Below the pieces are notes generated by a model. It saw only the letters and a list, made by a program, of their open reading frames with translations. It was not told the origin of the DNA and did no database searches. DNA of 64,000 bases from Pyrococcus kukulkanii (GTDB lineage Archaea > Methanobacteriota_B > Thermococci > Thermococcales > Thermococcaceae): positions 186,001-250,000 of the forward strand of contig NZ_CP010835.1 in NCBI RefSeq assembly GCF_001577775.1, in the 5' to 3' direction. Each line of letters begins with the position of its first letter. Position 1 is the first letter of the stretch. A program made the position numbers and the translations under genes. Positions 1-64,000 of this stretch are shown piece after piece.

Positions 1-76
1 TATAGGCTTCCTCAAAGACCCAGCCAAAGTTTCCTAGAGGTTGGTGATTGTGAACCCCAAATATGAAGTTTACCAT
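1..76 (-). CDS. GH57 family 4-alpha-glucanotransferase/amylase, N-terminal fragment (cut by window edge)
   Basis: The first 25 codons of a gene running off the left edge. Its ATG is at 76 and a GGTGGGAG ribosome-binding site lies just upstream. The reading contains HNHQPLGNFGWVFEEAY, the N-terminal signature of GH57 retaining glycosidases; in this family HQP marks the start of the first conserved region. Pyrococcus members act as alpha-amylase/4-alpha-glucanotransferase on maltooligosaccharides in the cytoplasm. Only the start is visible, so the exact substrate cannot be given. An ATG at 90 is out of frame and closes at once. Confidence 0.8.
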   Translation of the reverse strand, partial: MVNFIFGVHNHQPLGNFGWVFEEAY

Positions 77-112
77 TTCCCTCCCACCATATAGTCACTA
101 TGAGTGGTGAAT

Positions 113-122
113 ATTTATAAAT
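113..122 (-). promoter_or_regulatory. TATA box of the GH57 gene
   Basis: ATTTATAAAT on the minus strand, about 37 bases upstream of the ATG at 76. That leaves room for a start site near 88-90 and a short leader carrying GGTGGGAG. Confidence 0.55.
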
Positions 123-165
123 TATTTGTCGGTAACAAAATACATATATGTTCTGAAGAACCGGA

Positions 166-190
166 GGCTGTCTAAGATGGCAGCCTTTTT
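166..190 (+). other. Hairpin followed by T-run
   Basis: GGCTGTC (166-172) can pair with GGCAGCC (179-185) around a six-base loop, and five T residues follow. It looks like a terminator hairpin but no plus-strand gene precedes it in the window. The T-run also forms part of TTTTTATAA, a plausible TATA box for the gene at 228. Confidence 0.3.
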
Positions 191-227
191 ATAACTCCAG
201 TGTCAATAAAGGTTTGGAGGGATAAAC

Positions 228-683
228 GTGGACAAGAGGCTTATAGTGGTTCTAGTGGTATTCCTGTTTGTTCTATGGTACGCCCTTAGAACTGCCCAAA
301 TACCTCCAGCGAGTATTCAAGCGTCAGCGGAAGTCTTCTACATCAACAATGAAACAGTAACCATAGTAGAAAAGGATGGATGGGGGCTATTTACTTTAGA
401 AGTAAAGCCCAGGATCTCAGGGTTTACGTTCGAAATTGAGTTTCCTGAAGGCACTGAATACTTAATCAAGGTCAACGGGAAGGAGTACAGGGGGAACACG
501 ACTTTCAAAACGACAATAGATAAGGACAGTGAAATCTACATAAACTTCAGGCTTCCAGACGAAGATACCAAGAAGCTCTATAGAGGAGAGGGCCAGTACT
601 ACTTAACGATAAAGGCAAGCAAGCTTCCAATATGGTACGTTGAATATAAGATAAAACTGATTCCAAGGAAAGAGAAAGACTAG
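228..683 (+). CDS. Membrane-anchored extracytoplasmic protein of unknown function
   Basis: A 151-residue protein starting at a GTG preceded by GGAGGG. Residues 5-20 are strongly hydrophobic (LIVVLVVFLFVLWYAL) after a short basic MDKR, so this is an uncleaved signal anchor or signal peptide. The rest is a predicted beta-rich domain with Asn-x-Thr sites, facing outside the membrane. No family motif is recognised. It is a single gene diverging from the GH57 gene and converging on the gene at 729-1535. Confidence 0.7.
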   Translation: MDKRLIVVLVVFLFVLWYALRTAQIPPASIQASAEVFYINNETVTIVEKDGWGLFTLEVKPRISGFTFEIEFPEGTEYLIKVNGKEYRGNTTFKTTIDKDSEIYINFRLPDEDTKKLYRGEGQYYLTIKASKLPIWYVEYKIKLIPRKEKD

Positions 684-728
684 CTTCCCATTCTATATTT
701 TTGCACAAAGAAAAATTAAAAGACAGTA

Positions 729-1535
729 TCAACAAGATGGTTTCCCGTTCCATTTATTGCCATAACCATCAAAATCTACCTCCGCCCATGCATTGACAAA
801 AACCCTTGGATGACTATCAAAGTGCCTAAACGCAAGATGGTAATGTGCATCTGCATAGACTCCCGCAGATAGTGGACCGTCGTCAGTATGGTGTGAAAAT
901 GAACAAAGCCCAACTTTCATGTCATGATACTCCCATGAAAGGTCATCAACATCCACTATTTTGTTTCCATAATCAACCCAGAATTTGCCTTTTGCTCCAG
1001 TTTTTGTTAGAGTATCTTTTTCTCCTACCCATGTCCAGATGTATACATATTCTGCCAGGACTACTTTGATTGTCTTTAGAGACTTTACATTATCTACTTC
1101 GGCAACTTTGAAACTTTTCTGAGCAATGACTTTCACTTTCTTTTTACCGTAAATCGTTAAGATCGTGTATTCGCCAATAACGTCGCTTTTTGAGCTTTCT
1201 TTAATTACTTTAAATTTCAGTTCTCCAAATTTTTTAACGCCTGTCTTGTCCCAAACAACATAATAAGCCTTTGGAGGGAATTGATCTTTGACTTCGATAA
1301 CTGAATAGTGCAAGGAGTCTTTAGAAAGGGTACCGACATGCTTAAACGTCTTTATTCCGACTTGTTTGACTAGATAATTTGAAATCTCTGTTGGCAAAGT
1401 AGTGTTTATCGCTCTCTCGAAGGAAGGCTTATCCAAAGTTTGAACATTGCATTTCTCAATTGTTGTTTTCTCAATATCAAATCCATATACAAAAACTATT
1501 CCTCCAAGAATAATTCCAATTAATACCAATAGCAT
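729..1535 (-). CDS. Secreted protein of unknown function
   Basis: A 268-residue protein with an N-terminal hydrophobic segment (LLVLIGIILGGIVFVYG), then an acidic/basic beta-rich region ending at Cys268. The C-terminal third is rich in aromatic residues and His (SFSHHTDDGP; HYHLAFRHFD). No enzyme family recognised. The start is doubtful: the GGAGG site (about 1551-1555) is well spaced for an ATG at 1543 that is out of frame, and poorly spaced for the in-frame ATG at 1535. One extra A in the A6 run between them would give MKKMLLVLIG, a standard signal peptide, so a one-base indel is possible. Confidence 0.65.
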   Translation of the reverse strand: MLLVLIGIILGGIVFVYGFDIEKTTIEKCNVQTLDKPSFERAINTTLPTEISNYLVKQVGIKTFKHVGTLSKDSLHYSVIEVKDQFPPKAYYVVWDKTGVKKFGELKFKVIKESSKSDVIGEYTILTIYGKKKVKVIAQKSFKVAEVDNVKSLKTIKVVLAEYVYIWTWVGEKDTLTKTGAKGKFWVDYGNKIVDVDDLSWEYHDMKVGLCSFSHHTDDGPLSAGVYADAHYHLAFRHFDSHPRVFVNAWAEVDFDGYGNKWNGKPSC

Positions 1536-1680
1536 TTTTTCATATTTTCACCTCCAGATTTAAAACAAACACAATGTGTTCTTTATATTTTATGAACTTT
1601 TCTAATTAGGCAGAGATACTTGCCAAATATAGTATCTTAAGATACAATAAGAAGTAAAAACTCGAGAAATTAAATTAACA

Positions 1681-4419
1681 TTAGGCAAGCCTATCCTTGA
1701 TCTCCTTAATTGCCTTCTCAGCTTTCTCTGGGTCTTTTATCTTACCCTGGGCTAACTCCTTTCTTCCACCGCCTCCACCGCCTGCTGTAGAGGTAATGAC
1801 CTTTGCTAGATCGCCAGCCTTAAGGTCAAGTGCATCGCCAACAGCAACCACGAAGTGGCCTTCCCTGCTTATTAAAACTACAATCCTGTTGTCCTTCCTA
1901 AGCTTGTTAGCTGCCTCCCTGAGGTCGTCCATCGTTCCCTCTACTATGGCTCCTATGAACTCAATATCGTTAATCTTCTCAACCTTGCCCTCAAGCTCGT
2001 ACACGAGTAGCTTTGCGAGCTCCTTCCTGAGCTTCTCCACCTCTTTCCTAGCCTCTTTCCATTCGTTGAAGAACCTCTCAGCCGTCTCAGGGACCTTCTC
2101 AGGTGGAACCCTAAGAATCTGGCTAGCCTTCTTGAGCAGATCCCTCTCCTTCTGCCACTCTTTTACAGCCGCTTCACCACAGGCAAAAATTATCCTCTCG
2201 ACACCATCCTGTATTCTCTCAGTCCTGAGTATCTTTATTGGACCGACTAGGCCCGTATAGGGGAGATGGGTACCACCACAGGCCTGAACGTCCCAATCCT
2301 CTATTTTTACAACCCTGATCTCCCTTCCTGGGACAACTCCACCCTGGTAGAGTCTAAAGCCATACCTCTGCTCGGCCTCGGTTCTGGGTAGCCATTCCCA
2401 GGTAACCTTTCTGTTCTCCATAACTACCCTGTTGGCCAACTCTTCTATTCTTTTAAGCTCATCATCGCTTATCCTCTTATAGTGGCTTATGTCAAGCCTA
2501 GCCCAGTCTGTCGTTAATTGACTTCCGGCCTGCCAGACGTGCTTTCCTAGAACCCTAACCAAGGCACCCATAAGAATGTGGGTTCCTGTGTGGTGCCTCA
2601 TGTGCTGTATTCTCCTGTCCCAGTCTATCCTACCCCTGACCTTTACTCCTTCCTTGAACTTTCCTGGGTTCTCTACCTTGTGGAGGATGACCCTACCAAC
2701 CTTCTGAACGTTCGTTACCTTAATCTCCTCACCACCAACTACGAGAACGCCAGTGTCGTAGGGCTGTCCTCCTCCCTCCGGGTAAAATGCCGTCTGATTA
2801 AGTATAACCCAGTCATCTATTACCCTTAGAACGGTAGCCTCGAACTCCTTTATGAAGGGGTCTTCGTAATACAGGGTTCTCGTATCTGGAAGATCCTTAA
2901 CGAGCTCGAAGTCAACGACTTCCTCTTCCCTCTCTTCCTTGGTCTTCTCGGCCTCCTTAGCGACGAGGCTGTAGAAGTTGTCGGGGATCTTAACCTCAAC
3001 GCCCTCTTTTTCAGCTATCTCCTTAACTATCTCAGGGGTTAAGCCGTGACTCTCGTAGAAGGTTATGAGCTTCTCAAGAGGTATCTCCTTTATGCCTTTT
3101 TTCTTCAGTTTGCTTATCTCCCTCTTCACTAGGTCTGAGCCCCTTCTTAGTGTCTCGGCATATTTCTTCTCCTCAAGCTCTATTATCTCAAGGATTATAT
3201 CTTCCATTTCCTTGAACTCTGGGAACGTCTTGTGTAACTCCTTTATGTGCATGGCCACGATCTCGGCGAGAGGAACTTCAAGGCCAAGTTCCCTTAGATG
3301 TCTTATGCTCTTCCTTATTAAAAGACGAGCGAGGTAACCGGCCTTTACGTTAGAGGGAATTACGCCATCGGCGAGCATGAAAGTTAGGGCTTTAGTGTGG
3401 TCTGCTATTGCATAGATAAACTCATAAGGTCTAATCAACCTTTCAAGCTCTTCCACGCTTATCCCTACCCGCTTGGCAACTTGCTCCCTCAAGTACCTCA
3501 GATCACCCATGTCCTCTATGTCAAACATTCCAGCTAGACGGGAGTTCTCCATGAGAATTCTCTCATCTATCTTTTCGACACCGGCCATTCTTTTTAGGGG
3601 TTCTATTACATAACCCAGAACTGCATCATAGGCTGTAGGAGTTCCTTGGCTCATCCAAACTAATCTTTCAAGACCATAACCTGTATCGACGACCTTGGTT
3701 TCCATTGGAACGTACTTCTCACCCTTTATCTCCACCACCTGCTCAGGCGGAGCGTTTTCTGGAGCTTTCTTGTACTGCATGAAAACTAGGGTAGCAACCT
3801 CAAGGCCACGGTAGAGGACTTCAAAGGCAGGTCCGGCATTTCCTCCACCGGCCCAGGGGTTCTCCTTGAAGGTTATATCCTCGGGCTTCATCTTGAGTTC
3901 CTTTGTGAAGAACTCGAAAGCTAACTCCACAGTCTCGTCCATCCAGTAAATAGGCTTTCCTGGGTAGTTGAACGCATGGTGGGCCATCATCTCGAATATC
4001 GTGAAGTGCCTTCCTGTAATTCCAACGTTATCTATATCAGTAAAACGGATTGAAGGCTGGGAGATTGTTAGTGGGTTAGCTGGTGGGTCTGCTTCTCCAC
4101 TAATAACCCAGGGCTGGAAGTCCATGATTGACGCTCCAACCAGTAAAACGTCATCTCTCCACCTCGGCAATACTGGATAGCGCTTTACTCTTCCATGACC
4201 CTTCTTTTCGAAGAAGCTTAGGAACTTCTCTCTCATTTCATCAAGCGTGTACTTCTTAGGTATTCCCGGCTTTCCAATGAACTGGTACTCGTCACAGGGA
4301 GGGTCACCACAGGTCTCTCTGTCGGGATCAAGGGTCCAGAAGGGCTTTCCACAGACTTTACACGTCTTTCTTATCCAGCCTTCTTCTTCGAACATTTTTG
4401 TCTTCATGACGAACTCCAT
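1681..4419 (-). CDS. alaS: Alanyl-tRNA synthetase
   Basis: A 912-residue class II synthetase that charges tRNA-Ala with alanine in the cytoplasm. The archaeal form is recognisable from the N-terminal zinc-ribbon-like segment (CKVCGKPF, then CGDPPC), followed by the class II catalytic core. The editing domain carries HHTGTH, and CGGTH further on supplies the remaining metal ligands. The glycine-rich stretch GGGGGGRKE near the C-terminus is typical of the C-Ala domain. Length fits archaeal AlaRS (about 900 residues). The coiled-coil gene at 4454-4732 ends 35 bases upstream and may share its transcript. Confidence 0.97.
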
Positions 4420-4453
4420 TTTACACCCCTGAAAACTTCAAGGTTTGGGAGGG

Positions 4454-4732
4454 TTAAATATTTTCTCGATCTTTTTCGAATTCCTCTTCATCAATTATTA
4501 TGAAAGGGATATTCATTTTTCTCAAGAGCTCGATTAGTTGATTGTACCTCTTCTCTATTTTCTCTAATTTGTACCTTAGGTTTCTGTTTTCAATTACTAA
4601 GGAAGTTACCTCTTCGCTTTTCATTCTAAGTTGAGTTTTCAATTCGATTATAGTCTCCTCTAACTCGGCTATCGACATTTCGAGCCTTTTAATTTCTTCA
4701 ATGTACTCTCTACATAACCTCTCTTTTATCAT
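4454..4732 (-). CDS. Small coiled-coil protein of unknown function
   Basis: 92 residues that are almost entirely heptad-patterned: ECLRLEMSIAELEE-like repeats through about residue 65, then a short beta-type tail (IPFIIIDEEEFEKD). It has no signal peptide or enzyme motif. It sits 35 bases upstream of alaS in the same direction, so co-transcription is likely. It probably acts as an oligomerising or adaptor protein; function unknown. Confidence 0.6.
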   Translation of the reverse strand: MIKERLCREYIEEIKRLEMSIAELEETIIELKTQLRMKSEEVTSLVIENRNLRYKLEKIEKRYNQLIELLRKMNIPFIIIDEEEFEKDRENI

Positions 4733-4773
4733 GATCTTATGTGCTTATGTTAAAATAAAGAAAAATGTTTTGA

Positions 4774-4932
4774 TTAGCGAGGTTTGAAATAGTATAGGTT
4801 AGAATCATCTACGAAGAAGTAAATTCTCAAGTTATCATCGTAGATCACTCTCTTTTGCATATCTATCGCAGCTTCAATGGGATCTTCGAGGGAACTAAGT
4901 TCTATCATAGTTTTGAATGCGGAATCTGGCAT
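4774..4932 (-). CDS. Possible small protein (52 aa), no known family
   Basis: An open frame from ATG at 4932 to TAA at 4774, reading MPDSAFKTMIELSSLEDP and ending DSNLYYFKPR. A GGGGG tract lies about seven bases upstream of the ATG. The sequence is compact and protein-like, with alternating hydrophobic residues. It lies just past the end of a decayed gene, so it could be an intact small gene or a leftover of a larger one. Confidence 0.35.
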   Translation of the reverse strand: MPDSAFKTMIELSSLEDPIEAAIDMQKRVIYDDNLRIYFFVDDSNLYYFKPR

Positions 4933-4983
4933 CTTTCCCCCTGCTTATCCACTTTTCATATTTTTCAGTTCTGCTAATGCTTT

Positions 4984-5941
4984 TTACTTTTTTAATTCTT
5001 CAGGAGAGGGATTGAACCAAAGCTTTGTGAACAAGGTGATACTGGCTAGAATGCCTCCGATGAGGGAGGTGAGTAAAAGTGCAATACGTTGTGGCTTATT
5101 TATTGACCTCTTGAACGTGATCGTCTCTATATAAGTTCCTGTTATTGAACCTTGTCCGGAAACTGGGTTCTTATTAACCGTACTGAATAAAATTTCCTAT
5201 TACTTCGATGCCGCTTTCAAATCTAGGTAACTTAAGAAACGCAGCGCCCAACTTTGATCTTGGAGATTATTTAGGAAATGTTAGTGGGTATTGAAAGAAC
5301 TATTATATTCTTTCTCATGATATTATATACCCAGGAGATATAGTAAAGCACTTTCATTGTAGCCGCAACATTAACGTTTGCTGAGTTTGCGTGCATTTTT
5401 CCCAATATAAGTGTCGGCTCAAGGATGGGGTATTCTGTAGATAGAAACGGGCGGGATATTTGCTGGCTTTTGTCTTTCCAAAATTTTTGAATACCTTTGT
5501 GGTGGGTTTGTTGTGATGTAGTAGTTCCAGGGTGTAGGGTTGTTAAGCTCGAATGAGGAGTGGTAACTGAAGGTGTGGGGAATCTCCGTTCCTACCGAAA
5601 GCCCTTCGATGAAACCACGAGGAGGGAAGGTCAGTCGTAACGACATTTACGAACCTTACGCAAATTACGGCTAACCAGAATGGATTATGTCAGCAGGATA
5701 CATTGGAAGGGTAACTCATTTTCCAATGGGTCATACAGGATTCTCCTCAACGATAACGGCGGCATTAAGGGTACAGGTAATACTTATATAAAGGACGAGA
5801 AATCTTTAGAGTTTCAGTTGTTGTAGTTGGAAGCAATTAGTAAAGATACGCTGAATTCCTGTGGCTACTAGGGAAATTAATAGAAATAATCGCCTAGTTC
5901 CCTCTAATTTTAAGAAGGAAGGTAAATAAGCCAAATCTCAC
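4984..5941 (-). pseudogene. Decayed gene for a membrane-anchored exported protein (DUF5305-like layout)
   Basis: Pieces of one protein can be read on the minus strand in shifting frames. A GTG at 5941 follows GGAGGTG and gives VRFGLFTFLLKIRGN. After a shift comes LFLLISLVATGIQ, a signal-anchor segment. Frame 5419-5646 gives a beta-rich stretch (NPTPWNYYITTNPPQRYS), and a later frame gives EPTLILGKMHANSANVNV. The last piece, ending at 4984, reads GSITGTYIETITFKRS followed by a transmembrane helix (IALLLTSLIGGILASITLF) and a polar tail. An N-terminal anchor, beta-rich domain and C-terminal helix resemble archaeal DUF5305 proteins, but I cannot confirm the family. Many stops and shifts make it non-functional. 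Confidence 0.5.
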
Positions 5942-5959
5942 GTTTTTCACCTCCGTTTT

Positions 5960-6400
5960 CGGGAGTTTTGATGTCCAAAGAGGGTACAATACTAACGTAA
6001 GGAGAGTAAGGCTAGAATGGGGGATCCTGAAAGAGCAACAACTCATTGGACAAGAAGAATTACGTTAACGGCTGAAGTATAATTGCAAATGCAAGATTCA
6101 TTATGGAATAAGTTCCTTAGATCTTATTAGCGTCGGAGCCAGAGCTGGGTTATATCTGTCTTGGGGATCACCATTATCGTCTTTATGGCATTCGAATGTT
6201 GAACCATATTTCAATGCTCTCAGCCAAAATTATGTATCTCACTATCTCCCTAGGTTACCCAGGATATTTTCCCATACTATATGTTTCATTGTCTATCTGT
6301 TCGTGAGTACCAAATCTAGAGTGCCCAGTGGCATTGGGTTTCCTAGCTTATTTCAGTATCCTGATACGCTGCCAAAGTATCATAGCCTGCCCAGACTATC
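5960..6400. other. Gene-free decayed stretch
   Basis: No open frame of useful length on either strand. Short minus-strand readings such as HEQIDNETYSMGKYPG and DPQDRYNPALAPTLIRS look like protein debris. This suggests that a further gene between the two neighbouring pseudogenes has been lost to mutation. No terminal inverted repeats or transposase fragments were seen. Confidence 0.4.
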
Positions 6401-6407
6401 ATAAATC

Positions 6408-6790
6408 CTAACCTATAGGTAAGTCCCCTTGAATTCCATTATCAACATTTGGATCAATTTCCCAAGAGATTGTTAGTGTCCTTGAGGAGCTTATATCGAG
6501 GAGGCCAAGGAGAATGCCCTGGTTCTCGAGCTCGAAAAGTGAAACCTTCCTATCTCCCATTGGCATCAAATTAGCTAGGTCAACTTGTTGTCCATCAAGC
6601 GCCATGGTTATATAAATGACCTTTTTAAAATTAAGGTTCGTAGAATAGTAGTACCCTTGCCATTTGTTGTCTCAAGAATGTCGGCAACAATTTCAATCCA
6701 AGGTCTTTGTTCATTATAATCCCCTTTTGTGACCCTCTCAGTAGTTTTCCTAAAACATATTGTTACTCTTCTAATAAAGCGATTATTCAA
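6408..6790 (-). pseudogene. Decayed gene for an exported beta-sandwich protein (TasA/DUF1102-like?)
   Basis: Two overlapping frames join into one sensible reading. The upstream frame gives RPWIEIVADILETTNGKG. A shift near 6650 leads to YYYSTNLNFKKVIYIT and then VDLANLMPMGDRKVSLFELE, followed by TISWEIDPNVDNG. The patterns '(D)LMP(M)GD..V..F..EN.G' and 'WEIDPN' recall secreted TasA/camelysin-like or DUF1102 proteins of archaea; family assignment is tentative. No intact N-terminal signal peptide is visible. Confidence 0.4.
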
Positions 6791-6943
6791 TGCTTATAAT
6801 TATCTCCACTATATTAAAAAATCTGCAAAAAAAGCTTGGATAATATACAAGGTATAAGGCTTATCAAACACTCGAATTGGAAAATTTACAACATTATTTC
6901 GGAATAAAGTTTCTAATTATTCTTAAGAAACTTTAAATAGTAG

Positions 6944-7052
6944 TCAACTCCCATCGTAGAGTGTTTCCTCGTTAATTCTCCTTTTTCTGTTCTTCATAGA
7001 TTTCTTAGCCTTTTCAGTGGCATCACTCAGTTTCTTCCTTTTACCCTCAAAG
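6944..7052 (-). pseudogene. C-terminal fragment of an unknown gene
   Basis: The minus strand reads EGKRKKLSDATEKAKKSM and then RKRRINEETLYDGS up to a stop at 6944. It is a basic, helix-like tail with no start codon in frame. It lies against the promoter region of the divergent gene at 7121, so its front part is missing. Confidence 0.3.
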
Positions 7053-7080
7053 AATAATTGACAAAATTTTATGAGAAAAC

Positions 7081-7088
7081 TATAAATA
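7081..7088 (+). promoter_or_regulatory. TATA box of the island's long surface-protein gene
   Basis: TATAAATA lies about 33 bases before the preferred ATG at 7121. A GGTGAT ribosome-binding site at 7111-7116 fits a short leader. This is the only good promoter seen at the head of the 7-17 kb island. Confidence 0.55.
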
Positions 7089-7120
7089 CTCAATTATGTT
7101 GTAAGATAATGGTGATAATA

Positions 7121-8710
7121 ATGAGGAAACTAATGAGTATATATATTATAGTACTAATACTAGCGTTAAGTGTAAATCAGGTGGTTAGTGAAAGCTTTGC
7201 TTTGGCAGGGTACACTAATCCCTACGATGAGTTTTGGAGGATACTAGACAGAGAAGCTGAATTGGTAGTTGAGCTAAACAAAACGAGGGATGGTGAAATT
7301 GCTAAACAGTTGATAGAGAACTCCAGGTTAGGAGCGGAGAACGCCGCAAATATCTCGGCCTTAATATGGATGAGCATTCAAGAGCTTAAGAAGTCCGGAG
7401 TGAAGCTATACTACACAGAGGAAGAGCTCAGGAAGATGGCCTATGAGATTAAAGAATATGGACTGCCTCAAGAAACGGTAAAGGCATTGAAGGAGCAAGG
7501 GTGGAGTGACGCTGAGATTAAAGCCTTAGAGAGATACATTGCCCAGAATGCCGATAAAATAGAGGGAGACTTTGACATGGAAGAGTTCTTGGTGAACATG
7601 AGCAGGGCTTTCGTGGACGTCGGATTCAAGTACAATGAGTATGAGAGGTGGGCCCTTGAGGTATGGCTATGGAAGGAACAGGATAGGCCCCCCAAACCTA
7701 CCAAGGACAAGGAGATAAACCCAGTGCTCAGCCTTACGTGGGTTAACTTTTACTCCGCCTACGCTAAAGGAGATATAGAGGCTCAGCTTTCCTGGATAAC
7801 GAAGCTTAGGGATAAGATGGTAGATGTACTCACGACAGTATACGTTGAGCCGAGGCCTCCAAAAGGAGAATCTCCAGTTCTCAGGATCGAGGGTGGAAGG
7901 GCGAGAGTTCTTCAGGCAAAGTACAAGGGAGTTACCGCGTACATAAGGGGAGGAGGAGTCAAGTTTAACATGGCAGAATACACGATATTGCCTAACAGGA
8001 TAGTGGAGAAATCCTACTACTGGCCTCACGCCCTTAGGGCCTATGAGCTTGCCAGTGAAATTAGAACCATACTCTTGGCGATGAACTTGGGTAACGGGGA
8101 CAAGAGACTTGAGGGAATATTGAACGAAAAGGTCTCAGAGTTACACTCTGCCCTTGTCGTCTATAAATTGAGTGAGCGCAGCATAGGTCAGCCGTATAGG
8201 GGTTTTATAAGGCTCTCAATAAAAACGCTTCCACCAAGAACGGGGACACAGAGCTTGGGCATTGACCAGAGGATACTCCTTAAAGCCCTTACACCAGAGG
8301 AAGATGAGGGGAAACTAATCGTCGCGATAGAGGCAGTTCCCACAAAAACTACCGAATCTTACGTTAAATACAAGCTCAAGATAAAGCTGGAAGCAGAAAA
8401 TAATGCCGTAAGGAACTTAAAGATCAAGGTCAGTGGAGATGGCTTGGAGTATTCAAAGGAGATAGATATCCTTTACCCTGAAGATGGAGGGAAGATCGTC
8501 GAGACCAATGCAAGTAAGGCCATCTATGACGACGATCATGACGGAATGGTTAAGGTGGAAGGCAAGGTAGAGATAAGCTATATACCTGTATGCGGGAAGG
8601 CAATAAATTCGAAGTCCTTTACCCCGGACTCAACCCCCTTGGATGCGACAAGGAGAAAACTATTGTCGAGAGATACTCGGAAGATTTTGAGGTTAAAAAG
8701 CAAGAGGTAG
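7121..8710 (+). CDS. Long secreted polymorphic-toxin-like protein, N-terminal part (frameshifted)
   Basis: The ATG at 7121 follows GGTGAT and starts MRKLMSIYIIVLILALS, a signal peptide with likely cleavage after about residue 24. A mainly helical region follows (about residues 30-230), then a mixed alpha/beta region, then the first Ig-like beta domain (about 430-500). Natural coding stops making sense near 8592: after VEISYIPVC the frame runs into a basic nonsense tail (RRKLLSRDTRKILRLKSKR). The next frame continues at once with EGNKFEVLYPGL. A single lost G in a G run (now GGG at about 8592-8594) explains the break. The original product would be about 1070 residues, spanning to 10329. It may act as a surface delivery stalk for the variable C-terminus. 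The family is not recognised beyond general resemblance to archaeal CARDB/COG1361 surface proteins. Confidence 0.7.
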   Translation: MRKLMSIYIIVLILALSVNQVVSESFALAGYTNPYDEFWRILDREAELVVELNKTRDGEIAKQLIENSRLGAENAANISALIWMSIQELKKSGVKLYYTEEELRKMAYEIKEYGLPQETVKALKEQGWSDAEIKALERYIAQNADKIEGDFDMEEFLVNMSRAFVDVGFKYNEYERWALEVWLWKEQDRPPKPTKDKEINPVLSLTWVNFYSAYAKGDIEAQLSWITKLRDKMVDVLTTVYVEPRPPKGESPVLRIEGGRARVLQAKYKGVTAYIRGGGVKFNMAEYTILPNRIVEKSYYWPHALRAYELASEIRTILLAMNLGNGDKRLEGILNEKVSELHSALVVYKLSERSIGQPYRGFIRLSIKTLPPRTGTQSLGIDQRILLKALTPEEDEGKLIVAIEAVPTKTTESYVKYKLKIKLEAENNAVRNLKIKVSGDGLEYSKEIDILYPEDGGKIVETNASKAIYDDDHDGMVKVEGKVEISYIPVCGKAINSKSFTPDSTPLDATRRKLLSRDTRKILRLKSKR

Positions 8711-10329
8711 ATACGGATAAGATTGAGCTCTCTATATATCCTTCTCCAGAGCATCCAAAAACGTTCCAAGATGTCACGTTTTACGTCACGATAACTAACG
8801 ATAACGACAAAGAGATCTCCGGTAAATGCACCGTCTACATAGCTTTGCCAGAGGGTACTGGGAGGTACTCGAAGGACGTGATTGTACCTGCCAGCAGCTC
8901 CAAAACATTCGAAATAGCAAAGGTTCGCTACGGTAAGCCCGGAACTTACGGGTACGGTGGGGTCTTTAAGTTTGGACAGTTTGAGGTTAGTGCTTCTGGT
9001 AGCGTTACCGTTTCCCAGGATAGCTCTGGATCCTCGGGGAGCTTGAAGATTAAACAGGTAACCTTTGAGCCATCATTGCCGAAAGTCCAGGACAACGTGA
9101 AAGTTAGGGTAAAGGTAAGCAACTCTTACTCAAGCAAGAAGACGGTTAAGGTAGAGCTTGTGGTTGATGGGAAAACGGTAAATCAAGTGGATGGAGTTGT
9201 TAGTGGAGGGAAAGAGAGGGAGTTCATCCTTTCTTGGACACCAACTGGGGCTGGAGAGTATGGGTGGATCGTTTATCTTTATGAAAAATCTGCCAACAAT
9301 GTATATTTAAAGAAAGATAGTAAGAGCGGAAGGATTGAGGTGACGAGAATAAACTCACCTTTCTCCGTAAGGTTATACGCCTATCCTACTGAGCTTGAGG
9401 GTGGTGGGGAAGTGACGTTCCTAGTGAAGGTTTGGAACTATGGTAATGACAGGGTTAGTCTTAAGGGTTTTGTGAGTGATGGGGATGGGGCGATAGTCAA
9501 GAACATTAACTGGACGGGAGTTCCAGCGAACGCTCAAAACTACACGGTGACAACATTCACCCTAACAGTTTATGGAGTAGGAGAACACAAGTACAAACTC
9601 TTCCTTGATAATTATGATGGAAAGCCAAACGGGAAGGGAGAGGAGCACTGGAGCGAGGTGAGGGTGGAAGTGAAGCCATGGCAAGCAAGTTTGAAACTGG
9701 AGTGTGATGGCAAAGTCATACTTGGTAAAGATGACGTTGACGACCTTGACTGCACTTTATATTTATTCAGGACTAACCCAAGTGACTCTGTGCAGGTCAA
9801 AATATCGGAAATCTACGTCGGAGGAGCAAAAGTGTGGCCGAGCAATTTTGAAGGAATTATAGTGTCTAAAGAAGTTCTCAAAGTAACTCCCTATGATCCA
9901 GACGACGAAACGCACATTGAACTTACAATAGATGAAAACTTTGCGGAGTTTTACTTTGGGATTGATCCCCTCTTTCCGTGGCATTCCTATGTTGACAAAC
10001 TCGCCACGGACAGGCCATGGGAGATAGTGTTGCACTTTGAAAACGCACCTCCAATAAGCGCAACTTTTAGGATCCTAAAGAACAGTGGTATTAGCCCTGA
10101 GGATGTAGTCGAATATGGTGGCTCAGGAACTTTTATTGCAACAGAAATTCTCGAAAGAGCAGGTTACATAACAACTGAGGCAACGGGACTCGGAAAAGTA
10201 GCAGTGGTTGGATCCAAGCTATTTGGATATGTAGGGCTACTGTTCTTCCTGACAGACATTGTCGAGGAGGCTTATTTCTATGGATGTAAGCAGCCGAGGG
10301 ATTCTGACAACGATGGTTTTGTGGGGTGA
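8593..10329 (+). CDS. Long secreted polymorphic-toxin-like protein, C-terminal part with Ig-like repeats and hydrophobic end
   Basis: This frame continues the protein that starts at 7121. It holds at least three CARDB-like Ig domains: one near 8725-9010, one near 9050-9345 (contains AGEYGWIVYLYEKSANN) and one near 9355-9680 (ends LDNYDGKPNGKGEEHWSEV). Then comes a variable module with a conserved Cys pair (KLECDGK ... DDLDCTLYL). The last 90 residues are hydrophobic and glycine-rich (VAVVGSKLFGYVGLLFFL), and the protein ends DSDNDGFVG. Both the Ig segments and the Cys module recur in downstream orphan copies. The stop TGA lies within the ribosome-binding site of the next membrane protein, so translation is probably coupled. 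An ATG at 8590 could start this half alone, but it has no ribosome-binding site. Confidence 0.7.
   Translation, partial: REGNKFEVLYPGLNPLGCDKEKTIVERYSEDFEVKKQEVDTDKIELSIYPSPEHPKTFQDVTFYVTITNDNDKEISGKCTVYIALPEGTGRYSKDVIVPASSSKTFEIAKVRYGKPGTYGYGGVFKFGQFEVSASGSVTVSQDSSGSSGSLKIKQVTFEPSLPKVQDNVKVRVKVSNSYSSKKTVKVELVVDGKTVNQVDGVVSGGKEREFILSWTPTGAGEYGWIVYLYEKSANNVYLKKDSKSGRIEVTRINSPFSVRLYAYPTELEGGGEVTFLVKVWNYGNDRVSLKGFVSDGDGAIVKNINWTGVPANAQNYTVTTFTLTVYGVGEHKYKLFLDNYDGKPNGKGEEHWSEVRVEVKPWQASLKLECDGKVILGKDDVDDLDCTLYLFRTNPSDSVQVKISEIYVGGAKVWPSNFEGIIVSKEVLKVTPYDPDDETHIELTIDENFAEFYFGIDPLFPWHSYVDKLATDRPWEIVLHFENAPPISATFRILKNSGISPEDVVEYGGSGTFIATEILERAGYITTEATGLGKVAVVGSKLFGYVGLLFFLTDIVEEAYFYGCKQPRDSDNDGFVG
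9241..9300 (+). repeat. Dispersed repeat A, copy 1 (parent gene)
   Basis: Encodes TGAGEYGWIVYLYEKSANN. A close copy lies at 14981-15040, at the front of the orphan module there. Identity is high at base level, including GATCGTTTATCTTTATGAAA in both. Confidence 0.8.
9601..9678 (+). repeat. Dispersed repeat B, copy 1 (parent gene)
   Basis: Encodes FLDNYDGKPNGKGEEHWSEV and a few further residues. Related copies lie at 10883-10917 (short), 13682-13760 (full) and 16311-16369 (degraded). By hand count about 68 of 78 bases match the 13682 copy, with many differences at third codon positions. It marks the point after which sequence becomes variable. Confidence 0.8.
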
Positions 10330-10334
10330 TAACT

Positions 10335-10853
10335 ATGGATTGGTTTCGAGTTCATAACATTCTAACTTTTTACCTTCCGGTTTTGATTTTTGTCTCTCTC
10401 GTTTATGGGTTCATAACAAAAAACTCCAAAATGTTGATATATTCTCTAGGATACTTGGTGGCTTACTTTTCCATTAGGCTTGAGATTCATCATTATCAGA
10501 ATAAGTTGAGCTTGCACGGGGATAGGAGGTTTGTCAGGGCTCTGATAGTGTTGGATTTGTTTGCGGTAGGATTTTTGTTGCCTATGGTTCTCTCTTACAC
10601 AAACAGGGCAAATTTCATCAGAAATATAATACTTTATCTTGGGGTGGGGGTTCTAATTTATGCTATGGCCTGGAAATTAATTGAAAAGCTGACAGAACGC
10701 CGGCTACTCATTATCTCACTGGGGCTCTCCCTAGTGATTGGTATGACTACAGGAGGCATTTTAGAACCGCTGATATTTGCACTTCTTGCTTTATGGACAT
10801 ACTTAGTAGTGAAACATAATCTAGTGCCTTACGCTGAGAAAAACAATGGCTAA
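10335..10853 (+). CDS. Polytopic membrane protein, putative immunity partner of the long secreted protein
   Basis: A 172-residue protein with about six hydrophobic segments (for example ILTFYLPVLIFVSLVYGF, LIVLDLFAVGFLLPMVL and LLIISLGLSLVIGMTTGG). The ATG at 10335 is four bases from GGGGTGAT (10323-10330), which lies within the end of the preceding gene. A GTG at 10326 would overlap that stop and is a weaker choice. The tight coupling and membrane location suit an immunity protein against a membrane-acting C-terminal domain. That role is inferred from layout only. Confidence 0.6.
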   Translation: MDWFRVHNILTFYLPVLIFVSLVYGFITKNSKMLIYSLGYLVAYFSIRLEIHHYQNKLSLHGDRRFVRALIVLDLFAVGFLLPMVLSYTNRANFIRNIILYLGVGVLIYAMAWKLIEKLTERRLLIISLGLSLVIGMTTGGILEPLIFALLALWTYLVVKHNLVPYAEKNNG

Positions 10854-10882
10854 AGTACAAGTCCTAGAACGAAAAGAAGTAA

Positions 10883-11303
10883 CACTGGAGTGAAGTGACG
10901 GTGAAGGTGAGGCCCGTAAGCAATGTTATTGCAAGCATGGAGTGCATGGATTCTGCTATTCCCTATGATGGGTCAACAACTTGCAAAGTTACGTTGGTTA
11001 ATAAGGAAAAAACAAGCGTGACTATATCTGTAACTTCAGTAGATTTTGGGACTGTTCAGAATGCTTGGGCAAGGAGCTACCAATGGGGAATAAAGGTGGA
11101 TCCTATAACAATAACCTTACCGTACAATGGTGATAAGGAGATTGATGTAAAAATCGACTTAAGAATGCTCGCTCAGGACTTTTGGGGAAGTTCTCACTAT
11201 GTATATAAATTTGCAGAATACACATCATATGGGATAGTTGTCCACCTCAACAACGGGATCACGGTCAGCCGATAATGATGGAAACTCGGTAAATGGGAGG
11301 TGA
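10883..11303 (+). pseudogene. Orphan toxin-like module C1
   Basis: The frame opens right after a TAA with HWSEVTVKVRP, matching the junction segment of the parent gene, and has no proper start (first GTG at 10895). It then carries the two-Cys module (ASMECMDS ... STTCKVTLVNKEK) and an Ig-like stretch to about 11260. There the frame is lost: the direct frame stops at 11275, while a shifted frame gives DNDGNSVNGR and a stop at 11303, matching the tail seen in sister modules. The hydrophobic C-terminal domain is absent. It is probably a silent or decayed cassette. Confidence 0.6.
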
Positions 11304-11309
11304 TGTTAT

Positions 11310-11615
11310 GTGGGCCAAAATGAACAGAATTGGGTTTTTCTGTTGGCACTTTCTTTGTCCCCTCTTTTAGTGTTATTAATAATGGCGTCAACCACAAGAC
11401 TTGATTTACCAACTGTTTTAATTTTTAACTTGCTCTCGGTGCCTTTCCTTGCCATTGGAGGTTTACTGCTTGAGAAAAAGGATCCTTCTCCTCTCATTGC
11501 TGGTTCTCTTTTCATCCCTTTTGCAAGCCTTTTAATAACTGTAACTAAGGAAATCTTCCAAATAATCGGAATAATTATAGTTGCCTCTTTACTAGTTAAT
11601 ATTTTCTCATTATGA
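11310..11615 (+). CDS. Membrane protein, immunity-like (probably truncated by frameshift)
   Basis: 101 residues from a GTG that follows GGGAGGTGAT. It has three hydrophobic segments (VFLLALSLSPLLVLLIMA; LIFNLLSVPFLAIGGLLL; IIGIIIVASLLVNIFSL). The middle part resembles the protein at 12452-13078 (LLSVPFLAIGGLLLEKKD versus MVSLPFLFIGYLFAKEKE). A frame shift near 11600 would join it to the membrane segments at the start of the next open frame and restore a product of about 200 residues, the length of its relative. Confidence 0.5.
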   Translation: MGQNEQNWVFLLALSLSPLLVLLIMASTTRLDLPTVLIFNLLSVPFLAIGGLLLEKKDPSPLIAGSLFIPFASLLITVTKEIFQIIGIIIVASLLVNIFSL

Positions 11616-11640
11616 GCTCGGACATGAAGGAAGTTACAGG

Positions 11641-12447
11641 ATGGGGTATTATTGTGGAATTCTCTTGACGGTGGCGCTAGGTATGCGTTCGGAAACTTCC
11701 CTAGTGTTGTTGGGTGGCATTGTTGGAATGTATGTAGCAGTAGCAAAATCTGATGTTCGGTTAGAGGGGATAATCTTTAATGGATTGTTTGCAGTGGCTG
11801 CATGCGAGTTCATTAAGTTACAGTTGCAAAGTTCGTGGAGATTTTGCGGTATTGCATGGATGGTAGCATTGCTTTACTCTGGTCTTGCATTTGCTATCTC
11901 AAAGAAACATTCACTACTAATAGTAAAGCTTAACTTAAGGGAGTTTGGTGGTAAGAAGGTATGGCCTAACGGTCCGAGTAGTGTCACAGTTAACAAGCAA
12001 ACTGTAACTCTAACTCCAACAAACATGCAGGAGGATTTGACCGTGACGATCACGGTAAATGATGAGCTGGCTGACTATTACTTTGGTCATTGGGGATATA
12101 CTCACAGATTACTTGAAACTCCCTCATATCTGATTGAAGTTCATTTGGCCGGCTTAACGTTCCCTATCTCCGATGTTATAACAATTGTGGAAGATGAAAA
12201 GGACTGGAAGGATGTAGCGGTTGGTCTAGCTGCGGACTTCGCAGGAGGTGCAGTAGTTGTGGTAATTGCAGGCACAAATCCAATATCACTCTCATTTGTA
12301 GCAACGTTTCTTGCTGGAGCAGCAACAACGGAATATGTAATAAAACCACTAGGCACGTTCATATGGGATTTATGGGGGAATATTGCTTGGGGATTCAGTA
12401 ATCCTGGGGCGGGAGAAAATGATAATAACTCTGTAGCTGGGGGGTGA
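11641..12447 (+). CDS. Chimeric protein: immunity-like membrane segments fused to toxin-like module C2
   Basis: 268 residues with two unlike halves. Residues 1-100 are membrane helices (ILLTVALGM; LVLLGGIVGMYVAV; IAWMVALLYSGLAFAIS) that look like the lost end of the preceding membrane protein. From about residue 100 the sequence matches the parent protein's variable module (GGKKVWPNGPSS versus GGAKVWPSNFEG in the parent), then NDELADYYFGHWGY. A hydrophobic, glycine-rich end follows (LAADFAGGAVVVVIAGTN; FVATFLAGAATTEYV), with tail GENDNNSVAGG. The junction falls inside the two-Cys module, so this looks like a recombination product. No good ribosome-binding site precedes the ATG at 11641. Confidence 0.55.
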   Translation: MGYYCGILLTVALGMRSETSLVLLGGIVGMYVAVAKSDVRLEGIIFNGLFAVAACEFIKLQLQSSWRFCGIAWMVALLYSGLAFAISKKHSLLIVKLNLREFGGKKVWPNGPSSVTVNKQTVTLTPTNMQEDLTVTITVNDELADYYFGHWGYTHRLLETPSYLIEVHLAGLTFPISDVITIVEDEKDWKDVAVGLAADFAGGAVVVVIAGTNPISLSFVATFLAGAATTEYVIKPLGTFIWDLWGNIAWGFSNPGAGENDNNSVAGG

Positions 12448-12451
12448 GGAT

Positions 12452-13078
12452 ATGAGAGTAAGCATACGTGTCTCCCTTCCTCTTATTTTTCCAGGACTTT
12501 TAATGGTCTCCACACTTCAGATAATAGTAGCGGTCTCCGGTAGAGAAGAAGGGATAGCTGCTGGAGCTCTGTTTGCGATGGTATCTCTACCGTTCCTTTT
12601 CATTGGCTACCTCTTTGCAAAAGAAAAGGAGGATTTAATGTTCGTGCATGCAGTGTTACCTGTCTTAGGATTCTATCCATTCGCATACGCCACGAAAAGT
12701 CCCTCCTCGTGGATTTTGGCAGGTTTGGTGCTTTTAATTCCTGCATTATCAGCGAGGAACCTTAAGATGCAAAAAGGCAACGTTGATGCCACTATTCTGG
12801 CACTTTCAGTTATTGTGTGTCTTGGACTGCCAACAAAGACTCTCTCTGCAGTAGGTCTAGCGTCGCTGCTGTTGATGCACTACGTTGTGAAGAGAAACGT
12901 GAAGCTTAAAACAAAAGCGTTGTTCCTGATTTCGTACGTGATTCTATGGGGGCTGATAAACTGGAAGAGGGCAGATCCCGTCATAATGGGCATGGGAATT
13001 GTTTTTGGAGTTAGCATGTTCCTCCTAATGCACCTCACAGAGAAAAGATTAGGTGAGAATGGGTGGGAGCGATATTGA
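12452..13078 (+). CDS. Polytopic membrane protein, putative immunity protein
   Basis: 208 residues, about seven hydrophobic segments (LPLIFPGLLMVSTLQIIVAV; ALFAMVSLPFLFIGYLFA; ILALSVIVCLGL; PVIMGMGIVFGVSMFLLM). The ATG lies five bases after the TGA of the preceding gene, and GGGGGGTGAGG serves as both the end of that gene and the ribosome-binding site. It is the most complete member of the immunity-like family here; the product at 11310 is a shorter relative. Confidence 0.6.
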   Translation: MRVSIRVSLPLIFPGLLMVSTLQIIVAVSGREEGIAAGALFAMVSLPFLFIGYLFAKEKEDLMFVHAVLPVLGFYPFAYATKSPSSWILAGLVLLIPALSARNLKMQKGNVDATILALSVIVCLGLPTKTLSAVGLASLLLMHYVVKRNVKLKTKALFLISYVILWGLINWKRADPVIMGMGIVFGVSMFLLMHLTEKRLGENGWERY

Positions 13079-13089
13079 AAAGGTTGAAA

Positions 13090-13135
13090 CATGGTTTTCC
13101 GAAGAAAACGACAACAATTGTGTAGTGGGGGATGA
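13090..13135 (+). pseudogene. Relic C-terminal tail of a lost toxin-like module
   Basis: Between two membrane-protein genes the bases read FSEENDNNCVVGDE, matching the tail motif of modules C2 (ENDNNSVAGG) and C4 (SGDNNLIVGDES). The last part (GGGGGATGA) is the ribosome-binding site of the next gene. The body of the module is missing. Confidence 0.45.
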
Positions 13136-13666
13136 ATGTTGGACGTTTTCCTTGCTATTTCCATCTTTTTGTGGATTATTATCGGCATAGGAGCTCTTAT
13201 CTCAGAGTGCAGGGCATTGGTAGGGACGGGGGTGCTCTTGGCATCTTTTCTGTACCTTAAGATGAGCCAAACAAACAATGACCTCATGGCTTTCATGGCA
13301 ATATTCCTGCTTTGGCTGTCTCTATCGCTGTTAAGCGTCGCATGGTCTCTGAGAGGGATAATCAGGAGGGAAGTTGAAGCGGCGTGTTCCTTTGCATCTT
13401 TAGGTTACCTGCCCGTATTTGCTGTGCTACTCTTGAAGTATGGGATAATAGCCCTGATGGGTGTACTATTATGGTTCCCCATGTGGTACGGCTTTCGTAC
13501 GCAATATGTATATGAGCATGAGAAAACACGTATGGCTCTTACGTATCTTCCCGCACTATTGATGGCAATGCTCTTTCGCACATTCCTAGCAGTCCCATAT
13601 GGAGTCTTGCTGTGGTGGCTTGATGGAGATATCAAAAACTGCTGGATCTCAGGGGGGCAAACATGA
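13136..13666 (+). CDS. Polytopic membrane protein, putative immunity protein
   Basis: 176 residues with about six hydrophobic segments (FLAISIFLWIIIGIGALI; LMAFMAIFLLWLSLSLLSV; ALLMAMLFRTFLAVPYGVLL). The ATG follows GGGGGATGA with ideal spacing. It differs in sequence from the protein at 12452, as expected if each immunity protein suits its own module. Its own module upstream survives only as a short tail. Confidence 0.55.
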   Translation: MLDVFLAISIFLWIIIGIGALISECRALVGTGVLLASFLYLKMSQTNNDLMAFMAIFLLWLSLSLLSVAWSLRGIIRREVEAACSFASLGYLPVFAVLLLKYGIIALMGVLLWFPMWYGFRTQYVYEHEKTRMALTYLPALLMAMLFRTFLAVPYGVLLWWLDGDIKNCWISGGQT

Positions 13667-13679
13667 AGCAATGAAATAG

Positions 13680-14342
13680 CTCTTCCTCGACAACTACGAG
13701 GGAAAGCCGAACGGGAAGGGGAAGGAGCACTGGAGCGAGGTGACGGTGGAAGTGAAACCAATGAACGGAACAGAGTTAAAACAAGTAGGCTTTGAATGCA
13801 ACGATCCTGAATTTCACTGGGATAACATAGAGTACAAGGCCATGTTAGTGTGCAAGGCATTTATCTATAATCCTGCGCAGGAAGCTGTCTCTTTGAACTC
13901 AGTTAGCGTCAAGGAGTGGCATACTGACAACTCAGAGTTCATGAGCTCTCTTGATTCCTCATGGACGGTTGAGTATCCAGAGGTAATACAGAGTTCTAAA
14001 ATTGCTACGATAGTCTTCAAGAATACAGCGCACACAGGACTCATAACTCTTGAAAAAGACTTGTTTGGAGCTCATGTCTTGATATCGCTGAGGTACGTAA
14101 TATCTCCACAGAATGGAAACGACATTATATTCACGGGCACTGACACAGTAAACATAAAGCAGGATAATAAGGACGTGACAGTAGACGTTGGGACTAACTT
14201 GGCCCTTATAGGGCTTGATGTTAAGGCCGGAATAACCATAATAAGGCTGGTGCGCAGTAGAGAAACAATGAAGGCCCTCAAAAGCGCTTGGCCCTACGTG
14301 GTGAGCTTCTTCAGGTGGGCATGGCCAAAACTCGATAGCTGA
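13680..14342 (+). CDS. Orphan toxin-like module C3 (no proper start)
   Basis: The frame opens after a TAG at 13677-13679 and begins with LFLDNYEGKPNGKGKEHWSE, a copy of the parent junction segment. It has no ATG there; the first GTG is 13740. The two-Cys module follows (VGFECNDPEF ... AMLVCKAFIYNP). The C-terminal 60 residues contain a hydrophobic helix (LALIGLDVKAGITIIRLV) and an aromatic end (YVVSFFRWAWPKLDS). It is followed by its own membrane partner at 14357. It looks like a silent cassette that could replace the parent gene's end by recombination through repeat B. Confidence 0.6.
   Translation, partial: LFLDNYEGKPNGKGKEHWSEVTVEVKPMNGTELKQVGFECNDPEFHWDNIEYKAMLVCKAFIYNPAQEAVSLNSVSVKEWHTDNSEFMSSLDSSWTVEYPEVIQSSKIATIVFKNTAHTGLITLEKDLFGAHVLISLRYVISPQNGNDIIFTGTDTVNIKQDNKDVTVDVGTNLALIGLDVKAGITIIRLVRSRETMKALKSAWPYVVSFFRWAWPKLDS
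13682..13760 (+). repeat. Dispersed repeat B, copy in module C3
   Basis: Nearly the full repeat B of the parent gene (9601-9678), same frame. Differences fall mostly at third codon positions (GATAATTATGAT versus GACAACTACGAG), so the encoded protein is almost unchanged. Confidence 0.8.
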
Positions 14343-14356
14343 CGGGGTGATGGAAG

Positions 14357-14878
14357 ATGTTAAGTGAAAAGCTCTTAGTCCTCCTCTTTTTCGTCTTTTC
14401 CATTATTTACGGGAGGTTTATTTACGTAGGAAAAACAATAAAAGGCATTAGAGTATCTCTCACGTTTCTCTTAACTCTGTACATAGCAGGAAAAGTGCTT
14501 TTGGAGTCCGATACTGGTTTTTGGGGTTTACTGGTGCCCGTTTTGGTGTTCTACCTGACGGCCATCAGTTACTATTCGTACCTCGAAGTTACAGGACGCC
14601 TAGATTCATTTCTTGAGGGGAGAAAAAAGAGAAAGTGGGGCTTAAGTGATGCCCTTGCCCTTGTGGTCCTCATTTTACTGTTCGAAGTCATTCCACTTGT
14701 GGCAGTATACTTAGCTACCCGGAGCCTTTTTCTATCTATCGTAGTGGGATTTGGGTCTGGCCTTTTCCTCTTCACTCTGCCTGAGATTGATAGAGGCCTC
14801 TTTAGGCAGGTTTTTAACATTTACACAATTATTACAGTCATAACAGCTGTGACGCTTGCCTTGGGGGTATACGTATAA
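14357..14878 (+). CDS. Polytopic membrane protein, putative immunity partner of module C3
   Basis: 173 residues with about six hydrophobic segments (LLVLLFFVFSIIYGRFIYV; WGLLVPVLVFYLTAISYY; ALALVVLILLFEVIPLVAV; IITVITAVTLALGVYV) and a basic loop (EGRKKRKWG). The ATG is preceded by GGGGTGATGGAAG, which begins at the stop of C3. No family recognised. Confidence 0.55.
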   Translation: MLSEKLLVLLFFVFSIIYGRFIYVGKTIKGIRVSLTFLLTLYIAGKVLLESDTGFWGLLVPVLVFYLTAISYYSYLEVTGRLDSFLEGRKKRKWGLSDALALVVLILLFEVIPLVAVYLATRSLFLSIVVGFGSGLFLFTLPEIDRGLFRQVFNIYTIITVITAVTLALGVYV

Positions 14879-14891
14879 GGGTGGGGGAAAT

Positions 14892-14950
14892 ATGAGAGTT
14901 AAAAGCTTAGACTTGTAGTTTGCCTTTATTTTTTTATCTAAAAGGTAGAA
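14892..14950 (+). pseudogene. Relic start of an immunity-like membrane gene
   Basis: ATG at 14892 follows GTGGGGGAAAT and reads MRVKSLDL, then stop, then FAFIFLSKR and stop. The MRV start and following hydrophobic run recall the gene at 12452 (MRVSIRVSLPLIF). It is cut short where module C4 begins. Confidence 0.35.
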
Positions 14951-14967
14951 TCAGGGATATCGCAGTG

Positions 14968-16044
14968 CTAGACGACTACTCAACTGAGGCTGGAGAGCAT
15001 GGATGGATCGTTTATCTTTATGAAAAGATAGCCAACAATAGGTTTGTGCGGAGGGACAGTGCAGATGGGATTGTTGAGGTAAGTGAGGAAAATGAAGGGA
15101 TGTCAGGTAAGCTTGTTGTGGGAAATAGGGAAGGTAGTGAAGTAACGTTTGACGTTATTGTGGAGAACAGGGGGCAGGAGATCGTTTATTATCCAGTTGT
15201 TAGGGTTTATTATTCCTATGAAGCCCCAGATGGAGAATTCGGCAAGCCAATACTTGTCTTTGAGAGACAACCTAAGGAGTTGTTTCCGGGAGAAACTTAC
15301 AAGGATTGGTTTAAAATGACACTAACAAACCCAGGAAAGCATCATTTCACCCTTTATGTCAATGGTGAGTGGGAAGACGAGGAGACGATAACAACAACCT
15401 CAAAGGCGAGCATAGAGGCATGGATGGAATGTGCTCCAGAATTCGTTAGTGATGACGTGAATTCAGTAACCTGTGAGATTAACGTTAAGAATTCCGGCAG
15501 TGCTTCAGTGGAAGTTTGGGTAACAAATATTTACTTTGCTGGAGGGGAAGTATATGATAGGAGTAGCGATAACAATCTAGTAAATCCAAATCCGAGCAGT
15601 CTAAGCTTAAACCCAGCTCTTCAGGAGCATTCACGTTCACAATTCCAATTAATGATGAATTGCAGGAGAGGATTCCGGTGGATTTAAGCAACATAAACCC
15701 CGGAACACCAATAGCAATCAAGGCATACATAAACCAACTAAAAGAGCCAGTAATGAGCGTGGTAGAGATGAATCCAATAGATCTTGGAGATTTTTCATTG
15801 CCAGAAAAAGAAATCGCAACTGGTATTGGGGGTGGGATAGCAGGAGCTTTAACGTACTTTATCACAAATGAAGGAGCTACCCTAGTGGAAGCTCTTACAG
15901 CTGCTGGAATGGGGAGCTTTGGGCGTATATGTTTCTTTGGGCTCCATTCTTGGATTTTGGATTTACTTGGCCTATGAAGGAACTAAGCCGGTACCTCCGA
16001 GCGATTCTGGTGACAATAATTTAATAGTAGGTGATGAGTCATGA
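14968..16044 (+). pseudogene. Orphan toxin-like module C4 (frameshifted)
   Basis: Homology to the parent begins with STEAGEHGWIVYLYEKIANN (repeat A). A further Ig-like domain and the two-Cys module follow (AWMECAPEF ... NSVTCEINVKN). Near 15615 the frame shifts by one and continues as FTIPINDELQERIPVD, then a glycine-rich hydrophobic end (EIATGIGGGIAGALTYFI). A second shift near 15925 leads to YVSLGSILGFWIYLAYEG and the tail SGDNNLIVGDES, with TGA at 16042-16044. This last frame overlaps the ATG of the next membrane gene (ATGA). At least two shifts make it a pseudogene as sequenced. No start codon with a ribosome-binding site was found. Confidence 0.6.
14981..15040 (+). repeat. Dispersed repeat A, copy in module C4
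   Basis: Copy of 9241-9300. Encodes TEAGEHGWIVYLYEKIANN. Confidence 0.8.
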
Positions 16045-16235
16045 AGCTTAAAATCCCTAAAACCCTTCTTAAGTGGCTTATTATCCTTTATATTTTTGTA
16101 TGGTTTATTGCAATGATAAATACAGACGGATTCAGAAATACAAGTATCCCTGAAGTATTATTTAGGGTTCACTTTATCTTCCTCATATTTGCTGGACTAA
16201 TAATAGTTGCATATCTGCTAACACCAGTTGATTAA
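16041..16235 (+). CDS. Small two-helix membrane protein, putative immunity partner of module C4
   Basis: 64 residues with two hydrophobic segments (WLIILYIFVWFIAMI; FIFLIFAGLIIVAYLL). The ATG overlaps the C4 stop by ATGA, and GGTGATGAG lies just upstream inside the C4 tail, so translation is coupled. It is much smaller than the other partners. Confidence 0.5.
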   Translation: MKLKIPKTLLKWLIILYIFVWFIAMINTDGFRNTSIPEVLFRVHFIFLIFAGLIIVAYLLTPVD

Positions 16236-16261
16236 GAAGGCAGATTTAATTCCAAACTTTA

Positions 16262-16494
16262 ATTTCAAAACAAGCGAACGCTCAAAACTACACTAACAAT
16301 TTACAAGTTATTCCTGGATAATTATGATGGGAAGCCAAACAGGAAGAGCGAAGAACGCTGGAGTAAAGTTCACAATTCCAATTAATCCTAGAACACCAAT
16401 AGCAATCAAAGCGTACTTAAACCAGCTGGAGGAGCCAGTGATGTATGTTGTGCACATTAATCAGATGAATCGACTAAAAGAACCCTCTCAGTGA
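16262..16494 (+). pseudogene. Relic toxin-like module C5
   Basis: Short degraded pieces in parent order: AAGCGAACGCTCAAAACTAC (as at 9524-9543), then repeat B (16311-16369), then FTIPINPRTPIAIKAYLNQL, close to the C4 reading. It has internal deletions and stops throughout. It is non-coding now but shows that a further cassette stood here. Confidence 0.55.
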
Positions 16495-16620
16495 GGATTA
16501 TACCTAACGTCTTCTTGCCATTAATCTTTATTTTGGCTTTATGAAATTGGCTTATTGGTTGGAGATTCCAAGTAACCCAGGAGATCGCAATATTAATATT
16601 TCTATTATCAGTAGATAACT
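16495..16620 (+). pseudogene. Relic membrane-protein fragment
   Basis: Reads RIIPNVFLPLIFILAL, stop, then EIAILIFLLSVDNFNPKTYI, stop. The hydrophobic character and position after relic C5 suggest a decayed immunity-like gene. Confidence 0.3.
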
Positions 16621-16716
16621 TCAACCCCAAAACATATATATAAAATCTAAAGTCATCAATATAGTAAGCTACTTAATTACGACAAATAGTCCCAAGGACG
16701 GCATGGGGGAGTTATC

Positions 16717-16945
16717 ATGAAAATTCGTCGGTGCTACGAATTCTCCTTTCGTTGTATTCTGCAGACTTATGCCATTTCCGTCCTCCTTCTATCTCCTTAT
16801 AGATTTCGAGGGATTGTCGGGTCTAGCTATCCCCGCACTCTTGCTCATATTATTCATAGTAACCATACTCTTCATGTACCTCTGGGCATTGCTATATCCC
16901 GCGGAGGATTTCATTGCTCTAGAAAGGGAAGAAAGAAGGAGGTAA
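16717..16945 (+). pseudogene. Small single-span membrane protein with a frame break near its start
   Basis: The ATG at 16717 has a good GGGGGAG site but its frame gives an unlikely basic product. The +1 frame reads FVGATNSPFVVFCRLMPFPS and a transmembrane helix (AIPALLLILFIVTILFMYLW), ending ALEREERRR at 16945. Removing one A from the AAAA after ATG would join them. An ATG at 16769 gives 58 residues without a ribosome-binding site. The stop overlaps the GGAGG site of the next gene. Confidence 0.4.
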
Positions 16946-16951
16946 TAGACT

Positions 16952-17470
16952 ATGAACCTTGAAGAACTTCCCGTCTTCCTTTTACTTCTTATTCCAATGT
17001 TACTATTAGTTTTCGTGCTAGTGTACTTTGCTACATTTAGTATCCTTGAGGAGAAAAAGCTTAACTCTTTATTAAATACATACCTCAGTTTGCCCTATTT
17101 TCTCCTATTCTGGACTACGACAATGAAAGAAACAAAAAGTAGCCTATTTGGTTGGCTTATGATCTTTGGATTTATATTACTTACCGAGAACTTTAGACCT
17201 ATTCACTTGGTCAATGGATTAACTCTTGGAGCACTAATGCACTTAACATTTTCATCTAAAATAGTCCTAGTGAACTTAGCATTATATCTGATTGTACAGC
17301 TTACGGCCAAGTGGAGAGAGAATGTAATGACTTACGTTCTATTATTCTGGAGTGGGATGTTACTGGCATTCATAGGTTCGCGTATCCAAATCTTGGGAGT
17401 TTTAGCCTTTGGCACTATACATATCCTTGGAGCATTAAAGCTCGTGAGAGCAGTAAATCAACAAGTTTAG
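16952..17470 (+). CDS. Polytopic membrane protein at the island's end
   Basis: 172 residues with about five hydrophobic segments (FLLLLIPMLLLVFVLVYFA; LFGWLMIFGFILL; IVLVNLALYLIVQL; YVLLFWSGMLLAFIGS). The ATG follows GGAGG by a normal spacing and is coupled to the small membrane gene before it. It resembles the other island membrane proteins in size and layout, though not clearly in sequence. Confidence 0.55.
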   Translation: MNLEELPVFLLLLIPMLLLVFVLVYFATFSILEEKKLNSLLNTYLSLPYFLLFWTTTMKETKSSLFGWLMIFGFILLTENFRPIHLVNGLTLGALMHLTFSSKIVLVNLALYLIVQLTAKWRENVMTYVLLFWSGMLLAFIGSRIQILGVLAFGTIHILGALKLVRAVNQQV

Positions 17471-17528
17471 TTTAAGACCTCCTAAACGGATGAAGATGTT
17501 TAAAAACTTTAACATATAAGCTTCAAAC

Positions 17529-18047
17529 ATGGAAGACTTGGCCAGACCGGAAGAGAGCATGAGAAGAAAAATTCCCATATCCCTTGTAACTATTAGAAAA
17601 GCTAGGTTATTCGATATTCCTTATATAATGGAAATTGAGCGGCTGTCGTTTAGGGAAAAATACCCTAGAGGATTGTTCCTCACTTTTATGGAGGCAAATC
17701 CTGAAACTTTCTTAGTTGCCGAATACAACGGCAAGGTCATTGGTTACGTAATGGGGTACCTCAAGCCCGACATGGAAGGGCACATAATGAGCATAGCCGT
17801 TCATCCTGATTATAGGGGAAACGGGATTGGGAAGGCTTTGATGGTAGCCGTTATCGATAGGCTCTTTAAAAGAGGGGCAAGGTGGATTGGGCTTGAGGTT
17901 AGGGTTAGCAATGAGAGGGCGATAAACCTCTACAAAAAGCTCGGCTTCAAGATAGTTAAGAGGATTATAAGCTACTATTCGGACGGCGAAGATGCCTATT
18001 ACATGATCCTAAGGCCGGAAGATTGGGAAAGGGTGAGGATGGCATGA
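17529..18047 (+). CDS. rimI: Protein N-terminal acetyltransferase (RimI/Ard1-type GNAT)
   Basis: 172 residues with a complete GNAT fold. Acetyl-CoA binding is shown by HPDYRGNGIGKALM (R/Q-x-x-G-x-G/A motif), preceded by the strand IMSIAV and followed by LEVRVSNERAINLYKKLGF, a hallmark of RimI/Ard1 enzymes. These acetylate protein N-termini. The TATA-like TTTAAAAAC at 17499-17507 places transcription start near the ATG at 17529, so the mRNA may be leaderless. The stop overlaps the endA start. Confidence 0.9.
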   Translation: MEDLARPEESMRRKIPISLVTIRKARLFDIPYIMEIERLSFREKYPRGLFLTFMEANPETFLVAEYNGKVIGYVMGYLKPDMEGHIMSIAVHPDYRGNGIGKALMVAVIDRLFKRGARWIGLEVRVSNERAINLYKKLGFKIVKRIISYYSDGEDAYYMILRPEDWERVRMA

Positions 18048-18556
18048 AAAAGGTCATAGAGTTCTTCTTAAGCGGGGACAGAGTCTACAGCGAGAGGGAG
18101 AAGGCCATCAATCAGCTACATAACAACAGGGGGTATGGAGAGCTAAAGGGGAATAGGCTTTTCCTCTCCTTAATTGAGGCAGCCTACCTAACGGAGAGAT
18201 GTTGGATAAAAGTTCTCGATGGAAATAAAGAATTGAACTTCCAAGATCTAGTTGAGCTTGGAAGGAGAAAAGATGAAGATTTTGACATTAAGTATCTTGT
18301 CTACAAGGACCTTAGGGACAGGGGGTACATAGTTAAGTCAGCGTTGAAGTTTGGCTCCCACTTCAGGGTTTACAGGAAGAATGCAGAACATTCCGACTGG
18401 CTGATATGGGTTGTGAGGGAGAATCAAAAGCTTTCTCCTAATGACATCACGGCAAGGGCTAGGGTGGCTCACGGAGTAAGGAAAAGCATGATAATGGCCA
18501 TTGTCGATGAGGATAATGACGTCGTTTATTACAAAGTTGAATGGACAAAGTTCTAA
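18044..18556 (+). CDS. endA: tRNA-splicing endonuclease
   Basis: 170 residues, the homodimeric archaeal size. The enzyme cuts introns from pre-tRNA and rRNA at bulge-helix-bulge sites. The catalytic triad is visible in the C-terminal domain: Tyr in YKDLRDRGY, His in GSHFRVYR and Lys in RKSMIMAIVD. ATG at 18044 overlaps the TGA of rimI (ATGA), so it is preferred over a GTG at 18023 inside rimI. Confidence 0.93.
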   Translation: MKKVIEFFLSGDRVYSEREKAINQLHNNRGYGELKGNRLFLSLIEAAYLTERCWIKVLDGNKELNFQDLVELGRRKDEDFDIKYLVYKDLRDRGYIVKSALKFGSHFRVYRKNAEHSDWLIWVVRENQKLSPNDITARARVAHGVRKSMIMAIVDEDNDVVYYKVEWTKF

Positions 18557-18584
18557 TTTTAACAATAAGAGAAAAAAGAAGGCG

Positions 18585-19772
18585 TCACTTCAAGAAGCCG
18601 GTCTTCTTTCCTAAGTCCTCAAAGGCGTCAATTACAAGCTTCAGATCCTCCTTTGAGTGGGCCGCTGAAGGTTCAAGCCTTATCCTTGCGGTTCCAAGTG
18701 GGACGGTTGGGTAAACTATGGCCTGGGCGAAGATGTTGTACTCTTCGAACAGCCTCCTTGAGAATTCCTGGGCTAACTTCTCATCATAGAGCATTACCGG
18801 AGTTATCGGGTGCTTGGTGTTACCCAAGTCATAGCCGAGGTCCCTAAGTCCCTTCTGGAGGTAGTGCGTGTTGTCCCAGAGCTTCTTAACTAGATCATCG
18901 CTCTTCTGAAGTATCTCGACTGCAGCAATTGCAGCTGCAACGTCCGGTGGATTCATTGCACTTGAGAACAGGAAGGGCCTTGCCCTCTGCTTGAGGTATT
19001 CGATGGCCTCCTCAGGCCCCGCAACGTAACCTCCGATGACTCCAAAGGCCTTGCTCAGCGTACCCATCTCGAAGTCTACTCTATCGTGGAGCTTGAAGTG
19101 ATCAACTATACCCCTTCCGTGGTCCCCCAGGACACCTTCACCGTGAGCATCGTCAACGTAAACTATTGCATCGTACTGCTCAGCTAATTCAACGATCTCC
19201 GGGAGTGGAGCGAGGTCACCGTCCATTGAGAACACTCCATCCGTGACAATTATCTTCTTCTTTTTGTCCTTGTTCTCCTCAAGCTTCTTCTTCAAATCTT
19301 CCATGTCAAGGTGCTTGTAGATCACTTTAGGTGCACCGCTGAGCCTCATTCCATCGATAATACTCGCATGGTTCAGTTCTTCACTTAAGAACACTCCATC
19401 CTCCCCCTTCCTTAGGAGGGCGCTAATTGCTCCAAGGTTTGCGTTGTAACCGCTCTGGAAGAGGATTGCAGCTTCTCTCTTCTTGAACTTTGCCAACTTT
19501 TCTTCAAGCTCAACGTGAAGCTCCATGGTTCCAGCTATAGTTCTAACTGCACCTGCACCAACTCCATAGTCAAGGATTGCCCTTATTGCGGCCTCCTTAA
19601 TCTTTGGATGTGCTGCTAAGCCGAGGTAGTTGTTTGAACACATGTTCAAAACTCTCTTCCCGTTCACAACGATCCATGGACCCTGGGCACTCTGAAGAAC
19701 CCTAATAGTTACATAAAGGCCTTTCTTCTTCAGTTCCTCAAGTTCTTCCTTAATCCAGTCGAGCTTGCCCAT
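18585..19772 (-). CDS. kbl: 2-amino-3-ketobutyrate CoA ligase-type PLP enzyme
   Basis: 395 residues of the alpha-oxoamine synthase family (PLP fold type I). Visible hallmarks: [36 protein letters not shown] (Asp-x-Ala-His binding the cofactor) and [13 protein letters not shown], whose Lys forms the Schiff base. The likely reaction joins acetyl-CoA and glycine, or cleaves 2-amino-3-oxobutyrate in threonine breakdown. Threonine dehydrogenase is not in the window, so another oxoamine synthase activity is possible. The ATG at 19772 follows GGTGGT and is preferred to a GTG nine bases upstream. Confidence 0.88.
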
Positions 19773-19882
19773 AAGAACCACCGGTCAATATTTTATATTT
19801 CATGCATATAAAAGTTTTCGGAGAAATTACAGATTTCAGAAGGTTTTTATTTAAGTTTGGGTAGAGGGAAGGGGAGATAAAG

Positions 19883-21178
19883 ATGATAGAGAGGGTAAAG
19901 GGAACGAGGGATTTCCTTCCGGAGGAGATGGCTAAGAGAAGGTGGGTGTTCGAGAGAATAAGGGAGGTTTTCGAGAGGTACAACTTTAAGGAAATCCTAA
20001 CGCCGGTGATGGAGTACACTAAATTGTTCGAGCTGAGGAGCGGAGAAGAGGTAGTGAGGCAGCTGTACGCGTTCAAGGATAAGGGAGGAAGGGATGTTTC
20101 TCTAAGGCCGGACATGACATCAAGCGTTGCTAGACTTTACGTCAACCAGTTTCAGAATGCTCCTAAGCCAATAAAGTGGTACTACATAGCTAACATGTTC
20201 CGCTACGAAGAACCTCAAAGCGGCAGATATAGAGAGTTCTGGCAGGCTGGAGTTGAGCTCATAGGGAGCGACAAGGTTGAGGCAGATGCCGAGGTGATTT
20301 CTCTCTTCGTCGAGAGCTACCTCTCCGTTGGTTTGAAAGACTTTACAGTGAACATTGGGGACAGGGTTCTCCTTGATGAGTTTGCAAAGATGCTTGGAGT
20401 TAAGGATGACATAGGCCTAATGAGGATAATAGACAAGAAGGACAAGCTGACCCAGGAAGAGTTCATAGATGAGCTCAAGAAGTTCGGGCTTGACGATGTA
20501 GGAGTTGAGAAAGTTCTCTCGCTTGTGGAGATAAGGGGCAGACCAGATGAAGTTTTACCGAAGGCCGAGGAGTTGTTTAAGAGCGAAAAAGGTAAGGAAG
20601 AAATAAGGAGGCTGTACGAGCTCGTCGATCTTTTGGATGCCTATGGAGTTTCATCCTGGGTAATGATAGACCTTGGAATTGCCAGAGGATTTGACTACTA
20701 CACGAGCGTCGTCTTTGAGGCTATAGCTCCTAACGATCTTGGGATCGGCTCCATTGGCGGGGGAGGAAGATATGACAACTTGATCGAGGTCTTTGGTGGA
20801 AGGCCCACCCCAGCAACTGGCTTTGCGATAGGGATTGAAAGACTAATCCCGATTCTAGAGTGGAAGGGACTGATTCCAGAGATAGATCTCTCACCAGATG
20901 TATACGTTGTTCCCGTAGGAGATACAAAGAGGGAGGCAATATCAATAGCCTCAAGGCTCAGGAGGGAAGGGATTAAGGCTGAGGTAGAGCTCATGGGAAG
21001 GAAGCTTAGAAAGGCCTTGGAGTATGCAAACAGGATTAGGGCCAAGGCAACGATAATCGTGGGTAGGAAGGACTTGGAGAGAGGAGTTGTAACGATTAGG
21101 GATATGGAGAGCGGAGAGCAGAGAGAGGTAAAAGTCGAAGAAGTTGTTGAGGATGTTAAAAGGTTTTTAAGGAAGTGA
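19883..21178 (+). CDS. hisS: Histidyl-tRNA synthetase
   Basis: 431 residues, class II. Motif 2 is FRYEEPQSGRYREFWQAG, histidine-binding HisA is RGFDYYTSVVFE followed by GGGGRYDNL, and motif 3 is FAIGIERL. A C-terminal anticodon-binding domain follows (DVYVVPVGD onward). GGGGAG precedes the ATG. A C/D box RNA begins 14 bases after its stop. Confidence 0.97.
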   Translation: MIERVKGTRDFLPEEMAKRRWVFERIREVFERYNFKEILTPVMEYTKLFELRSGEEVVRQLYAFKDKGGRDVSLRPDMTSSVARLYVNQFQNAPKPIKWYYIANMFRYEEPQSGRYREFWQAGVELIGSDKVEADAEVISLFVESYLSVGLKDFTVNIGDRVLLDEFAKMLGVKDDIGLMRIIDKKDKLTQEEFIDELKKFGLDDVGVEKVLSLVEIRGRPDEVLPKAEELFKSEKGKEEIRRLYELVDLLDAYGVSSWVMIDLGIARGFDYYTSVVFEAIAPNDLGIGSIGGGGRYDNLIEVFGGRPTPATGFAIGIERLIPILEWKGLIPEIDLSPDVYVVPVGDTKREAISIASRLRREGIKAEVELMGRKLRKALEYANRIRAKATIIVGRKDLERGVVTIRDMESGEQREVKVEEVVEDVKRFLRK

Positions 21179-21189
21179 CTGAGTTATTA

Positions 21190-21242
21190 GTGTGATGAGC
21201 GCCATCGATGCTGAGCGGTGATGACCGGATTCCTGGCTGACC
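21190..21242 (+). ncRNA. C/D box guide sRNA
   Basis: All four boxes are perfect: C GTGATGA 21192-21198, D' CTGA 21211-21214, C' GTGATGA 21218-21224, D CTGA 21237-21240. Both guides are exactly 12 nt (GCGCCATCGATG and CCGGATTCCTGG), the spacing favoured in archaeal dual-guide sRNAs that direct 2'-O-methylation through L7Ae, Nop5 and fibrillarin. It lies between hisS and the next gene. A longer in-frame start of that gene at 21218 would run through this RNA and is therefore unlikely. Targets were not determined. Confidence 0.88.
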
Positions 21243-21271
21243 TTTATTTTCTTTCGTTTGGAGGTGTTTGG

Positions 21272-22249
21272 ATGTTCTTTAACAGGGAAAGTGAAATTGA
21301 AAAGATAACAGAGATCATCGAAAACGAGCCAAACATGATTAACTTCGTTTATGGCCCCATAAACAGCGGGAAAACTGCCCTCATGTTGGAAGTTGCGAAT
21401 AAACTATCATCAAATTTTCCAGTTTTCTACGTGAATTTAAGATGGCACTCCATAAGGGGTTATTCGGATTTGGTCGAGGTATTTATGGACATAAGAAGGT
21501 CAAAAATGGACATAATCCAGGAAATAATAAAGCTAACCCCGATTCTCACGGGTATTCCAGTTCCAGAGGATGTTATCAAGGAACTAAAGGGTGCTGACGA
21601 CCTGTTTAAGTACTTGCTCAGACTGTTTAAAGATCTGAAATCCCAGGAACGCACTCCAGTTTTAATAGTGGATGAACTGCAAAAGATTGGAGATTTAAAG
21701 ATCAATGGACCAGCTTTATACGAGCTGTTTAACCTTTTCATAGCCTTAACCAAGGAAACTCACCTCTCCCATGTTTTTGTAGTCACGTCAGACAGCCTGT
21801 TCGTAGAGCGCGTTTATGGAGAAACGATGCTACAGGGCAGGGCCGACTACATTTTCATTGATGATTTCGACAGGGATACCGCCATGAGATTCATGAGGGA
21901 ACTCGGATTTACTGAAGAAGAACGAGAGCTCCTGTACAGCTACTTCGGAGGGAAGCCTGGTTACTTGATTCAGGCCAAAAGTCATCGGAATGAGCTTCAA
22001 AAATGGTGTGAGGGGATTTTAAGGCTAAGAATCACGGAAGTTTTAAGGCTTATCAAGAAGGACAAAAGAACCTTAGATGTCCTTAAAGAATTCAAGGAGA
22101 ATGAGGAAATTGAAGTTCTTGAGATTGACGAGCCAACAAGAACCTTAATAAGGGCAAATATCCTCTTCTACGACCCACTAACTGGCATATTAAGGCCCCA
22201 AGGAAGGCTAGAGCTGAATGCAATAAGGAAGGCCTTATCCCTTCTTTAG
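21272..22249 (+). CDS. Archaeal AAA-type ATPase (archaeal ATPase family)
   Basis: 325 residues. Walker A is YGPINSGKTALM and Walker B is VLIVDELQKI, followed by a sensor-like VVTSDSLF and a C-terminal winged-helix-like region. This STAND-related family is expanded in Thermococcales and its clients are mostly unknown. The ATG at 21272 follows GGAGGTG. It converges with the regulator at 22235 with a short overlap of stops. Confidence 0.85.
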   Translation: MFFNRESEIEKITEIIENEPNMINFVYGPINSGKTALMLEVANKLSSNFPVFYVNLRWHSIRGYSDLVEVFMDIRRSKMDIIQEIIKLTPILTGIPVPEDVIKELKGADDLFKYLLRLFKDLKSQERTPVLIVDELQKIGDLKINGPALYELFNLFIALTKETHLSHVFVVTSDSLFVERVYGETMLQGRADYIFIDDFDRDTAMRFMRELGFTEEERELLYSYFGGKPGYLIQAKSHRNELQKWCEGILRLRITEVLRLIKKDKRTLDVLKEFKENEEIEVLEIDEPTRTLIRANILFYDPLTGILRPQGRLELNAIRKALSLL

Positions 22250-22747
22250 GCATCTTTCCAGGGTTTCAAGTATTTCCTTCTCAGATTTGAACTTCATTAT
22301 GGTAAGGAGTAACCTTTTAGCGACTTCATTCCTCTTTAAGGCCATCTGTATCTTTTCCTTTATCTTTTGGGCCTCCTCTGTATCTTCGGTAATTTCATTT
22401 AAGGCCCTCAGGAGATTATCCCTCGTCTCCTCGATATCCCTAAGGATGTTCTCATAGAATGTGGAGCTCCTCCACTCTCCAAAGTTTTTCATTGCAACGA
22501 AGTACGCCTTCCTATCCCCGGGCTTCTTTATCCTCTGAACTAGGCCAACTCCCTCAAGGACTTTCATAGCGGAACTAACATGTGATACCGAGTAACCTGT
22601 TACCTCGGCTATTTCACTCAAACTGAGGGGTCTGTCGGACAAGAAGAGGGCACCGTAAATGTACCCAATGAGCTCGCTCTGCCCTAATCTCCTCGCGGTA
22701 TTTGCGAAGGTCTCCATGATAATCTTCTTGGCTTCTTCAATGCCCAT
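22235..22747 (-). CDS. GbsR/MarR-type transcriptional regulator
   Basis: 170 residues with an N-terminal winged helix (LSLSEIAEVTGYSVSHVSSAM, then RIKKPGDRKAYF) and a helical dimerisation C-terminus. The ATG at 22747 follows GGTGGT. It is divergent from the MMPL exporter; the 76-base gap holds a perfect palindrome and TATA elements for both genes, so it probably represses itself and the exporter. Confidence 0.82.
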   Translation of the reverse strand: MGIEEAKKIIMETFANTARRLGQSELIGYIYGALFLSDRPLSLSEIAEVTGYSVSHVSSAMKVLEGVGLVQRIKKPGDRKAYFVAMKNFGEWRSSTFYENILRDIEETRDNLLRALNEITEDTEEAQKIKEKIQMALKRNEVAKRLLLTIMKFKSEKEILETLERCLKKG

Positions 22748-22786
22748 AAGTGACCACCATAATGTTTTTAAATTTTCGAAATTATA

Positions 22787-22812
22787 AAACTTTCGGAAAT
22801 TTCCGAAAGTTT
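22787..22812. promoter_or_regulatory. Perfect 26-bp palindrome, probable operator
   Basis: AAACTTTCGGAAA followed directly by its exact reverse complement. A weaker related half-site (AATTTTCGAAATT) lies at 22771-22783. TATAAAAC (22784-22790) overlaps the left arm and can serve the plus-strand exporter; TTTTATAATT on the other strand can serve the regulator. A dimeric winged-helix repressor bound here would block both. Confidence 0.75.
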
Positions 22813-22822
22813 GGTGGTTAAT

Positions 22823-25060
22823 ATGCTGAGGAAGATAGCGAGGGTGATAGTTGTATACAGACACTCGCTCGCGATAATAACGTTGTTCCTCCTAATCTTG
22901 TCAGCTTATGGGTTAACTCAGCTTAGGTTTGAAAGTGATCTCTCTAAGCAGCTTCCCGAGGATTTGGAGGCCGTAAAAAGCTATTTCACCCTTCAGAATG
23001 AGTTTGGCACTGGTGGTTCTGCCCTCATATACGTAAAGATAAAGTCTACCGAAGAAGTTTCGGACATAAGGGATCCCAGGATAATTCGGGCTATGTATAA
23101 CCTAGAGCAGAGGCTGAAGCAGAGGGAGTACGTGACAGGGACCTTTAGCTTAGCAGATCTCTGTGTTCAAATCCTGGGAAGGCTCCCAAGGAATTATGAA
23201 GAAGTGAATTTCGTTCTTAGTATGCTTCCTGAGAAGGCAAGAAAGGGATTAATTAGCGAGGACTATTCATCGACGATAATCATAGTGAATATGAACAGGG
23301 AGAGGAATCAGAAAGCTCTCGTCAGGATTTACAACGATATAGAGAGCGACATAAAGAGATCAAACTTCCCCCAGGGAGTGAATGTAGTCCTCACGGGAGA
23401 CCTTGGAATAACGTACAAAGTTCTTGAGATGCTCCAAAACGACATGAATAGGACGATGGCCGTTGCCGGGGTGATAGTGGTACTAATTTTACTGTACTTC
23501 TACAAATCTCCTATTAGAATGCTCGTTCCCTTGATTCCCTTAGTGTTCGGTGTAGTGATGACTCTGGGCTTTATGGGCCTTCTCGGAATTCCGCTGGATA
23601 TAGCAACGAGTACAATTGGTGCGATGATAATAGGTATGGGCATCGACTATGGCGTCCACGTCACGAACAGGTACTATGAGGAGAGAGCTAAAGGTGAACC
23701 TCCTGAAGTTGCCGCGGAGGAAGCTATAGCTGAGACTGGAAAGGCGCTTCTGGGTGCCGCGCTTACGACTATAGCTGGATTTCTTGCATTGTCAATTTCA
23801 ACGCTTCCTTCCCTTAAGAGGCTTAGCGTAACTCTAGTTATGGGTCTTGGCCTTACGGCCCTAAATGCCGTAATAGTAACCCCAGCCCTTGCGATACTCG
23901 AGGAGGACTTCAGGAGAGTTGTTCTGAAGAAGGAGGAGATAATATCGATAGGTGGTGGTGAGGGAAAGATAGCCTTCATATTTGGCAAATGGGGGGCATG
24001 GATTAAGAGGTTTCCCTGGACCGCTTTACTGATAGCTTTAATAATTTCAGGAGTCTCATTCTATGGACTAAGCAAGGTAACTACAGAAGTCAGACTGGAG
24101 AAGATGATCCCGATGGATTTGCCGGAGATACAAGCACTGCTTGATATAAGATCCGAATTTGGAGGTCAGGATGAAGTTTACGTCTTGATAAGGGCCGATG
24201 ACGTTAGGGATCCAACGCTTATTAGGTCAATACTAAGGTTTGAGCGGGAGGTTAAAGCTGATTCCTACATAAACAACGTATTCTCTGCCGAGAGTATAGC
24301 GGATGAGGTGTTGCAAAAGTATGGCTACATACCTCAGGATAAGGAAAAGATAAATGAAGCTCTAGAGGGCTCCTCTCTCATCTCCTCAGATTATTCTATG
24401 ACGATAGTAAAATTCAAGGGTAACTTTATGGGGGTGACGCAGAGCGAATTTAACAGAATAATGGAGTACTTTGAGGAACAAATAAGGCAAACAAACTTCC
24501 CTCCAGGAACCAAAGTTGAATTAGCGGGTGATGCATACCTTAATTATGTTCTTAACAACCTTGTCAACGAGGAGCTCGGGAAAATTTCAACGATAGGAAC
24601 AATTATAGTTGTTCTCGTTGTATTTCTCATCTTTAGGAGGCCTACAGTTGCAACGGCTATGATAATGCCGATGTTCCTTGGAGCTTTATGGACTATAGGA
24701 TACATGGGGTTAGCGGGAATCCCATTCTCTCAAACCTTGGCTGGTGTTGTATCCATGATAGTGGGGCTTGGAGTTGATTACGGGATGCACATAACCCATA
24801 GATTCCTAGAAGAGTTGAGGGAGGGTAATAAAACGCCCATAATAACTGCAATGGAGAGCGTAGGCCCAGGGATATTAGTAGGAGCTCTGACAACTGCTGG
24901 TGGATTCCTTGCGCTGTTAACTGCCCAGCTTACCGCGATTCATGACTTTGGTAGGGTTCTTGCCGTTGGAATATTTGCTTCAATGTTTTCTGCTTATCTC
25001 GTAACCCCGGCTATATTACAGCTTGAATTTGGTAGAAAATTAAGGAGGGATGAAAGATGA
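22823..25060 (+). CDS. MMPL/RND superfamily exporter (HAE3-type)
   Basis: 745 residues with the two-fold RND layout: TM1, a large extracytoplasmic loop, five or so helices, then the same again. The conserved IGMGIDYGVHVTNRYYEE appears in the first half and VGLGVDYGMHITHRFLEE in the second; the Asp residues probably carry proton coupling. Typical cargo is lipids, hopanoids or amphiphiles, unknown here. The ATG at 22823 follows GGTGGT. Its stop overlaps the next gene's start by ATGA, so the two are co-translated. Confidence 0.9.
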   Translation: MLRKIARVIVVYRHSLAIITLFLLILSAYGLTQLRFESDLSKQLPEDLEAVKSYFTLQNEFGTGGSALIYVKIKSTEEVSDIRDPRIIRAMYNLEQRLKQREYVTGTFSLADLCVQILGRLPRNYEEVNFVLSMLPEKARKGLISEDYSSTIIIVNMNRERNQKALVRIYNDIESDIKRSNFPQGVNVVLTGDLGITYKVLEMLQNDMNRTMAVAGVIVVLILLYFYKSPIRMLVPLIPLVFGVVMTLGFMGLLGIPLDIATSTIGAMIIGMGIDYGVHVTNRYYEERAKGEPPEVAAEEAIAETGKALLGAALTTIAGFLALSISTLPSLKRLSVTLVMGLGLTALNAVIVTPALAILEEDFRRVVLKKEEIISIGGGEGKIAFIFGKWGAWIKRFPWTALLIALIISGVSFYGLSKVTTEVRLEKMIPMDLPEIQALLDIRSEFGGQDEVYVLIRADDVRDPTLIRSILRFEREVKADSYINNVFSAESIADEVLQKYGYIPQDKEKINEALEGSSLISSDYSMTIVKFKGNFMGVTQSEFNRIMEYFEEQIRQTNFPPGTKVELAGDAYLNYVLNNLVNEELGKISTIGTIIVVLVVFLIFRRPTVATAMIMPMFLGALWTIGYMGLAGIPFSQTLAGVVSMIVGLGVDYGMHITHRFLEELREGNKTPIITAMESVGPGILVGALTTAGGFLALLTAQLTAIHDFGRVLAVGIFASMFSAYLVTPAILQLEFGRKLRRDER

Positions 25061-27759
25061 AAGGAAGCAAGCTAATTGCCATTTTGACGATAATAGCAAT
25101 GCTAATTACTCCAAGTTGGGCTCAAGGTCCTGAGCTACTATTTGAAGGATACGTGAATAAAGGTGATTATCTCTTGGTCGGTCCCCTAACGATTATTGTA
25201 AAGGATGTTGTATACGATATCAACGATGAAAAGTGGAAGGTCTTGTTTATAATACTTGACGAGGACATGAACCCAATAGGTCCCAATTTGACGAAAATAT
25301 ACGTGCCGGATCCTAAAAAAGTCCAACAACTCCTTGCAAATCAAACTTTCTTGAGGGCTATGGCTGAGACCTTGGGTTATAATCCAGATAATCCAGTTGA
25401 ATATGCTGAGTTTTTAAGGTGGTTGTCCTCTGCATCTCAAATGGAAGTTTGGAATGCTATTGTAAAAACTATTGAAGAGCATCCGGAGTTAGGAATCTCC
25501 CTAAATGACATAGCTAAGCCCATATTAGTGCCAAATGCTAGGCCCGTTGGCGTAAATGAGACAGTAAAGATTGAGTATCATGGTGAAACCCTCTACATTA
25601 CTCCACTCTTCGTTTATCCAAATGGTGCTAAAATTAGCATAAGTGGTCCGATAAGATGGAGAGTTTCTATGGTTCAGGGTTTACTCCTTTCAAAAATAGA
25701 AGTTAAAGGAACTGTTCGGCCAGGTGAGGTATTCTATGTGAACGTTCACTTAAAGAACATAGGATCCAGGCGGGTAAGGTTTGTAACCGTGATATTATCC
25801 CCAACTCCTGTAATCCCAGAGGTCACTAGCAAGGAGGAGAGTGCTGCCTCGATATTACCTCAGACACTTGCCCAGACTGGGGTTGCTCAGAGCAGTCTAT
25901 ACCCACTAGGAACTACCATGAAATTCATTGACTACATTGAACCTGGGGAGGATAAGGTGATAACATTCAGCTACAAGGCCAACGAAAATGCTAGGCCTGG
26001 GGACTATCCTTTGTACTTGACTGTGGTTTACTTCTCTTACACAACTGGTGAAAACTTAGAGCAGAGGGTACTCTATGATTCCACTGCGATTACTATAGCA
26101 AAGGATTACGAAGCAACATTTATCGTGGAGAATCAGTCGATTCCCAGGGTAGTTCATCCGGGGGAAGACTTCACAGTAAAGGTTGTACTCAAAAACTCAG
26201 GGTCTGATACTGCGAAAAACGTCGTGGGCACTCTTGTCCTTGAAGATATAAAGGGAAGGCCGTTCGCTCCTGTATCTTCAAATTCATTCTACACTAGATT
26301 CGTTGAGAGTGGAGAGACTATTGTTAAGGAGTTTAAACTACACGTTGATGAATCAGCAAAAACTGGAACTTACATTTTCAAATTGAGAGTTACATATTAC
26401 TCTGGCAATACAAATAATAAAGTAACTCAAGAGTTCACGTTCTCTACCACGGTTATACGGCATAGGGCCGCTTTTATAGAGATCGAAAATGTTACGATAG
26501 AGCCAAAAAAAGTTGAGCCTGGAATGACATTTAGGGTCACGTTAACGCTAAAGAACATGGGAGAGGGTTACGCCAAGGGATTAAAGATTAAAATAATACC
26601 TGTGGAAGTTTTAGTTAGAAGAGAAATTCAAAAAATTGACATATCTCAGCTGTCTTCCCTTCCTATACCTCAGAGCCAACAGATTTCGGAGAATTTACAG
26701 TCAGCGATAAACCAATTAATAGGAGAGATTGCTGTTGAGAAAATGCCTGCATTCTTACCCGTTGGAGAAGACAACGTTAAATATGATGGAATCATTCTTC
26801 CAAATCAGACAATCAAGTTGAGCTTCATACTTAAAGCCAATGGCAGGTTGGAGAATAATATTTATCCTCTCAAGGTGTCCTTAACTTACTTGTCTTCTCC
26901 GGATGATACTGAATTCTCTGACGAGAGAATAATCGGTATAGATGTTACGGGCGTTGAAATGATAGTAATTAGTAGAGTTTCTACATCTCCTTCCAGGGTA
27001 TTACCTGGAAATTCAGACGTTGAAGTGTCATTTACCATAGAGAACATTGGAAGTGGGGAAGCTCGGTACGTGTTGCTCAAGCCTATACCCTCGTATCCTT
27101 TTAAGTTGAGTGAAACAAGTGACCAGATTATAAACGTTGGCACCCTTAAGCAAGGTGACTCTGCAAGAGCATCGTTTAAGGTGGACGTTGACAAAGACGC
27201 AAAATCTGGGACGTATCAAATACCAGTAATTGTAACGTATAAAGACCCTACAGGGGAGTTTAAGGAATTGAAGCTTTCTATTCCTATTATAATTGAAGAA
27301 AAGCCAAACATAGTAGTAGAGAAGGTTGAATTTAACCCCGAGCCAGTTCAGGGAAAGGATGTGAATATCTATGTTACCGTAAAGAATATTGGAGGGGAGA
27401 AAGCGGAGAGTGTAGTTATTGAGGGTGTCGTTAGATCCTCTCAGCCATTTACCTTAGTTAAGAGAACTGACTATGTGGGAACATTGGCTCCGAATCAGAC
27501 TGGTCAGGGTGTAATAACACTTACCGTTGACAAAGACGCGATTCCGAAAGTATATAATATCCTTATCAGGATAAGGGCTGTTGGGGATAGGGATAAGGGA
27601 GATGACAATGTTTACATATTTGAACATACAATAAAGATTCCAGTAAAAGAGAATGTTGAAGAGAAGGAGAGGCTGAAGAAACTGGCGATTGGGGCGGGGG
27701 TATTGGCAGTTCTTGTTACCCTGCTAATATACCTTAAGAGGAAGAAGTCCAGCTCTTAA
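25057..27759 (+). CDS. COG1361-type surface protein with CARDB-like Ig repeats
   Basis: 900 residues. A signal peptide (LIAILTIIAMLITPSWAQ) leads to a long region with at least four repeats of the form 'V.P....V.V.LKN.G...A..V', for example IEPKKVEPGMTFRVTL, STSPSRVLPGNSDVEV and FNPEPVQGKDVNIYVTVKN. A C-terminal helix (LAIGAGVLAVLVTLLIYLK) with basic end anchors it in the membrane. It is coupled to the MMPL exporter, so it may be an accessory subunit for substrate capture. The last 26 bases overlap the convergent DUF373 gene. Confidence 0.85.
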   Translation: MKGSKLIAILTIIAMLITPSWAQGPELLFEGYVNKGDYLLVGPLTIIVKDVVYDINDEKWKVLFIILDEDMNPIGPNLTKIYVPDPKKVQQLLANQTFLRAMAETLGYNPDNPVEYAEFLRWLSSASQMEVWNAIVKTIEEHPELGISLNDIAKPILVPNARPVGVNETVKIEYHGETLYITPLFVYPNGAKISISGPIRWRVSMVQGLLLSKIEVKGTVRPGEVFYVNVHLKNIGSRRVRFVTVILSPTPVIPEVTSKEESAASILPQTLAQTGVAQSSLYPLGTTMKFIDYIEPGEDKVITFSYKANENARPGDYPLYLTVVYFSYTTGENLEQRVLYDSTAITIAKDYEATFIVENQSIPRVVHPGEDFTVKVVLKNSGSDTAKNVVGTLVLEDIKGRPFAPVSSNSFYTRFVESGETIVKEFKLHVDESAKTGTYIFKLRVTYYSGNTNNKVTQEFTFSTTVIRHRAAFIEIENVTIEPKKVEPGMTFRVTLTLKNMGEGYAKGLKIKIIPVEVLVRREIQKIDISQLSSLPIPQSQQISENLQSAINQLIGEIAVEKMPAFLPVGEDNVKYDGIILPNQTIKLSFILKANGRLENNIYPLKVSLTYLSSPDDTEFSDERIIGIDVTGVEMIVISRVSTSPSRVLPGNSDVEVSFTIENIGSGEARYVLLKPIPSYPFKLSETSDQIINVGTLKQGDSARASFKVDVDKDAKSGTYQIPVIVTYKDPTGEFKELKLSIPIIIEEKPNIVVEKVEFNPEPVQGKDVNIYVTVKNIGGEKAESVVIEGVVRSSQPFTLVKRTDYVGTLAPNQTGQGVITLTVDKDAIPKVYNILIRIRAVGDRDKGDDNVYIFEHTIKIPVKENVEEKERLKKLAIGAGVLAVLVTLLIYLKRKKSSS

Positions 27760-28843
27760 CTTTTTCTCTTAATTTTATGCCAACAAAGATACTTATTCCA
27801 ATGTTTATCAAAATTAAAACTATGCCAAGTATTATGTCTTCTGGGTTCTTCTTTATTAGGGGGTTTGAATACTTTGTTATTAAATCGATAACTTTCCAAA
27901 ACGCAGGGAGCATTAATATGCCGGAAGTATAGTACCATATGTGGGGATTTTTCCTGAGGTACTCTTGGATAGTTTTTCCAACAAGTATTATTCCAAAGCC
28001 AAGGATGAAGTATGGATTAACGGCATTAAGGTAAATAAGCAGAGCTATAAGATCACTGCTTGGTATTCCCCCTATCATCTTCGTTGATATAGTTTCAAGT
28101 GTGAGGTAGACGTTTATTGCTCCTCCAAGTATCACTATTAAACCTGTAATAACCCCAATGAAGGTTATAAACCCCCGACTTATTAATTCTAAGGGCTTTA
28201 TCTTTACTCCCTTTATGAAGAAATATCCTCCTACAATGAGCATTACAACTCCAGTTACCGCCGAAGATACTATTTGAGCGCTTGGGGGATATTTCAAGGA
28301 TATCAGTTTTGCAACACCATATAGGAGTACTATCAAACCAGGAATCCCTAAAACAACTTTTGATACTTCCGGATCGTTCATGATTTCTTTTAAATATCTA
28401 ACTATGATATACCACGTAGTTTCTATTCCTGGGCTTTGCTTAACAACAACCCTTCTTGTACTCACTATTGGAGCTTTTGATGTTATGATGGGGAATATCT
28501 GTTCGTCTTCGGCACCATCGGTTACTGGAATGATACCGTCGGCTGGAAATACTTTGAGAACTTCATCTAGTTGTCGACTTAGCTCCATATCACTTTTGAC
28601 ACCCACGTTATGATGACCAGTAATTAAAGCCACTTCGACATCATCAAACTCCCTACTTTCTTTAAGTTCGTCATAGAGTTTTATCGCAGCGAATAAAGTG
28701 TTGGCATCGCTATCTTCGGGGTCTGCTAAGCTAAGCTTTATTGCTGCATCTAGGCACTTATCTCTCCCGATAACAGGCCCCTTAACTCCGGCTTTTATCC
28801 CAAAATCGTCATCTCTGTCAATTGCTAAGACCAAAACTTTCAT
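27734..28843 (-). CDS. DUF373 family membrane protein
   Basis: 369 residues. The N-terminal 150 residues are a soluble alpha/beta domain with conserved acidic and GHH motifs (LAIDRDDDFG; PEDSDANTLFAAIKLYD; ITGHHNVGVKSD). Six or so transmembrane helices follow. This is an archaeal family without a defined role. The start overlaps the stop of the preceding thiamine-binding gene by four bases, indicating an operon. Confidence 0.85.
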   Translation of the reverse strand: MKVLVLAIDRDDDFGIKAGVKGPVIGRDKCLDAAIKLSLADPEDSDANTLFAAIKLYDELKESREFDDVEVALITGHHNVGVKSDMELSRQLDEVLKVFPADGIIPVTDGAEDEQIFPIITSKAPIVSTRRVVVKQSPGIETTWYIIVRYLKEIMNDPEVSKVVLGIPGLIVLLYGVAKLISLKYPPSAQIVSSAVTGVVMLIVGGYFFIKGVKIKPLELISRGFITFIGVITGLIVILGGAINVYLTLETISTKMIGGIPSSDLIALLIYLNAVNPYFILGFGIILVGKTIQEYLRKNPHIWYYTSGILMLPAFWKVIDLITKYSNPLIKKNPEDIILGIVLILINIGISIFVGIKLREKVKSWTSSS

Positions 28844-29142
28844 TTCATCACCTTCTCCATGACGGATTTAACTTTATCTTCCATGTGTCTCTCTTTGTCT
28901 CTCCTATCGTCTATCTTTATGTATGTGACCACCCTATTAATCCCAAGCTTAAACATAAGTTCGTGGGCCTCTCTAATGATTTCCAATCCATCTTTGAGGT
29001 TATTAACTTCGATTATGGTGCCCATAGGTGTCAATTGATACTTGACACCTTTTTCTTCAAGGAGTTTGATCGCTTGGGCTATGTATTTGCTGACACTAAC
29101 CTCACCAAGCGGGATTAAGGAGAATTCTATAATTACCGCCAT
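28840..29142 (-). CDS. MTH1187/YkoF-type thiamine-binding protein
   Basis: 100 residues matching the ferredoxin-like MTH1187 fold: MAVIIEFSLIPLGEVSVSKY, then YQLTPMGTIIEV, then RVVTYIKIDDRRD. Relatives bind thiamine or its pyrimidine part and form tetramers. The ATG at 29142 follows GGAGGT and is preferred over an upstream ATG at 29160. It is coupled to DUF373 downstream. Confidence 0.85.
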   Translation of the reverse strand: MAVIIEFSLIPLGEVSVSKYIAQAIKLLEEKGVKYQLTPMGTIIEVNNLKDGLEIIREAHELMFKLGINRVVTYIKIDDRRDKERHMEDKVKSVMEKVMK

Positions 29143-29237
29143 TATACCTCCCAAATCCATTTTACCACTTGGGGATTTAAAAAATTGTGCTCCAAATATT
29201 TAAATTTTAGATGAGCCTAATTTCATCGGGGATTGAG

Positions 29238-30084
29238 ATGTTTAAAATTGACAAGCTAAGGTTTGGAACTGCTGGGATTCCACTCTCAACTCCTAAGCCG
29301 TCGACGATTGCTGGAATTGAACAAGTTAGACAGTTAGGATTAGATGCTATGGAGCTTGAATTTGTAAGAGGAATTAACATAAAGCCTGAATTAGCTAAAA
29401 AAAATTAAGCATGTCGCTAAAAAGAATGATGTCGTTTTAACTGCTCATGCTCCCTACTACATAAACCTCAACGCTAAGGAAAAGGAAAAAGTTGAGGCGA
29501 GTAAAAGGAGGATAATTCAGAGCGCTGAGAGGCTTTATGAGGCTGGGGGATGGAGTTTAGTTTTTCACGCGGGCTACTATCTAAAGCAACCCCCTGAACA
29601 GGTTTACAGCAACATAAAATCTGCATTGGAGGATATTGTCGAGGAGCTAAAGTCAAGGGGGATAAAAGTCTGGGTAAGACCTGAGCTAACAGGTAAGCCC
29701 ACTCAATTTGGAGACCTTAGGGAGCTAATAAAGTTAAGTCAAGAAGTCGACATGGTCCTGCCCGCGATAGATTTTGCTCATGCACATGCCAGGAATAAGG
29801 GTGGGTGTAACTCTGAGGAAGAGTGGAGAGAGATGTTAACCCTAATAGAGAATGAGCTAGGGAAGGAGGCCCTGAGGAACATGCACATTCACATAAGCGG
29901 AATCGAATATGGGGAGAAGGGTGAGAAGAGGCACCTCAACTTGCAGGAGAGTGATCTCAAATGGGAGGATCTCCTGAGGATTTTGAAGGAGTTCAACGTT
30001 AGGGGGGTAGTTATTAGTGAGAGCCCGAACATCGAGGGGGATGCAATTTTAATGAAGAGGAAGTGGGAAGAGCTAAAAGTTTAA
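29238..30084 (+). pseudogene. nfo: Endonuclease IV-like TIM-barrel protein, frameshifted
   Basis: Two frames form one AP-endonuclease-2-family protein of about 281 residues. The first runs from ATG at 29238 (MFKIDKLRFGTAGIPLS) to ELAKKN and stop at 29408. The second continues KHVAKKNDVVLTAHAPYYIN to 30084. The join is an A8 run at 29397-29404; seven A residues would keep the frame. Metal-site segments are present: LTAHAPYY, VFHAGYY, RPELTGK, AIDFAHAHA, HIHISGIEY and ISESP. Family members cut abasic sites in DNA repair. It may be a true mutation, a read error or slippage at the A-run. Confidence 0.8.
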
Positions 30085-30150
30085 AAGTGTCTGTCAGCCA
30101 CTACTCCACGATATTTCTTTCGAAGAAAATCCGAATAGGGGGGAGTGTGA

Positions 30151-30687
30151 ATGAACCCGTTCCATGACCTTGAGCCTGGACCAGACGTTCCTGAGGTAGT
30201 CTACGCTCTAATAGAGATTCCAAAAGGAAGCAGGAACAAGTACGAGCTTGATAAGAAGACGGGACTCTTAAAGCTTGATAGGGTTCTCTACAGCCCGTTC
30301 TTCTACCCAGTGGACTATGGAATCATACCAAGGACTTGGTACGATGACGATGATCCATTTGACATAATGGTCATAATGAGGGAGCCAACCTACCCACTAA
30401 CGATCATAGAGGCAAGACCCATTGGGTTGTTCAAGATGATAGACAGTGGGGACAAGGATTACAAGGTTCTCGCAGTTCCAGTTGAGGATCCATATTTCAA
30501 GGACTGGAAGGACATTGATGACGTTCCGAAGGCATTTCTGGATGAGATAGCTCACTTCTTCAAGAGGTACAAGGAGTTACAAGGTAAGGAGATCATTGTT
30601 GAGGGATGGGAAGGAGCAGAGGCTGCAAAGAGGGAAATCCTAAGGGCAATTGAGCTGTACAAGGAAAAGTTCGGGAAGAAGGAGTGA
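30151..30687 (+). CDS. ppa: Inorganic pyrophosphatase
   Basis: 178 residues, family I soluble enzyme that hydrolyses PPi. Active-site residues are visible in [20 protein letters not shown] and in the metal-binding Asp cluster around [27 protein letters not shown] precedes the ATG at 30151. Confidence 0.97.
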
Positions 30688-30722
30688 TATTTCTTTCATT
30701 AAACTTTTTGGAGGAATAAAGT

Positions 30723-31289
30723 ATGTACAAAATAGTTACAGTTAAGGATGTTGTGAGAATTCCCCCCAAGATGTTTACAATGGATCCAAAGGAGGCAGCT
30801 ATGATAGTTCTCAGGGACACCTACGAGGGCAAGTACGATAGGGACGAGGGGGTTATACTTTCAATTGTAGAAGTGAAAGAGGTGGGAGATGGAATAATAG
30901 TTCCGGGCGATGGTGCAACATATCACGAAGTCGTTTTTGACGTTCTTGTCTGGGAGCCAAGACTTCACGAAGTCGTTGAGGGAACTGTTGTTGATGTTGT
31001 CCCATTTGGAGCATTTATTAGAATCGGTCCTATGGATGGGCTGGTTCATATCAGCCAGTTAATGGATGACTACGTGGTTTACGATGAGAGAAACAAACAG
31101 TTTGTAGGAAAAGAAAAGAAGTACTTGCTAAAGCTTGGAGATGCAGTTAGGGCAAGGATAATTGCAGTTAGTCCAAAGAGTAGGATAATAAGAGAGAATA
31201 GAATTGGATTAACAATGAGACAGCCAGGACTAGGAAAGTTTGATTGGATTGAGAAGGAGAAAAGAAAGGAGAAGGAGGGTAAGAAGTGA
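30723..31289 (+). CDS. rpoE1: RNA polymerase subunit Rpo7 (E')
   Basis: 188 residues. The N-terminal RNP-like domain (MYKIVTVKDVVRIPP) is followed by an S1 domain from about residue 80 (GTVVDVVPFGAFIRIGPMDG). It forms the polymerase stalk with Rpo4. The ATG follows GGAGG. Its stop overlaps the start of spt4 by GTGA. Confidence 0.96.
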   Translation: MYKIVTVKDVVRIPPKMFTMDPKEAAMIVLRDTYEGKYDRDEGVILSIVEVKEVGDGIIVPGDGATYHEVVFDVLVWEPRLHEVVEGTVVDVVPFGAFIRIGPMDGLVHISQLMDDYVVYDERNKQFVGKEKKYLLKLGDAVRARIIAVSPKSRIIRENRIGLTMRQPGLGKFDWIEKEKRKEKEGKK

Positions 31290-31471
31290 GTGAGAAAGCC
31301 TGCAGAAATTGTCATTACATAACCACCGAGGACAGATGTCCGATTTGTGGTAGTAGGGATTTGAGTGAGGAATGGTTTGATTTGGTAATAATAGTAGATG
31401 TGGAGAACAGTGAAATAGCCAAGAGAATAGGTGCAAAGGTTCCAGGAAAATATGCAATAAGGGTGCGCTGA
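31286..31471 (+). CDS. spt4: Transcription elongation factor Spt4 (RNA polymerase subunit E'')
   Basis: 61 residues. Zinc ribbon CRNCHYITTEDRCPICGS, then the NGN-binding strand segment (SEEWFDLVIIVDVENS). Partner of Spt5 in processive transcription. GTG start overlapping the rpo7 stop; TGATG overlap with the next gene. Confidence 0.94.
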   Translation: MSEKACRNCHYITTEDRCPICGSRDLSEEWFDLVIIVDVENSEIAKRIGAKVPGKYAIRVR

Positions 31472-31998
31472 TGGTAGTTTTTAAACTTCCTGAGAGCTTG
31501 AGGTATGAATTAAAAAGACCAATGGGTAAGTTAATAGAAGGTGAAATCCCGAGGCCATATTTAGAGGTTAGAAAACTTATTTCGAGTCCTTTAATTACAG
31601 TTGGAGATGTCGTTACTGAGAATACACTAAAAGTTGGTCTCTCGCCCAACTTGGCTATATACGACCACAAAACCGAGAGAAGGGAGTATCGACCTGAAAT
31701 AAATTCCGATGCAATTATTTTAACCGTTAAAAATCCGCCTGGCACCATTACGCTTCCCCTCTTACGAGCCGTTAAAAAAGCGTATGAGTTAATTAGTAGG
31801 GGAAAGAGCGTACACATAATAGTCAACGGCGAGGAGGATCTCGCCACAATTCCCGCAGTTTTGTACGCTCCATATGGGTCGACAATAATATATGGTCAAC
31901 CCAAACAAGGCATAGTGCTTATAAAGGTAACACGTGAATGCAAACGCAGGTGCGCGGAGATAATGAGAAGGATGGAGGTGGTGAGGAATGGAGATTAG
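31471..31998 (+). CDS. GTP-dependent dephospho-CoA kinase (DUF359)
   Basis: 175 residues of the DUF359 family, which phosphorylates dephospho-CoA with GTP as the last step of archaeal CoA synthesis. Visible marks are [35 protein letters not shown] and [20 protein letters not shown], followed by IYGQPKQG. It lies in an operon with rpo7, spt4 and ribosomal genes, and overlaps rps24e by 11 bases. Confidence 0.9.
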
Positions 31999-32290
31999 AA
32001 TAACTGAGGTTAAGGAGAACAAGCTTATCGGAAGGAAGGAGATATACTTTGAGATTTACCACCCAGGGGAACCAACGCCAAGCAGAAAGGACGTCAAGGG
32101 GAAGCTTGTAGCAATGCTCGACCTAAACCCAGAAACGACCGTTGTTCAGTACATAAGGAGCTACTTTGGAAGTTACAAGTCAAAGGGCTACGCCAAATAC
32201 TATTACGACAAGGATAGGATGTTTTATATAGAGCCAGAGTACATCCTTGTAAGGGATGGTATAATAGAGAAGAAAGAGGAGGGTGAGTGA
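31988..32290 (+). CDS. rps24e: 30S ribosomal protein S24e
   Basis: 100 residues. [20 protein letters not shown] and [18 protein letters not shown] match the eukaryotic/archaeal S24 family, followed by the conserved [25 protein letters not shown] precedes the ATG. Confidence 0.96.
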
Positions 32291-32291
32291 A

Positions 32292-32444
32292 ATGGGACAG
32301 AAGTGGAAGCTCTACATAGTTAAGGACGGAAAAGTCATAAGGAAGAACAAATTCTGCCCCAGGTGTGGTCCTGGAGTGTTCATGGCTGATCACGGTGACA
32401 GGTGGGCCTGTGGCAAGTGTGGCTACACTGAGTGGAAGAAGTGA
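32292..32444 (+). CDS. rps27ae: 30S ribosomal protein S27ae
   Basis: 50 residues read by hand: [16 protein letters not shown], then the zinc finger FCPRCGPG ... WACGKCGY, ending TEWKK. Archaeal S27ae without the ubiquitin fusion of eukaryotes. It starts one base after the S24e stop. Confidence 0.95.
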
Positions 32445-32456
32445 AGGTGACCTCTA

Positions 32457-33005
32457 TTGGGGCTTTTCTCCAATCTAATTCTTAGGAGGTTTAAGGGCGT
32501 TGCTCCAAGATATGAGGAGATAGTTAGGGCATATAAGGAGTTCCTGCTTACCGAAGAAGAGTTCGCAATACCCAAGATAGAGAGAATTATGATACCCCTT
32601 GATAGGTACTCCGAGCACCCAAATGAAACTGTTTTAGAGTATCTTTCTTCCTATCCTGGAGCTCAGATCTTAATTTTGTATGTGATAGATGGAGAGGTCT
32701 GTAGGTTAATAAGGGAGACAATTGGAGAAAGGGAAGCCGAATTGTTTAGAAAGAGGGAACTTGAGCGTGGGCATAATATGTTAAAACAAGCAGAAAAGCT
32801 AATATCAGAAATAAGAGGAGGGTTTAGTATTCAATCAAAGCTGAAAACTGGTAACAAAGCTGAAGTTGTTGAGGGAATTGTCGATAATTTTGAGTTGATA
32901 ATTATTTCAAGGCATTACGGTGCAGAAACCACGAAGACCCATCCAGTGAGTCCCATAGTTCTTAGGATCCTTCAAAACGTTAAAATCCCAGTATTGCTTT
33001 ATTAG
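32457..33005 (+). CDS. UspA-like universal stress domain protein
   Basis: 182 residues. After a 40-residue extension the UspA fold begins at IERIMIPLDRYSEHP, with ILILYVIDGEV and a C-terminal LIIISRHYG ... VLRILQNVKIPVLLY. The ATP-binding glycine motif (G-x2-G-x9-G-S/T) is incomplete. The TTG at 32457 is the chosen start, behind AAGGTG. It is followed at 12 bases by a permease and then a second UspA protein, so it may regulate transport. Confidence 0.75.
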   Translation: MGLFSNLILRRFKGVAPRYEEIVRAYKEFLLTEEEFAIPKIERIMIPLDRYSEHPNETVLEYLSSYPGAQILILYVIDGEVCRLIRETIGEREAELFRKRELERGHNMLKQAEKLISEIRGGFSIQSKLKTGNKAEVVEGIVDNFELIIISRHYGAETTKTHPVSPIVLRILQNVKIPVLLY

Positions 33006-33017
33006 GGGGTTAAACCC

Positions 33018-34277
33018 ATGACTCCGCAAGAAATAATTGCACTCGGAGTATTTATAGCTGTCTACGTTGCAATAATAAGTGAGAAGATTCACAGAACAGT
33101 TGCTGCAATGTTTGGGGCCTCAGTAGTTCTCCTTTCTGGTATAGTTCCTTGGGAGAAAGTCCCTCACTATCTTGACTTAAATACAATCCTCTTACTTGCG
33201 GGGATGATGGTTGTAGTGAATGTCAGTAGGGAGAGTGGCCTTTTCGAGTATATAGCGATAAAGACAGCTAAGCTATCAAAGGGGGATCCAATGAAAGTCC
33301 TCCTTTTCTTCTCCATTGTTACTGCACTTGTAAGTGCTTTTTTAGATAACGTAACGACCGTGTTGTTGTTAACTCCCATGCTTCTATACATAACAAGGCA
33401 AATGAAAGTAAATCCGATCCCCTACCTTCTTGCTGAAATCTTTGCTTCGAATATTGGAGGAACAGCAACTTTAATTGGAGATCCTCCAAACATAATGATA
33501 GGTTCGGCTGCAAAGCTGAGCTTTAATGAATTCATAAAAAATATGACGCCAATATCTGCCGTTGACCTGATATTAATGGTTACCTTAATTTATCTGCTTT
33601 ACAAAAAGGAACTTAAAAAAGCTGAGGTCTCTCTTTCAATATTAAATCTACGAGAGGAAGACGCTATACGCGATAGAAAGCTGTTTAAAAAGTCTATAGT
33701 GGTTATATGTTTAGTTATACTTTCATTTTTCCTTCATGACACGATAGGAGTTGAGCCTGCAGTTATAGCCCTATCTGGGGCTTCTTTGCTTCTCTTGTGG
33801 AGTGGAGAATCTCCAGAAAAAGCCCTAGAAAAAGTTGAATGGGCGACATTATTCTTCTTCGGTGGTCTATTTATAATAGTGGGATCCCTTGAAGAGACGG
33901 GATTTATAGCTCAGGTCGGGGAGTGGATAGTCAGGCAAATACATTCGGAAACTGAGGCAATATTATTGATCTCTTGGCTTTCTGCGCTTTTAAGTGCCGT
34001 GATAGATAACATACCATTCACAGCAACTATGATTCCGTTGATAAAGAGCATGGGTTCAACTTTAAATACGTACCCATTATGGTGGGCCTTAAGCTTAGGG
34101 GCTTGTCTTGGGGGCAACGGAACTGCTATAGGAGCGAGCGCAAATATAGTTGTCTTGGGTATAGCGTATAGGGAGGGGATAAGGATAACCTTTAAGGACT
34201 TCCTTAAAGTTGGAATGACAATAATGGTAATAACAGTGGGAGTCGGGTCGCTTATCTTAATAGCCAGGTATGGGTGA
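33018..34277 (+). CDS. ArsB/NhaD/CitM-type ion permease
   Basis: 419 residues, about 11 membrane helices. Two inverted-repeat signatures are visible: SAFLDNVTTVLLLTP with NIGGTATLIGDPPNIMIG in the first half, and SAVIDNIPFTATMIPLI with LGGNGTAIGASANIVV in the second. These are typical of the ion transporter superfamily that includes Na+/H+ antiporter NhaD and arsenite pump ArsB. The ion is not certain. It is flanked on both sides by UspA proteins in the same operon. Confidence 0.88.
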   Translation: MTPQEIIALGVFIAVYVAIISEKIHRTVAAMFGASVVLLSGIVPWEKVPHYLDLNTILLLAGMMVVVNVSRESGLFEYIAIKTAKLSKGDPMKVLLFFSIVTALVSAFLDNVTTVLLLTPMLLYITRQMKVNPIPYLLAEIFASNIGGTATLIGDPPNIMIGSAAKLSFNEFIKNMTPISAVDLILMVTLIYLLYKKELKKAEVSLSILNLREEDAIRDRKLFKKSIVVICLVILSFFLHDTIGVEPAVIALSGASLLLLWSGESPEKALEKVEWATLFFFGGLFIIVGSLEETGFIAQVGEWIVRQIHSETEAILLISWLSALLSAVIDNIPFTATMIPLIKSMGSTLNTYPLWWALSLGACLGGNGTAIGASANIVVLGIAYREGIRITFKDFLKVGMTIMVITVGVGSLILIARYG

Positions 34278-34283
34278 GATAAT

Positions 34284-34733
34284 ATGAGGATACTTGTCCT
34301 TGTCGATGGGAGTAAGTGGAGCCAGAAAGCAGCACTGTATGCTTTCTCAGTTGCTAAAAGAAAAAACGCTAAGGTGATTTTGTTTTCCGTCTTAGATAGG
34401 AGAGAAGCAAAAGCCCTGGCCTTTCACCTGAGCATGAGAAGTGAGAGCCTGGAGAAGATAAAGGAGTTTGAAGAAACGATATGGAAAGACATGAAGAAAA
34501 GCGTTAAGGAAGTCATCACGACTCTACTAGAAATTGGTCACAGGGAAGGAATTAATTGTTCTTTCAAGATCGTTGAGGGGCACGCGAAGGATAAAGTTCT
34601 GGAGGAAGCTAACTCGGGGAACTACGATATGGTTGTGATGGGGGCTTATGGGAAGAGTGGAAAGACGAGAATAGGGTCACTGCTCGAAGATGTCGTTGGT
34701 CAGATAAGAATCCCAGTCATGATAGTCCGCTAG
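34284..34733 (+). CDS. Universal stress protein (UspA family)
   Basis: 149 residues. MRILVLVDGSKWSQKAALYA starts the fold, and the ATP-binding motif VVMGAYGKSGKTRIGSLLED is complete, so this copy likely binds ATP. It follows the permease by six bases. Confidence 0.88.
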   Translation: MRILVLVDGSKWSQKAALYAFSVAKRKNAKVILFSVLDRREAKALAFHLSMRSESLEKIKEFEETIWKDMKKSVKEVITTLLEIGHREGINCSFKIVEGHAKDKVLEEANSGNYDMVVMGAYGKSGKTRIGSLLEDVVGQIRIPVMIVR

Positions 34734-35920
34734 CGCATATTTTCAACATAAAGGAATAGGCACTTAAGGTACTCAGTATCTTTGGATGCCATGAGTATTG
34801 GATGATCTGGAGCTTGAGTTCTGTAAGGCTCAAGCATCTTAAGGAACTTTCCGGCCTTTGCCCCTGCGGCAATTATCATGTCCTTAAACATCTGTAAATC
34901 AACGTGCTGGGAGCATGAGCACGTTACTAGAATTCCCCCATCCTTAACGAGGTTCAGCCCAGCGAAGTTTACGTTGAAGTAAGCCCTTAAGCCCGCCTTC
35001 AGATCTTTCTCGTGCTGAACGAAGGCAGGAGGATCGAGGATCACTATGTCAAACTCTTCTCCTCTCTTCTGGAGCTTCTCCATTTCCTCAAAGGCACTTC
35101 CAACGATGAACTTTACCCTATCTTCAACTCCATTCAGCTTTGCATTTTCCTTAGCGGTTTCTATAGCCCTTGGTGACTTGTCTATAGCTATAACTTCCTC
35201 CGCTCCAGCTATAGCGGCGTGAATTGCGAACCCCCCGGTGTACGTGAAAACGTCAAGAACCCTGTCCCCAGGCCTCACCCACTTTTCTAACGCTAACCTA
35301 TTTTCCCTCTGGTCGAGGAAAAATCCAGTTTTTTGACCGCGCATATCAACTATAAACTTTGCCCTGCCTTCTTCTATTATAGTCCTGTACTTCTCTTTTC
35401 CCAGGAGAACCCTTTCGATCTCTGGCAATCCCTCTCTCCTCCTACTCCTCCCGGTGTTCTTCTCAAATACCGTTTCTATCTCGGGCTCAACTTCCATTAT
35501 AGCCTCGGCAACGTCAAGCTTGAACCTCTCCATTCCAGCGCTTGATATTTGAAGAGAGGCTATGTCATTGAACCTGTCAACTATTAGTCCGGGCAGATAG
35601 TCAGCCTCACCATACACCATCCTGTAGACGTTAGTGTACCTGAGGACTTTCTTCCTGTACTCATTTGCCTTCCTTATCCTCTTTCTGAAGAGATCCTTGT
35701 TTATCTCTACATCCTTTTCCTTCGTAACTATCCTCACCATTATGTTGGAGTGAGGGTTAGCAAAGCCTTTTCCCAGGAACTTCCCACCCCTCGTGTAAAC
35801 CTCAACGATATCCCCAGGCTTTATCTCTCCCTCAACTCTCACGACTCCCTTCTTAAAAACTATCATCGCACCTTTCCCTATGGCCCTCGCTGCTTGAGCA
35901 TCAACTACAACCCTTGCCAT
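34730..35920 (-). CDS. RlmI-like rRNA (cytosine-C5) methyltransferase
   Basis: 396 residues. An N-terminal PUA domain (GAMIVFKKGVVRVEGEIKPG) is followed by the Rossmann methyltransferase: VLDVFTYTGGFAIHAA binds S-adenosylmethionine, then IVILDPPAFVQ and LVTCSCSQHVD supply catalytic residues. The Pyrococcus relative PH1915 has this fold. Convergent with the UspA gene with a four-base overlap. A candidate C/D RNA lies just upstream. Confidence 0.9.
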   Translation of the reverse strand: MARVVVDAQAARAIGKGAMIVFKKGVVRVEGEIKPGDIVEVYTRGGKFLGKGFANPHSNIMVRIVTKEKDVEINKDLFRKRIRKANEYRKKVLRYTNVYRMVYGEADYLPGLIVDRFNDIASLQISSAGMERFKLDVAEAIMEVEPEIETVFEKNTGRSRRREGLPEIERVLLGKEKYRTIIEEGRAKFIVDMRGQKTGFFLDQRENRLALEKWVRPGDRVLDVFTYTGGFAIHAAIAGAEEVIAIDKSPRAIETAKENAKLNGVEDRVKFIVGSAFEEMEKLQKRGEEFDIVILDPPAFVQHEKDLKAGLRAYFNVNFAGLNLVKDGGILVTCSCSQHVDLQMFKDMIIAAGAKAGKFLKMLEPYRTQAPDHPILMASKDTEYLKCLFLYVENMR

Positions 35921-35957
35921 CTCGACCCCCTAGGGTGGAATAGAAAAGGGGATTTAA

Positions 35958-36016
35958 AAGGCTCACCTAACCTCGCGTCATCATCGCTCAGCAAGGAGAA
36001 CGACGATCATCGCCTT
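35958..36016 (-). ncRNA. Candidate C/D box sRNA with relaxed C and D boxes
   Basis: Read on the minus strand: stem AAGGC, C-like ATGATCG (36004-36010), 12-nt guide, perfect D' CTGA (35988-35991), perfect C' ATGATGA (35978-35984), 11-nt guide CGCGAGGTTAG, D-like GTGA (35963-35966), stem GCCTT. The spacing and the closing stem support a guide RNA although the terminal boxes deviate from RUGAUGA/CUGA. It sits between two minus-strand genes and touches the regulator's stop codon. Confidence 0.6.
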
Positions 36017-36467
36017 AAATCTCTTCCTTAACGGTAACGAATGAGACCATCGTTACCGTTTGTCCGACTCCTTTTATCTCTCTTAGCCTATCGATAACTA
36101 TTTTTCCTACTTCTTCAGCATTGGAAGCTCTAACTTTCAGGAGAAGATCCCATTCTCCTGCTATTATATGTACTTCATAAACTCCAGGAATTTTAGCTAT
36201 TTGCTCCGCAACTTCTCTTTGGGTTAAACCTGAGTCAGGATCATATCTTATGAGAATGAATGCCGTTGTTCCTAAGTTTAGTTTCTTATAGTTTGGCTTT
36301 ATCGTGAACCTCTCTATTATCCCCTCTTCAACAAGCCTTTTTATTCTATAGTGGACAGTTGTCCTGGGTATCCCTAACTTCTTGCTTAATGTTGCAATAT
36401 TCTCTCTCGCATTATTTTTAAGTTCCTCAAGTAATCTCCTATCAACCCTATCTAAGATTTCAGCCAT
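36015..36467 (-). CDS. Lrp/AsnC family transcriptional regulator
   Basis: 150 residues. The helix-turn-helix is in ENIATLSKKLGIPRTTVHYR, and the RAM ligand domain follows (FILIRYDPDSGLTQREV; VYEVHIIAGEWDLLLKV). The ATG at 36467 follows GGTGAT. Targets unknown. Confidence 0.92.
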   Translation of the reverse strand: MAEILDRVDRRLLEELKNNARENIATLSKKLGIPRTTVHYRIKRLVEEGIIERFTIKPNYKKLNLGTTAFILIRYDPDSGLTQREVAEQIAKIPGVYEVHIIAGEWDLLLKVRASNAEEVGKIVIDRLREIKGVGQTVTMVSFVTVKEEI

Positions 36468-36498
36468 TATCATCACCTTTTACGTTATTGACGTATGT

Positions 36499-37056
36499 TC
36501 AGTATTTAAGGTTTTCTTTTAACCATCTATGAAATTCCTTTAAAGCTTTCCCCCTATGAGAGATGGCATTTTTCTCTTCTGTTGTCATTTCGGCAAAGGT
36601 CTTCTCGTAACCATCAGGAACGAATATTGGGTCATAGCCAAATCCGTGAGTTCCTCTCTTATCGTATGATATCTTTCCCTGGACGGTGCCAGTAAATATG
36701 TGGACGTTTCCATTGTAGTACCCTATTACACTCCTAAAATATGCCTTTCTGTTTTCAACATTTTCCATAAGTTTAAGTATTCCATCTAGCCCAATAGTTT
36801 TGTAGACGTAGGCTGAGTATACCCCTGGGAAGCCATTTAGTGCTTCTATGAAGAGTCCTGAATCTTCTATAAAGAAATATCCTGGGATTCTGTCTTTTAG
36901 CCATTCTATGCCAAATTTTACAACATCCTCAAGCGAATCCGCTTGGATTTCTGGATAGCTTATCTTTAACGGCTCAATCTCTATACCTAAGGGTTCCAGG
37001 AAGGCCTTGGCCTCCTTGACTTTTCCTATGTTTGATGTAACAAAAAATATTTTCAT
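36499..37056 (-). CDS. rdgB: XTP/dITP pyrophosphatase (RdgB/HAM1)
   Basis: 185 residues. Marks are [36 protein letters not shown] and [20 protein letters not shown], then [10 protein letters not shown]. It removes non-canonical purine NTPs such as XTP and ITP. It follows the adenosine-specific kinase by about 10 bases. Confidence 0.95.
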
Positions 37057-37065
37057 AGGAGGCCC

Positions 37066-37554
37066 TCAGTCTATTTTGTATCCGATCTTTTCAACAAGCT
37101 CTCTTCTCTCTTTCTTCTGTTCTTCGGTCTCTATCTTATTTGCTGCTTTTCCATCAACGACACCAATTACTGCTCTCCCAAGCTCGGTCTCAGCTATTAT
37201 AACTTGGAATGGATTTTCGCTTGCTCCGTAAATCATTGCAACTGCTGGATGATTCTTTATGATATTCAGCACATTTATTGGGTAGGCGTTCTTCATGAGA
37301 ATCACGAAGACGTGCCCTGCTCCTATCTTAACGGCGTTCTTTGCCGCTAACTTTTCAAGTTCTGGGTCGTTTCCGGTATACCTTGTAAGTTGAGGCTTAG
37401 CTTCATTCATTGCGATACCAAACTTTATCCCAGGAACGGTAGTTAAAAGGGCTCTAGCTAAGTCATCTACTGTGAATATCGAGAAATTACCTTGGCCTAT
37501 AATTACTTCAACACCTTCTGGTTTCTCTATATCAATGACTTCAATCCTCACCAT
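37066..37554 (-). CDS. Adenosine-specific kinase (DUF355)
   Basis: 162 residues, matching the archaeal DUF355 family: VEVIIGQGNFSIFTVDDLAR, GIKFGIAMNEAKPQLTRYTG, AGHVFVILMKNAYPINVL, VAMIYGASENPFQVI. Relatives use ATP or ADP with adenosine as substrate; the physiological role is uncertain. Operon with rdgB. Confidence 0.88.
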   Translation of the reverse strand: MVRIEVIDIEKPEGVEVIIGQGNFSIFTVDDLARALLTTVPGIKFGIAMNEAKPQLTRYTGNDPELEKLAAKNAVKIGAGHVFVILMKNAYPINVLNIIKNHPAVAMIYGASENPFQVIIAETELGRAVIGVVDGKAANKIETEEQKKERRELVEKIGYKID

Positions 37555-37718
37555 TGAGCATCACCATCTAAGTTTTCTACATCCAACTAAAAAACTATTC
37601 TGTTCTCTGGCATCTGGCAAGGGTAAGATATTTGCTTTCCAATCCACTCTTTAAATACTGAAGACAAGAAGACCATAATCGTTTTTAGGTCTAAGTAATA
37701 AATTTTTACCGATGCCGC

Positions 37719-38642
37719 ATGGCCCCCATTGATCAAACTGAGCTCGAGTGGCTACTAGATATTCTCAATAAATACCCCCGAGAAAGCCTTAGAAAAATTT
37801 CTAAAAAAGAGGGGATAGAATATTATCGTCTCAAAAGGACATATGATAAGTACTACGGAAAGTACGTGTTTGTTAGTGCTGTATACAATATAGTAAAGCT
37901 TGGGCTCAAAAGTTATGTTGCTTTTCTCTCTGTACCAAAAGTTGAACTTTCAAGTAGGGCTCTTGAGCTACTAAAGAATCCCTTTGTTGCTCATATAACC
38001 CCAATATTTGGTTTCAAAAATGGAATACAAGCTATATTGCATATTCCTGTTGAGCAGGAAAAATACATTCCGGAGATGCTCTCGAAGTATTCTAGCGATT
38101 TTGAATTCTATGAGGTGTGGTCAAGAGAGAGAAAAGAAAAAGTAAAATTCGGAAAATGGAACTATTCATATGAATATGCCGTTCTCATGGACATCCTAAA
38201 GGTGGACGCTAGAACGCCTATGAAAGAGCTTGAGATATTACTTGGGAAAAAGAGGCCAACGATAAAATTTATGATTAACAAGTTAATTAAAGACGGCGTC
38301 ATAGTAGGCTTTTACGCGTATGCAGAGCATCTTGAACCAGTATATGATAGATCCTTCATAGGAATAGCTGGTGACATAGATATCAATGAATTCTTGGAGA
38401 AATTTAGGGACATTGAAATAAAGGTAGGGGTTTTAAAGCCGAAGGGGTATTACCTGGAATGGTTTTTCTCATCTAAGGACGATATGGGTAGTAAAATCCT
38501 AGAGTTTAGCCCTTATGTAGAGAAACTTGCAATAGGATACTTGGATATGTTTAGAGACTTAAATAATGAGCACTTAAAGACAAGGTTCTCGAGAATGGTA
38601 AGAAAAGATGGTAAAGGATATAGATCAATCCTAGAGTTTTAG
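37719..38642 (+). CDS. Lrp-like regulator with two winged-helix domains
   Basis: 307 residues with a duplicated plan. The first helix-turn-helix is in ESLRKISKKEGIEYYRLKR and a second near residues 155-200 (TPMKELEILLGKKRPTIKFM). Each is followed by a ligand-domain-like beta/alpha stretch. It has no enzyme motif. It is a single gene facing a small gene on the other strand. Confidence 0.7.
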   Translation: MAPIDQTELEWLLDILNKYPRESLRKISKKEGIEYYRLKRTYDKYYGKYVFVSAVYNIVKLGLKSYVAFLSVPKVELSSRALELLKNPFVAHITPIFGFKNGIQAILHIPVEQEKYIPEMLSKYSSDFEFYEVWSRERKEKVKFGKWNYSYEYAVLMDILKVDARTPMKELEILLGKKRPTIKFMINKLIKDGVIVGFYAYAEHLEPVYDRSFIGIAGDIDINEFLEKFRDIEIKVGVLKPKGYYLEWFFSSKDDMGSKILEFSPYVEKLAIGYLDMFRDLNNEHLKTRFSRMVRKDGKGYRSILEF

Positions 38643-38947
38643 CCCCTCATTTCTCTTAGTATCTTCTGGAACTCGGAGTAATCAGTTACAACTTTTACAT
38701 TATCAAGTGTCTCGAAGTAGACTTTCTTAATCTTTATCTTCTTTGCTTCAGTGTACTTCATTTCCGGAGGATCATACTCTCCTGGTTCCACAATTTCGTC
38801 CTCGATTATGTAAGTTTTTAGTTCTGGCTCTCCTACGTACTTCCAAACCTCATAGAAAACTTTAGGCTCGAGGTGTATCTCTCCCTCGAGCTCAATGTAA
38901 TCTGCGCCAATGTCCTCTAAGAACTCCTTAATTACTTCAGAATTCAT
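38639..38947 (-). CDS. Small acidic protein of unknown function
   Basis: 102 residues, soluble, acidic, with a helix then beta-rich middle (PPEMKYTEAKKIKIKKVYFE). GGAGGTGATT precedes the ATG at 38947. No family recognised. Stops overlap with the regulator at 38642 by four bases. Confidence 0.65.
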   Translation of the reverse strand: MNSEVIKEFLEDIGADYIELEGEIHLEPKVFYEVWKYVGEPELKTYIIEDEIVEPGEYDPPEMKYTEAKKIKIKKVYFETLDNVKVVTDYSEFQKILREMRG

Positions 38948-39038
38948 TTAGAATCACCTCCATATTTATTTCACTTTGATGGTTAAATACCTATCGCAAT
39001 CCAAAAACTTTAAATTATGTATGCCCCTTTTAACCCTC

Positions 39039-39068
39039 ATGCTTGGTGGTGGTTTTTGGCTTGACTAA
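39039..39068 (+). other. Tiny upstream open frame in the trpS leader
   Basis: Reads MLGGGFWLD and a stop, containing one Trp codon. A TATA-like TTTAAATT at 39010-39017 would place transcription start almost at this ATG. It lies 54 bases before the trpS ribosome-binding site region. It may be a leader peptide or a chance frame. Confidence 0.3.
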
Positions 39069-39121
39069 ATTTGAACGCTTCTTCTCTTCTTGCCTAGCTA
39101 TGACTTTAGGAGGTGGTTCTA

Positions 39122-40279
39122 ATGCCAGAGCAATTTAAAGTTACACCCTGGGATGTAGAGGGGATTGTAGACTACAATAAGCTAATTGAACAGTTTGGAA
39201 CGAGTCCACTGACCGATGACCTCCTCGAGAGGACTGCAAGGCTCACAAGGAGCGACCTACCGATATTCTTCAGGAGAAGGTTCTTCTTCTCCCACAGAGA
39301 CTATGACAAAGTCCTAGACGACTACGAAAGCGGAAAGGGCTTTTTCCTGTACACGGGCAGGGGTCCAAGCGGTCCCATGCATATAGGCCATATAATCCCC
39401 TTTTTCGCCACCAAGTGGTTGCAGGAAAAGTTCGGTGTTAACCTGTACATCCAGATAACAGACGATGAGAAGTTCCTGTTCAAGGAGAAGCTCACTTTTG
39501 AGGACACAAAAAGGTGGGCCTACGAAAACATACTCGACATTATCGCGGTGGGTTTTGATCCTGATAAAACCTTTATCTTCCAGAACAGCGAGTTTACGAA
39601 GATCTACGAGATGGCAATCCCAATAGCTAAAAAGATAAACTTCTCAATGGCAAGGGCCGTTTTCGGCTTTACCGAGCAGAGCAAAATAGGAATGATATTC
39701 TTCCCGGCCATTCAGGCCGCACCGACGTTTTTTGAGAAAAGGAGATGTCTTATTCCGGCTGCAATTGATCAAGATCCATACTGGAGGCTTCAGAGGGATT
39801 TCGCTGAGAGCCTCGGCTATTATAAGACCGCCGCAATCCACTCGAAATTCTTCCCACCCTTAACAGGTCTTGAAGGAAAGATGAGCGCATCTAAACCCGA
39901 AACCGCGATATACCTTACAGATGATCCTGAGGAAGCAGGTAAAAAGATCTGGAAGTTTGCGCTGACTGGAGGTCAGCCAACGCTTAAAGAGCAGAGGGAA
40001 AAGGGAGGCAATCCTGAAAAGTGTGTGGTGTTCAAATGGCTTGAGATATTCTTCGAGGAAGATGACGAGAAACTTATGGAGCGTTACCATGCATGTAAAA
40101 ACGGAGAGCTGACGTGTGGAGAATGCAAGAGGTATCTTATTCAAAAAGTCCAAGAGTTCCTAAAGGAGCACCAGAAGAAGAGGAAAAAGGCGGAAAAGCT
40201 GGTTGAAAAGTTTAAATACACCGGTAAGTTAGCCCAAGAACAATGGAACAAAGCCATCCCGGAACCACTTAGAAAGTAG
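39122..40279 (+). CDS. trpS: Tryptophanyl-tRNA synthetase
   Basis: 385 residues, class I. The HIGH motif is in GPSGPMHIGHIIPFF and the KMSKS loop is KMSASKP. The C-terminal part has a CKNGELTCGECKRY cysteine cluster typical of archaeal/eukaryal TrpRS. The ATG at 39122 follows GGAGGTGG and is preferred to a GTG nine bases earlier. Confidence 0.96.
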   Translation: MPEQFKVTPWDVEGIVDYNKLIEQFGTSPLTDDLLERTARLTRSDLPIFFRRRFFFSHRDYDKVLDDYESGKGFFLYTGRGPSGPMHIGHIIPFFATKWLQEKFGVNLYIQITDDEKFLFKEKLTFEDTKRWAYENILDIIAVGFDPDKTFIFQNSEFTKIYEMAIPIAKKINFSMARAVFGFTEQSKIGMIFFPAIQAAPTFFEKRRCLIPAAIDQDPYWRLQRDFAESLGYYKTAAIHSKFFPPLTGLEGKMSASKPETAIYLTDDPEEAGKKIWKFALTGGQPTLKEQREKGGNPEKCVVFKWLEIFFEEDDEKLMERYHACKNGELTCGECKRYLIQKVQEFLKEHQKKRKKAEKLVEKFKYTGKLAQEQWNKAIPEPLRK

Positions 40280-40356
40280 AAAAACTTTTTAGCATATTCC
40301 AAATAATCAACATCGGGGGTTTAGTTACCTTGAGTAAATGACTGGGGGTGATATCA

Positions 40357-40617
40357 ATGACGGACGTTGAGGAGAGGATCAACCAGATCATTCAAGTCCT
40401 TAGGGAGCAGGTTGTTCAGGATACAGTTGTTCCTAGGAATATTAGAAGGGCTGCTGAGCAGGCTATTGAAGCTTTGATGAATAAGGAGAAGGAACCTGCT
40501 GTTAGAGCTGCTGATGCAATAGCTATTCTTGAGGAGATTAGCGAAGATCCAAATATGCCCCTTCACACAAGGACGATAATCTGGGAAGTTCTTGGTGCTT
40601 TGGAGCAGATAAAGTGA
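40357..40617 (+). CDS. UPF0147 family protein
   Basis: 86 residues, all helical (MTDVEERINQIIQVLREQVV; NIRRAAEQAIEALMNKEK). Archaeal family UPF0147 with no assigned function. The ATG at 40357 follows GGGGGTGAT. Single gene. Confidence 0.88.
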   Translation: MTDVEERINQIIQVLREQVVQDTVVPRNIRRAAEQAIEALMNKEKEPAVRAADAIAILEEISEDPNMPLHTRTIIWEVLGALEQIK

Positions 40618-40685
40618 TCTCTTTCTTTTCTCCTTATATAGTTGAATTTATATAGATGATACCTCCTTCCTTTTCTGGGAGGAAT

Positions 40686-41036
40686 ATGAAGGGGTTAATA
40701 GTGAGACAACCCTATGCGAAGTGGATAGTTGAAGGTAGAAAGGTTTGGGAAATTAGAAAGACCCCCACCAGGATTAGGGGAAGAATAGTGATAATATCTG
40801 AGAAAAAGGCTCTTGGTACTGTTGAACTTGTAGATGTCCTCGGTCCTTTTACCCCTGAGGAATTAGCTAATTACGAGAACAAACATCTTGCTAGTTATGA
40901 TTTTTTAAAGAGGTACTCAAATGGAAAAAAACTTTATGCCTGGGTTTTAGCGAATCCAATAAAATTTGAACCTCCTCTTGAAGTTGAAATTCCAAATGGG
41001 GCCCAAATTTGGGTAAACCTAAAGAACTGGAGGTGA
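40686..41036 (+). CDS. ASCH/PUA-like RNA-binding domain protein
   Basis: 116 residues. [20 protein letters not shown], then WEIRK and [13 protein letters not shown], match the ASCH domain (ASC-1 homology, PUA fold). RNA binding is likely. The ATG at 40686 follows GGGAGG. The next gene begins five bases after its stop. Confidence 0.82.
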
Positions 41037-41040
41037 TGGA

Positions 41041-41877
41041 ATGTTCGTAATTGGGAGTGGGGCTTTACACTTAAAGGGTGAGATCTCAGAAAAAGCGGAT
41101 GTCGTTGAAGTGGAGATTAAAAAGTTTCCAGACGGTGAAAAGTACGTAAGGGTTCTTGGAGAAGGGGAAGAGGCTATCGTGGTTCAGTCAATGTACCATC
41201 CCCAGGATGAACACCTAATTGAGGTTCTCCTATTAGGAGATGCATTGAGGGAAAAAGGATTCAGAAGGTTAAAGCTTGTGGTTCCTTATCTAGCGTATTC
41301 AAGGCAAGATAGAGTCACGAAAGAAGGGGAGCCTGTAAGCATTAGGGCGATAATGAGGATGCTTGGCCTTTACTACGATGAACTTTACGTTTTCGATATT
41401 CACAATCCAAAAACTCTTGGGTTCTTCCCAGGAAAAGCCTACAACATTTCTCCCGCAAGAGTAATAGCTGAGTACTTTAGGGAGAAGCTAGGCGAAGGAA
41501 TTGTAATGGCCCCGGACAAGGGAGCCCTAGAGAGAGCTAGGAGTGTCGCAGAGATCTTGGGCTTAGAATATAGCCACTTTGAAAAGAAGAGAATTTCTCC
41601 AACTGAGGTTCAAATGACGCCCGTGGATGTGGATGTTAAAGGTAAGAACGTGCTTATAGTGGATGATATAATAAGCACAGGAGGAACAATGATAAAGGCA
41701 GCAAACCTCTTGAGAGAACTTGGTGCAGAGAAGATATTCGTTGTCGCTACTCATGGGGTGTTTGCGGAGGGTGCTATTGAAAGGGTTAGTAAGGCAGTCG
41801 ATGAGCTTGCTGTAACGAACACTATCCCAACTCCAGTCTCGAAAATAAGCATAGTGCCTGAAATACTCAACGTATGA
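41041..41877 (+). CDS. prs: Ribose-phosphate pyrophosphokinase
   Basis: 278 residues. Makes PRPP from ribose 5-phosphate and ATP. Marks are [18 protein letters not shown], the metal site [13 protein letters not shown] and the PRPP loop [17 protein letters not shown]. The enzyme is of the short archaeal type. Ribose phosphate can come from hps-phi at 51156 in this window. Confidence 0.96.
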
Positions 41878-41916
41878 TTTTTGTATTCTTTTTCCAAATC
41901 TATAGTGGTGAAGCTA

Positions 41917-43179
41917 ATGAAGGCCGTTATCTTGGCGGCAGGGAAAGGGGAAAGGTTAAGGCCACTGACTGATGATAGACCGAAAGTTGTTCTTAAAGTT
42001 GCAAATAAGCCAATTATTGAATATGTAATTGAAACTCTTGACCCTTTTGTTGATGAGTTCATAATTATAGTTCGGTATATGAAAGAGAAAATTATCAAGT
42101 TGCTAGGGGACGAGTTTCATGGGAAGCCGATAACGTACGTTGAGCAGGTTGAGGGTGAGGGAACTGCAAAGGCAATATATTCTGCTAAAGAGTACATTGA
42201 GGATGGAGAAGCCTTCTTTGCTGTGAATGGAGATATATATTTTGAAGAGGATGCTATAAGGGGATTATTGCATGTATTCAGGAAGAAGAATGCAGATGCG
42301 GCGTTAGTTGTAAAAGCTTTTGATGACTTGAGTCAATTTGGTCTAGTTGAGGTTGAAGGAGATTTTGTAATAAGAATAAAGGAAAAACCAGGTAAAGTAA
42401 GTGGATTTGCAAACCTTGGGATCTACTTATTTAAGAGTGATGTGTTTGAATTTATCGAAAAGACGGAGGTTAGTGAGAGAGGAGAGTACGAGATAACAGA
42501 TACGCTAAATCTAATACTAAGTTCGGGAAAGAAAATTGCATATTATGAGTACAGAGGGTACTGGAACGATATAGGAAGACCCTGGAATTTGCTTGAGGTC
42601 AATGAGTATATTCTAAAAACTAAGCTAAAACATAGTATTAGGGGGCAAGTTGAGGAAGGTGCTGTAATAGTACCTCCCGTTGAGATAGGGGAAGGAACTA
42701 TCGTGAGGTCTGGGAGCTATATAATTGGGCCCGTGAAAATAGGGAGGAACTCAAGAATTGGGCCAAATTGCTTTATAAGGCCTTACACGAGTATAGGGGA
42801 TAATTGCCATATAGGGAATGCTGTAGAAATAAAGAATTCTATAATAATGGACAACTCTAATGCCCCCCACTTAAATTATGTTGGGGACTCAATAATTGGA
42901 GAAAACACTAATTTGGGGGCAGGAACGATAACGGCCAACCTTAGGCATGACAACAAAACGATAAAAGTTGAGGTTAAGGGAAAACTTGAAGATTCTGGTA
43001 GGAGGAAACTTGGTGCAATCATAGGACATAATGTTAAGGTTGGAATAAACGTCAGCATCTACCCAGGGAGAAAAATCGGAAGTAATGCATTCATTGGTCC
43101 TGGGGTTGTGGTTGATAAGAATGTCCCTCCAAACGTTCTTGTTGTTGTTAAACAGGAAAAAATGGTGATTGAGAGATGA
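41917..43179 (+). CDS. glmU: Bifunctional sugar-1-phosphate nucleotidylyltransferase/acetyltransferase (GlmU-like)
   Basis: 420 residues. The N-terminal nucleotidyltransferase begins MKAVILAAGKGERLRPLTDD, with NGDIYFEEDA binding metal. From about residue 250 a left-handed beta-helix of hexapeptide repeats follows (IGRNSRIGPNCFIRPYTSIG), ending LGAIIGHNVKVGIN. Archaeal relatives make UDP-GlcNAc and other sugar nucleotides. The ATG at 41917 follows GTGGTGAAG. It overlaps the next gene's start by four bases. Confidence 0.92.
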   Translation: MKAVILAAGKGERLRPLTDDRPKVVLKVANKPIIEYVIETLDPFVDEFIIIVRYMKEKIIKLLGDEFHGKPITYVEQVEGEGTAKAIYSAKEYIEDGEAFFAVNGDIYFEEDAIRGLLHVFRKKNADAALVVKAFDDLSQFGLVEVEGDFVIRIKEKPGKVSGFANLGIYLFKSDVFEFIEKTEVSERGEYEITDTLNLILSSGKKIAYYEYRGYWNDIGRPWNLLEVNEYILKTKLKHSIRGQVEEGAVIVPPVEIGEGTIVRSGSYIIGPVKIGRNSRIGPNCFIRPYTSIGDNCHIGNAVEIKNSIIMDNSNAPHLNYVGDSIIGENTNLGAGTITANLRHDNKTIKVEVKGKLEDSGRRKLGAIIGHNVKVGINVSIYPGRKIGSNAFIGPGVVVDKNVPPNVLVVVKQEKMVIER

Positions 43180-44246
43180 ACTTTATCCCTTATTTGAACT
43201 TCTTCTCTAGATTAGTACTTTTTGTTGCTGCAGTCTATAAAGCTACAAAAACTCGAGAGAAGGGATGGGTAACTCTCTCAATAGCATTCTTCATATTTGT
43301 CATGGATATTGAAAATTACATCTTAAAACCACTTGGAATAACTATTAACCATAATGTTTACCAAATAGTTAGCAAGATACCAAACTTTTACATCGGAATA
43401 TTGACGCTTGGGGCAGCCTTTATGTTGAAGTATGGGAGCATAAAACCAAAACATATCCTCATAGTAGGCACAACTCTCATCGTATCATACATATGGATCT
43501 TTGCCATGGCCATTGGATTATTCCATGGAAACTTTACCCTTGCATCTCTGTGCCCCTCATGGATATTAGGGGGATCCTTACTGTATTTGTCTTTTGTCCT
43601 CTGTGAGTATGTTATTGAGAAGAAAAGCTTACAGATCTTATTTCCTTTGGGCTTGGCGGGAGTGGGAATATTAAACCTCACGTATCCATTCACAAGGGAG
43701 ATAGAATGGTTCTACCCGCTGGCATTTTTTGGTGCTGCGATCTTTAGATTTATAGCGGCTGTGGGAGCTTTGAAGATGGTAATCTTTTCCCCAAAAATCC
43801 CAGAGAGAAGAATAGTTAAGGCCCTAGAGCCTGGGGCATATTGGACTGAAGATGAAAGAAAAGCCTTAGAGATAGCATCTAAGATGAATACCGTCATGAT
43901 AACAAGGAGGTATCCAGTAAAAAATAATGGAAATGTACTTGTTTATTGGATAACAAAGGTTAAAGAGGGGGAAGTAAAGGAAAATGTTTATGCAATATCT
44001 CCAACCAAAATAGACATATTAACTGACCTTATAGCAAGAGCATTTAGGGTTGGGTATAACCTCTTGTACATAGATGCCGTAGAGTTCCTAATTTTAGAAA
44101 ACGGCTTCAAAGCTACCGCAAAGTTCCTATACACCGTAAAGGACATTGCAATAGGAAACAATGGAAGTATAGTTCTTGTTCTAAATCCCAAAGTTTTGCA
44201 AGAGAATCAATTAAAGATAATAGAAAGGGAGTTCAAGAAGATTTAG
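43176..44246 (+). CDS. Membrane protein with C-terminal DUF835 domain
   Basis: 356 residues. Seven or so helices fill residues 5-205 (for example IFVMDIENYIL; FYIGILTLGAAFMLKYG; PLGLAGVGILNLTYPF). A soluble DUF835 domain follows (TVMITRRYPVKNNGNVLVYW; NLLYIDAVEFLILENGF). The layout suggests a membrane sensor; the function is unknown. It is co-translated with the GlmU-like gene and meets the acyl-CoA synthetase gene tail to tail. Confidence 0.82.
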   Translation: MNFIPYLNFFSRLVLFVAAVYKATKTREKGWVTLSIAFFIFVMDIENYILKPLGITINHNVYQIVSKIPNFYIGILTLGAAFMLKYGSIKPKHILIVGTTLIVSYIWIFAMAIGLFHGNFTLASLCPSWILGGSLLYLSFVLCEYVIEKKSLQILFPLGLAGVGILNLTYPFTREIEWFYPLAFFGAAIFRFIAAVGALKMVIFSPKIPERRIVKALEPGAYWTEDERKALEIASKMNTVMITRRYPVKNNGNVLVYWITKVKEGEVKENVYAISPTKIDILTDLIARAFRVGYNLLYIDAVEFLILENGFKATAKFLYTVKDIAIGNNGSIVLVLNPKVLQENQLKIIEREFKKI

Positions 44247-45640
44247 ATGTCTTTGAGGTATAGTCCATACTTAACGAGAGCATATACAGCATCAACACCG
44301 TCTTCAACGGTTTCGAATACTGGAACTCCTTTTTCTTCTATTCTCCTTGCCATTCTCTCTGGGAATTCTCCTCCTGGGGCCACGAACACTATTGGCTTGC
44401 CATACTCCTGCACTTTTTCCATGACATCAACTATCCCCTCATCTAGGGCAGGACTCTGGAATAGTGCTATAACTGCGAGAACGTCGACATTTGGATCTTC
44501 TAGGGCATACCTTATTGCAAGCTCATACCTACTGGATGGAGCGTCTCCTATTACGTCAATTGGGTTCTTATAGCTCATATGCTCTGGCAACTTTCCTTCC
44601 TCTATGGCTTTCTTAAACTTCTCTCTGGTTTCATCACTCAACTCAGCTAGCTTTAAGCCCGCCTCAAGAAGACCATCGCTCATCATGACTCCAGCTCCAC
44701 CACCGTTAGTAACTATTGCCACCCTATCTCCTTGGGCAGGTTTCTGCATTGCTAAGGCCTTAGCATAGTTGAAGAGTTGTCTCATGCTCTTTGCTGAGAG
44801 AACTCCGCTTTGTTCAAATGCTGCTTCATATATTTTATAACTTCCAGCCAGAGAGCCCGTATGAGATGCAGCGGCCTTTGCTCCTGCTTCCGTCCTTCCA
44901 GCTTTGAGAATTATTACGGGTTTAACTTTAGTTGTTTCTTTTGCTGCATTAAAGAACTTTCTCCCATCTTTAACTCCTTCTATGTAGGCTGTTATAACCT
45001 TAGTCTTTGGATCATCTTTCAGATAAAGCATGAAGTCACTCTCGTCCAAGTCGGCCATATTTCCTAAGCTAATGAACTTGCTCATTCCAACATCGTGCCT
45101 GGCGGCCCAGTCCAGTATTGCAGCTCCAAAAGCTCCGCTCTGGCTCATGAAGGCTATTGGTCCAAACTTTGGCCTTGCCTGCCTTTCTGGAGGGTTAAAG
45201 TTACAATCAAAGCCATTTTCCAAATTAGTAACTCCAAGGCAGTTGGGACCAACAACTCTAATTCCCCACTTTCTTGCTCTCTTTACGAGTTCCTCTTCTA
45301 GATCTGCTCTTCCTGCCTCTTTAAACCCAGCAGAGATAACTACGGCACCCTTGACCCCCTTCTCTCCACATTCATCAATTACATCAGGAACGAACTTTGC
45401 TGGAACCGCTATTACTGCAACGTCAACTTCGTCGGGAATATCTTTTATGCTTTTATACACTTTGAATTTCTTTCCGTTAACATCAATTTCGCCACCTTTG
45501 ATGTTTACCGCGTAGACTTTTCCGTCAAAGTTGGCGGTTATTGATCTCATTATTGCGTTTCCTATCTTTCCTGGAATGTGTGAAGCCCCTATAACTGCAA
45601 CGCTCCTAGGATAGAATAGGAAGTCAAGCTCTCCTGCCAT
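44243..45640 (-). CDS. ADP-forming acetyl/acyl-CoA synthetase, alpha subunit
   Basis: 465 residues. CoA-binding Rossmann domain (RSVAVIGASHIPGKIGNAI), then succinyl-CoA-synthetase-like domains with FMSQSGAFGAAILDW and AGRTEAGAKAAASHTGSLAG, where the His is phosphorylated. It converts acyl-CoA, ADP and Pi to acid, CoA and ATP, the main energy step in Pyrococcus peptide and sugar fermentation. The beta subunit is not adjacent. The ATG at 45640 follows GGTGGTTG. Confidence 0.93.
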   Translation of the reverse strand: MAGELDFLFYPRSVAVIGASHIPGKIGNAIMRSITANFDGKVYAVNIKGGEIDVNGKKFKVYKSIKDIPDEVDVAVIAVPAKFVPDVIDECGEKGVKGAVVISAGFKEAGRADLEEELVKRARKWGIRVVGPNCLGVTNLENGFDCNFNPPERQARPKFGPIAFMSQSGAFGAAILDWAARHDVGMSKFISLGNMADLDESDFMLYLKDDPKTKVITAYIEGVKDGRKFFNAAKETTKVKPVIILKAGRTEAGAKAAASHTGSLAGSYKIYEAAFEQSGVLSAKSMRQLFNYAKALAMQKPAQGDRVAIVTNGGGAGVMMSDGLLEAGLKLAELSDETREKFKKAIEEGKLPEHMSYKNPIDVIGDAPSSRYELAIRYALEDPNVDVLAVIALFQSPALDEGIVDVMEKVQEYGKPIVFVAPGGEFPERMARRIEEKGVPVFETVEDGVDAVYALVKYGLYLKDI

Positions 45641-45696
45641 ATTCAACCACCTAACGGAGGGAGATGTTTTACATATATAAAACTTTCCAACTCGGA

Positions 45697-46254
45697 TTAA
45701 ATATCCAACAATTCAAGTAACTCTCTTGATTTCTCTACGTACTTGTGAGAATACAAGAAAGTCAGGAGGTTCAGGAAATGAATTAGGGTTATTTCATCTA
45801 GGTCAACCTTAGCTACCTTTTCTATTAAGGGTTGTGAATCAATCTCTATAGCGTTAAACACATCTTCGAGGATCTTTGAAAACTTTTCTTTGTCTTTAAT
45901 CTTAACCCCTGCATCTTCAAGAATACTGATAAGTTTCGCCATTTCCCTAATCAAATAAGTTCTTCTGAACTCTTCGACATCTTCACTAGGCCCTACCCTA
46001 ACTAGAAAAAGCAAGGCTACCCTTCCGTAAACTGTTTCATTTCCTAATTTTTCCACCTCTTCAACGAGGCCGGCTTCTTCAAGAGCTTTTATGTGTCGAT
46101 ATATCGTTGATCTATCCTTCCCAAGAACCTGGGCAATTTCAGATATTGTCATGGGATGATTTCGAAGAAGGCTAAGGATTTTCATCCTTGTTTGATCCGA
46201 AAGGGCCTTCAATTGCTTTGGATCCGAAATTATCATGACGTCTTTCCTACACAT
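45697..46254 (-). CDS. ArsR-like winged-helix regulator
   Basis: 185 residues. The DNA-binding part is LKALSDQTRMKILSLLRNHP followed by AQVLGKDRSTIYRHIKALEE. A helical C-terminal domain follows (residues 90-185). The start TAATG overlaps the stop of the DUF211 gene. It is the third gene in a minus-strand operon that begins at 47147. Confidence 0.85.
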   Translation of the reverse strand: MCRKDVMIISDPKQLKALSDQTRMKILSLLRNHPMTISEIAQVLGKDRSTIYRHIKALEEAGLVEEVEKLGNETVYGRVALLFLVRVGPSEDVEEFRRTYLIREMAKLISILEDAGVKIKDKEKFSKILEDVFNAIEIDSQPLIEKVAKVDLDEITLIHFLNLLTFLYSHKYVEKSRELLELLDI

Positions 46255-46559
46255 TAGTATTCCTCCAACTTGTCTTGAGGAGTCTCTCCTTCCTCAACTA
46301 TCTTCTTGCCGGCAGCTACCATATCAATACTGTGAACTACCCCTCCAAATTCCTCTATTGTCCTAACGATCTCGTCGTAATTAAGGTTGTCCCCGACTAT
46401 TGTTATCTTGACATTTTCAGTCTCTTTATCAATTTCTACAAGCGTAATGTTAACTCCTTCAACTCCCTCAAGTTCACTTAATCCCAATGCTAATTCCGTG
46501 ACAAGGGGTTGGTGGGGCTTAAGAACATCCAAGACAAGCAATCTTATACCTTTCGCCAT
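46254..46559 (-). CDS. DUF211 family protein
   Basis: 101 residues with a ferredoxin-like fold: IRLLVLDVLKPHQPLVTELA, VEGVNITLVEIDKETENVKI, IVRTIEEFGGVVHSIDMVAAG. Archaeal DUF211, resembling small ligand- or metal-binding domains. It sits between two related ArsR-like regulators, so it may be their sensor partner; inferred from position. Confidence 0.85.
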   Translation of the reverse strand: MAKGIRLLVLDVLKPHQPLVTELALGLSELEGVEGVNITLVEIDKETENVKITIVGDNLNYDEIVRTIEEFGGVVHSIDMVAAGKKIVEEGETPQDKLEEY

Positions 46560-46568
46560 CCTTCGCTC

Positions 46569-47147
46569 TCACCTTTTTAAGATATGACTTAGCCTTTTAA
46601 GTAATTCTATGTACTCTTCATCCTTACCTAACTCAGCCATTGCAAGCCATTCAACTGCGTGTATTATGTCTTCATTGGAGAAGTCCTTAAGTTCTTCCTC
46701 TTTTTGCTCCATCTCTTTGGAAATCTTAACTTTGACTTCATGCTCTTTCATGAGCATCTTGTCCATTATGTCAAGAATCTCTTCATCGTTAAATCTATAC
46801 CCAAGTTTCTTGAAAATATCAAGCTTTGTCTTCAGCCTTGATCTTGCGAAGTATCTTAGCTCTTCATCACCTAAGTAGAGGTTTATATAGAACACGTCTG
46901 CAGTTCTTCCGTAGTATTTTTCCACTAAGTTTCCTTTCATTTCCGTTCTCTTCACTTCAACAAGCCCAGCCTCCTTCAATTTTTCGATATGGTGGTATAT
47001 GGTTTGTGGTGTTTTTCCAAGAATTTCACTAAGTTGGGAAATTGTCATCTCTTTGTTTCTAAGGAGTTGAAGTATCTTCCTCCTGGTATCTTCAAGCATA
47101 ACCTTAATGACCTCCGGATCCGTGATAACTTTCACTCTCTTGCTCAT
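46569..47147 (-). CDS. ArsR-like winged-helix regulator
   Basis: 192 residues, related to the gene at 45697. DNA-binding part: VMLEDTRRKILQLLRNKEMT, LSEILGKTPQTIYHHIEKLK; wing KRTEMKGNLVEKYYG. A long helical C-terminal domain follows (KEHEVKVKISKEMEQKEEEL). First gene of the operon; GGAGGG precedes the ATG. Confidence 0.87.
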   Translation of the reverse strand: MSKRVKVITDPEVIKVMLEDTRRKILQLLRNKEMTISQLSEILGKTPQTIYHHIEKLKEAGLVEVKRTEMKGNLVEKYYGRTADVFYINLYLGDEELRYFARSRLKTKLDIFKKLGYRFNDEEILDIMDKMLMKEHEVKVKISKEMEQKEEELKDFSNEDIIHAVEWLAMAELGKDEEYIELLKRLSHILKR

Positions 47148-47225
47148 CTTAAACCCTCCAATTTTAACGTTCTGATTTATGTTTACATGAATAGTTAAAA
47201 CTTTTTCTCCTTGGCAGCCGATATT

Positions 47226-47253
47226 TTAGGAAATTATTCGGATAAGTTCCTAA
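47226..47253. promoter_or_regulatory. 28-bp imperfect palindrome upstream of the ArsR-like operon
   Basis: TTAGGAAATTAT, spacer TCGG, ATAAGTTCCTAA; 11 of 12 arm positions pair. It lies 79 bases upstream of the ATG at 47147, with a smaller ATGT-TT-ACAT inverted repeat at 47179-47188. It is a candidate operator for the regulator pair. Confidence 0.45.
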
Positions 47254-47364
47254 ATCAATCTGATATTCAGACTACCAAGTTTTTATCTATTGGGTTAAAT
47301 TCTCATTTTCAGGTTAAGAGCCTAGATATTCAAAGCTGGGCTAGTAGGAGAATGGTGGGTCATT

Positions 47365-47667
<303 letters not shown>

Positions 47668-47672
47668 GCTTG

Positions 47673-47682
47673 ATTTATAAAT
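47673..47682 (-). promoter_or_regulatory. TATA box of tRNA-Arg
   Basis: ATTTATAAAT lies about 30 bases upstream of the tRNA 5' end on the minus strand, at the normal archaeal spacing. It also overlaps the stop-codon end of the neighbouring acetyltransferase gene. Confidence 0.6.
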
Positions 47683-48151
47683 TTTGCTTGACCATCCTAA
47701 TCCAAATGCCACTCTTCCCAACCTTCTTAAATCCAAACTTTTCATAAAGCTTCATGGCTCCATAATTTTTCTCGCCTACCCAGAGTTCAATTGCATCATT
47801 ATACTTCTTTAGGAAGTCTAAACATGTAATTAACAGTTTTCTTCCAATTCCTTTTCCTTGATAAGACTTATCAACTACGAACTCGTGAATTGCTCCAACG
47901 ATTTTCCCCTCGTACTTGCTGAACCAGTCCCTATCACACACTATGAAACCCACTATTCTGTTGTCAATTTTGGCAACAAAGAAGCCATCGGGGGCCTTTT
48001 TCCAGCACCATAAAATGTAGTTCCTAGCGTAATCCTCACCCTCACCACCATACTCTTCAAGTCCTTTATATCCCTCCATATAAACCCTTATTAGTTCATT
48101 TAGTGTTTTTTCATCGAGTGACTTCAGCCTCTCTATCTTGATTTTGCTCAT
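47675..48151 (-). CDS. GNAT family N-acetyltransferase
   Basis: 158 residues. Acetyl-CoA motif YQGKGIGRKLLITCL after AIHEFVVDKS, then ELWVGEKNYGAMKLYEKFGF. Substrate unknown. The ATG at 48151 is chosen because a longer frame would run into the divergent gene at 48197; its ribosome-binding site is weak. Confidence 0.82.
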   Translation of the reverse strand: MSKIKIERLKSLDEKTLNELIRVYMEGYKGLEEYGGEGEDYARNYILWCWKKAPDGFFVAKIDNRIVGFIVCDRDWFSKYEGKIVGAIHEFVVDKSYQGKGIGRKLLITCLDFLKKYNDAIELWVGEKNYGAMKLYEKFGFKKVGKSGIWIRMVKQNL

Positions 48152-48196
48152 CGAAAGGAGATCACTATGGGATTTTAAAAAGGTATGGTGGTTGAA

Positions 48197-48802
48197 ATGC
48201 TCGAGAATATCCTGAAAAGATACTTCGATGAAATTCCACCCTGGATAATAAGGGCATGGGAAGTTGCCAAAGAGATGCTTGGTGAGGGAAGCCATGGGCT
48301 TTCGCACACCCTTAGAGTTCTAAAGTTATCCCTATACATCGGAAGCCAAGAGGGGGCAGATCTTGAAGTTCTAGCACTGGCAAGCCTATTACACGATGTT
48401 GCTAGGCCACTAGAGGATAGGGGAATTATTCAGGATCATGCAAAAGAAAGTGCAAGAATTGCTAAGGAGATCCTTAAAGGACATCCTAGAGTCGAGGAAG
48501 TTGTTCATGCAATAGAGGCTCATAGGTTTTCTAACGATGTTAAGCCAAGAACGTTAGAGGCAAGGATTCTTAGTGACGCCGATAAAATAGATGCCCTGGG
48601 TGCTGTTGGTATTGCAAGGGTCTTTATGTATTCGGGAGAAAATGGGAGAAGTATTGAAGATTCAATTGAACATTTCAAAAGAAAGATTTTGAAGCTCAAA
48701 GATATGATATATACTTCTACGGGAAGAAAGATGGCCCAGGAGAGGTATGAGTTTGTCGAGATATTCCTTAAACAATTAGAAAAGGAGCTTAATGAACTCT
48801 AA
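48197..48802 (+). CDS. HD-domain phosphohydrolase
   Basis: 201 residues. Metal ligands are visible: SHGLSHTLRVLKLS (H), LASLLHDVARP (HD), HAIEAHRF (H) and LSDADKIDALG (D). Nucleotide or phosphate ester hydrolysis is likely; substrate unknown. The ATG at 48197 follows GGTGGTTG. It converges on the DUF4392 gene with 14 bases of overlap. Confidence 0.87.
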   Translation: MLENILKRYFDEIPPWIIRAWEVAKEMLGEGSHGLSHTLRVLKLSLYIGSQEGADLEVLALASLLHDVARPLEDRGIIQDHAKESARIAKEILKGHPRVEEVVHAIEAHRFSNDVKPRTLEARILSDADKIDALGAVGIARVFMYSGENGRSIEDSIEHFKRKILKLKDMIYTSTGRKMAQERYEFVEIFLKQLEKELNEL

Positions 48803-49562
48803 GCTTAATTATCTCTTTTATCAGACCAAGCATCTTTGAGTGAATACTCATTGGGAGACCGTCTACGCTTACTTCTCTTCTCTTGGTTATACCATCTATG
48901 GCACCGGCTTCAACTAATGTCTTGACAACTTCAGCTTCCTCGTAGTCCCTTAACAAGTTCTGTCCAGTTTTAATTGAAAGGCCTGCTACAAGCCCGTAAG
49001 CGCCCCAATTTGAGACTCCTGCCACTATAAGTTCAGTTGTCTTAACTGTTGAGTAGTACTTGCCTTCTAAGTTTAGGTTTCCCATTCCTATTTCATTTCC
49101 TCCATCTCCAATTCCTATCGTTGGAACCTTGGCATTTATGAAGAGTTCATCATATCGTCTAACTTTTATTTCCATGCCAGAAAAGGAATAGTACTTTCCA
49201 TCTTTGGCTCTCCCAGGGGTCTCTATGCTAACAATGCATGAGAATTGTTCTTTTGGAAAATCTGTTATTACCCTCCTATAAAATCTTCTTAGACCTTCTG
49301 CTATGATGTCTTGGGTTAGTATAACAGCTCTTTTGCCTAACTCATCCAGTGCTAAGGCGAGTGCTAGAGCTCCAGGAGGGCCGTCTGTCTCGGGTATCAT
49401 CATAGGAGGTATTGGAAAGTCTGAAACTATAAGTACAGTTTTGGATGATAATAATATTTCTGTGGATTTTTCAAGATAATTGGGCCTTGTTTTCTTAAGT
49501 ATAAAATATAATCTCTGAACTCCTCGGTTTCCTATATCGGTAGATATTAAATGATCAATCAA
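48789..49562 (-). CDS. DUF4392 (D-glutamate cyclase-like) protein
   Basis: About 257 residues. Marks: SDFPIPPMMIPETDGPPGAL, VSIETPGRAKDGKYYSFSG, IGIGDGGNEIGMGN. DUF4392 is related to D-glutamate cyclase, and the GDGGNEIGMG motif is well kept. The preferred start is TTG at 49562, overlapping the previous stop and behind GAGG; a TTG at 49583 is also possible. Confidence 0.78.
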   Translation of the reverse strand: MIDHLISTDIGNRGVQRLYFILKKTRPNYLEKSTEILLSSKTVLIVSDFPIPPMMIPETDGPPGALALALALDELGKRAVILTQDIIAEGLRRFYRRVITDFPKEQFSCIVSIETPGRAKDGKYYSFSGMEIKVRRYDELFINAKVPTIGIGDGGNEIGMGNLNLEGKYYSTVKTTELIVAGVSNWGAYGLVAGLSIKTGQNLLRDYEEAEVVKTLVEAGAIDGITKRREVSVDGLPMSIHSKMLGLIKEIIKLRVH

Positions 49563-49740
49563 GCTCCTCAACCTCGTAAACAACTATCTTTACCCTCTTT
49601 CCCTTAATTGTCTCCTTCAGTTCCCACCATAGCCTTGTTGGATTCTCTTCTCTATGGATAAGCAGGTCATTCCTTGCAGTTTTCACTTTCTTTTCTTTAT
49701 ACTCCACGAACACCCCTTCTCTTTCAAATATCTTCTTCAT
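49555..49740 (-). CDS. Small basic protein of unknown function
   Basis: 61 residues (MKKIFEREGVFVEYKEKKVK onward), soluble, with a Trp-rich middle (PTRLWWELKE). It overlaps the HAD gene before it and the DUF4392 gene after it, so it belongs to a coupled operon. No family recognised. Confidence 0.6.
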   Translation of the reverse strand: MKKIFEREGVFVEYKEKKVKTARNDLLIHREENPTRLWWELKETIKGKRVKIVVYEVEELD

Positions 49741-50383
49741 TTTCAAGCACCTCCATAGCCTTTCTAACCTCTGATATTGATCTTACATTAAGATAAGGAA
49801 CGTTAAAGTTAGTCTCTCCATTCCTATTTATCCAAATTCCTTTCATTCCCAGGGCTATAGCCCCTAATATATCTTGCTCCAAGTTGTCCCCAACCATTAC
49901 AGCTTCTCTTGGTTTTATTCTGGCTTTTTCAAGGGCGGCAATAAATATCTTAGGGTCTGGTTTTACTGTCTTTACATCGTCTCTTGTTATAATAACGTCA
50001 AAGTATTCAATTATTCCTGTGACTTCTAGCTTTTTTCGTTGGTATTTAGGGCCACTCGTTATAATTCCCAGGACATATCTTTTTGATAAGTCTTCAAGTA
50101 ATTCTATGGTTCCAGGGTAGAGCTCAATTTTATGGGGGTATTTTTCTATAAAATCTTCAAATCTATATGGTAGCTCAAACATTTTGAAGAAGAAGTTCCA
50201 ATCGTGCCATTCATAAGTTCCCCTTCTTTTCTCGATCTCCTGAAGAAAAATCTCTCTTGCTTTATATATAGGCACGTTTAGCTTTTTGCTGATATCTCTG
50301 TATACTTGGGGAAGTATAGTCATTATGAGAGGCCACTCCGTTAGTAACGTTCCGTCTATGTCAAAAAATATCCCTTTTACCAT
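49724..50383 (-). CDS. HAD-superfamily hydrolase (TIGR02253-like)
   Basis: 219 residues. Motif I IFFDIDGTLL, motif II GIITSGPKYQRKK, motif III KPDPKIF and motif IV VMVGDNLEQDILGA are all present. A phosphatase acting on a small molecule is likely. Its ATG overlaps the stop of the upstream gene by seven bases. Confidence 0.9.
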   Translation of the reverse strand: MVKGIFFDIDGTLLTEWPLIMTILPQVYRDISKKLNVPIYKAREIFLQEIEKRRGTYEWHDWNFFFKMFELPYRFEDFIEKYPHKIELYPGTIELLEDLSKRYVLGIITSGPKYQRKKLEVTGIIEYFDVIITRDDVKTVKPDPKIFIAALEKARIKPREAVMVGDNLEQDILGAIALGMKGIWINRNGETNFNVPYLNVRSISEVRKAMEVLENEEDI

Positions 50384-51120
50384 TTTCTCACCAGGAGGGC
50401 CAGAATTTCCATACCCCTAATATTCCCATTCATTTTAACGCCCCAAATTATATCTTTCTCTCTGAGTACTTCTTGGAACTTCTGGAGAACTTTTGTCACA
50501 TCCTCAAGGGGTGTCTTGTCTTCTGCGAGTATATTTATTAACCCCCTTTCCCAGATTCCCCAGTGCCAGTCAAAGTCAACGGAAGATAGCAATCTTAGGA
50601 TACCAATATTGCCACCCCTGACAATTTGTCTAAAGTCCGCTAAATCAACGTTTACGAGCATCTGGTTGTCTAAGTAGTCGTATAGTTTTGTGAACAATTG
50701 ACCTATCGACGCTGAAGCTTCGAGGTATGCTTGCCAGATTGGTTTATCTTCCCGCCCCTTGAGAAATTCCCAGAAGGAATCATAAAACACCGTTTCAAAA
50801 TGATCTGCCCAGGAAGGTCGGTCTTCAAATACCAACTCTTTCCCTGGAGAAAGGACGTATGCTAATTTAAAAAGATCAGAAGGAGAGTTATCAAGGATGT
50901 GCATCAAAATTTCTATGTTCACAGGTTTGTTATCGAATATTACCCATACATGGGTCCCCTTCTCAATCTTCCACATTATTTCTTCCAGCTTTTTAAGGAA
51001 GATTCGCCTGTGGAAGATGTAGGAGGTAGAGTCAAGAAATAACTTCCTGGCTTTTTCGTATTTTATCCCCCAAACAACTTTCATTCCATTGTTTCCAATA
51101 CCAATAAATACTGGTCTCAT
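50377..51120 (-). CDS. Protein of unknown function with a Gly-rich N-terminus
   Basis: 247 residues. It starts MRPVFIGIGNNGMKVVWGIK; the G-x-G-x2-G pattern after a beta strand recalls nucleotide binding in the tubulin/FtsZ fold, but no further tubulin motif was found. The rest is mixed alpha/beta with many Trp residues (DFDWHWGIWERG). First gene of a four-gene operon running to 48789. Confidence 0.6.
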   Translation of the reverse strand: MRPVFIGIGNNGMKVVWGIKYEKARKLFLDSTSYIFHRRIFLKKLEEIMWKIEKGTHVWVIFDNKPVNIEILMHILDNSPSDLFKLAYVLSPGKELVFEDRPSWADHFETVFYDSFWEFLKGREDKPIWQAYLEASASIGQLFTKLYDYLDNQMLVNVDLADFRQIVRGGNIGILRLLSSVDFDWHWGIWERGLINILAEDKTPLEDVTKVLQKFQEVLREKDIIWGVKMNGNIRGMEILALLVRKW

Positions 51121-51155
51121 CCTCCCTCCTCCAAAAATGAAAAGTGGAAAAAAGG

Positions 51156-52376
51156 CTACTCAATAGTAGCGTGCTTCTTTCTCATTTCCTTTTCCGTCTT
51201 CTGGAACGTTGCCATTAATAGCGCGATAATGCCATCAAGGAAGATCATAGTTGAATCTTCAAAGAGTGTTCCCATTGGTGCAGTCCATTTATACTGGGTA
51301 AGCATCTGCCTCGCTATGTAGTCCGTCGGTAAGTCAGTCTTCGTCCTCCCAGGAATTTCGACCACGACATCCGCGAGCCTGCCTAGGGTTGAGTCTTTAT
51401 ATGAGGTTATTGCAACTACCTTGCCTCCTTGCTGCTTTGCTATTTCAGCTGCATCCACTATGGTCTTGGTCTCACCGGAGCCGCTGATTGCTATCAAGAG
51501 GTCTCCCGGCTCAAAGGCTGGGGTTATGGTTTCACCAACAACATAAACATTGAAGTCAAGGTGCATCAACCTCATGGCAAATGCCTTACCAACGAGACCG
51601 CTCCTTCCAGCTCCGTAGATGAATATCTTGTTCGCACCTATCATTGCATCTACTAGCCCTCTTACCTCCTCAAGTTTCAACTTGTCTGCAACTTCCTCGA
51701 TGTGCTCGGTTATGTCCTTCATGGCCTTCCTTATCGTCTTCATGTACTCGTCCCAGAAGAGGTCGATTATCTTCCTTGTGACTTCCTCAGGATCTTTGGC
51801 CTTGGTTATTGCACTTCCTACGATGATTATCGTTGCTCCGAGCTCTATAACCTTTGGAATTGTTTCAAGGTTTAATCCGCCTGCAACTGCAACTGGAACT
51901 TTAACGGCCTTTACAACTTTCTCCAGATCCTCAAGTGGTGATTTACCCTGGGCCTGCTCATCTATTCCGGTATGAACTAGGATGTAGTGAACTCCCATCT
52001 TTTCAAGTTCCTTAGCCCTCTTGACCTTGTCCTTGACTCCGATGAGGTCAACCATGACCTTTATTCCGTACTTCCTCGCAACCGCGAGGGCATCCTTTAT
52101 CGTCTTATCATCAGCAACTCCGAGTATTGAAACGACATCTGCCCCGTGTCTCGCGGCCATTTCAACTTCTAGGGCCCCAGTATCCATTGTCTTTAAGTCT
52201 GCAACTATCTTCCTGTCTGGGAACCTTCTCTTCAAGAGCTCAACGGCCCTCATTCCCTCCTTTTTTATAAGGGAAGTTCCAACCTCGAGCCAGTGAGCAC
52301 CGCCACGAGCAGCTTTTTCTGCGATAGAAATGGCCTGCTCTATGTCGGTTAAATCGAGAGCAACTTGGAGGATCAT
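51156..52376 (-). CDS. hps-phi: Bifunctional hexulose-6-phosphate synthase/6-phospho-3-hexuloisomerase
   Basis: 406 residues. Residues 1-215 form the OMP-decarboxylase-type synthase (IVADLKTMDTGALEVEMAAR; VAGGLNLETIPKVIELG). Residues 216-406 form a SIS isomerase (IFIYGAGRSGLVGKAFAMRL; LIAISGSGETKTIVDAAE). In archaea lacking the oxidative pentose pathway this fusion runs in reverse to make ribulose 5-phosphate from fructose 6-phosphate, feeding prs. Confidence 0.95.
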   Translation of the reverse strand: MILQVALDLTDIEQAISIAEKAARGGAHWLEVGTSLIKKEGMRAVELLKRRFPDRKIVADLKTMDTGALEVEMAARHGADVVSILGVADDKTIKDALAVARKYGIKVMVDLIGVKDKVKRAKELEKMGVHYILVHTGIDEQAQGKSPLEDLEKVVKAVKVPVAVAGGLNLETIPKVIELGATIIIVGSAITKAKDPEEVTRKIIDLFWDEYMKTIRKAMKDITEHIEEVADKLKLEEVRGLVDAMIGANKIFIYGAGRSGLVGKAFAMRLMHLDFNVYVVGETITPAFEPGDLLIAISGSGETKTIVDAAEIAKQQGGKVVAITSYKDSTLGRLADVVVEIPGRTKTDLPTDYIARQMLTQYKWTAPMGTLFEDSTMIFLDGIIALLMATFQKTEKEMRKKHATIE

Positions 52377-52445
52377 CTCTCACACCCGGTGATGAGTAGG
52401 GAAACCCTCTTTTAAACTTTATACTAAATTACATCTTGATGGAAA

Positions 52446-52901
52446 ATGAAGGTAATCAGGAAAATTTACTGGACTAAGGATTTCGACAGCAGCCATTTCC
52501 TTGAACTGCCTTACGAAAGTAAATGCCTGAGAATCCATGGGCATACATACAGGGTCGAGGTAGAGATTGGGGGTGAGCTAAACGAGAATGGAATGATATT
52601 CGACTTCAACCACCTTTCAGAGTTGGCCAAGTTACTAGATCACAGGCTGATAGTTAGCGAAAAGTGGGTCAAAGAAAGTGGGGATAGCATTATAGTTGAA
52701 AAGAACGGTAAAAGGCTTGAGCTGCCAAAGAGCGAAGTTGTTATCATTGACAAGCCAAACGTCACCGCAGAGTACCTGGCAGAGTGGTTTGCGGAGAGGA
52801 TTTTAGAGAAAGCAGGTAAAAACATTAGGAAAATTAAGGTAAAAGTGTGGGAGGATCCAAGGAGCTACGCCGAAATCACTCTAGAACTTCAAGGATCTTA
52901 G
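52446..52901 (+). CDS. 6-pyruvoyl/6-carboxy-tetrahydropterin synthase homolog (QueD-like)
   Basis: 151 residues. Zinc His ligands: [10 protein letters not shown] and RIHGHTYRV, with Cys in [19 protein letters not shown] and [10 protein letters not shown] complete the pattern. It acts on dihydroneopterin triphosphate, in the archaeosine/queuosine or pterin route. Overlaps convergent rps27e by 26 bases. Confidence 0.85.
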
Positions 52902-53073
52902 CCTTTACTATTCCCTTTCCACCTGTTGGCTCGACAAGGGTTGCCCCACAGACCAGACACCTAACCCTAGTTGCAGGGTGGCTGAAGACTATTTGCTCGT
53001 TACCACAGTCAATGCACTTAACCCTGAGGAACCTTGACCTTGGCATTGGAATAATGTTCTTGGGCAACGCCAT
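52876..53073 (-). CDS. rps27e: 30S ribosomal protein S27e
   Basis: 65 residues. Zinc finger [20 protein letters not shown] followed by [14 protein letters not shown]. It follows rpl44e by four bases, the usual archaeal pair. Confidence 0.96.
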
Positions 53074-53077
53074 GGCA

Positions 53078-53362
53078 TCACACCTCCACGAGTTCGAACC
53101 TCTTCACCCTGAACCCCTTACCTCTCGTGTGGGCCTTACCACAAACGGTGCACCTGAACCTCAGGTCAAGCTTCTTCACTGGCTTCTCTCTCCCCTCTGG
53201 CTTTGGCCTTGGGAATCCTCCGTAACCCTTAAGGATTCTCCTGAATCTCCTCTGACCGGCACTAAGCTCGCTCCTTGGCCTCTTCTTTACCTTCTCGACC
53301 TTGTGAATGGTATGCCTCTTACAAAACGGGCAGTAGGTTCTTATCTGCTTTGGATACTTCAT
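53078..53362 (-). CDS. rpl44e: 50S ribosomal protein L44e
   Basis: 94 residues. [20 protein letters not shown], then [16 protein letters not shown], give the zinc site of L44e. GGAGGTGGGG precedes the ATG. Its leader holds a GC-rich hairpin. Confidence 0.96.
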
Positions 53363-53399
53363 CTACCCCACCTCCTCACTGGGCCCGGTGGGCTCCTTT

Positions 53400-53415
53400 C
53401 TCGGACACCCCCGAG
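53400..53415 (-). promoter_or_regulatory. GC-rich hairpin in the rpl44e leader
   Basis: CTCGG and CCGAG pair around a six-base loop, inside the 70-base leader between a TATA-like TTTTTAAA (about 53457-53464) and the ribosome-binding site. An alternative outer pairing GGCTC/GAGCC is possible. It may be a site for autogenous control. Confidence 0.35.
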
Positions 53416-53484
53416 CCATGCTCAGTGATCATGCAATCATGGGTGGAGGGTGGGAGTTTAAAAACCTTTGCCAAATTCCTGGTG

Positions 53485-54042
53485 ATGATAATCCTAGCCT
53501 CGGCAAGTCCAAGGAGAAGAGAAATCCTGGGAAGGTTCTTTGAGATAAAAGTTGTTCCAAGTAATGTAAGTGAAGAGAGCAACGCTGAGAAGCCAGAAGA
53601 AAAAGCCATAGAGATAGCCAGAAGAAAGGCCCTGTCTATAGCTTCAAGCTACCCTAACGATACGGTAGTTGCCGCAGATACAATGGTTGTTTTTGAAAAC
53701 AGCATCATGGGAAAGCCCAGAGATGAAAGTGAGGCACGAGAAATGCTCAGAATGCTTAGCGGGAGAGTGCACAAAGTCATAACTGGCTACTGCATAATTC
53801 ACAGAGGGAAGAGAATGGAGGGGTACGAAGTAACTGAAGTAAAGTTCAGGGAGCTGGATGAAGAGCTAATTGGGTGGTACATCAAAACGGGCGAATGGAA
53901 GGACAAGGCTGGAGCCTATGGAATTCAGGGCTATGCCTCGGTATTCGTTGAATGGATTAAAGGTGACTACTACAATGTTGTCGGCCTGCCAATTAAAATA
54001 GTTGTTGAACTGATAAAGCTTGGCCTCAAGCCGAAGACATGA
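53485..54042 (+). CDS. maf: Maf-type nucleotide pyrophosphatase
   Basis: 185 residues. MIILASASPRRREILGRFF, then VVAADTMVVF, GKPRDESEAREMLRMLSGR, and DKAGAYGIQGYAS. The family hydrolyses modified or non-canonical NTPs (dTTP/UTP class). The ATG at 53485 fits the Maf start; the frame open to 53275 is antisense to rpl44e. It is divergent from rpl44e with a TATA element in the shared gap. Confidence 0.93.
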   Translation: MIILASASPRRREILGRFFEIKVVPSNVSEESNAEKPEEKAIEIARRKALSIASSYPNDTVVAADTMVVFENSIMGKPRDESEAREMLRMLSGRVHKVITGYCIIHRGKRMEGYEVTEVKFRELDEELIGWYIKTGEWKDKAGAYGIQGYASVFVEWIKGDYYNVVGLPIKIVVELIKLGLKPKT

Positions 54043-55374
<1,332 letters not shown>

Positions 55375-55406
55375 ATGTTTTTAAACCCTCTTTTCTTTTA
55401 ACTCTC

Positions 55407-56147
55407 ATGCTTCCAACGGCGGAAACATTTATCGAGAAGTTCAGGCTTGAATCAAGCTTAAGGGCCCTTGAGAGGGTAAAGGATGAGCTACCCCAGGAAG
55501 CCTACCTCAGGCTAAAAGGCCTTTTAGAGTTCAGGCTTTATGGAAAAGAATTCTCGCGGGAACCTTTGAAATTTAGGATTGCCGTTGCTTACTCTGGGGG
55601 TAGCGACAGCTCGGCGACCGTTAAGATACTCAGCTGGGCTGGATTTAATGTGATCCCAATTACGGCGAGGCTACCTCAGATGGAGGAGAAAACCCTTGAA
55701 AGTGTGAGATCCCAGGGAGCAATTCTAGTAGAAGTTCCGGGGTATATGGAAGAGATGGAGAGGCTCATGGAAAAAAGAGCCCCAATCTGCGGTAGGTGCC
55801 ATTCGATGGTTATGAGCGCTGTTGAACGGAAAGCTAGGGATCTCGGGATAAAGGTGATTGCGAGTGGGGATATGCTGAGCGTTGGTAGCGGCTCCATCTA
55901 CAAGAAAGATGGCATAATCGTGCTTAATCTGCCGGCTTTTTTGGCACTAAACAAGGCCCAGCTTTTGGAGATCCTCGACTGGAAAGAGTATGAGCTCAAG
56001 TTTGGTTGTCCCCTCTGGAGGGAAGCCGTGAAGGAGGCCCCAATAATAAAGAGGTTTGCAATTCAGAGAATATTGAGGGAGCTGAGGGCGGGTGCTTTAA
56101 CCGAGGAAATGGCAAAAGAGTTGATAATGGACGTTCTTAGGGCCTAG
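55407..56147 (+). CDS. PP-loop ATPase (tRNA-thiolation-like)
   Basis: 246 residues. The pyrophosphatase loop is RIAVAYSGGSDSSATVKIL. A CxxC pair follows in APICGRCHSMVM, then GDMLSVGSGS. The family adenylates a carbonyl group, often in tRNA or cofactor sulfur transfer; the exact substrate is unknown. Convergent with the metallo-hydrolase with a four-base overlap. Confidence 0.83.
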   Translation: MLPTAETFIEKFRLESSLRALERVKDELPQEAYLRLKGLLEFRLYGKEFSREPLKFRIAVAYSGGSDSSATVKILSWAGFNVIPITARLPQMEEKTLESVRSQGAILVEVPGYMEEMERLMEKRAPICGRCHSMVMSAVERKARDLGIKVIASGDMLSVGSGSIYKKDGIIVLNLPAFLALNKAQLLEILDWKEYELKFGCPLWREAVKEAPIIKRFAIQRILRELRAGALTEEMAKELIMDVLRA

Positions 56148-56956
56148 ACGAACCTTGCAGGCCTTAAAGTTTTCACGCTGATTTCCTTCCCTATCGTTAC
56201 CCTGAAGCCCTCTTTGGCCACGTACGTTTTAATTCCCGTGACGTTCTGGATGAACTCAGCCTCCTTGTAAGGGCCCGCGAAGTGCATCTTCATTCCAGCG
56301 TGAGTCATTATCAACACTTCGGGTTTTTCCTTCATGGCTTTCAGCATGTAAACTACATCCTCGGTGCATAGGTGGTAGGGGATTCTCATGTCCCTAGGCC
56401 TTGTGACTGAGGCTATCAAAACTCTAGCCCCCTCGTGCCACTCAATAAGTTCATCAAAGTACTGGGTGTCGGGAATATAAGAGATGTCTCCATATGACGT
56501 TTTCAGTCGAAATCCTATTGTTGTCGGGTCGCTGTGGATGGAGGGGGTGATTATCATCTCCTCTTGCCCTATCTTGAACCTGTCTCCAGGATTTGGGGTG
56601 TGAACTTCCTCGAGGGCGTCAAGGTGATACTTGCCCAGTGCAGGAGTGTGGTTCTCATCCCCATGAACTACACTTTTTGATCCAATAAGGATCCCTCTCT
56701 TTTTGGTAACCCCATACGTCATTCCCTCAACCAAAACTTCAGCATCGTTGCAGTGGTCAGTGTGTCTGTGGGAGATGAAGAGGACGTCGATTTTTCTGGG
56801 GTCTATCTTGTATCTCCACATTCTAACTAACGCTCCAGGCCCAGGATCAACGTAGATGTTTTTGCTCGCCTTAATGAAGAAGCCACCAGTGGCTCTTGCC
56901 TGCGTTATCGTGACGAACCTTCCACCACCGCCACCGAGAAAAGTTATCTCTATCAT
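56144..56956 (-). CDS. MBL-fold metallo-hydrolase
   Basis: About 270 residues. Metal site FISHRHTDHCNDAEV, further His in VHGDENHTP and IHSDPTTIGF, Asp in YIPDTQYFDEL, His in IMTHAGMKMHF. It lacks the beta-CASP motifs of RNases. The start MIEITFLGGGGGRFV follows GGGGAGGTGTGAG. Substrate unknown. Confidence 0.85.
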   Translation of the reverse strand: MIEITFLGGGGGRFVTITQARATGGFFIKASKNIYVDPGPGALVRMWRYKIDPRKIDVLFISHRHTDHCNDAEVLVEGMTYGVTKKRGILIGSKSVVHGDENHTPALGKYHLDALEEVHTPNPGDRFKIGQEEMIITPSIHSDPTTIGFRLKTSYGDISYIPDTQYFDELIEWHEGARVLIASVTRPRDMRIPYHLCTEDVVYMLKAMKEKPEVLIMTHAGMKMHFAGPYKEAEFIQNVTGIKTYVAKEGFRVTIGKEISVKTLRPARFV

Positions 56957-57008
56957 CTCACACCTCCCCCATAACATCACCTGCTCAATTTTTAAGCGTT
57001 CTTAAAGG

Positions 57009-57017
57009 CTTAAATAC
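57009..57017 (+). promoter_or_regulatory. TATA box of polB
   Basis: CTTAAATAC lies 34-42 bases upstream of the polB ATG. GAGGGA at about 57039-57044 is the ribosome-binding site. Confidence 0.45.
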
Positions 57018-57050
57018 GTGAATTTAGCGTAAATTATTGAGGGATTAAGT

Positions 57051-60000
57051 ATGATACTTGACGCTGACTACATCACCGAGGATGGGAAGCCGATTATAAG
57101 GATTTTCAAGAAAGAAAACGGCGAGTTTAAGGTTGAGTACGACAGAAACTTTAGACCTTACATTTACGCTCTCCTCAAAGATGACTCGCAGATTGATGAG
57201 GTTAGGAAGATAACCGCCGAGAGGCATGGGAAGATAGTGAGAATTATAGATGCCGAAAAGGTAAGGAAGAAGTTCCTGGGGAGGCCGATTGAGGTATGGA
57301 GGCTGTACTTTGAACACCCTCAGGACGTTCCCGCAATAAGGGATAAGATAAGAGAGCATTCCGCGGTTATTGACATCTTTGAGTACGACATTCCGTTCGC
57401 GAAGAGGTACCTAATAGACAAAGGCCTAATTCCAATGGAAGGCGATGAAGAGCTCAAGTTGCTCGCATTTGACATAGAAACCCTCTATCACGAAGGGGAG
57501 GAGTTCGCGAAGGGGCCCATTATAATGATAAGCTATGCTGATGAGGAAGAAGCCAAAGTCATAACGTGGAAAAAGATCGATCTCCCGTACGTCGAGGTAG
57601 TTTCCAGCGAGAGGGAGATGATAAAGCGGTTCCTCAAGGTGATAAGGGAGAAAGATCCCGATGTTATAATTACCTACAACGGCGATTCTTTCGACCTTCC
57701 CTATCTAGTTAAGAGGGCCGAAAAGCTCGGGATAAAGCTACCCCTGGGAAGGGACGGTAGTGAGCCAAAGATGCAGAGGCTTGGGGATATGACAGCGGTG
57801 GAGATAAAGGGAAGGATACACTTTGACCTCTACCACGTGATTAGGAGAACGATAAACCTCCCAACATACACCCTCGAGGCAGTTTATGAGGCAATCTTCG
57901 GAAAGCCAAAGGAGAAAGTTTACGCTCACGAGATAGCTGAGGCCTGGGAGACTGGAAAGGGACTGGAGAGAGTTGCAAAGTATTCAATGGAGGATGCAAA
58001 GGTAACGTACGAGCTCGGTAGGGAGTTCTTCCCAATGGAGGCCCAGCTTTCAAGGTTAGTCGGCCAGCCCCTGTGGGATGTTTCTAGGTCTTCAACTGGC
58101 AACTTGGTGGAGTGGTACCTCCTCAGGAAGGCCTACGAGAGGAATGAATTGGCTCCAAACAAGCCGGATGAGAGGGAGTACGAGAGAAGGCTAAGGGAGA
58201 GCTACGCTGGGGGATACGTTAAGGAGCCGGAGAAAGGGCTCTGGGAGGGGTTAGTTTCCCTAGATTTCAGGAGCCTGTACCCCTCGATAATAATCACCCA
58301 TAACGTCTCACCGGATACGCTGAACAGGGAAGGGTGCAGGGAATACGATGTCGCCCCAGAGGTTGGGCACAAGTTCTGCAAGGACTTCCCGGGGTTTATC
58401 CCCAGCCTGCTCAAGAGGTTATTGGATGAAAGGCAAGAAATAAAAAGGAAGATGAAAGCTTCTAAAGACCCAATCGAGAAGAAGATGCTTGATTACAGGC
58501 AACGAGCTATCAAAATCCTGGCAAACAGCATTTTACCGGAAGAATGGGTTCCACTAATTAAAAACGGTAAAGTTAAGATATTCCGCATTGGGGACTTCGT
58601 TGATGGACTTATGAAGGCGAACCAAGGAAAAGTGAAGAAAACGGGGGATACAGAAGTTTTGGAGGTTGCAGGAATTCATGCGTTTTCCTTTGACAGGAAG
58701 TCCAAGAAGGCCCGTGTAATGGCAGTGAAAGCCGTGATAAGACACCGTTATTCCGGAAATGTTTATAGAATAGTCTTAAACTCTGGTAGAAAAATAACAA
58801 TAACAGAAGGGCATAGCCTATTTGTCTATAGGAACGGGGATCTCGTTGAGGCAACTGGGGAGGATGTCAAAATTGGGGATCTTCTTGCAGTTCCAAGATC
58901 AGTAAACCTACCAGAGAAAAGGGAACGCTTGAATATTGTTGAACTTCTTCTGAATCTCTCACCGGAAGAGACAGAAGATATAATACTTACGATTCCAATT
59001 AAAGGCAGAAAGAACTTCTTCAAGGGAATGTTGAGAACATTACGTTGGATTTTTGACGAGGAAAAGAGAGTAAGAACAGCAAGACGCTATCTGAGACACC
59101 TTGAAAATCTCGGATACATAAGGTTGAGGAAAATTGGATACGACATCATTGATAAGGAGGGGCTTGAGAAATATAGAACGTTGTACGAGAAACTTGTTGA
59201 TGTTGTCCGCTATAATGGCAACAAGAGAGAGTATTTAGTTGAATTTAATGCTGTCCGGGACGTTATCTCACTAATGCCAGAGGAAGAACTGAAGGAATGG
59301 CGTATTGGAACCAGAAATGGATTCAGAATGGGTACGTTTGTAGATATTAATGAAGATTTTGCCAAGCTTCTTGGCTACTATGTAAGCGAGGGAAGTGCAA
59401 GGAAGTGGAAGAATCAAACTGGAGGTTGGAGTTACACTGTGAGATTGTACAACGAGAACGATGAAGTTCTTGACGACATGGAACACTTAGCCAAGAAGTT
59501 TTTTGGGAAAGTCAAACGTGGAAAGAACTATGTTGAGATACCAAAGAAAATGGCTTATATCATCTTTGAGAGCCTTTGTGGGACTTTGGCAGAAAACAAA
59601 AGGGTTCCTGAGGTAATCTTTACCTCATCAAAGGGCGTTAGATGGGCCTTCCTTGAGGGTTATTTCATCGGCGATGGCGATGTTCACCCAAGCAAGAGGG
59701 TTCGCCTATCAACGAAGAGCGAGCTTTTAGTAAATGGTCTTGTTCTCCTACTTAACTCCCTTGGAGTATCTGCCATTAAGCTTGGATACGATAGTGGAGT
59801 CTACAGGGTTTATGTAAACGAGGAACTTAAGTTTACGGAATACAGAAAGAAAAAGAATGTATATTACTCTCACATTGTTCCAAAGGATATTCTCAAAGAA
59901 ACTTTTGGTAAGGTCTTCCAGAAAAATATAAGTTACAAGAAATTTAGAGAGCTTGTAGAAAATGGAAAACTTGACAGGGAGAAAGCCAAACGCATTGAGT

Positions 60001-60989
60001 GGTTGCTTAACGGAGATATAGTCCTAGATAGAGTCGTAGAGATTAAGAGAGAGTACTATGATGGTTACGTTTACGATCTAAGTGTCGATGAAGATGAGAA
60101 TTTCCTTGCTGGCTTTGGATTCCTCTATGCACATAATAGCTATTATGGGTATTATGGGTACGCAAAAGCCCGTTGGTACTGTAAGGAGTGCGCAGAGAGC
60201 GTTACGGCCTGGGGGAGGGAGTATATAGAGTTTGTAAGGAAGGAACTGGAGGAAAAGTTCGGGTTCAAAGTCTTATACATAGACACAGATGGACTCTACG
60301 CCACAATTCCTGGGGCAAAACCCGAGGAGATAAAGAAGAAAGCCCTAGAGTTCGTAGATTATATAAACGCCAAGCTTCCAGGGCTGTTGGAGCTTGAGTA
60401 CGAGGGCTTCTACGTGAGAGGGTTCTTCGTGACGAAGAAGAAGTATGCGTTGATAGATGAGGAAGGGAAGATAATCACTAGGGGGCTTGAAATAGTCAGG
60501 AGGGACTGGAGCGAAATAGCCAAAGAAACCCAAGCAAAAGTCCTAGAGGCTATCCTAAAGCATGGCAACGTTGAGGAGGCAGTAAAGATAGTTAAGGAGG
60601 TAACTGAAAAGCTGAGCAAGTACGAAATACCTCCAGAAAAGCTAGTTATTTACGAGCAGATCACGAGGCCCCTTCACGAGTACAAGGCTATAGGTCCGCA
60701 CGTTGCCGTGGCAAAAAGGTTAGCCGCTAGAGGAGTAAAGGTGAGGCCTGGCATGGTGATAGGGTACATAGTGCTGAGGGGAGACGGGCCAATAAGCAAG
60801 AGGGCTATCCTTGCAGAGGAGTTCGATCTCAGGAAGCATAAGTATGACGCTGAGTATTACATAGAAAATCAGGTTTTACCTGCCGTTCTTAGAATATTAG
60901 AGGCCTTTGGGTACAGGAAAGAAGACCTCAGGTGGCAGAAGACTAAACAGACAGGTCTTACGGCATGGCTTAACATCAAGAAGAAGTAA
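57051..60989 (+). CDS. polB: Family B DNA polymerase with in-frame intein
   Basis: A 1312-residue precursor, giving a 775-residue mature enzyme after splicing. Exonuclease motifs: Exo [11 protein letters not shown] (Asp141, Glu143), Exo [13 protein letters not shown], Exo [13 protein letters not shown]. Polymerase motifs: [36 protein letters not shown] (interrupted by the intein), [11 protein letters not shown]. The enzyme replicates DNA with proofreading and, as in this family, should sense uracil through its N-terminal domain. The extein agrees with my memory of Deep Vent polymerase. GAGGGA precedes the ATG. A VapBC pair follows. Confidence 0.98.
58527..60137 (+). mobile_element. Pol intein with LAGLIDADG homing endonuclease
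   Basis: 537 codons inserted after ILAN of polymerase motif B. It begins with Ser1 ([15 protein letters not shown]), has block [11 protein letters not shown], endonuclease motifs [11 protein letters not shown] and [11 protein letters not shown], block [18 protein letters not shown], and ends AHN before Ser+1 of the extein. All splicing residues (Ser1, His-Asn, Ser+1) are present and the Asp/Glu catalytic acids appear kept, so splicing and DNA cutting are expected. Position and length match the known Psp-GBD Pol intein (PI-PspI). Confidence 0.97.
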
Positions 60990-61030
60990 TGTTTATGTAC
61001 TCGTAATGCGAGTATTAAGTGGGTGATGAG

Positions 61031-61255
61031 ATGGCAGTATTGAGCATAAGGATTCCGGATGATCTAAAAGAGAAGATGAAGGAGTTTGACATAAACTGGA
61101 GTGAGGAGATCAGGAAGTTCATAAAAGAGAGGATAGAGTATGAGGAAAGGAAGAGAACCCTTGAGAAAGCTCTAGAACTTCTAAAGAATACTCCAGGATC
61201 AGTCGAGAGAGGATTTTCAGCAAGGGCAGTGAGGGAGGATCGTGATAGTCATTGA
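61031..61255 (+). CDS. vapB: VapB-type antitoxin
   Basis: 74 residues. MAVLSIRIPDDLKEKMKEFD is a ribbon-helix-helix strand and helix, followed by a charged helix (KRTLEKALELLKN) and a C-terminal toxin-binding tail ([15 protein letters not shown]). The ATG at 61031 follows GGTGATGAG. It overlaps vapC by 14 bases. Confidence 0.85.
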   Translation: MAVLSIRIPDDLKEKMKEFDINWSEEIRKFIKERIEYEERKRTLEKALELLKNTPGSVERGFSARAVREDRDSH

Positions 61256-61631
61256 TGCATCAATCCTAGCTAAAATAATTCTAAAAGAAGAGGGCTGGGA
61301 ACAGATAACTCTTACACCGAGCACGATAACTTTGGACTATGCTTTTGTTGAATGTACAAACGCAATATGGAAGGCTGTCAGGCGGAACAGGATCCCTAGA
61401 GAAAGTATTACTGACAGACTAGAAGTTCTTAGATTGATTAGGAATTCCCTCATAGTTGCCAAGGTTGAAGACTTTTTTGAAAGAGGATTGGAGATAGCCT
61501 TAGATGAAGGAATAACTGTGTACGATGCATTCTACATAGCTTTGGCAGAGTCATTAGATGCAAGGCTGATTACCGCGGATGAGAGGCAATATGAGGTAGC
61601 TAAAAACTACGTTCCTGCGAAGCTCGTATGA
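61242..61631 (+). CDS. vapC: VapC-type PIN-domain toxin
   Basis: 129 residues. PIN acids: [44 protein letters not shown] cleavage, probably of tRNA or rRNA, is expected. GTG start inside vapB. Its last 32 bases overlap the convergent methyltransferase gene. Confidence 0.88.
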
Positions 61632-62220
61632 ACCTGTAGATATCGACCTTGATCCTTTCAAGCCTTTTTCTGTGGAAGAAGAACTGTGCAGGAATCTCGA
61701 TTTCAGTTGTTACCTTATGACTTATTACAAAATTGTTTTCCTGGGAGAACCTCTCTATAAACTTCCTGACCTCGGGTTTTGCTAGATGAATTGAGTACAC
61801 TACCTCAGATACTTCAAACGCCTTCAATAGGAAAGGCCTGTCAGCATGCTTCCGCTGGCTTCCAAAGGGGGGATTCATAACCACGGTATCGACCTTTTCG
61901 CTGAACTCGCTAACGTCCCCAACGATCACCTCAACATTATCAAAATCCTCAACGTTCTCCTTAAGCACTTCAATCGCCTCGGGATCAACTTCAACGGCAT
62001 AAACCTTCTTAGCTCCAAGTAACAGGGCGCCGAGGGTTAAAACTCCAGTTCCGGCTCCTAAGTCAGCAACAACCTTGCCTTCAATATCCCCCAGGGAATA
62101 TGCAAGCCATAGGAGTTCTGATGCCGCATTCCCTGGAGTTCTGTACTGCTCCAGCCAGGGCTTAGGGTTTCTGAAGCCCTTCAGCTTTGATAGCATAATT
62201 GCAAGTTCTTTTTTCCTCAT
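61600..62220 (-). CDS. METTL5-like adenine N6-methyltransferase
   Basis: 206 residues. SAM site [20 protein letters not shown], catalytic [17 protein letters not shown]. The [ND]PPF motif with GSQ and the length fit the archaeal METTL5-like family, which probably methylates small-subunit rRNA adenine. The ATG at 62220 follows GTGGTG. Confidence 0.88.
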
Positions 62221-62359
62221 CACCACGCAATAATTTTTAATCATTTAAGCCTTTTCCTGAATTATTTCGCTAAATTAACATAAATTTTGTTATTATTACT
62301 GTTTTGACGGCGTAATTTTCTTAAGTGTGAAGCTTTCTTTTCATAGGTGGGGTGGTTGG

Positions 62360-63964
62360 ATGGCGAGGATAGTCCTCAGCACTGATGAGACTTTAACGAG
62401 TACTTACCACGACGTTCCGCTCTTGGACTTCCTTGGCTGTGCACCGTACGATAAGCTACCGAAGTGGGTGTTCAGGTTATTAGACAGCCAGTTGCCAGAT
62501 AACAATGGAGTACTAACCCAAGCTCCCTACGGACTCAGGAAAATTGAAGCCGCTTTGCTGAGGTGTTTTTCAAGGGATGATGTAGTGGTAGCCCATCCCA
62601 GGAAGATAGAGCAGTTCATTGATGAAAACACCGAGATAGTGGCCCTCTATGAGATGGATCCCCTCGGCCTAGGGCCAGTAACGATGATGTTCACGAATGG
62701 AGGACAGTGGAGGAGTTACACAAGTGTTAAGTTCAAGGAGCTCGTGACCAGAATAAATTCGCTCAGGGATAAGAAGAACCTCAAGTTCAAGTTGGTTGTT
62801 GGGGGGCCAGGATCATGGCAACTTGAAACTAGAAGGGATGAGAGGGAGAGACTAAGAGTAGACCACGTGGTCATTGGGGAGGCAGAGCACGTAATATGTG
62901 ATATAATTGAAGGGATAATTGAAGATTCCGCCGATGAAACGATATTTGTTAGAGGATGGCCAAAAGTTGAGGAGATACCAACTATAGTTGGTCCTTCTTA
63001 TAAGGGGTTGGTTGAGGTAATGAGAGGATGCGGAAGAGGATGCAGGTTCTGTGAGCCTAATCTTAGGGTTGCACGCTTCATTCCGTTGGAAAAGATAGAG
63101 GAAGAGGTAAGATTAAACATAAACGCAGGAATAGATCATGCATGGTTGCATAGTGAGGATATCTTTCTATACAAGGTCGAAGACAGGAAAAACTTCTATC
63201 CAAATGCCGAAGCAGTAATCGAGCTGTTTGAGATGGCAAGAAAGTACACTAAGCACGTTAATCCAACGCACGGAACTGTAGCTGGAGCCTTAGCTGTTCC
63301 CGGAATGATAGAGGAGATATCAAGGATAGTTGAAGCCAACGATAACCACTGGATTGGCATACAGGTCGGAATGGAAACCGCCGATCCAGAGGTTATTGGA
63401 AAGCTCATGAACAACAAGATGAAGCCCTTCTCACCTGAGGAGTGGCCGTGGGTTCTGCTTAATGGAACGTATGTTTTCAACAAGAACTATTGGTTCCCGG
63501 CATACACCACCATTCTAGGGCTTCCTGGGGACAATGATGATGCCGAGATCATGACCGCTCAGCTGATAATTACAATGGAGAAAGAGTTGGAGGAAAAGTT
63601 AGGAAACAAAGCTCACTTCACGGTTACACCCCTAGCCTTCGTTCCCATGGGCGTTCTGAAGGGCGAAGAATTTTACAGAGTAGATGAAATGATAACCTAT
63701 GGTCAGTTCCTTCACCTCTACTATGCATGGAAGCACATGGCTAGGGAGATAGTGAAGGGCCTGCCCAAGGTCATGAGGGGTAACCCATTCCTAATTCCAT
63801 TCTTCCCACTAGCGAGACTCGGGGTTAGGATAGTCCTCAGGCAGATAGAGAAGTGGGGAAGAAAGAGGGGGTTTGAAGTCAAAGAGCTCGAGCCCTTGGA
63901 TATAAAAATAGAAGTTGAAGAACACAGATGGAGTTACAAGCCAAGCTTAGCTGAAGCATATTAG
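62360..63964 (+). CDS. B12-binding-type radical SAM protein
   Basis: 534 residues. An N-terminal region with LVVGGPGSWQ and VDHVVIGEAEHVI suggests a cobalamin-binding-like domain. The radical SAM cluster motif is MRGCGRGCRFCEPNLRVARF (Cys-x3-Cys-x2-Cys). A long C-terminal domain follows with GIQVGMETADPEVIGKLM. Members act in tRNA or lipid modification; substrate unknown here. The ATG at 62360 follows GGGGTGG. Confidence 0.88.
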   Translation: MARIVLSTDETLTSTYHDVPLLDFLGCAPYDKLPKWVFRLLDSQLPDNNGVLTQAPYGLRKIEAALLRCFSRDDVVVAHPRKIEQFIDENTEIVALYEMDPLGLGPVTMMFTNGGQWRSYTSVKFKELVTRINSLRDKKNLKFKLVVGGPGSWQLETRRDERERLRVDHVVIGEAEHVICDIIEGIIEDSADETIFVRGWPKVEEIPTIVGPSYKGLVEVMRGCGRGCRFCEPNLRVARFIPLEKIEEEVRLNINAGIDHAWLHSEDIFLYKVEDRKNFYPNAEAVIELFEMARKYTKHVNPTHGTVAGALAVPGMIEEISRIVEANDNHWIGIQVGMETADPEVIGKLMNNKMKPFSPEEWPWVLLNGTYVFNKNYWFPAYTTILGLPGDNDDAEIMTAQLIITMEKELEEKLGNKAHFTVTPLAFVPMGVLKGEEFYRVDEMITYGQFLHLYYAWKHMAREIVKGLPKVMRGNPFLIPFFPLARLGVRIVLRQIEKWGRKRGFEVKELEPLDIKIEVEEHRWSYKPSLAEAY

Positions 63965-64000
63965 GATCTCGAATAAGGGAATATAACATTGCAATTATCT

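What the first reader, a model, noticed from the sequence alone, without database searches (positions are those of the whole stretch)
8585..8600. Frame break in a G run splits the long surface protein in two
The frame from 7121 reads sensibly up to IPVC near 8592 and then becomes basic nonsense; the next frame continues with EGNKFEVLYPGL. Adding one G to the GGG restores one protein of about 1070 residues. It is either inactivation, phase variation at a G tract, or a read error.
Basis: seen in the sequence. Interest (0 to 1): 0.6.

Follow-up and report, generated by a model that had tools for sequence, protein, structure and literature searches.

The report
Broken head gene of VARTIG island
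A large surface-protein gene in a heat-loving archaeon is split by a small frame error; it heads a known, highly variable gene island (VARTIG) in which broken genes are common, so this is most likely ordinary decay of one copy (or a sequencing slip), not a phase-variation switch.

Summary
The frame break is real in the sequence: 7121-8710 and 8590-10329 encode the two collinear halves of one protein that is a single open frame in the sister species, in a paralog in the same genome (1070 aa) and in many relatives. Homology puts the break at about 8612-8642, past the GGG at 8594-8596, and codon usage at 8600-8615. It cannot be fixed to one base. No tract is long enough for a contingency switch.

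The gene is the "head" of a VARTIG island (Makarova 2021). Genome length matches Pyrococcus kukulkanii NCB100. Heads carry frame-breaking lesions in about 10 of 24 copies in complete genomes. Frame-changing indels between the two sister assemblies are 6-9 times denser in VARTIG DNA than elsewhere at equal identity. That favours genuine loss of frame. A sequencing error stays possible: the assembly used Ion Torrent, and a single-copy ATPase subunit gene is also split in it.

By-products: a sharp recombination boundary lies about 60-110 nt downstream of the break, and the C-terminal cassette on the head in one sister species is an orphan cassette in the other. Interest is modest.

The parts
7121..8710 (+). 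N-terminal half of the VARTIG head gene (frame A): signal-like start, conserved N-terminal region with LGN motif, up to the linker; the last ~25-40 codons are probably out of frame
   Evidence: homologous to the N-terminal half of intact ORFs
8590..10329 (+). C-terminal half of the head gene (frame B, open from about 8554): Ig-type domains and the C-terminal cassette
   Evidence: CARDB PF07705 E=4e-7, above the curated cut-off
8594..8642 (+). Interval that holds the frame break; homology favours 8612-8642, codon usage 8600-8615
8594..8596 (+).
   Evidence: only 3 bases; in phase with the sister past it
8622..8638 (+). Stretch with a C4 run (8622-8625) and a C5 run (8634-8638) inside the break interval
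   Evidence: read from the sequence; longest run in the interval is C5
8700..8710 (.). Recombination boundary against the sister species: synonymous divergence falls from 0.5-0.9 to 0-0.15
   Evidence: sliding 30-codon comparison
9594..9677 (+). Anchor block (..FLDNYDGKPNGKGEEHWSEVRVEVKP) shared by heads and orphan cassettes in this genome and its sister; point of cassette exchange
   Evidence: 82-91% repeats in both VARTIG loci of G000 and in G006
9678..10329 (+). C-terminal cassette carried by the head here; an orphan cassette in the sister (G006 C3:13767-12866, 83%)
10326..10853 (+). 175-aa hydrophobic protein next to the head (position of a putative partner or immunity protein)
   Evidence: hydrophobic by inspection only
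10883..11275 (+). Orphan C-terminal Ig cassette
   Evidence: starts with the anchor HWSEVTVKVRP
11596..12447 (+). ORF that joins a hydrophobic stretch to an orphan cassette end with the motif DNNSVAGG
13680..14342 (+). Orphan C-terminal cassette with a remnant of the anchor; its 97% counterpart is the C-terminus of the head in the sister G006
14911..16044 (+). Orphan cassette broken by frame-changing indels here and, at another place, in the sister

Best explanation
This is the large Ig-domain 'head' gene of a VARTIG island that has lost its reading frame through a small net frame-changing indel in a fast-evolving linker between its N-terminal half and its Ig domains. As sequenced, the cell would make a secreted N-terminal stub of about 530 residues with an out-of-frame tail; the Ig region and C-terminal cassette would not be exported, so this copy is inactive. 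The event is recent in a gene that had been under purifying selection, and it belongs to an ongoing turnover in which VARTIG heads and cassettes are recombined, displaced and broken. A second, intact head in the same genome may carry the function. Shown: the break, intact relatives, the excess of broken heads and of frame-changing indels, the recombination boundary and the cassette swap. Inferred: loss of function, recency, and that the lesion is in the cell and not only in the assembly.
For: One ORF in the sister, the paralog and many relatives. About 10 of 24 heads in complete genomes carry frameshifts or in-frame stops, against about 7 breaks in some 690 ortholog comparisons, or about 4% for a gene of this length. 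Frame-changing indels between the same two assemblies: 2.2/kb in VARTIG tiles against 0.35/kb elsewhere at 94-99% identity, 4.5 against 0.5 at 90-94% (P=8e-5 by tile). Orphan cassettes are broken independently in both species. dN/dS 0.16 (A) and 0.19 (B) against the sister and no second lesion suggest a recent break. The VARTIG paper also reports pseudogene fragments (PMC8416519).
Against: The assembly contains probable indel errors (a single-copy A-type ATPase subunit I gene is split) and used Ion Torrent reads; C4 and C5 runs lie in the break interval. No reads could be examined. The count of broken heads and the list of background breaks were curated by hand.
Confidence: 0.66

Rival explanations
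1. Residual sequencing or assembly error: the gene is intact in the cell and the deposited sequence has a wrong base count in the linker.
For: Ion Torrent plus Illumina hybrid assembly (PMC5313631); Ion Torrent gives homopolymer indels (PMC12046094); C4/C5 runs in the interval; a single-copy A-type ATPase subunit I gene is also split in this assembly; no second lesion in the gene.
Against: Illumina depth was high (13 million read pairs). The VARTIG-specific excess of indels is measured within the same two assemblies, and heads are broken in other assemblies too.
Confidence: 0.27
2. Phase variation: slipped-strand changes at a homopolymer switch the surface protein on and off.
For: A variable surface protein; short C runs in the linker here and in G073, which is broken in the same linker next to a C5 run.
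Against: Runs of 3-5 bases are too short for a typical contingency tract; lesions in relatives lie at scattered places with different runs or none; the sister has no C run of such length there.
Confidence: 0.04
3. Programmed -1 frameshifting or transcript slippage on the C5 run yields both a stub and the full protein.
For: The direction fits: slipping back one base on CCCCC joins frame A to frame B (read from the sequence).
Against: Relatives encode the protein in one frame without any such site; no classical slippery heptamer was seen by inspection; no stimulatory structure was tested.
Confidence: 0.02
4. Two separate functional proteins, the second starting at ATG 8590.
For: An ATG exists at 8590 and both halves are open.
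Against: No Shine-Dalgarno-like stretch before 8590 and no signal peptide on a protein of extracellular Ig domains (by inspection); relatives are fused.
Confidence: 0.01

Closest known systems
VARTIG module with large Ig protein arCOG07710 (Makarova, Wolf, Karamycheva, Koonin 2021, PMC8416519)
   Same: Large secreted-type protein first, Ig/CARDB domains, conserved GN motif, variable C-terminal region, downstream hydrophobic genes and orphan C-terminal copies, Thermococcales; pseudogene fragments also reported there.
   Different: This head is broken by a single frame change; a cassette swap between head and orphan is seen between sister species, whereas the paper found no sign of recombination within loci.
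Polymorphic toxin systems with orphan cassettes (as compared with VARTIG in PMC8416519)
   Same: Works like one in layout: long head, exchangeable C-terminal part, orphan C-terminal cassettes, small partner genes.
   Different: No toxin domain recognised in the head; no immunity function shown.
Contingency (phase-variable) surface genes of bacteria
   Same: A frame break in a surface-protein gene.
   Different: No long tract, no conserved tract, lesion sites scattered among relatives.

Membership tests
VARTIG module | Large protein at the 5' end with N-terminal signal and several Ig-type domains | tested here: met
   About 1070 residues in two frames; CARDB PF07705 E=4e-7; signal-like start by inspection only; homology to intact heads
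VARTIG module | GN motif in the conserved N-terminal region | tested here: met
   LGN in window (MNLGNGDKRLEG), sister (MSLGNRDRRLEG) and MAG (MKLGNDNPELQW)
VARTIG module | Orphan genes homologous to the C-terminal region, followed by hydrophobic genes | tested here: met
   Orphans at 10883-11275, 11596-12447, 13680-14342 and 14911-16044 with small hydrophobic ORFs between them
VARTIG module | C-terminal motif D[ND]NxxxG[GD] (in many members) | tested here: inconclusive
   Head ends in DSDNDGFVG, not a strict match; the cassette ending at 12447 has DNNSVAGG
VARTIG module | Assignment to arCOG07710 | not tested
   No arCOG library was at hand
VARTIG module | C-terminal variability by exchange between species | tested here: met
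   Recombination boundary at 8705; cassettes swapped between head and orphan in two sister species
Polymorphic toxin system | Toxin domain in the C-terminal cassette | tested here: not met
   No Pfam toxin domain and no NCBIfam match; remote folds not tested
Polymorphic toxin system | Cognate immunity protein | not testable with these tools
   A 175-aa hydrophobic gene follows the head; its function is unknown
Phase-variable contingency gene | Long repeat tract at the switching site, kept in relatives | tested here: not met
   G3, C4 and C5 only; no shared tract in relatives

The most novel reading that the evidence does not exclude
VARTIG heads are recurrently inactivated and re-armed: cassettes move between head and orphan positions by recombination at a conserved anchor block, and broken heads (about 40% of copies in complete genomes) are a normal state of this turnover rather than accidents. 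The break studied here, about 60-110 nt from a recombination boundary, would be one such event.
Probability: 0.25. Interest if true: 0.5.

Novelty: new member of a known kind. Interest (0 to 1): 0.3.

Why it matters
It replaces a possible phase-variation locus with a frame-broken copy of a known archaeal hypervariable module. It adds two measured facts about that module: heads are broken far more often than other genes, and a C-terminal cassette can be on the head in one species and an orphan in its sister. The second bears on how VARTIG diversity arises, which the original authors left open.

Tried and rejected
Break in the GGG run: in-phase sister DNA past the run and composite scores disfavour it, while codon usage separates the sites only weakly. 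Chance overlap of two ORFs: rejected by intact homologs. Old pseudogene: no second lesion and low dN/dS. Contingency tract: none found. One genome-wide error rate as the whole explanation: does not explain the VARTIG-specific excess. Structure prediction was not run: an allowed alignment would have held only two or three sequences. The 'VARTIG' hit PMC11211831 was not opened; by its title it is strain-haplotyping software and was judged unrelated. The last lines of the indel script (a coding-only control) crashed and were not rerun, so the control includes non-coding DNA; that should make the comparison conservative.

Full report
What is there. The window is positions 186001-250000 of a single 1,977,126-base contig, the exact length published for Pyrococcus kukulkanii NCB100 (PMC5313631); the name is an inference from that length. 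Frame A runs from ATG 7121 to a stop at 8710, and frame B from about 8554 (ATG 8590) to 10329. A starts with a hydrophobic signal-like stretch. B has none and holds Ig-type domains (CARDB).

A sister genome, G006 (81-83% DNA identity), reads through the site in one frame up to its contig end. A paralog in the same genome at 50718 is one ORF of 1070 aa. A Thermococcus MAG has 1129 aa, and many other Thermococcaceae have about 900-1145 aa. The ancestral state is one protein.

Where the break is. The window DNA stays in phase with the sister past that run without a gap. Relatives have a short polar S/T/P linker between two cysteines here (CGDTPTSSPVTPSTSSTTC, CGAVPLSKNHETLSTSPSC and others), and frame A (CGKAINSKSFTPDSTPL) looks like that linker past the GGG. 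I slid the switch point along the linker without adding any base, using X at the join, and scored against five homologs. The sum rises from 419-445 at the GGG to 467-491 at 8612-8642. Codon usage alone favours 8600-8615. The break is therefore somewhere in 8594-8642, more likely past 8600. It cannot be fixed to one base.

What it belongs to. The locus fits the VARTIG module of Makarova et al. (PMC8416519): a large Ig protein first, then hydrophobic genes and orphan copies of its C-terminal region, specific to Thermococcales and highly variable. The paper reports pseudogene fragments among the large genes and does not name this species in its main text.

Real lesion or error? For error: Ion Torrent data were used, such data give homopolymer indels (PMC12046094), and C4 and C5 runs lie in the interval. 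A comparison of 850 kb of this genome with 1.2 Mb of two relatives gave about seven clear mid-gene breaks in some 690 ortholog comparisons (curated by hand from 24 candidates). They include the A-type ATPase subunit I gene, single copy by search, which is hard to believe as a natural loss, so some errors are probably in this assembly. For a genuine lesion: at that rate a 1070-codon gene has about a 4% risk, whereas about 10 of 24 VARTIG heads in complete genomes carry frameshifts or in-frame stops, in other assemblies and at other positions. Between the same two assemblies, frame-changing indels are 2.2/kb in VARTIG tiles and 0.35/kb elsewhere at 94-99% identity, and 4.5 against 0.5 at 90-94% (P=8e-5 by tile). 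A platform-wide error rate would not be confined to one kind of island. Orphan cassettes are broken independently in both species. I put genuine loss of frame at about two in three, error at about one in four.

How it works, as sequenced. Translation from 7121 would give a secreted stub that lacks the Ig region. B has no signal and no evident ribosome-binding site, so the Ig region would not reach the surface. dN/dS of 0.16-0.19 against the sister and no second lesion point to a recent event. The intact second head may keep the function. Loss of function is inferred, not shown.

Recombination around it. Synonymous divergence from the sister drops from 0.5-0.9 to 0-0.15 at about 8705: the gene is a mosaic, and its Ig region was exchanged recently between the lineages. 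The break is about 60-110 nt upstream of that boundary; with one case this may be chance. In the sister, the head's contig end overlaps another contig by exactly 77 nt, so its C-terminus is the cassette that in this window is an orphan (13680-14342). The cassette on this window's head is an orphan in the sister (C3:13767-12866). The exchange point is the anchor block 9594-9677, repeated in heads and orphans of these two genomes. Caveat: that 77-mer occurs twice on the sister's contig, so the join rests on its assembly and on collinearity downstream (97% over 4.9 kb). The VARTIG paper saw no recombination within loci, so this deserves a check with long reads.

Verdict. The finding is a correct observation of a frame break, misplaced by some 5-45 bases, in a gene of a known and strongly variable archaeal module. 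It is a new, broken member of a known kind. The phase-variation reading is not supported.

Noticed in passing
window 29211-30084: A conserved TIM-barrel gene of the AP-endonuclease-2/xylose-isomerase-like family (281 aa in G005) is split into two frames at about 29400, at a run of A. It may be another assembly error.
   Followed up: partly
G000:C1:142076-144090 (outside the window): The A-type ATPase subunit I gene, single copy by search, is split into two frames at about 143046; implausible as a natural loss, so a likely indel error.
   Followed up: yes
window 8700-8710: Abrupt drop in synonymous divergence from the sister genome inside the head gene: a recombination boundary.
   Followed up: yes
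window 9594-14342: C-terminal cassettes swapped between head and orphan positions in two sister species, with a conserved anchor block at the junction.
   Followed up: partly
window 14911-16044: Orphan cassette with frame breaks here and a different one in G006; the C-terminal motif GDNNLIVGD is out of frame in the window.
   Followed up: partly
G000:C1:50718-59000 (outside the window): A second VARTIG locus in the same genome with an intact 1070-aa head and its own cassettes.
   Followed up: partly
L175 (G073), about 2270-2330: Another Thermococcaceae head is broken in the same linker next to a C5 run, with the frame shifted the other way.
   Followed up: partly
G000:C1 about 157850 (outside the window): A long secreted-type gene (828 aa in G005) differs by a frame-changing 8-base stretch.
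   Followed up: no
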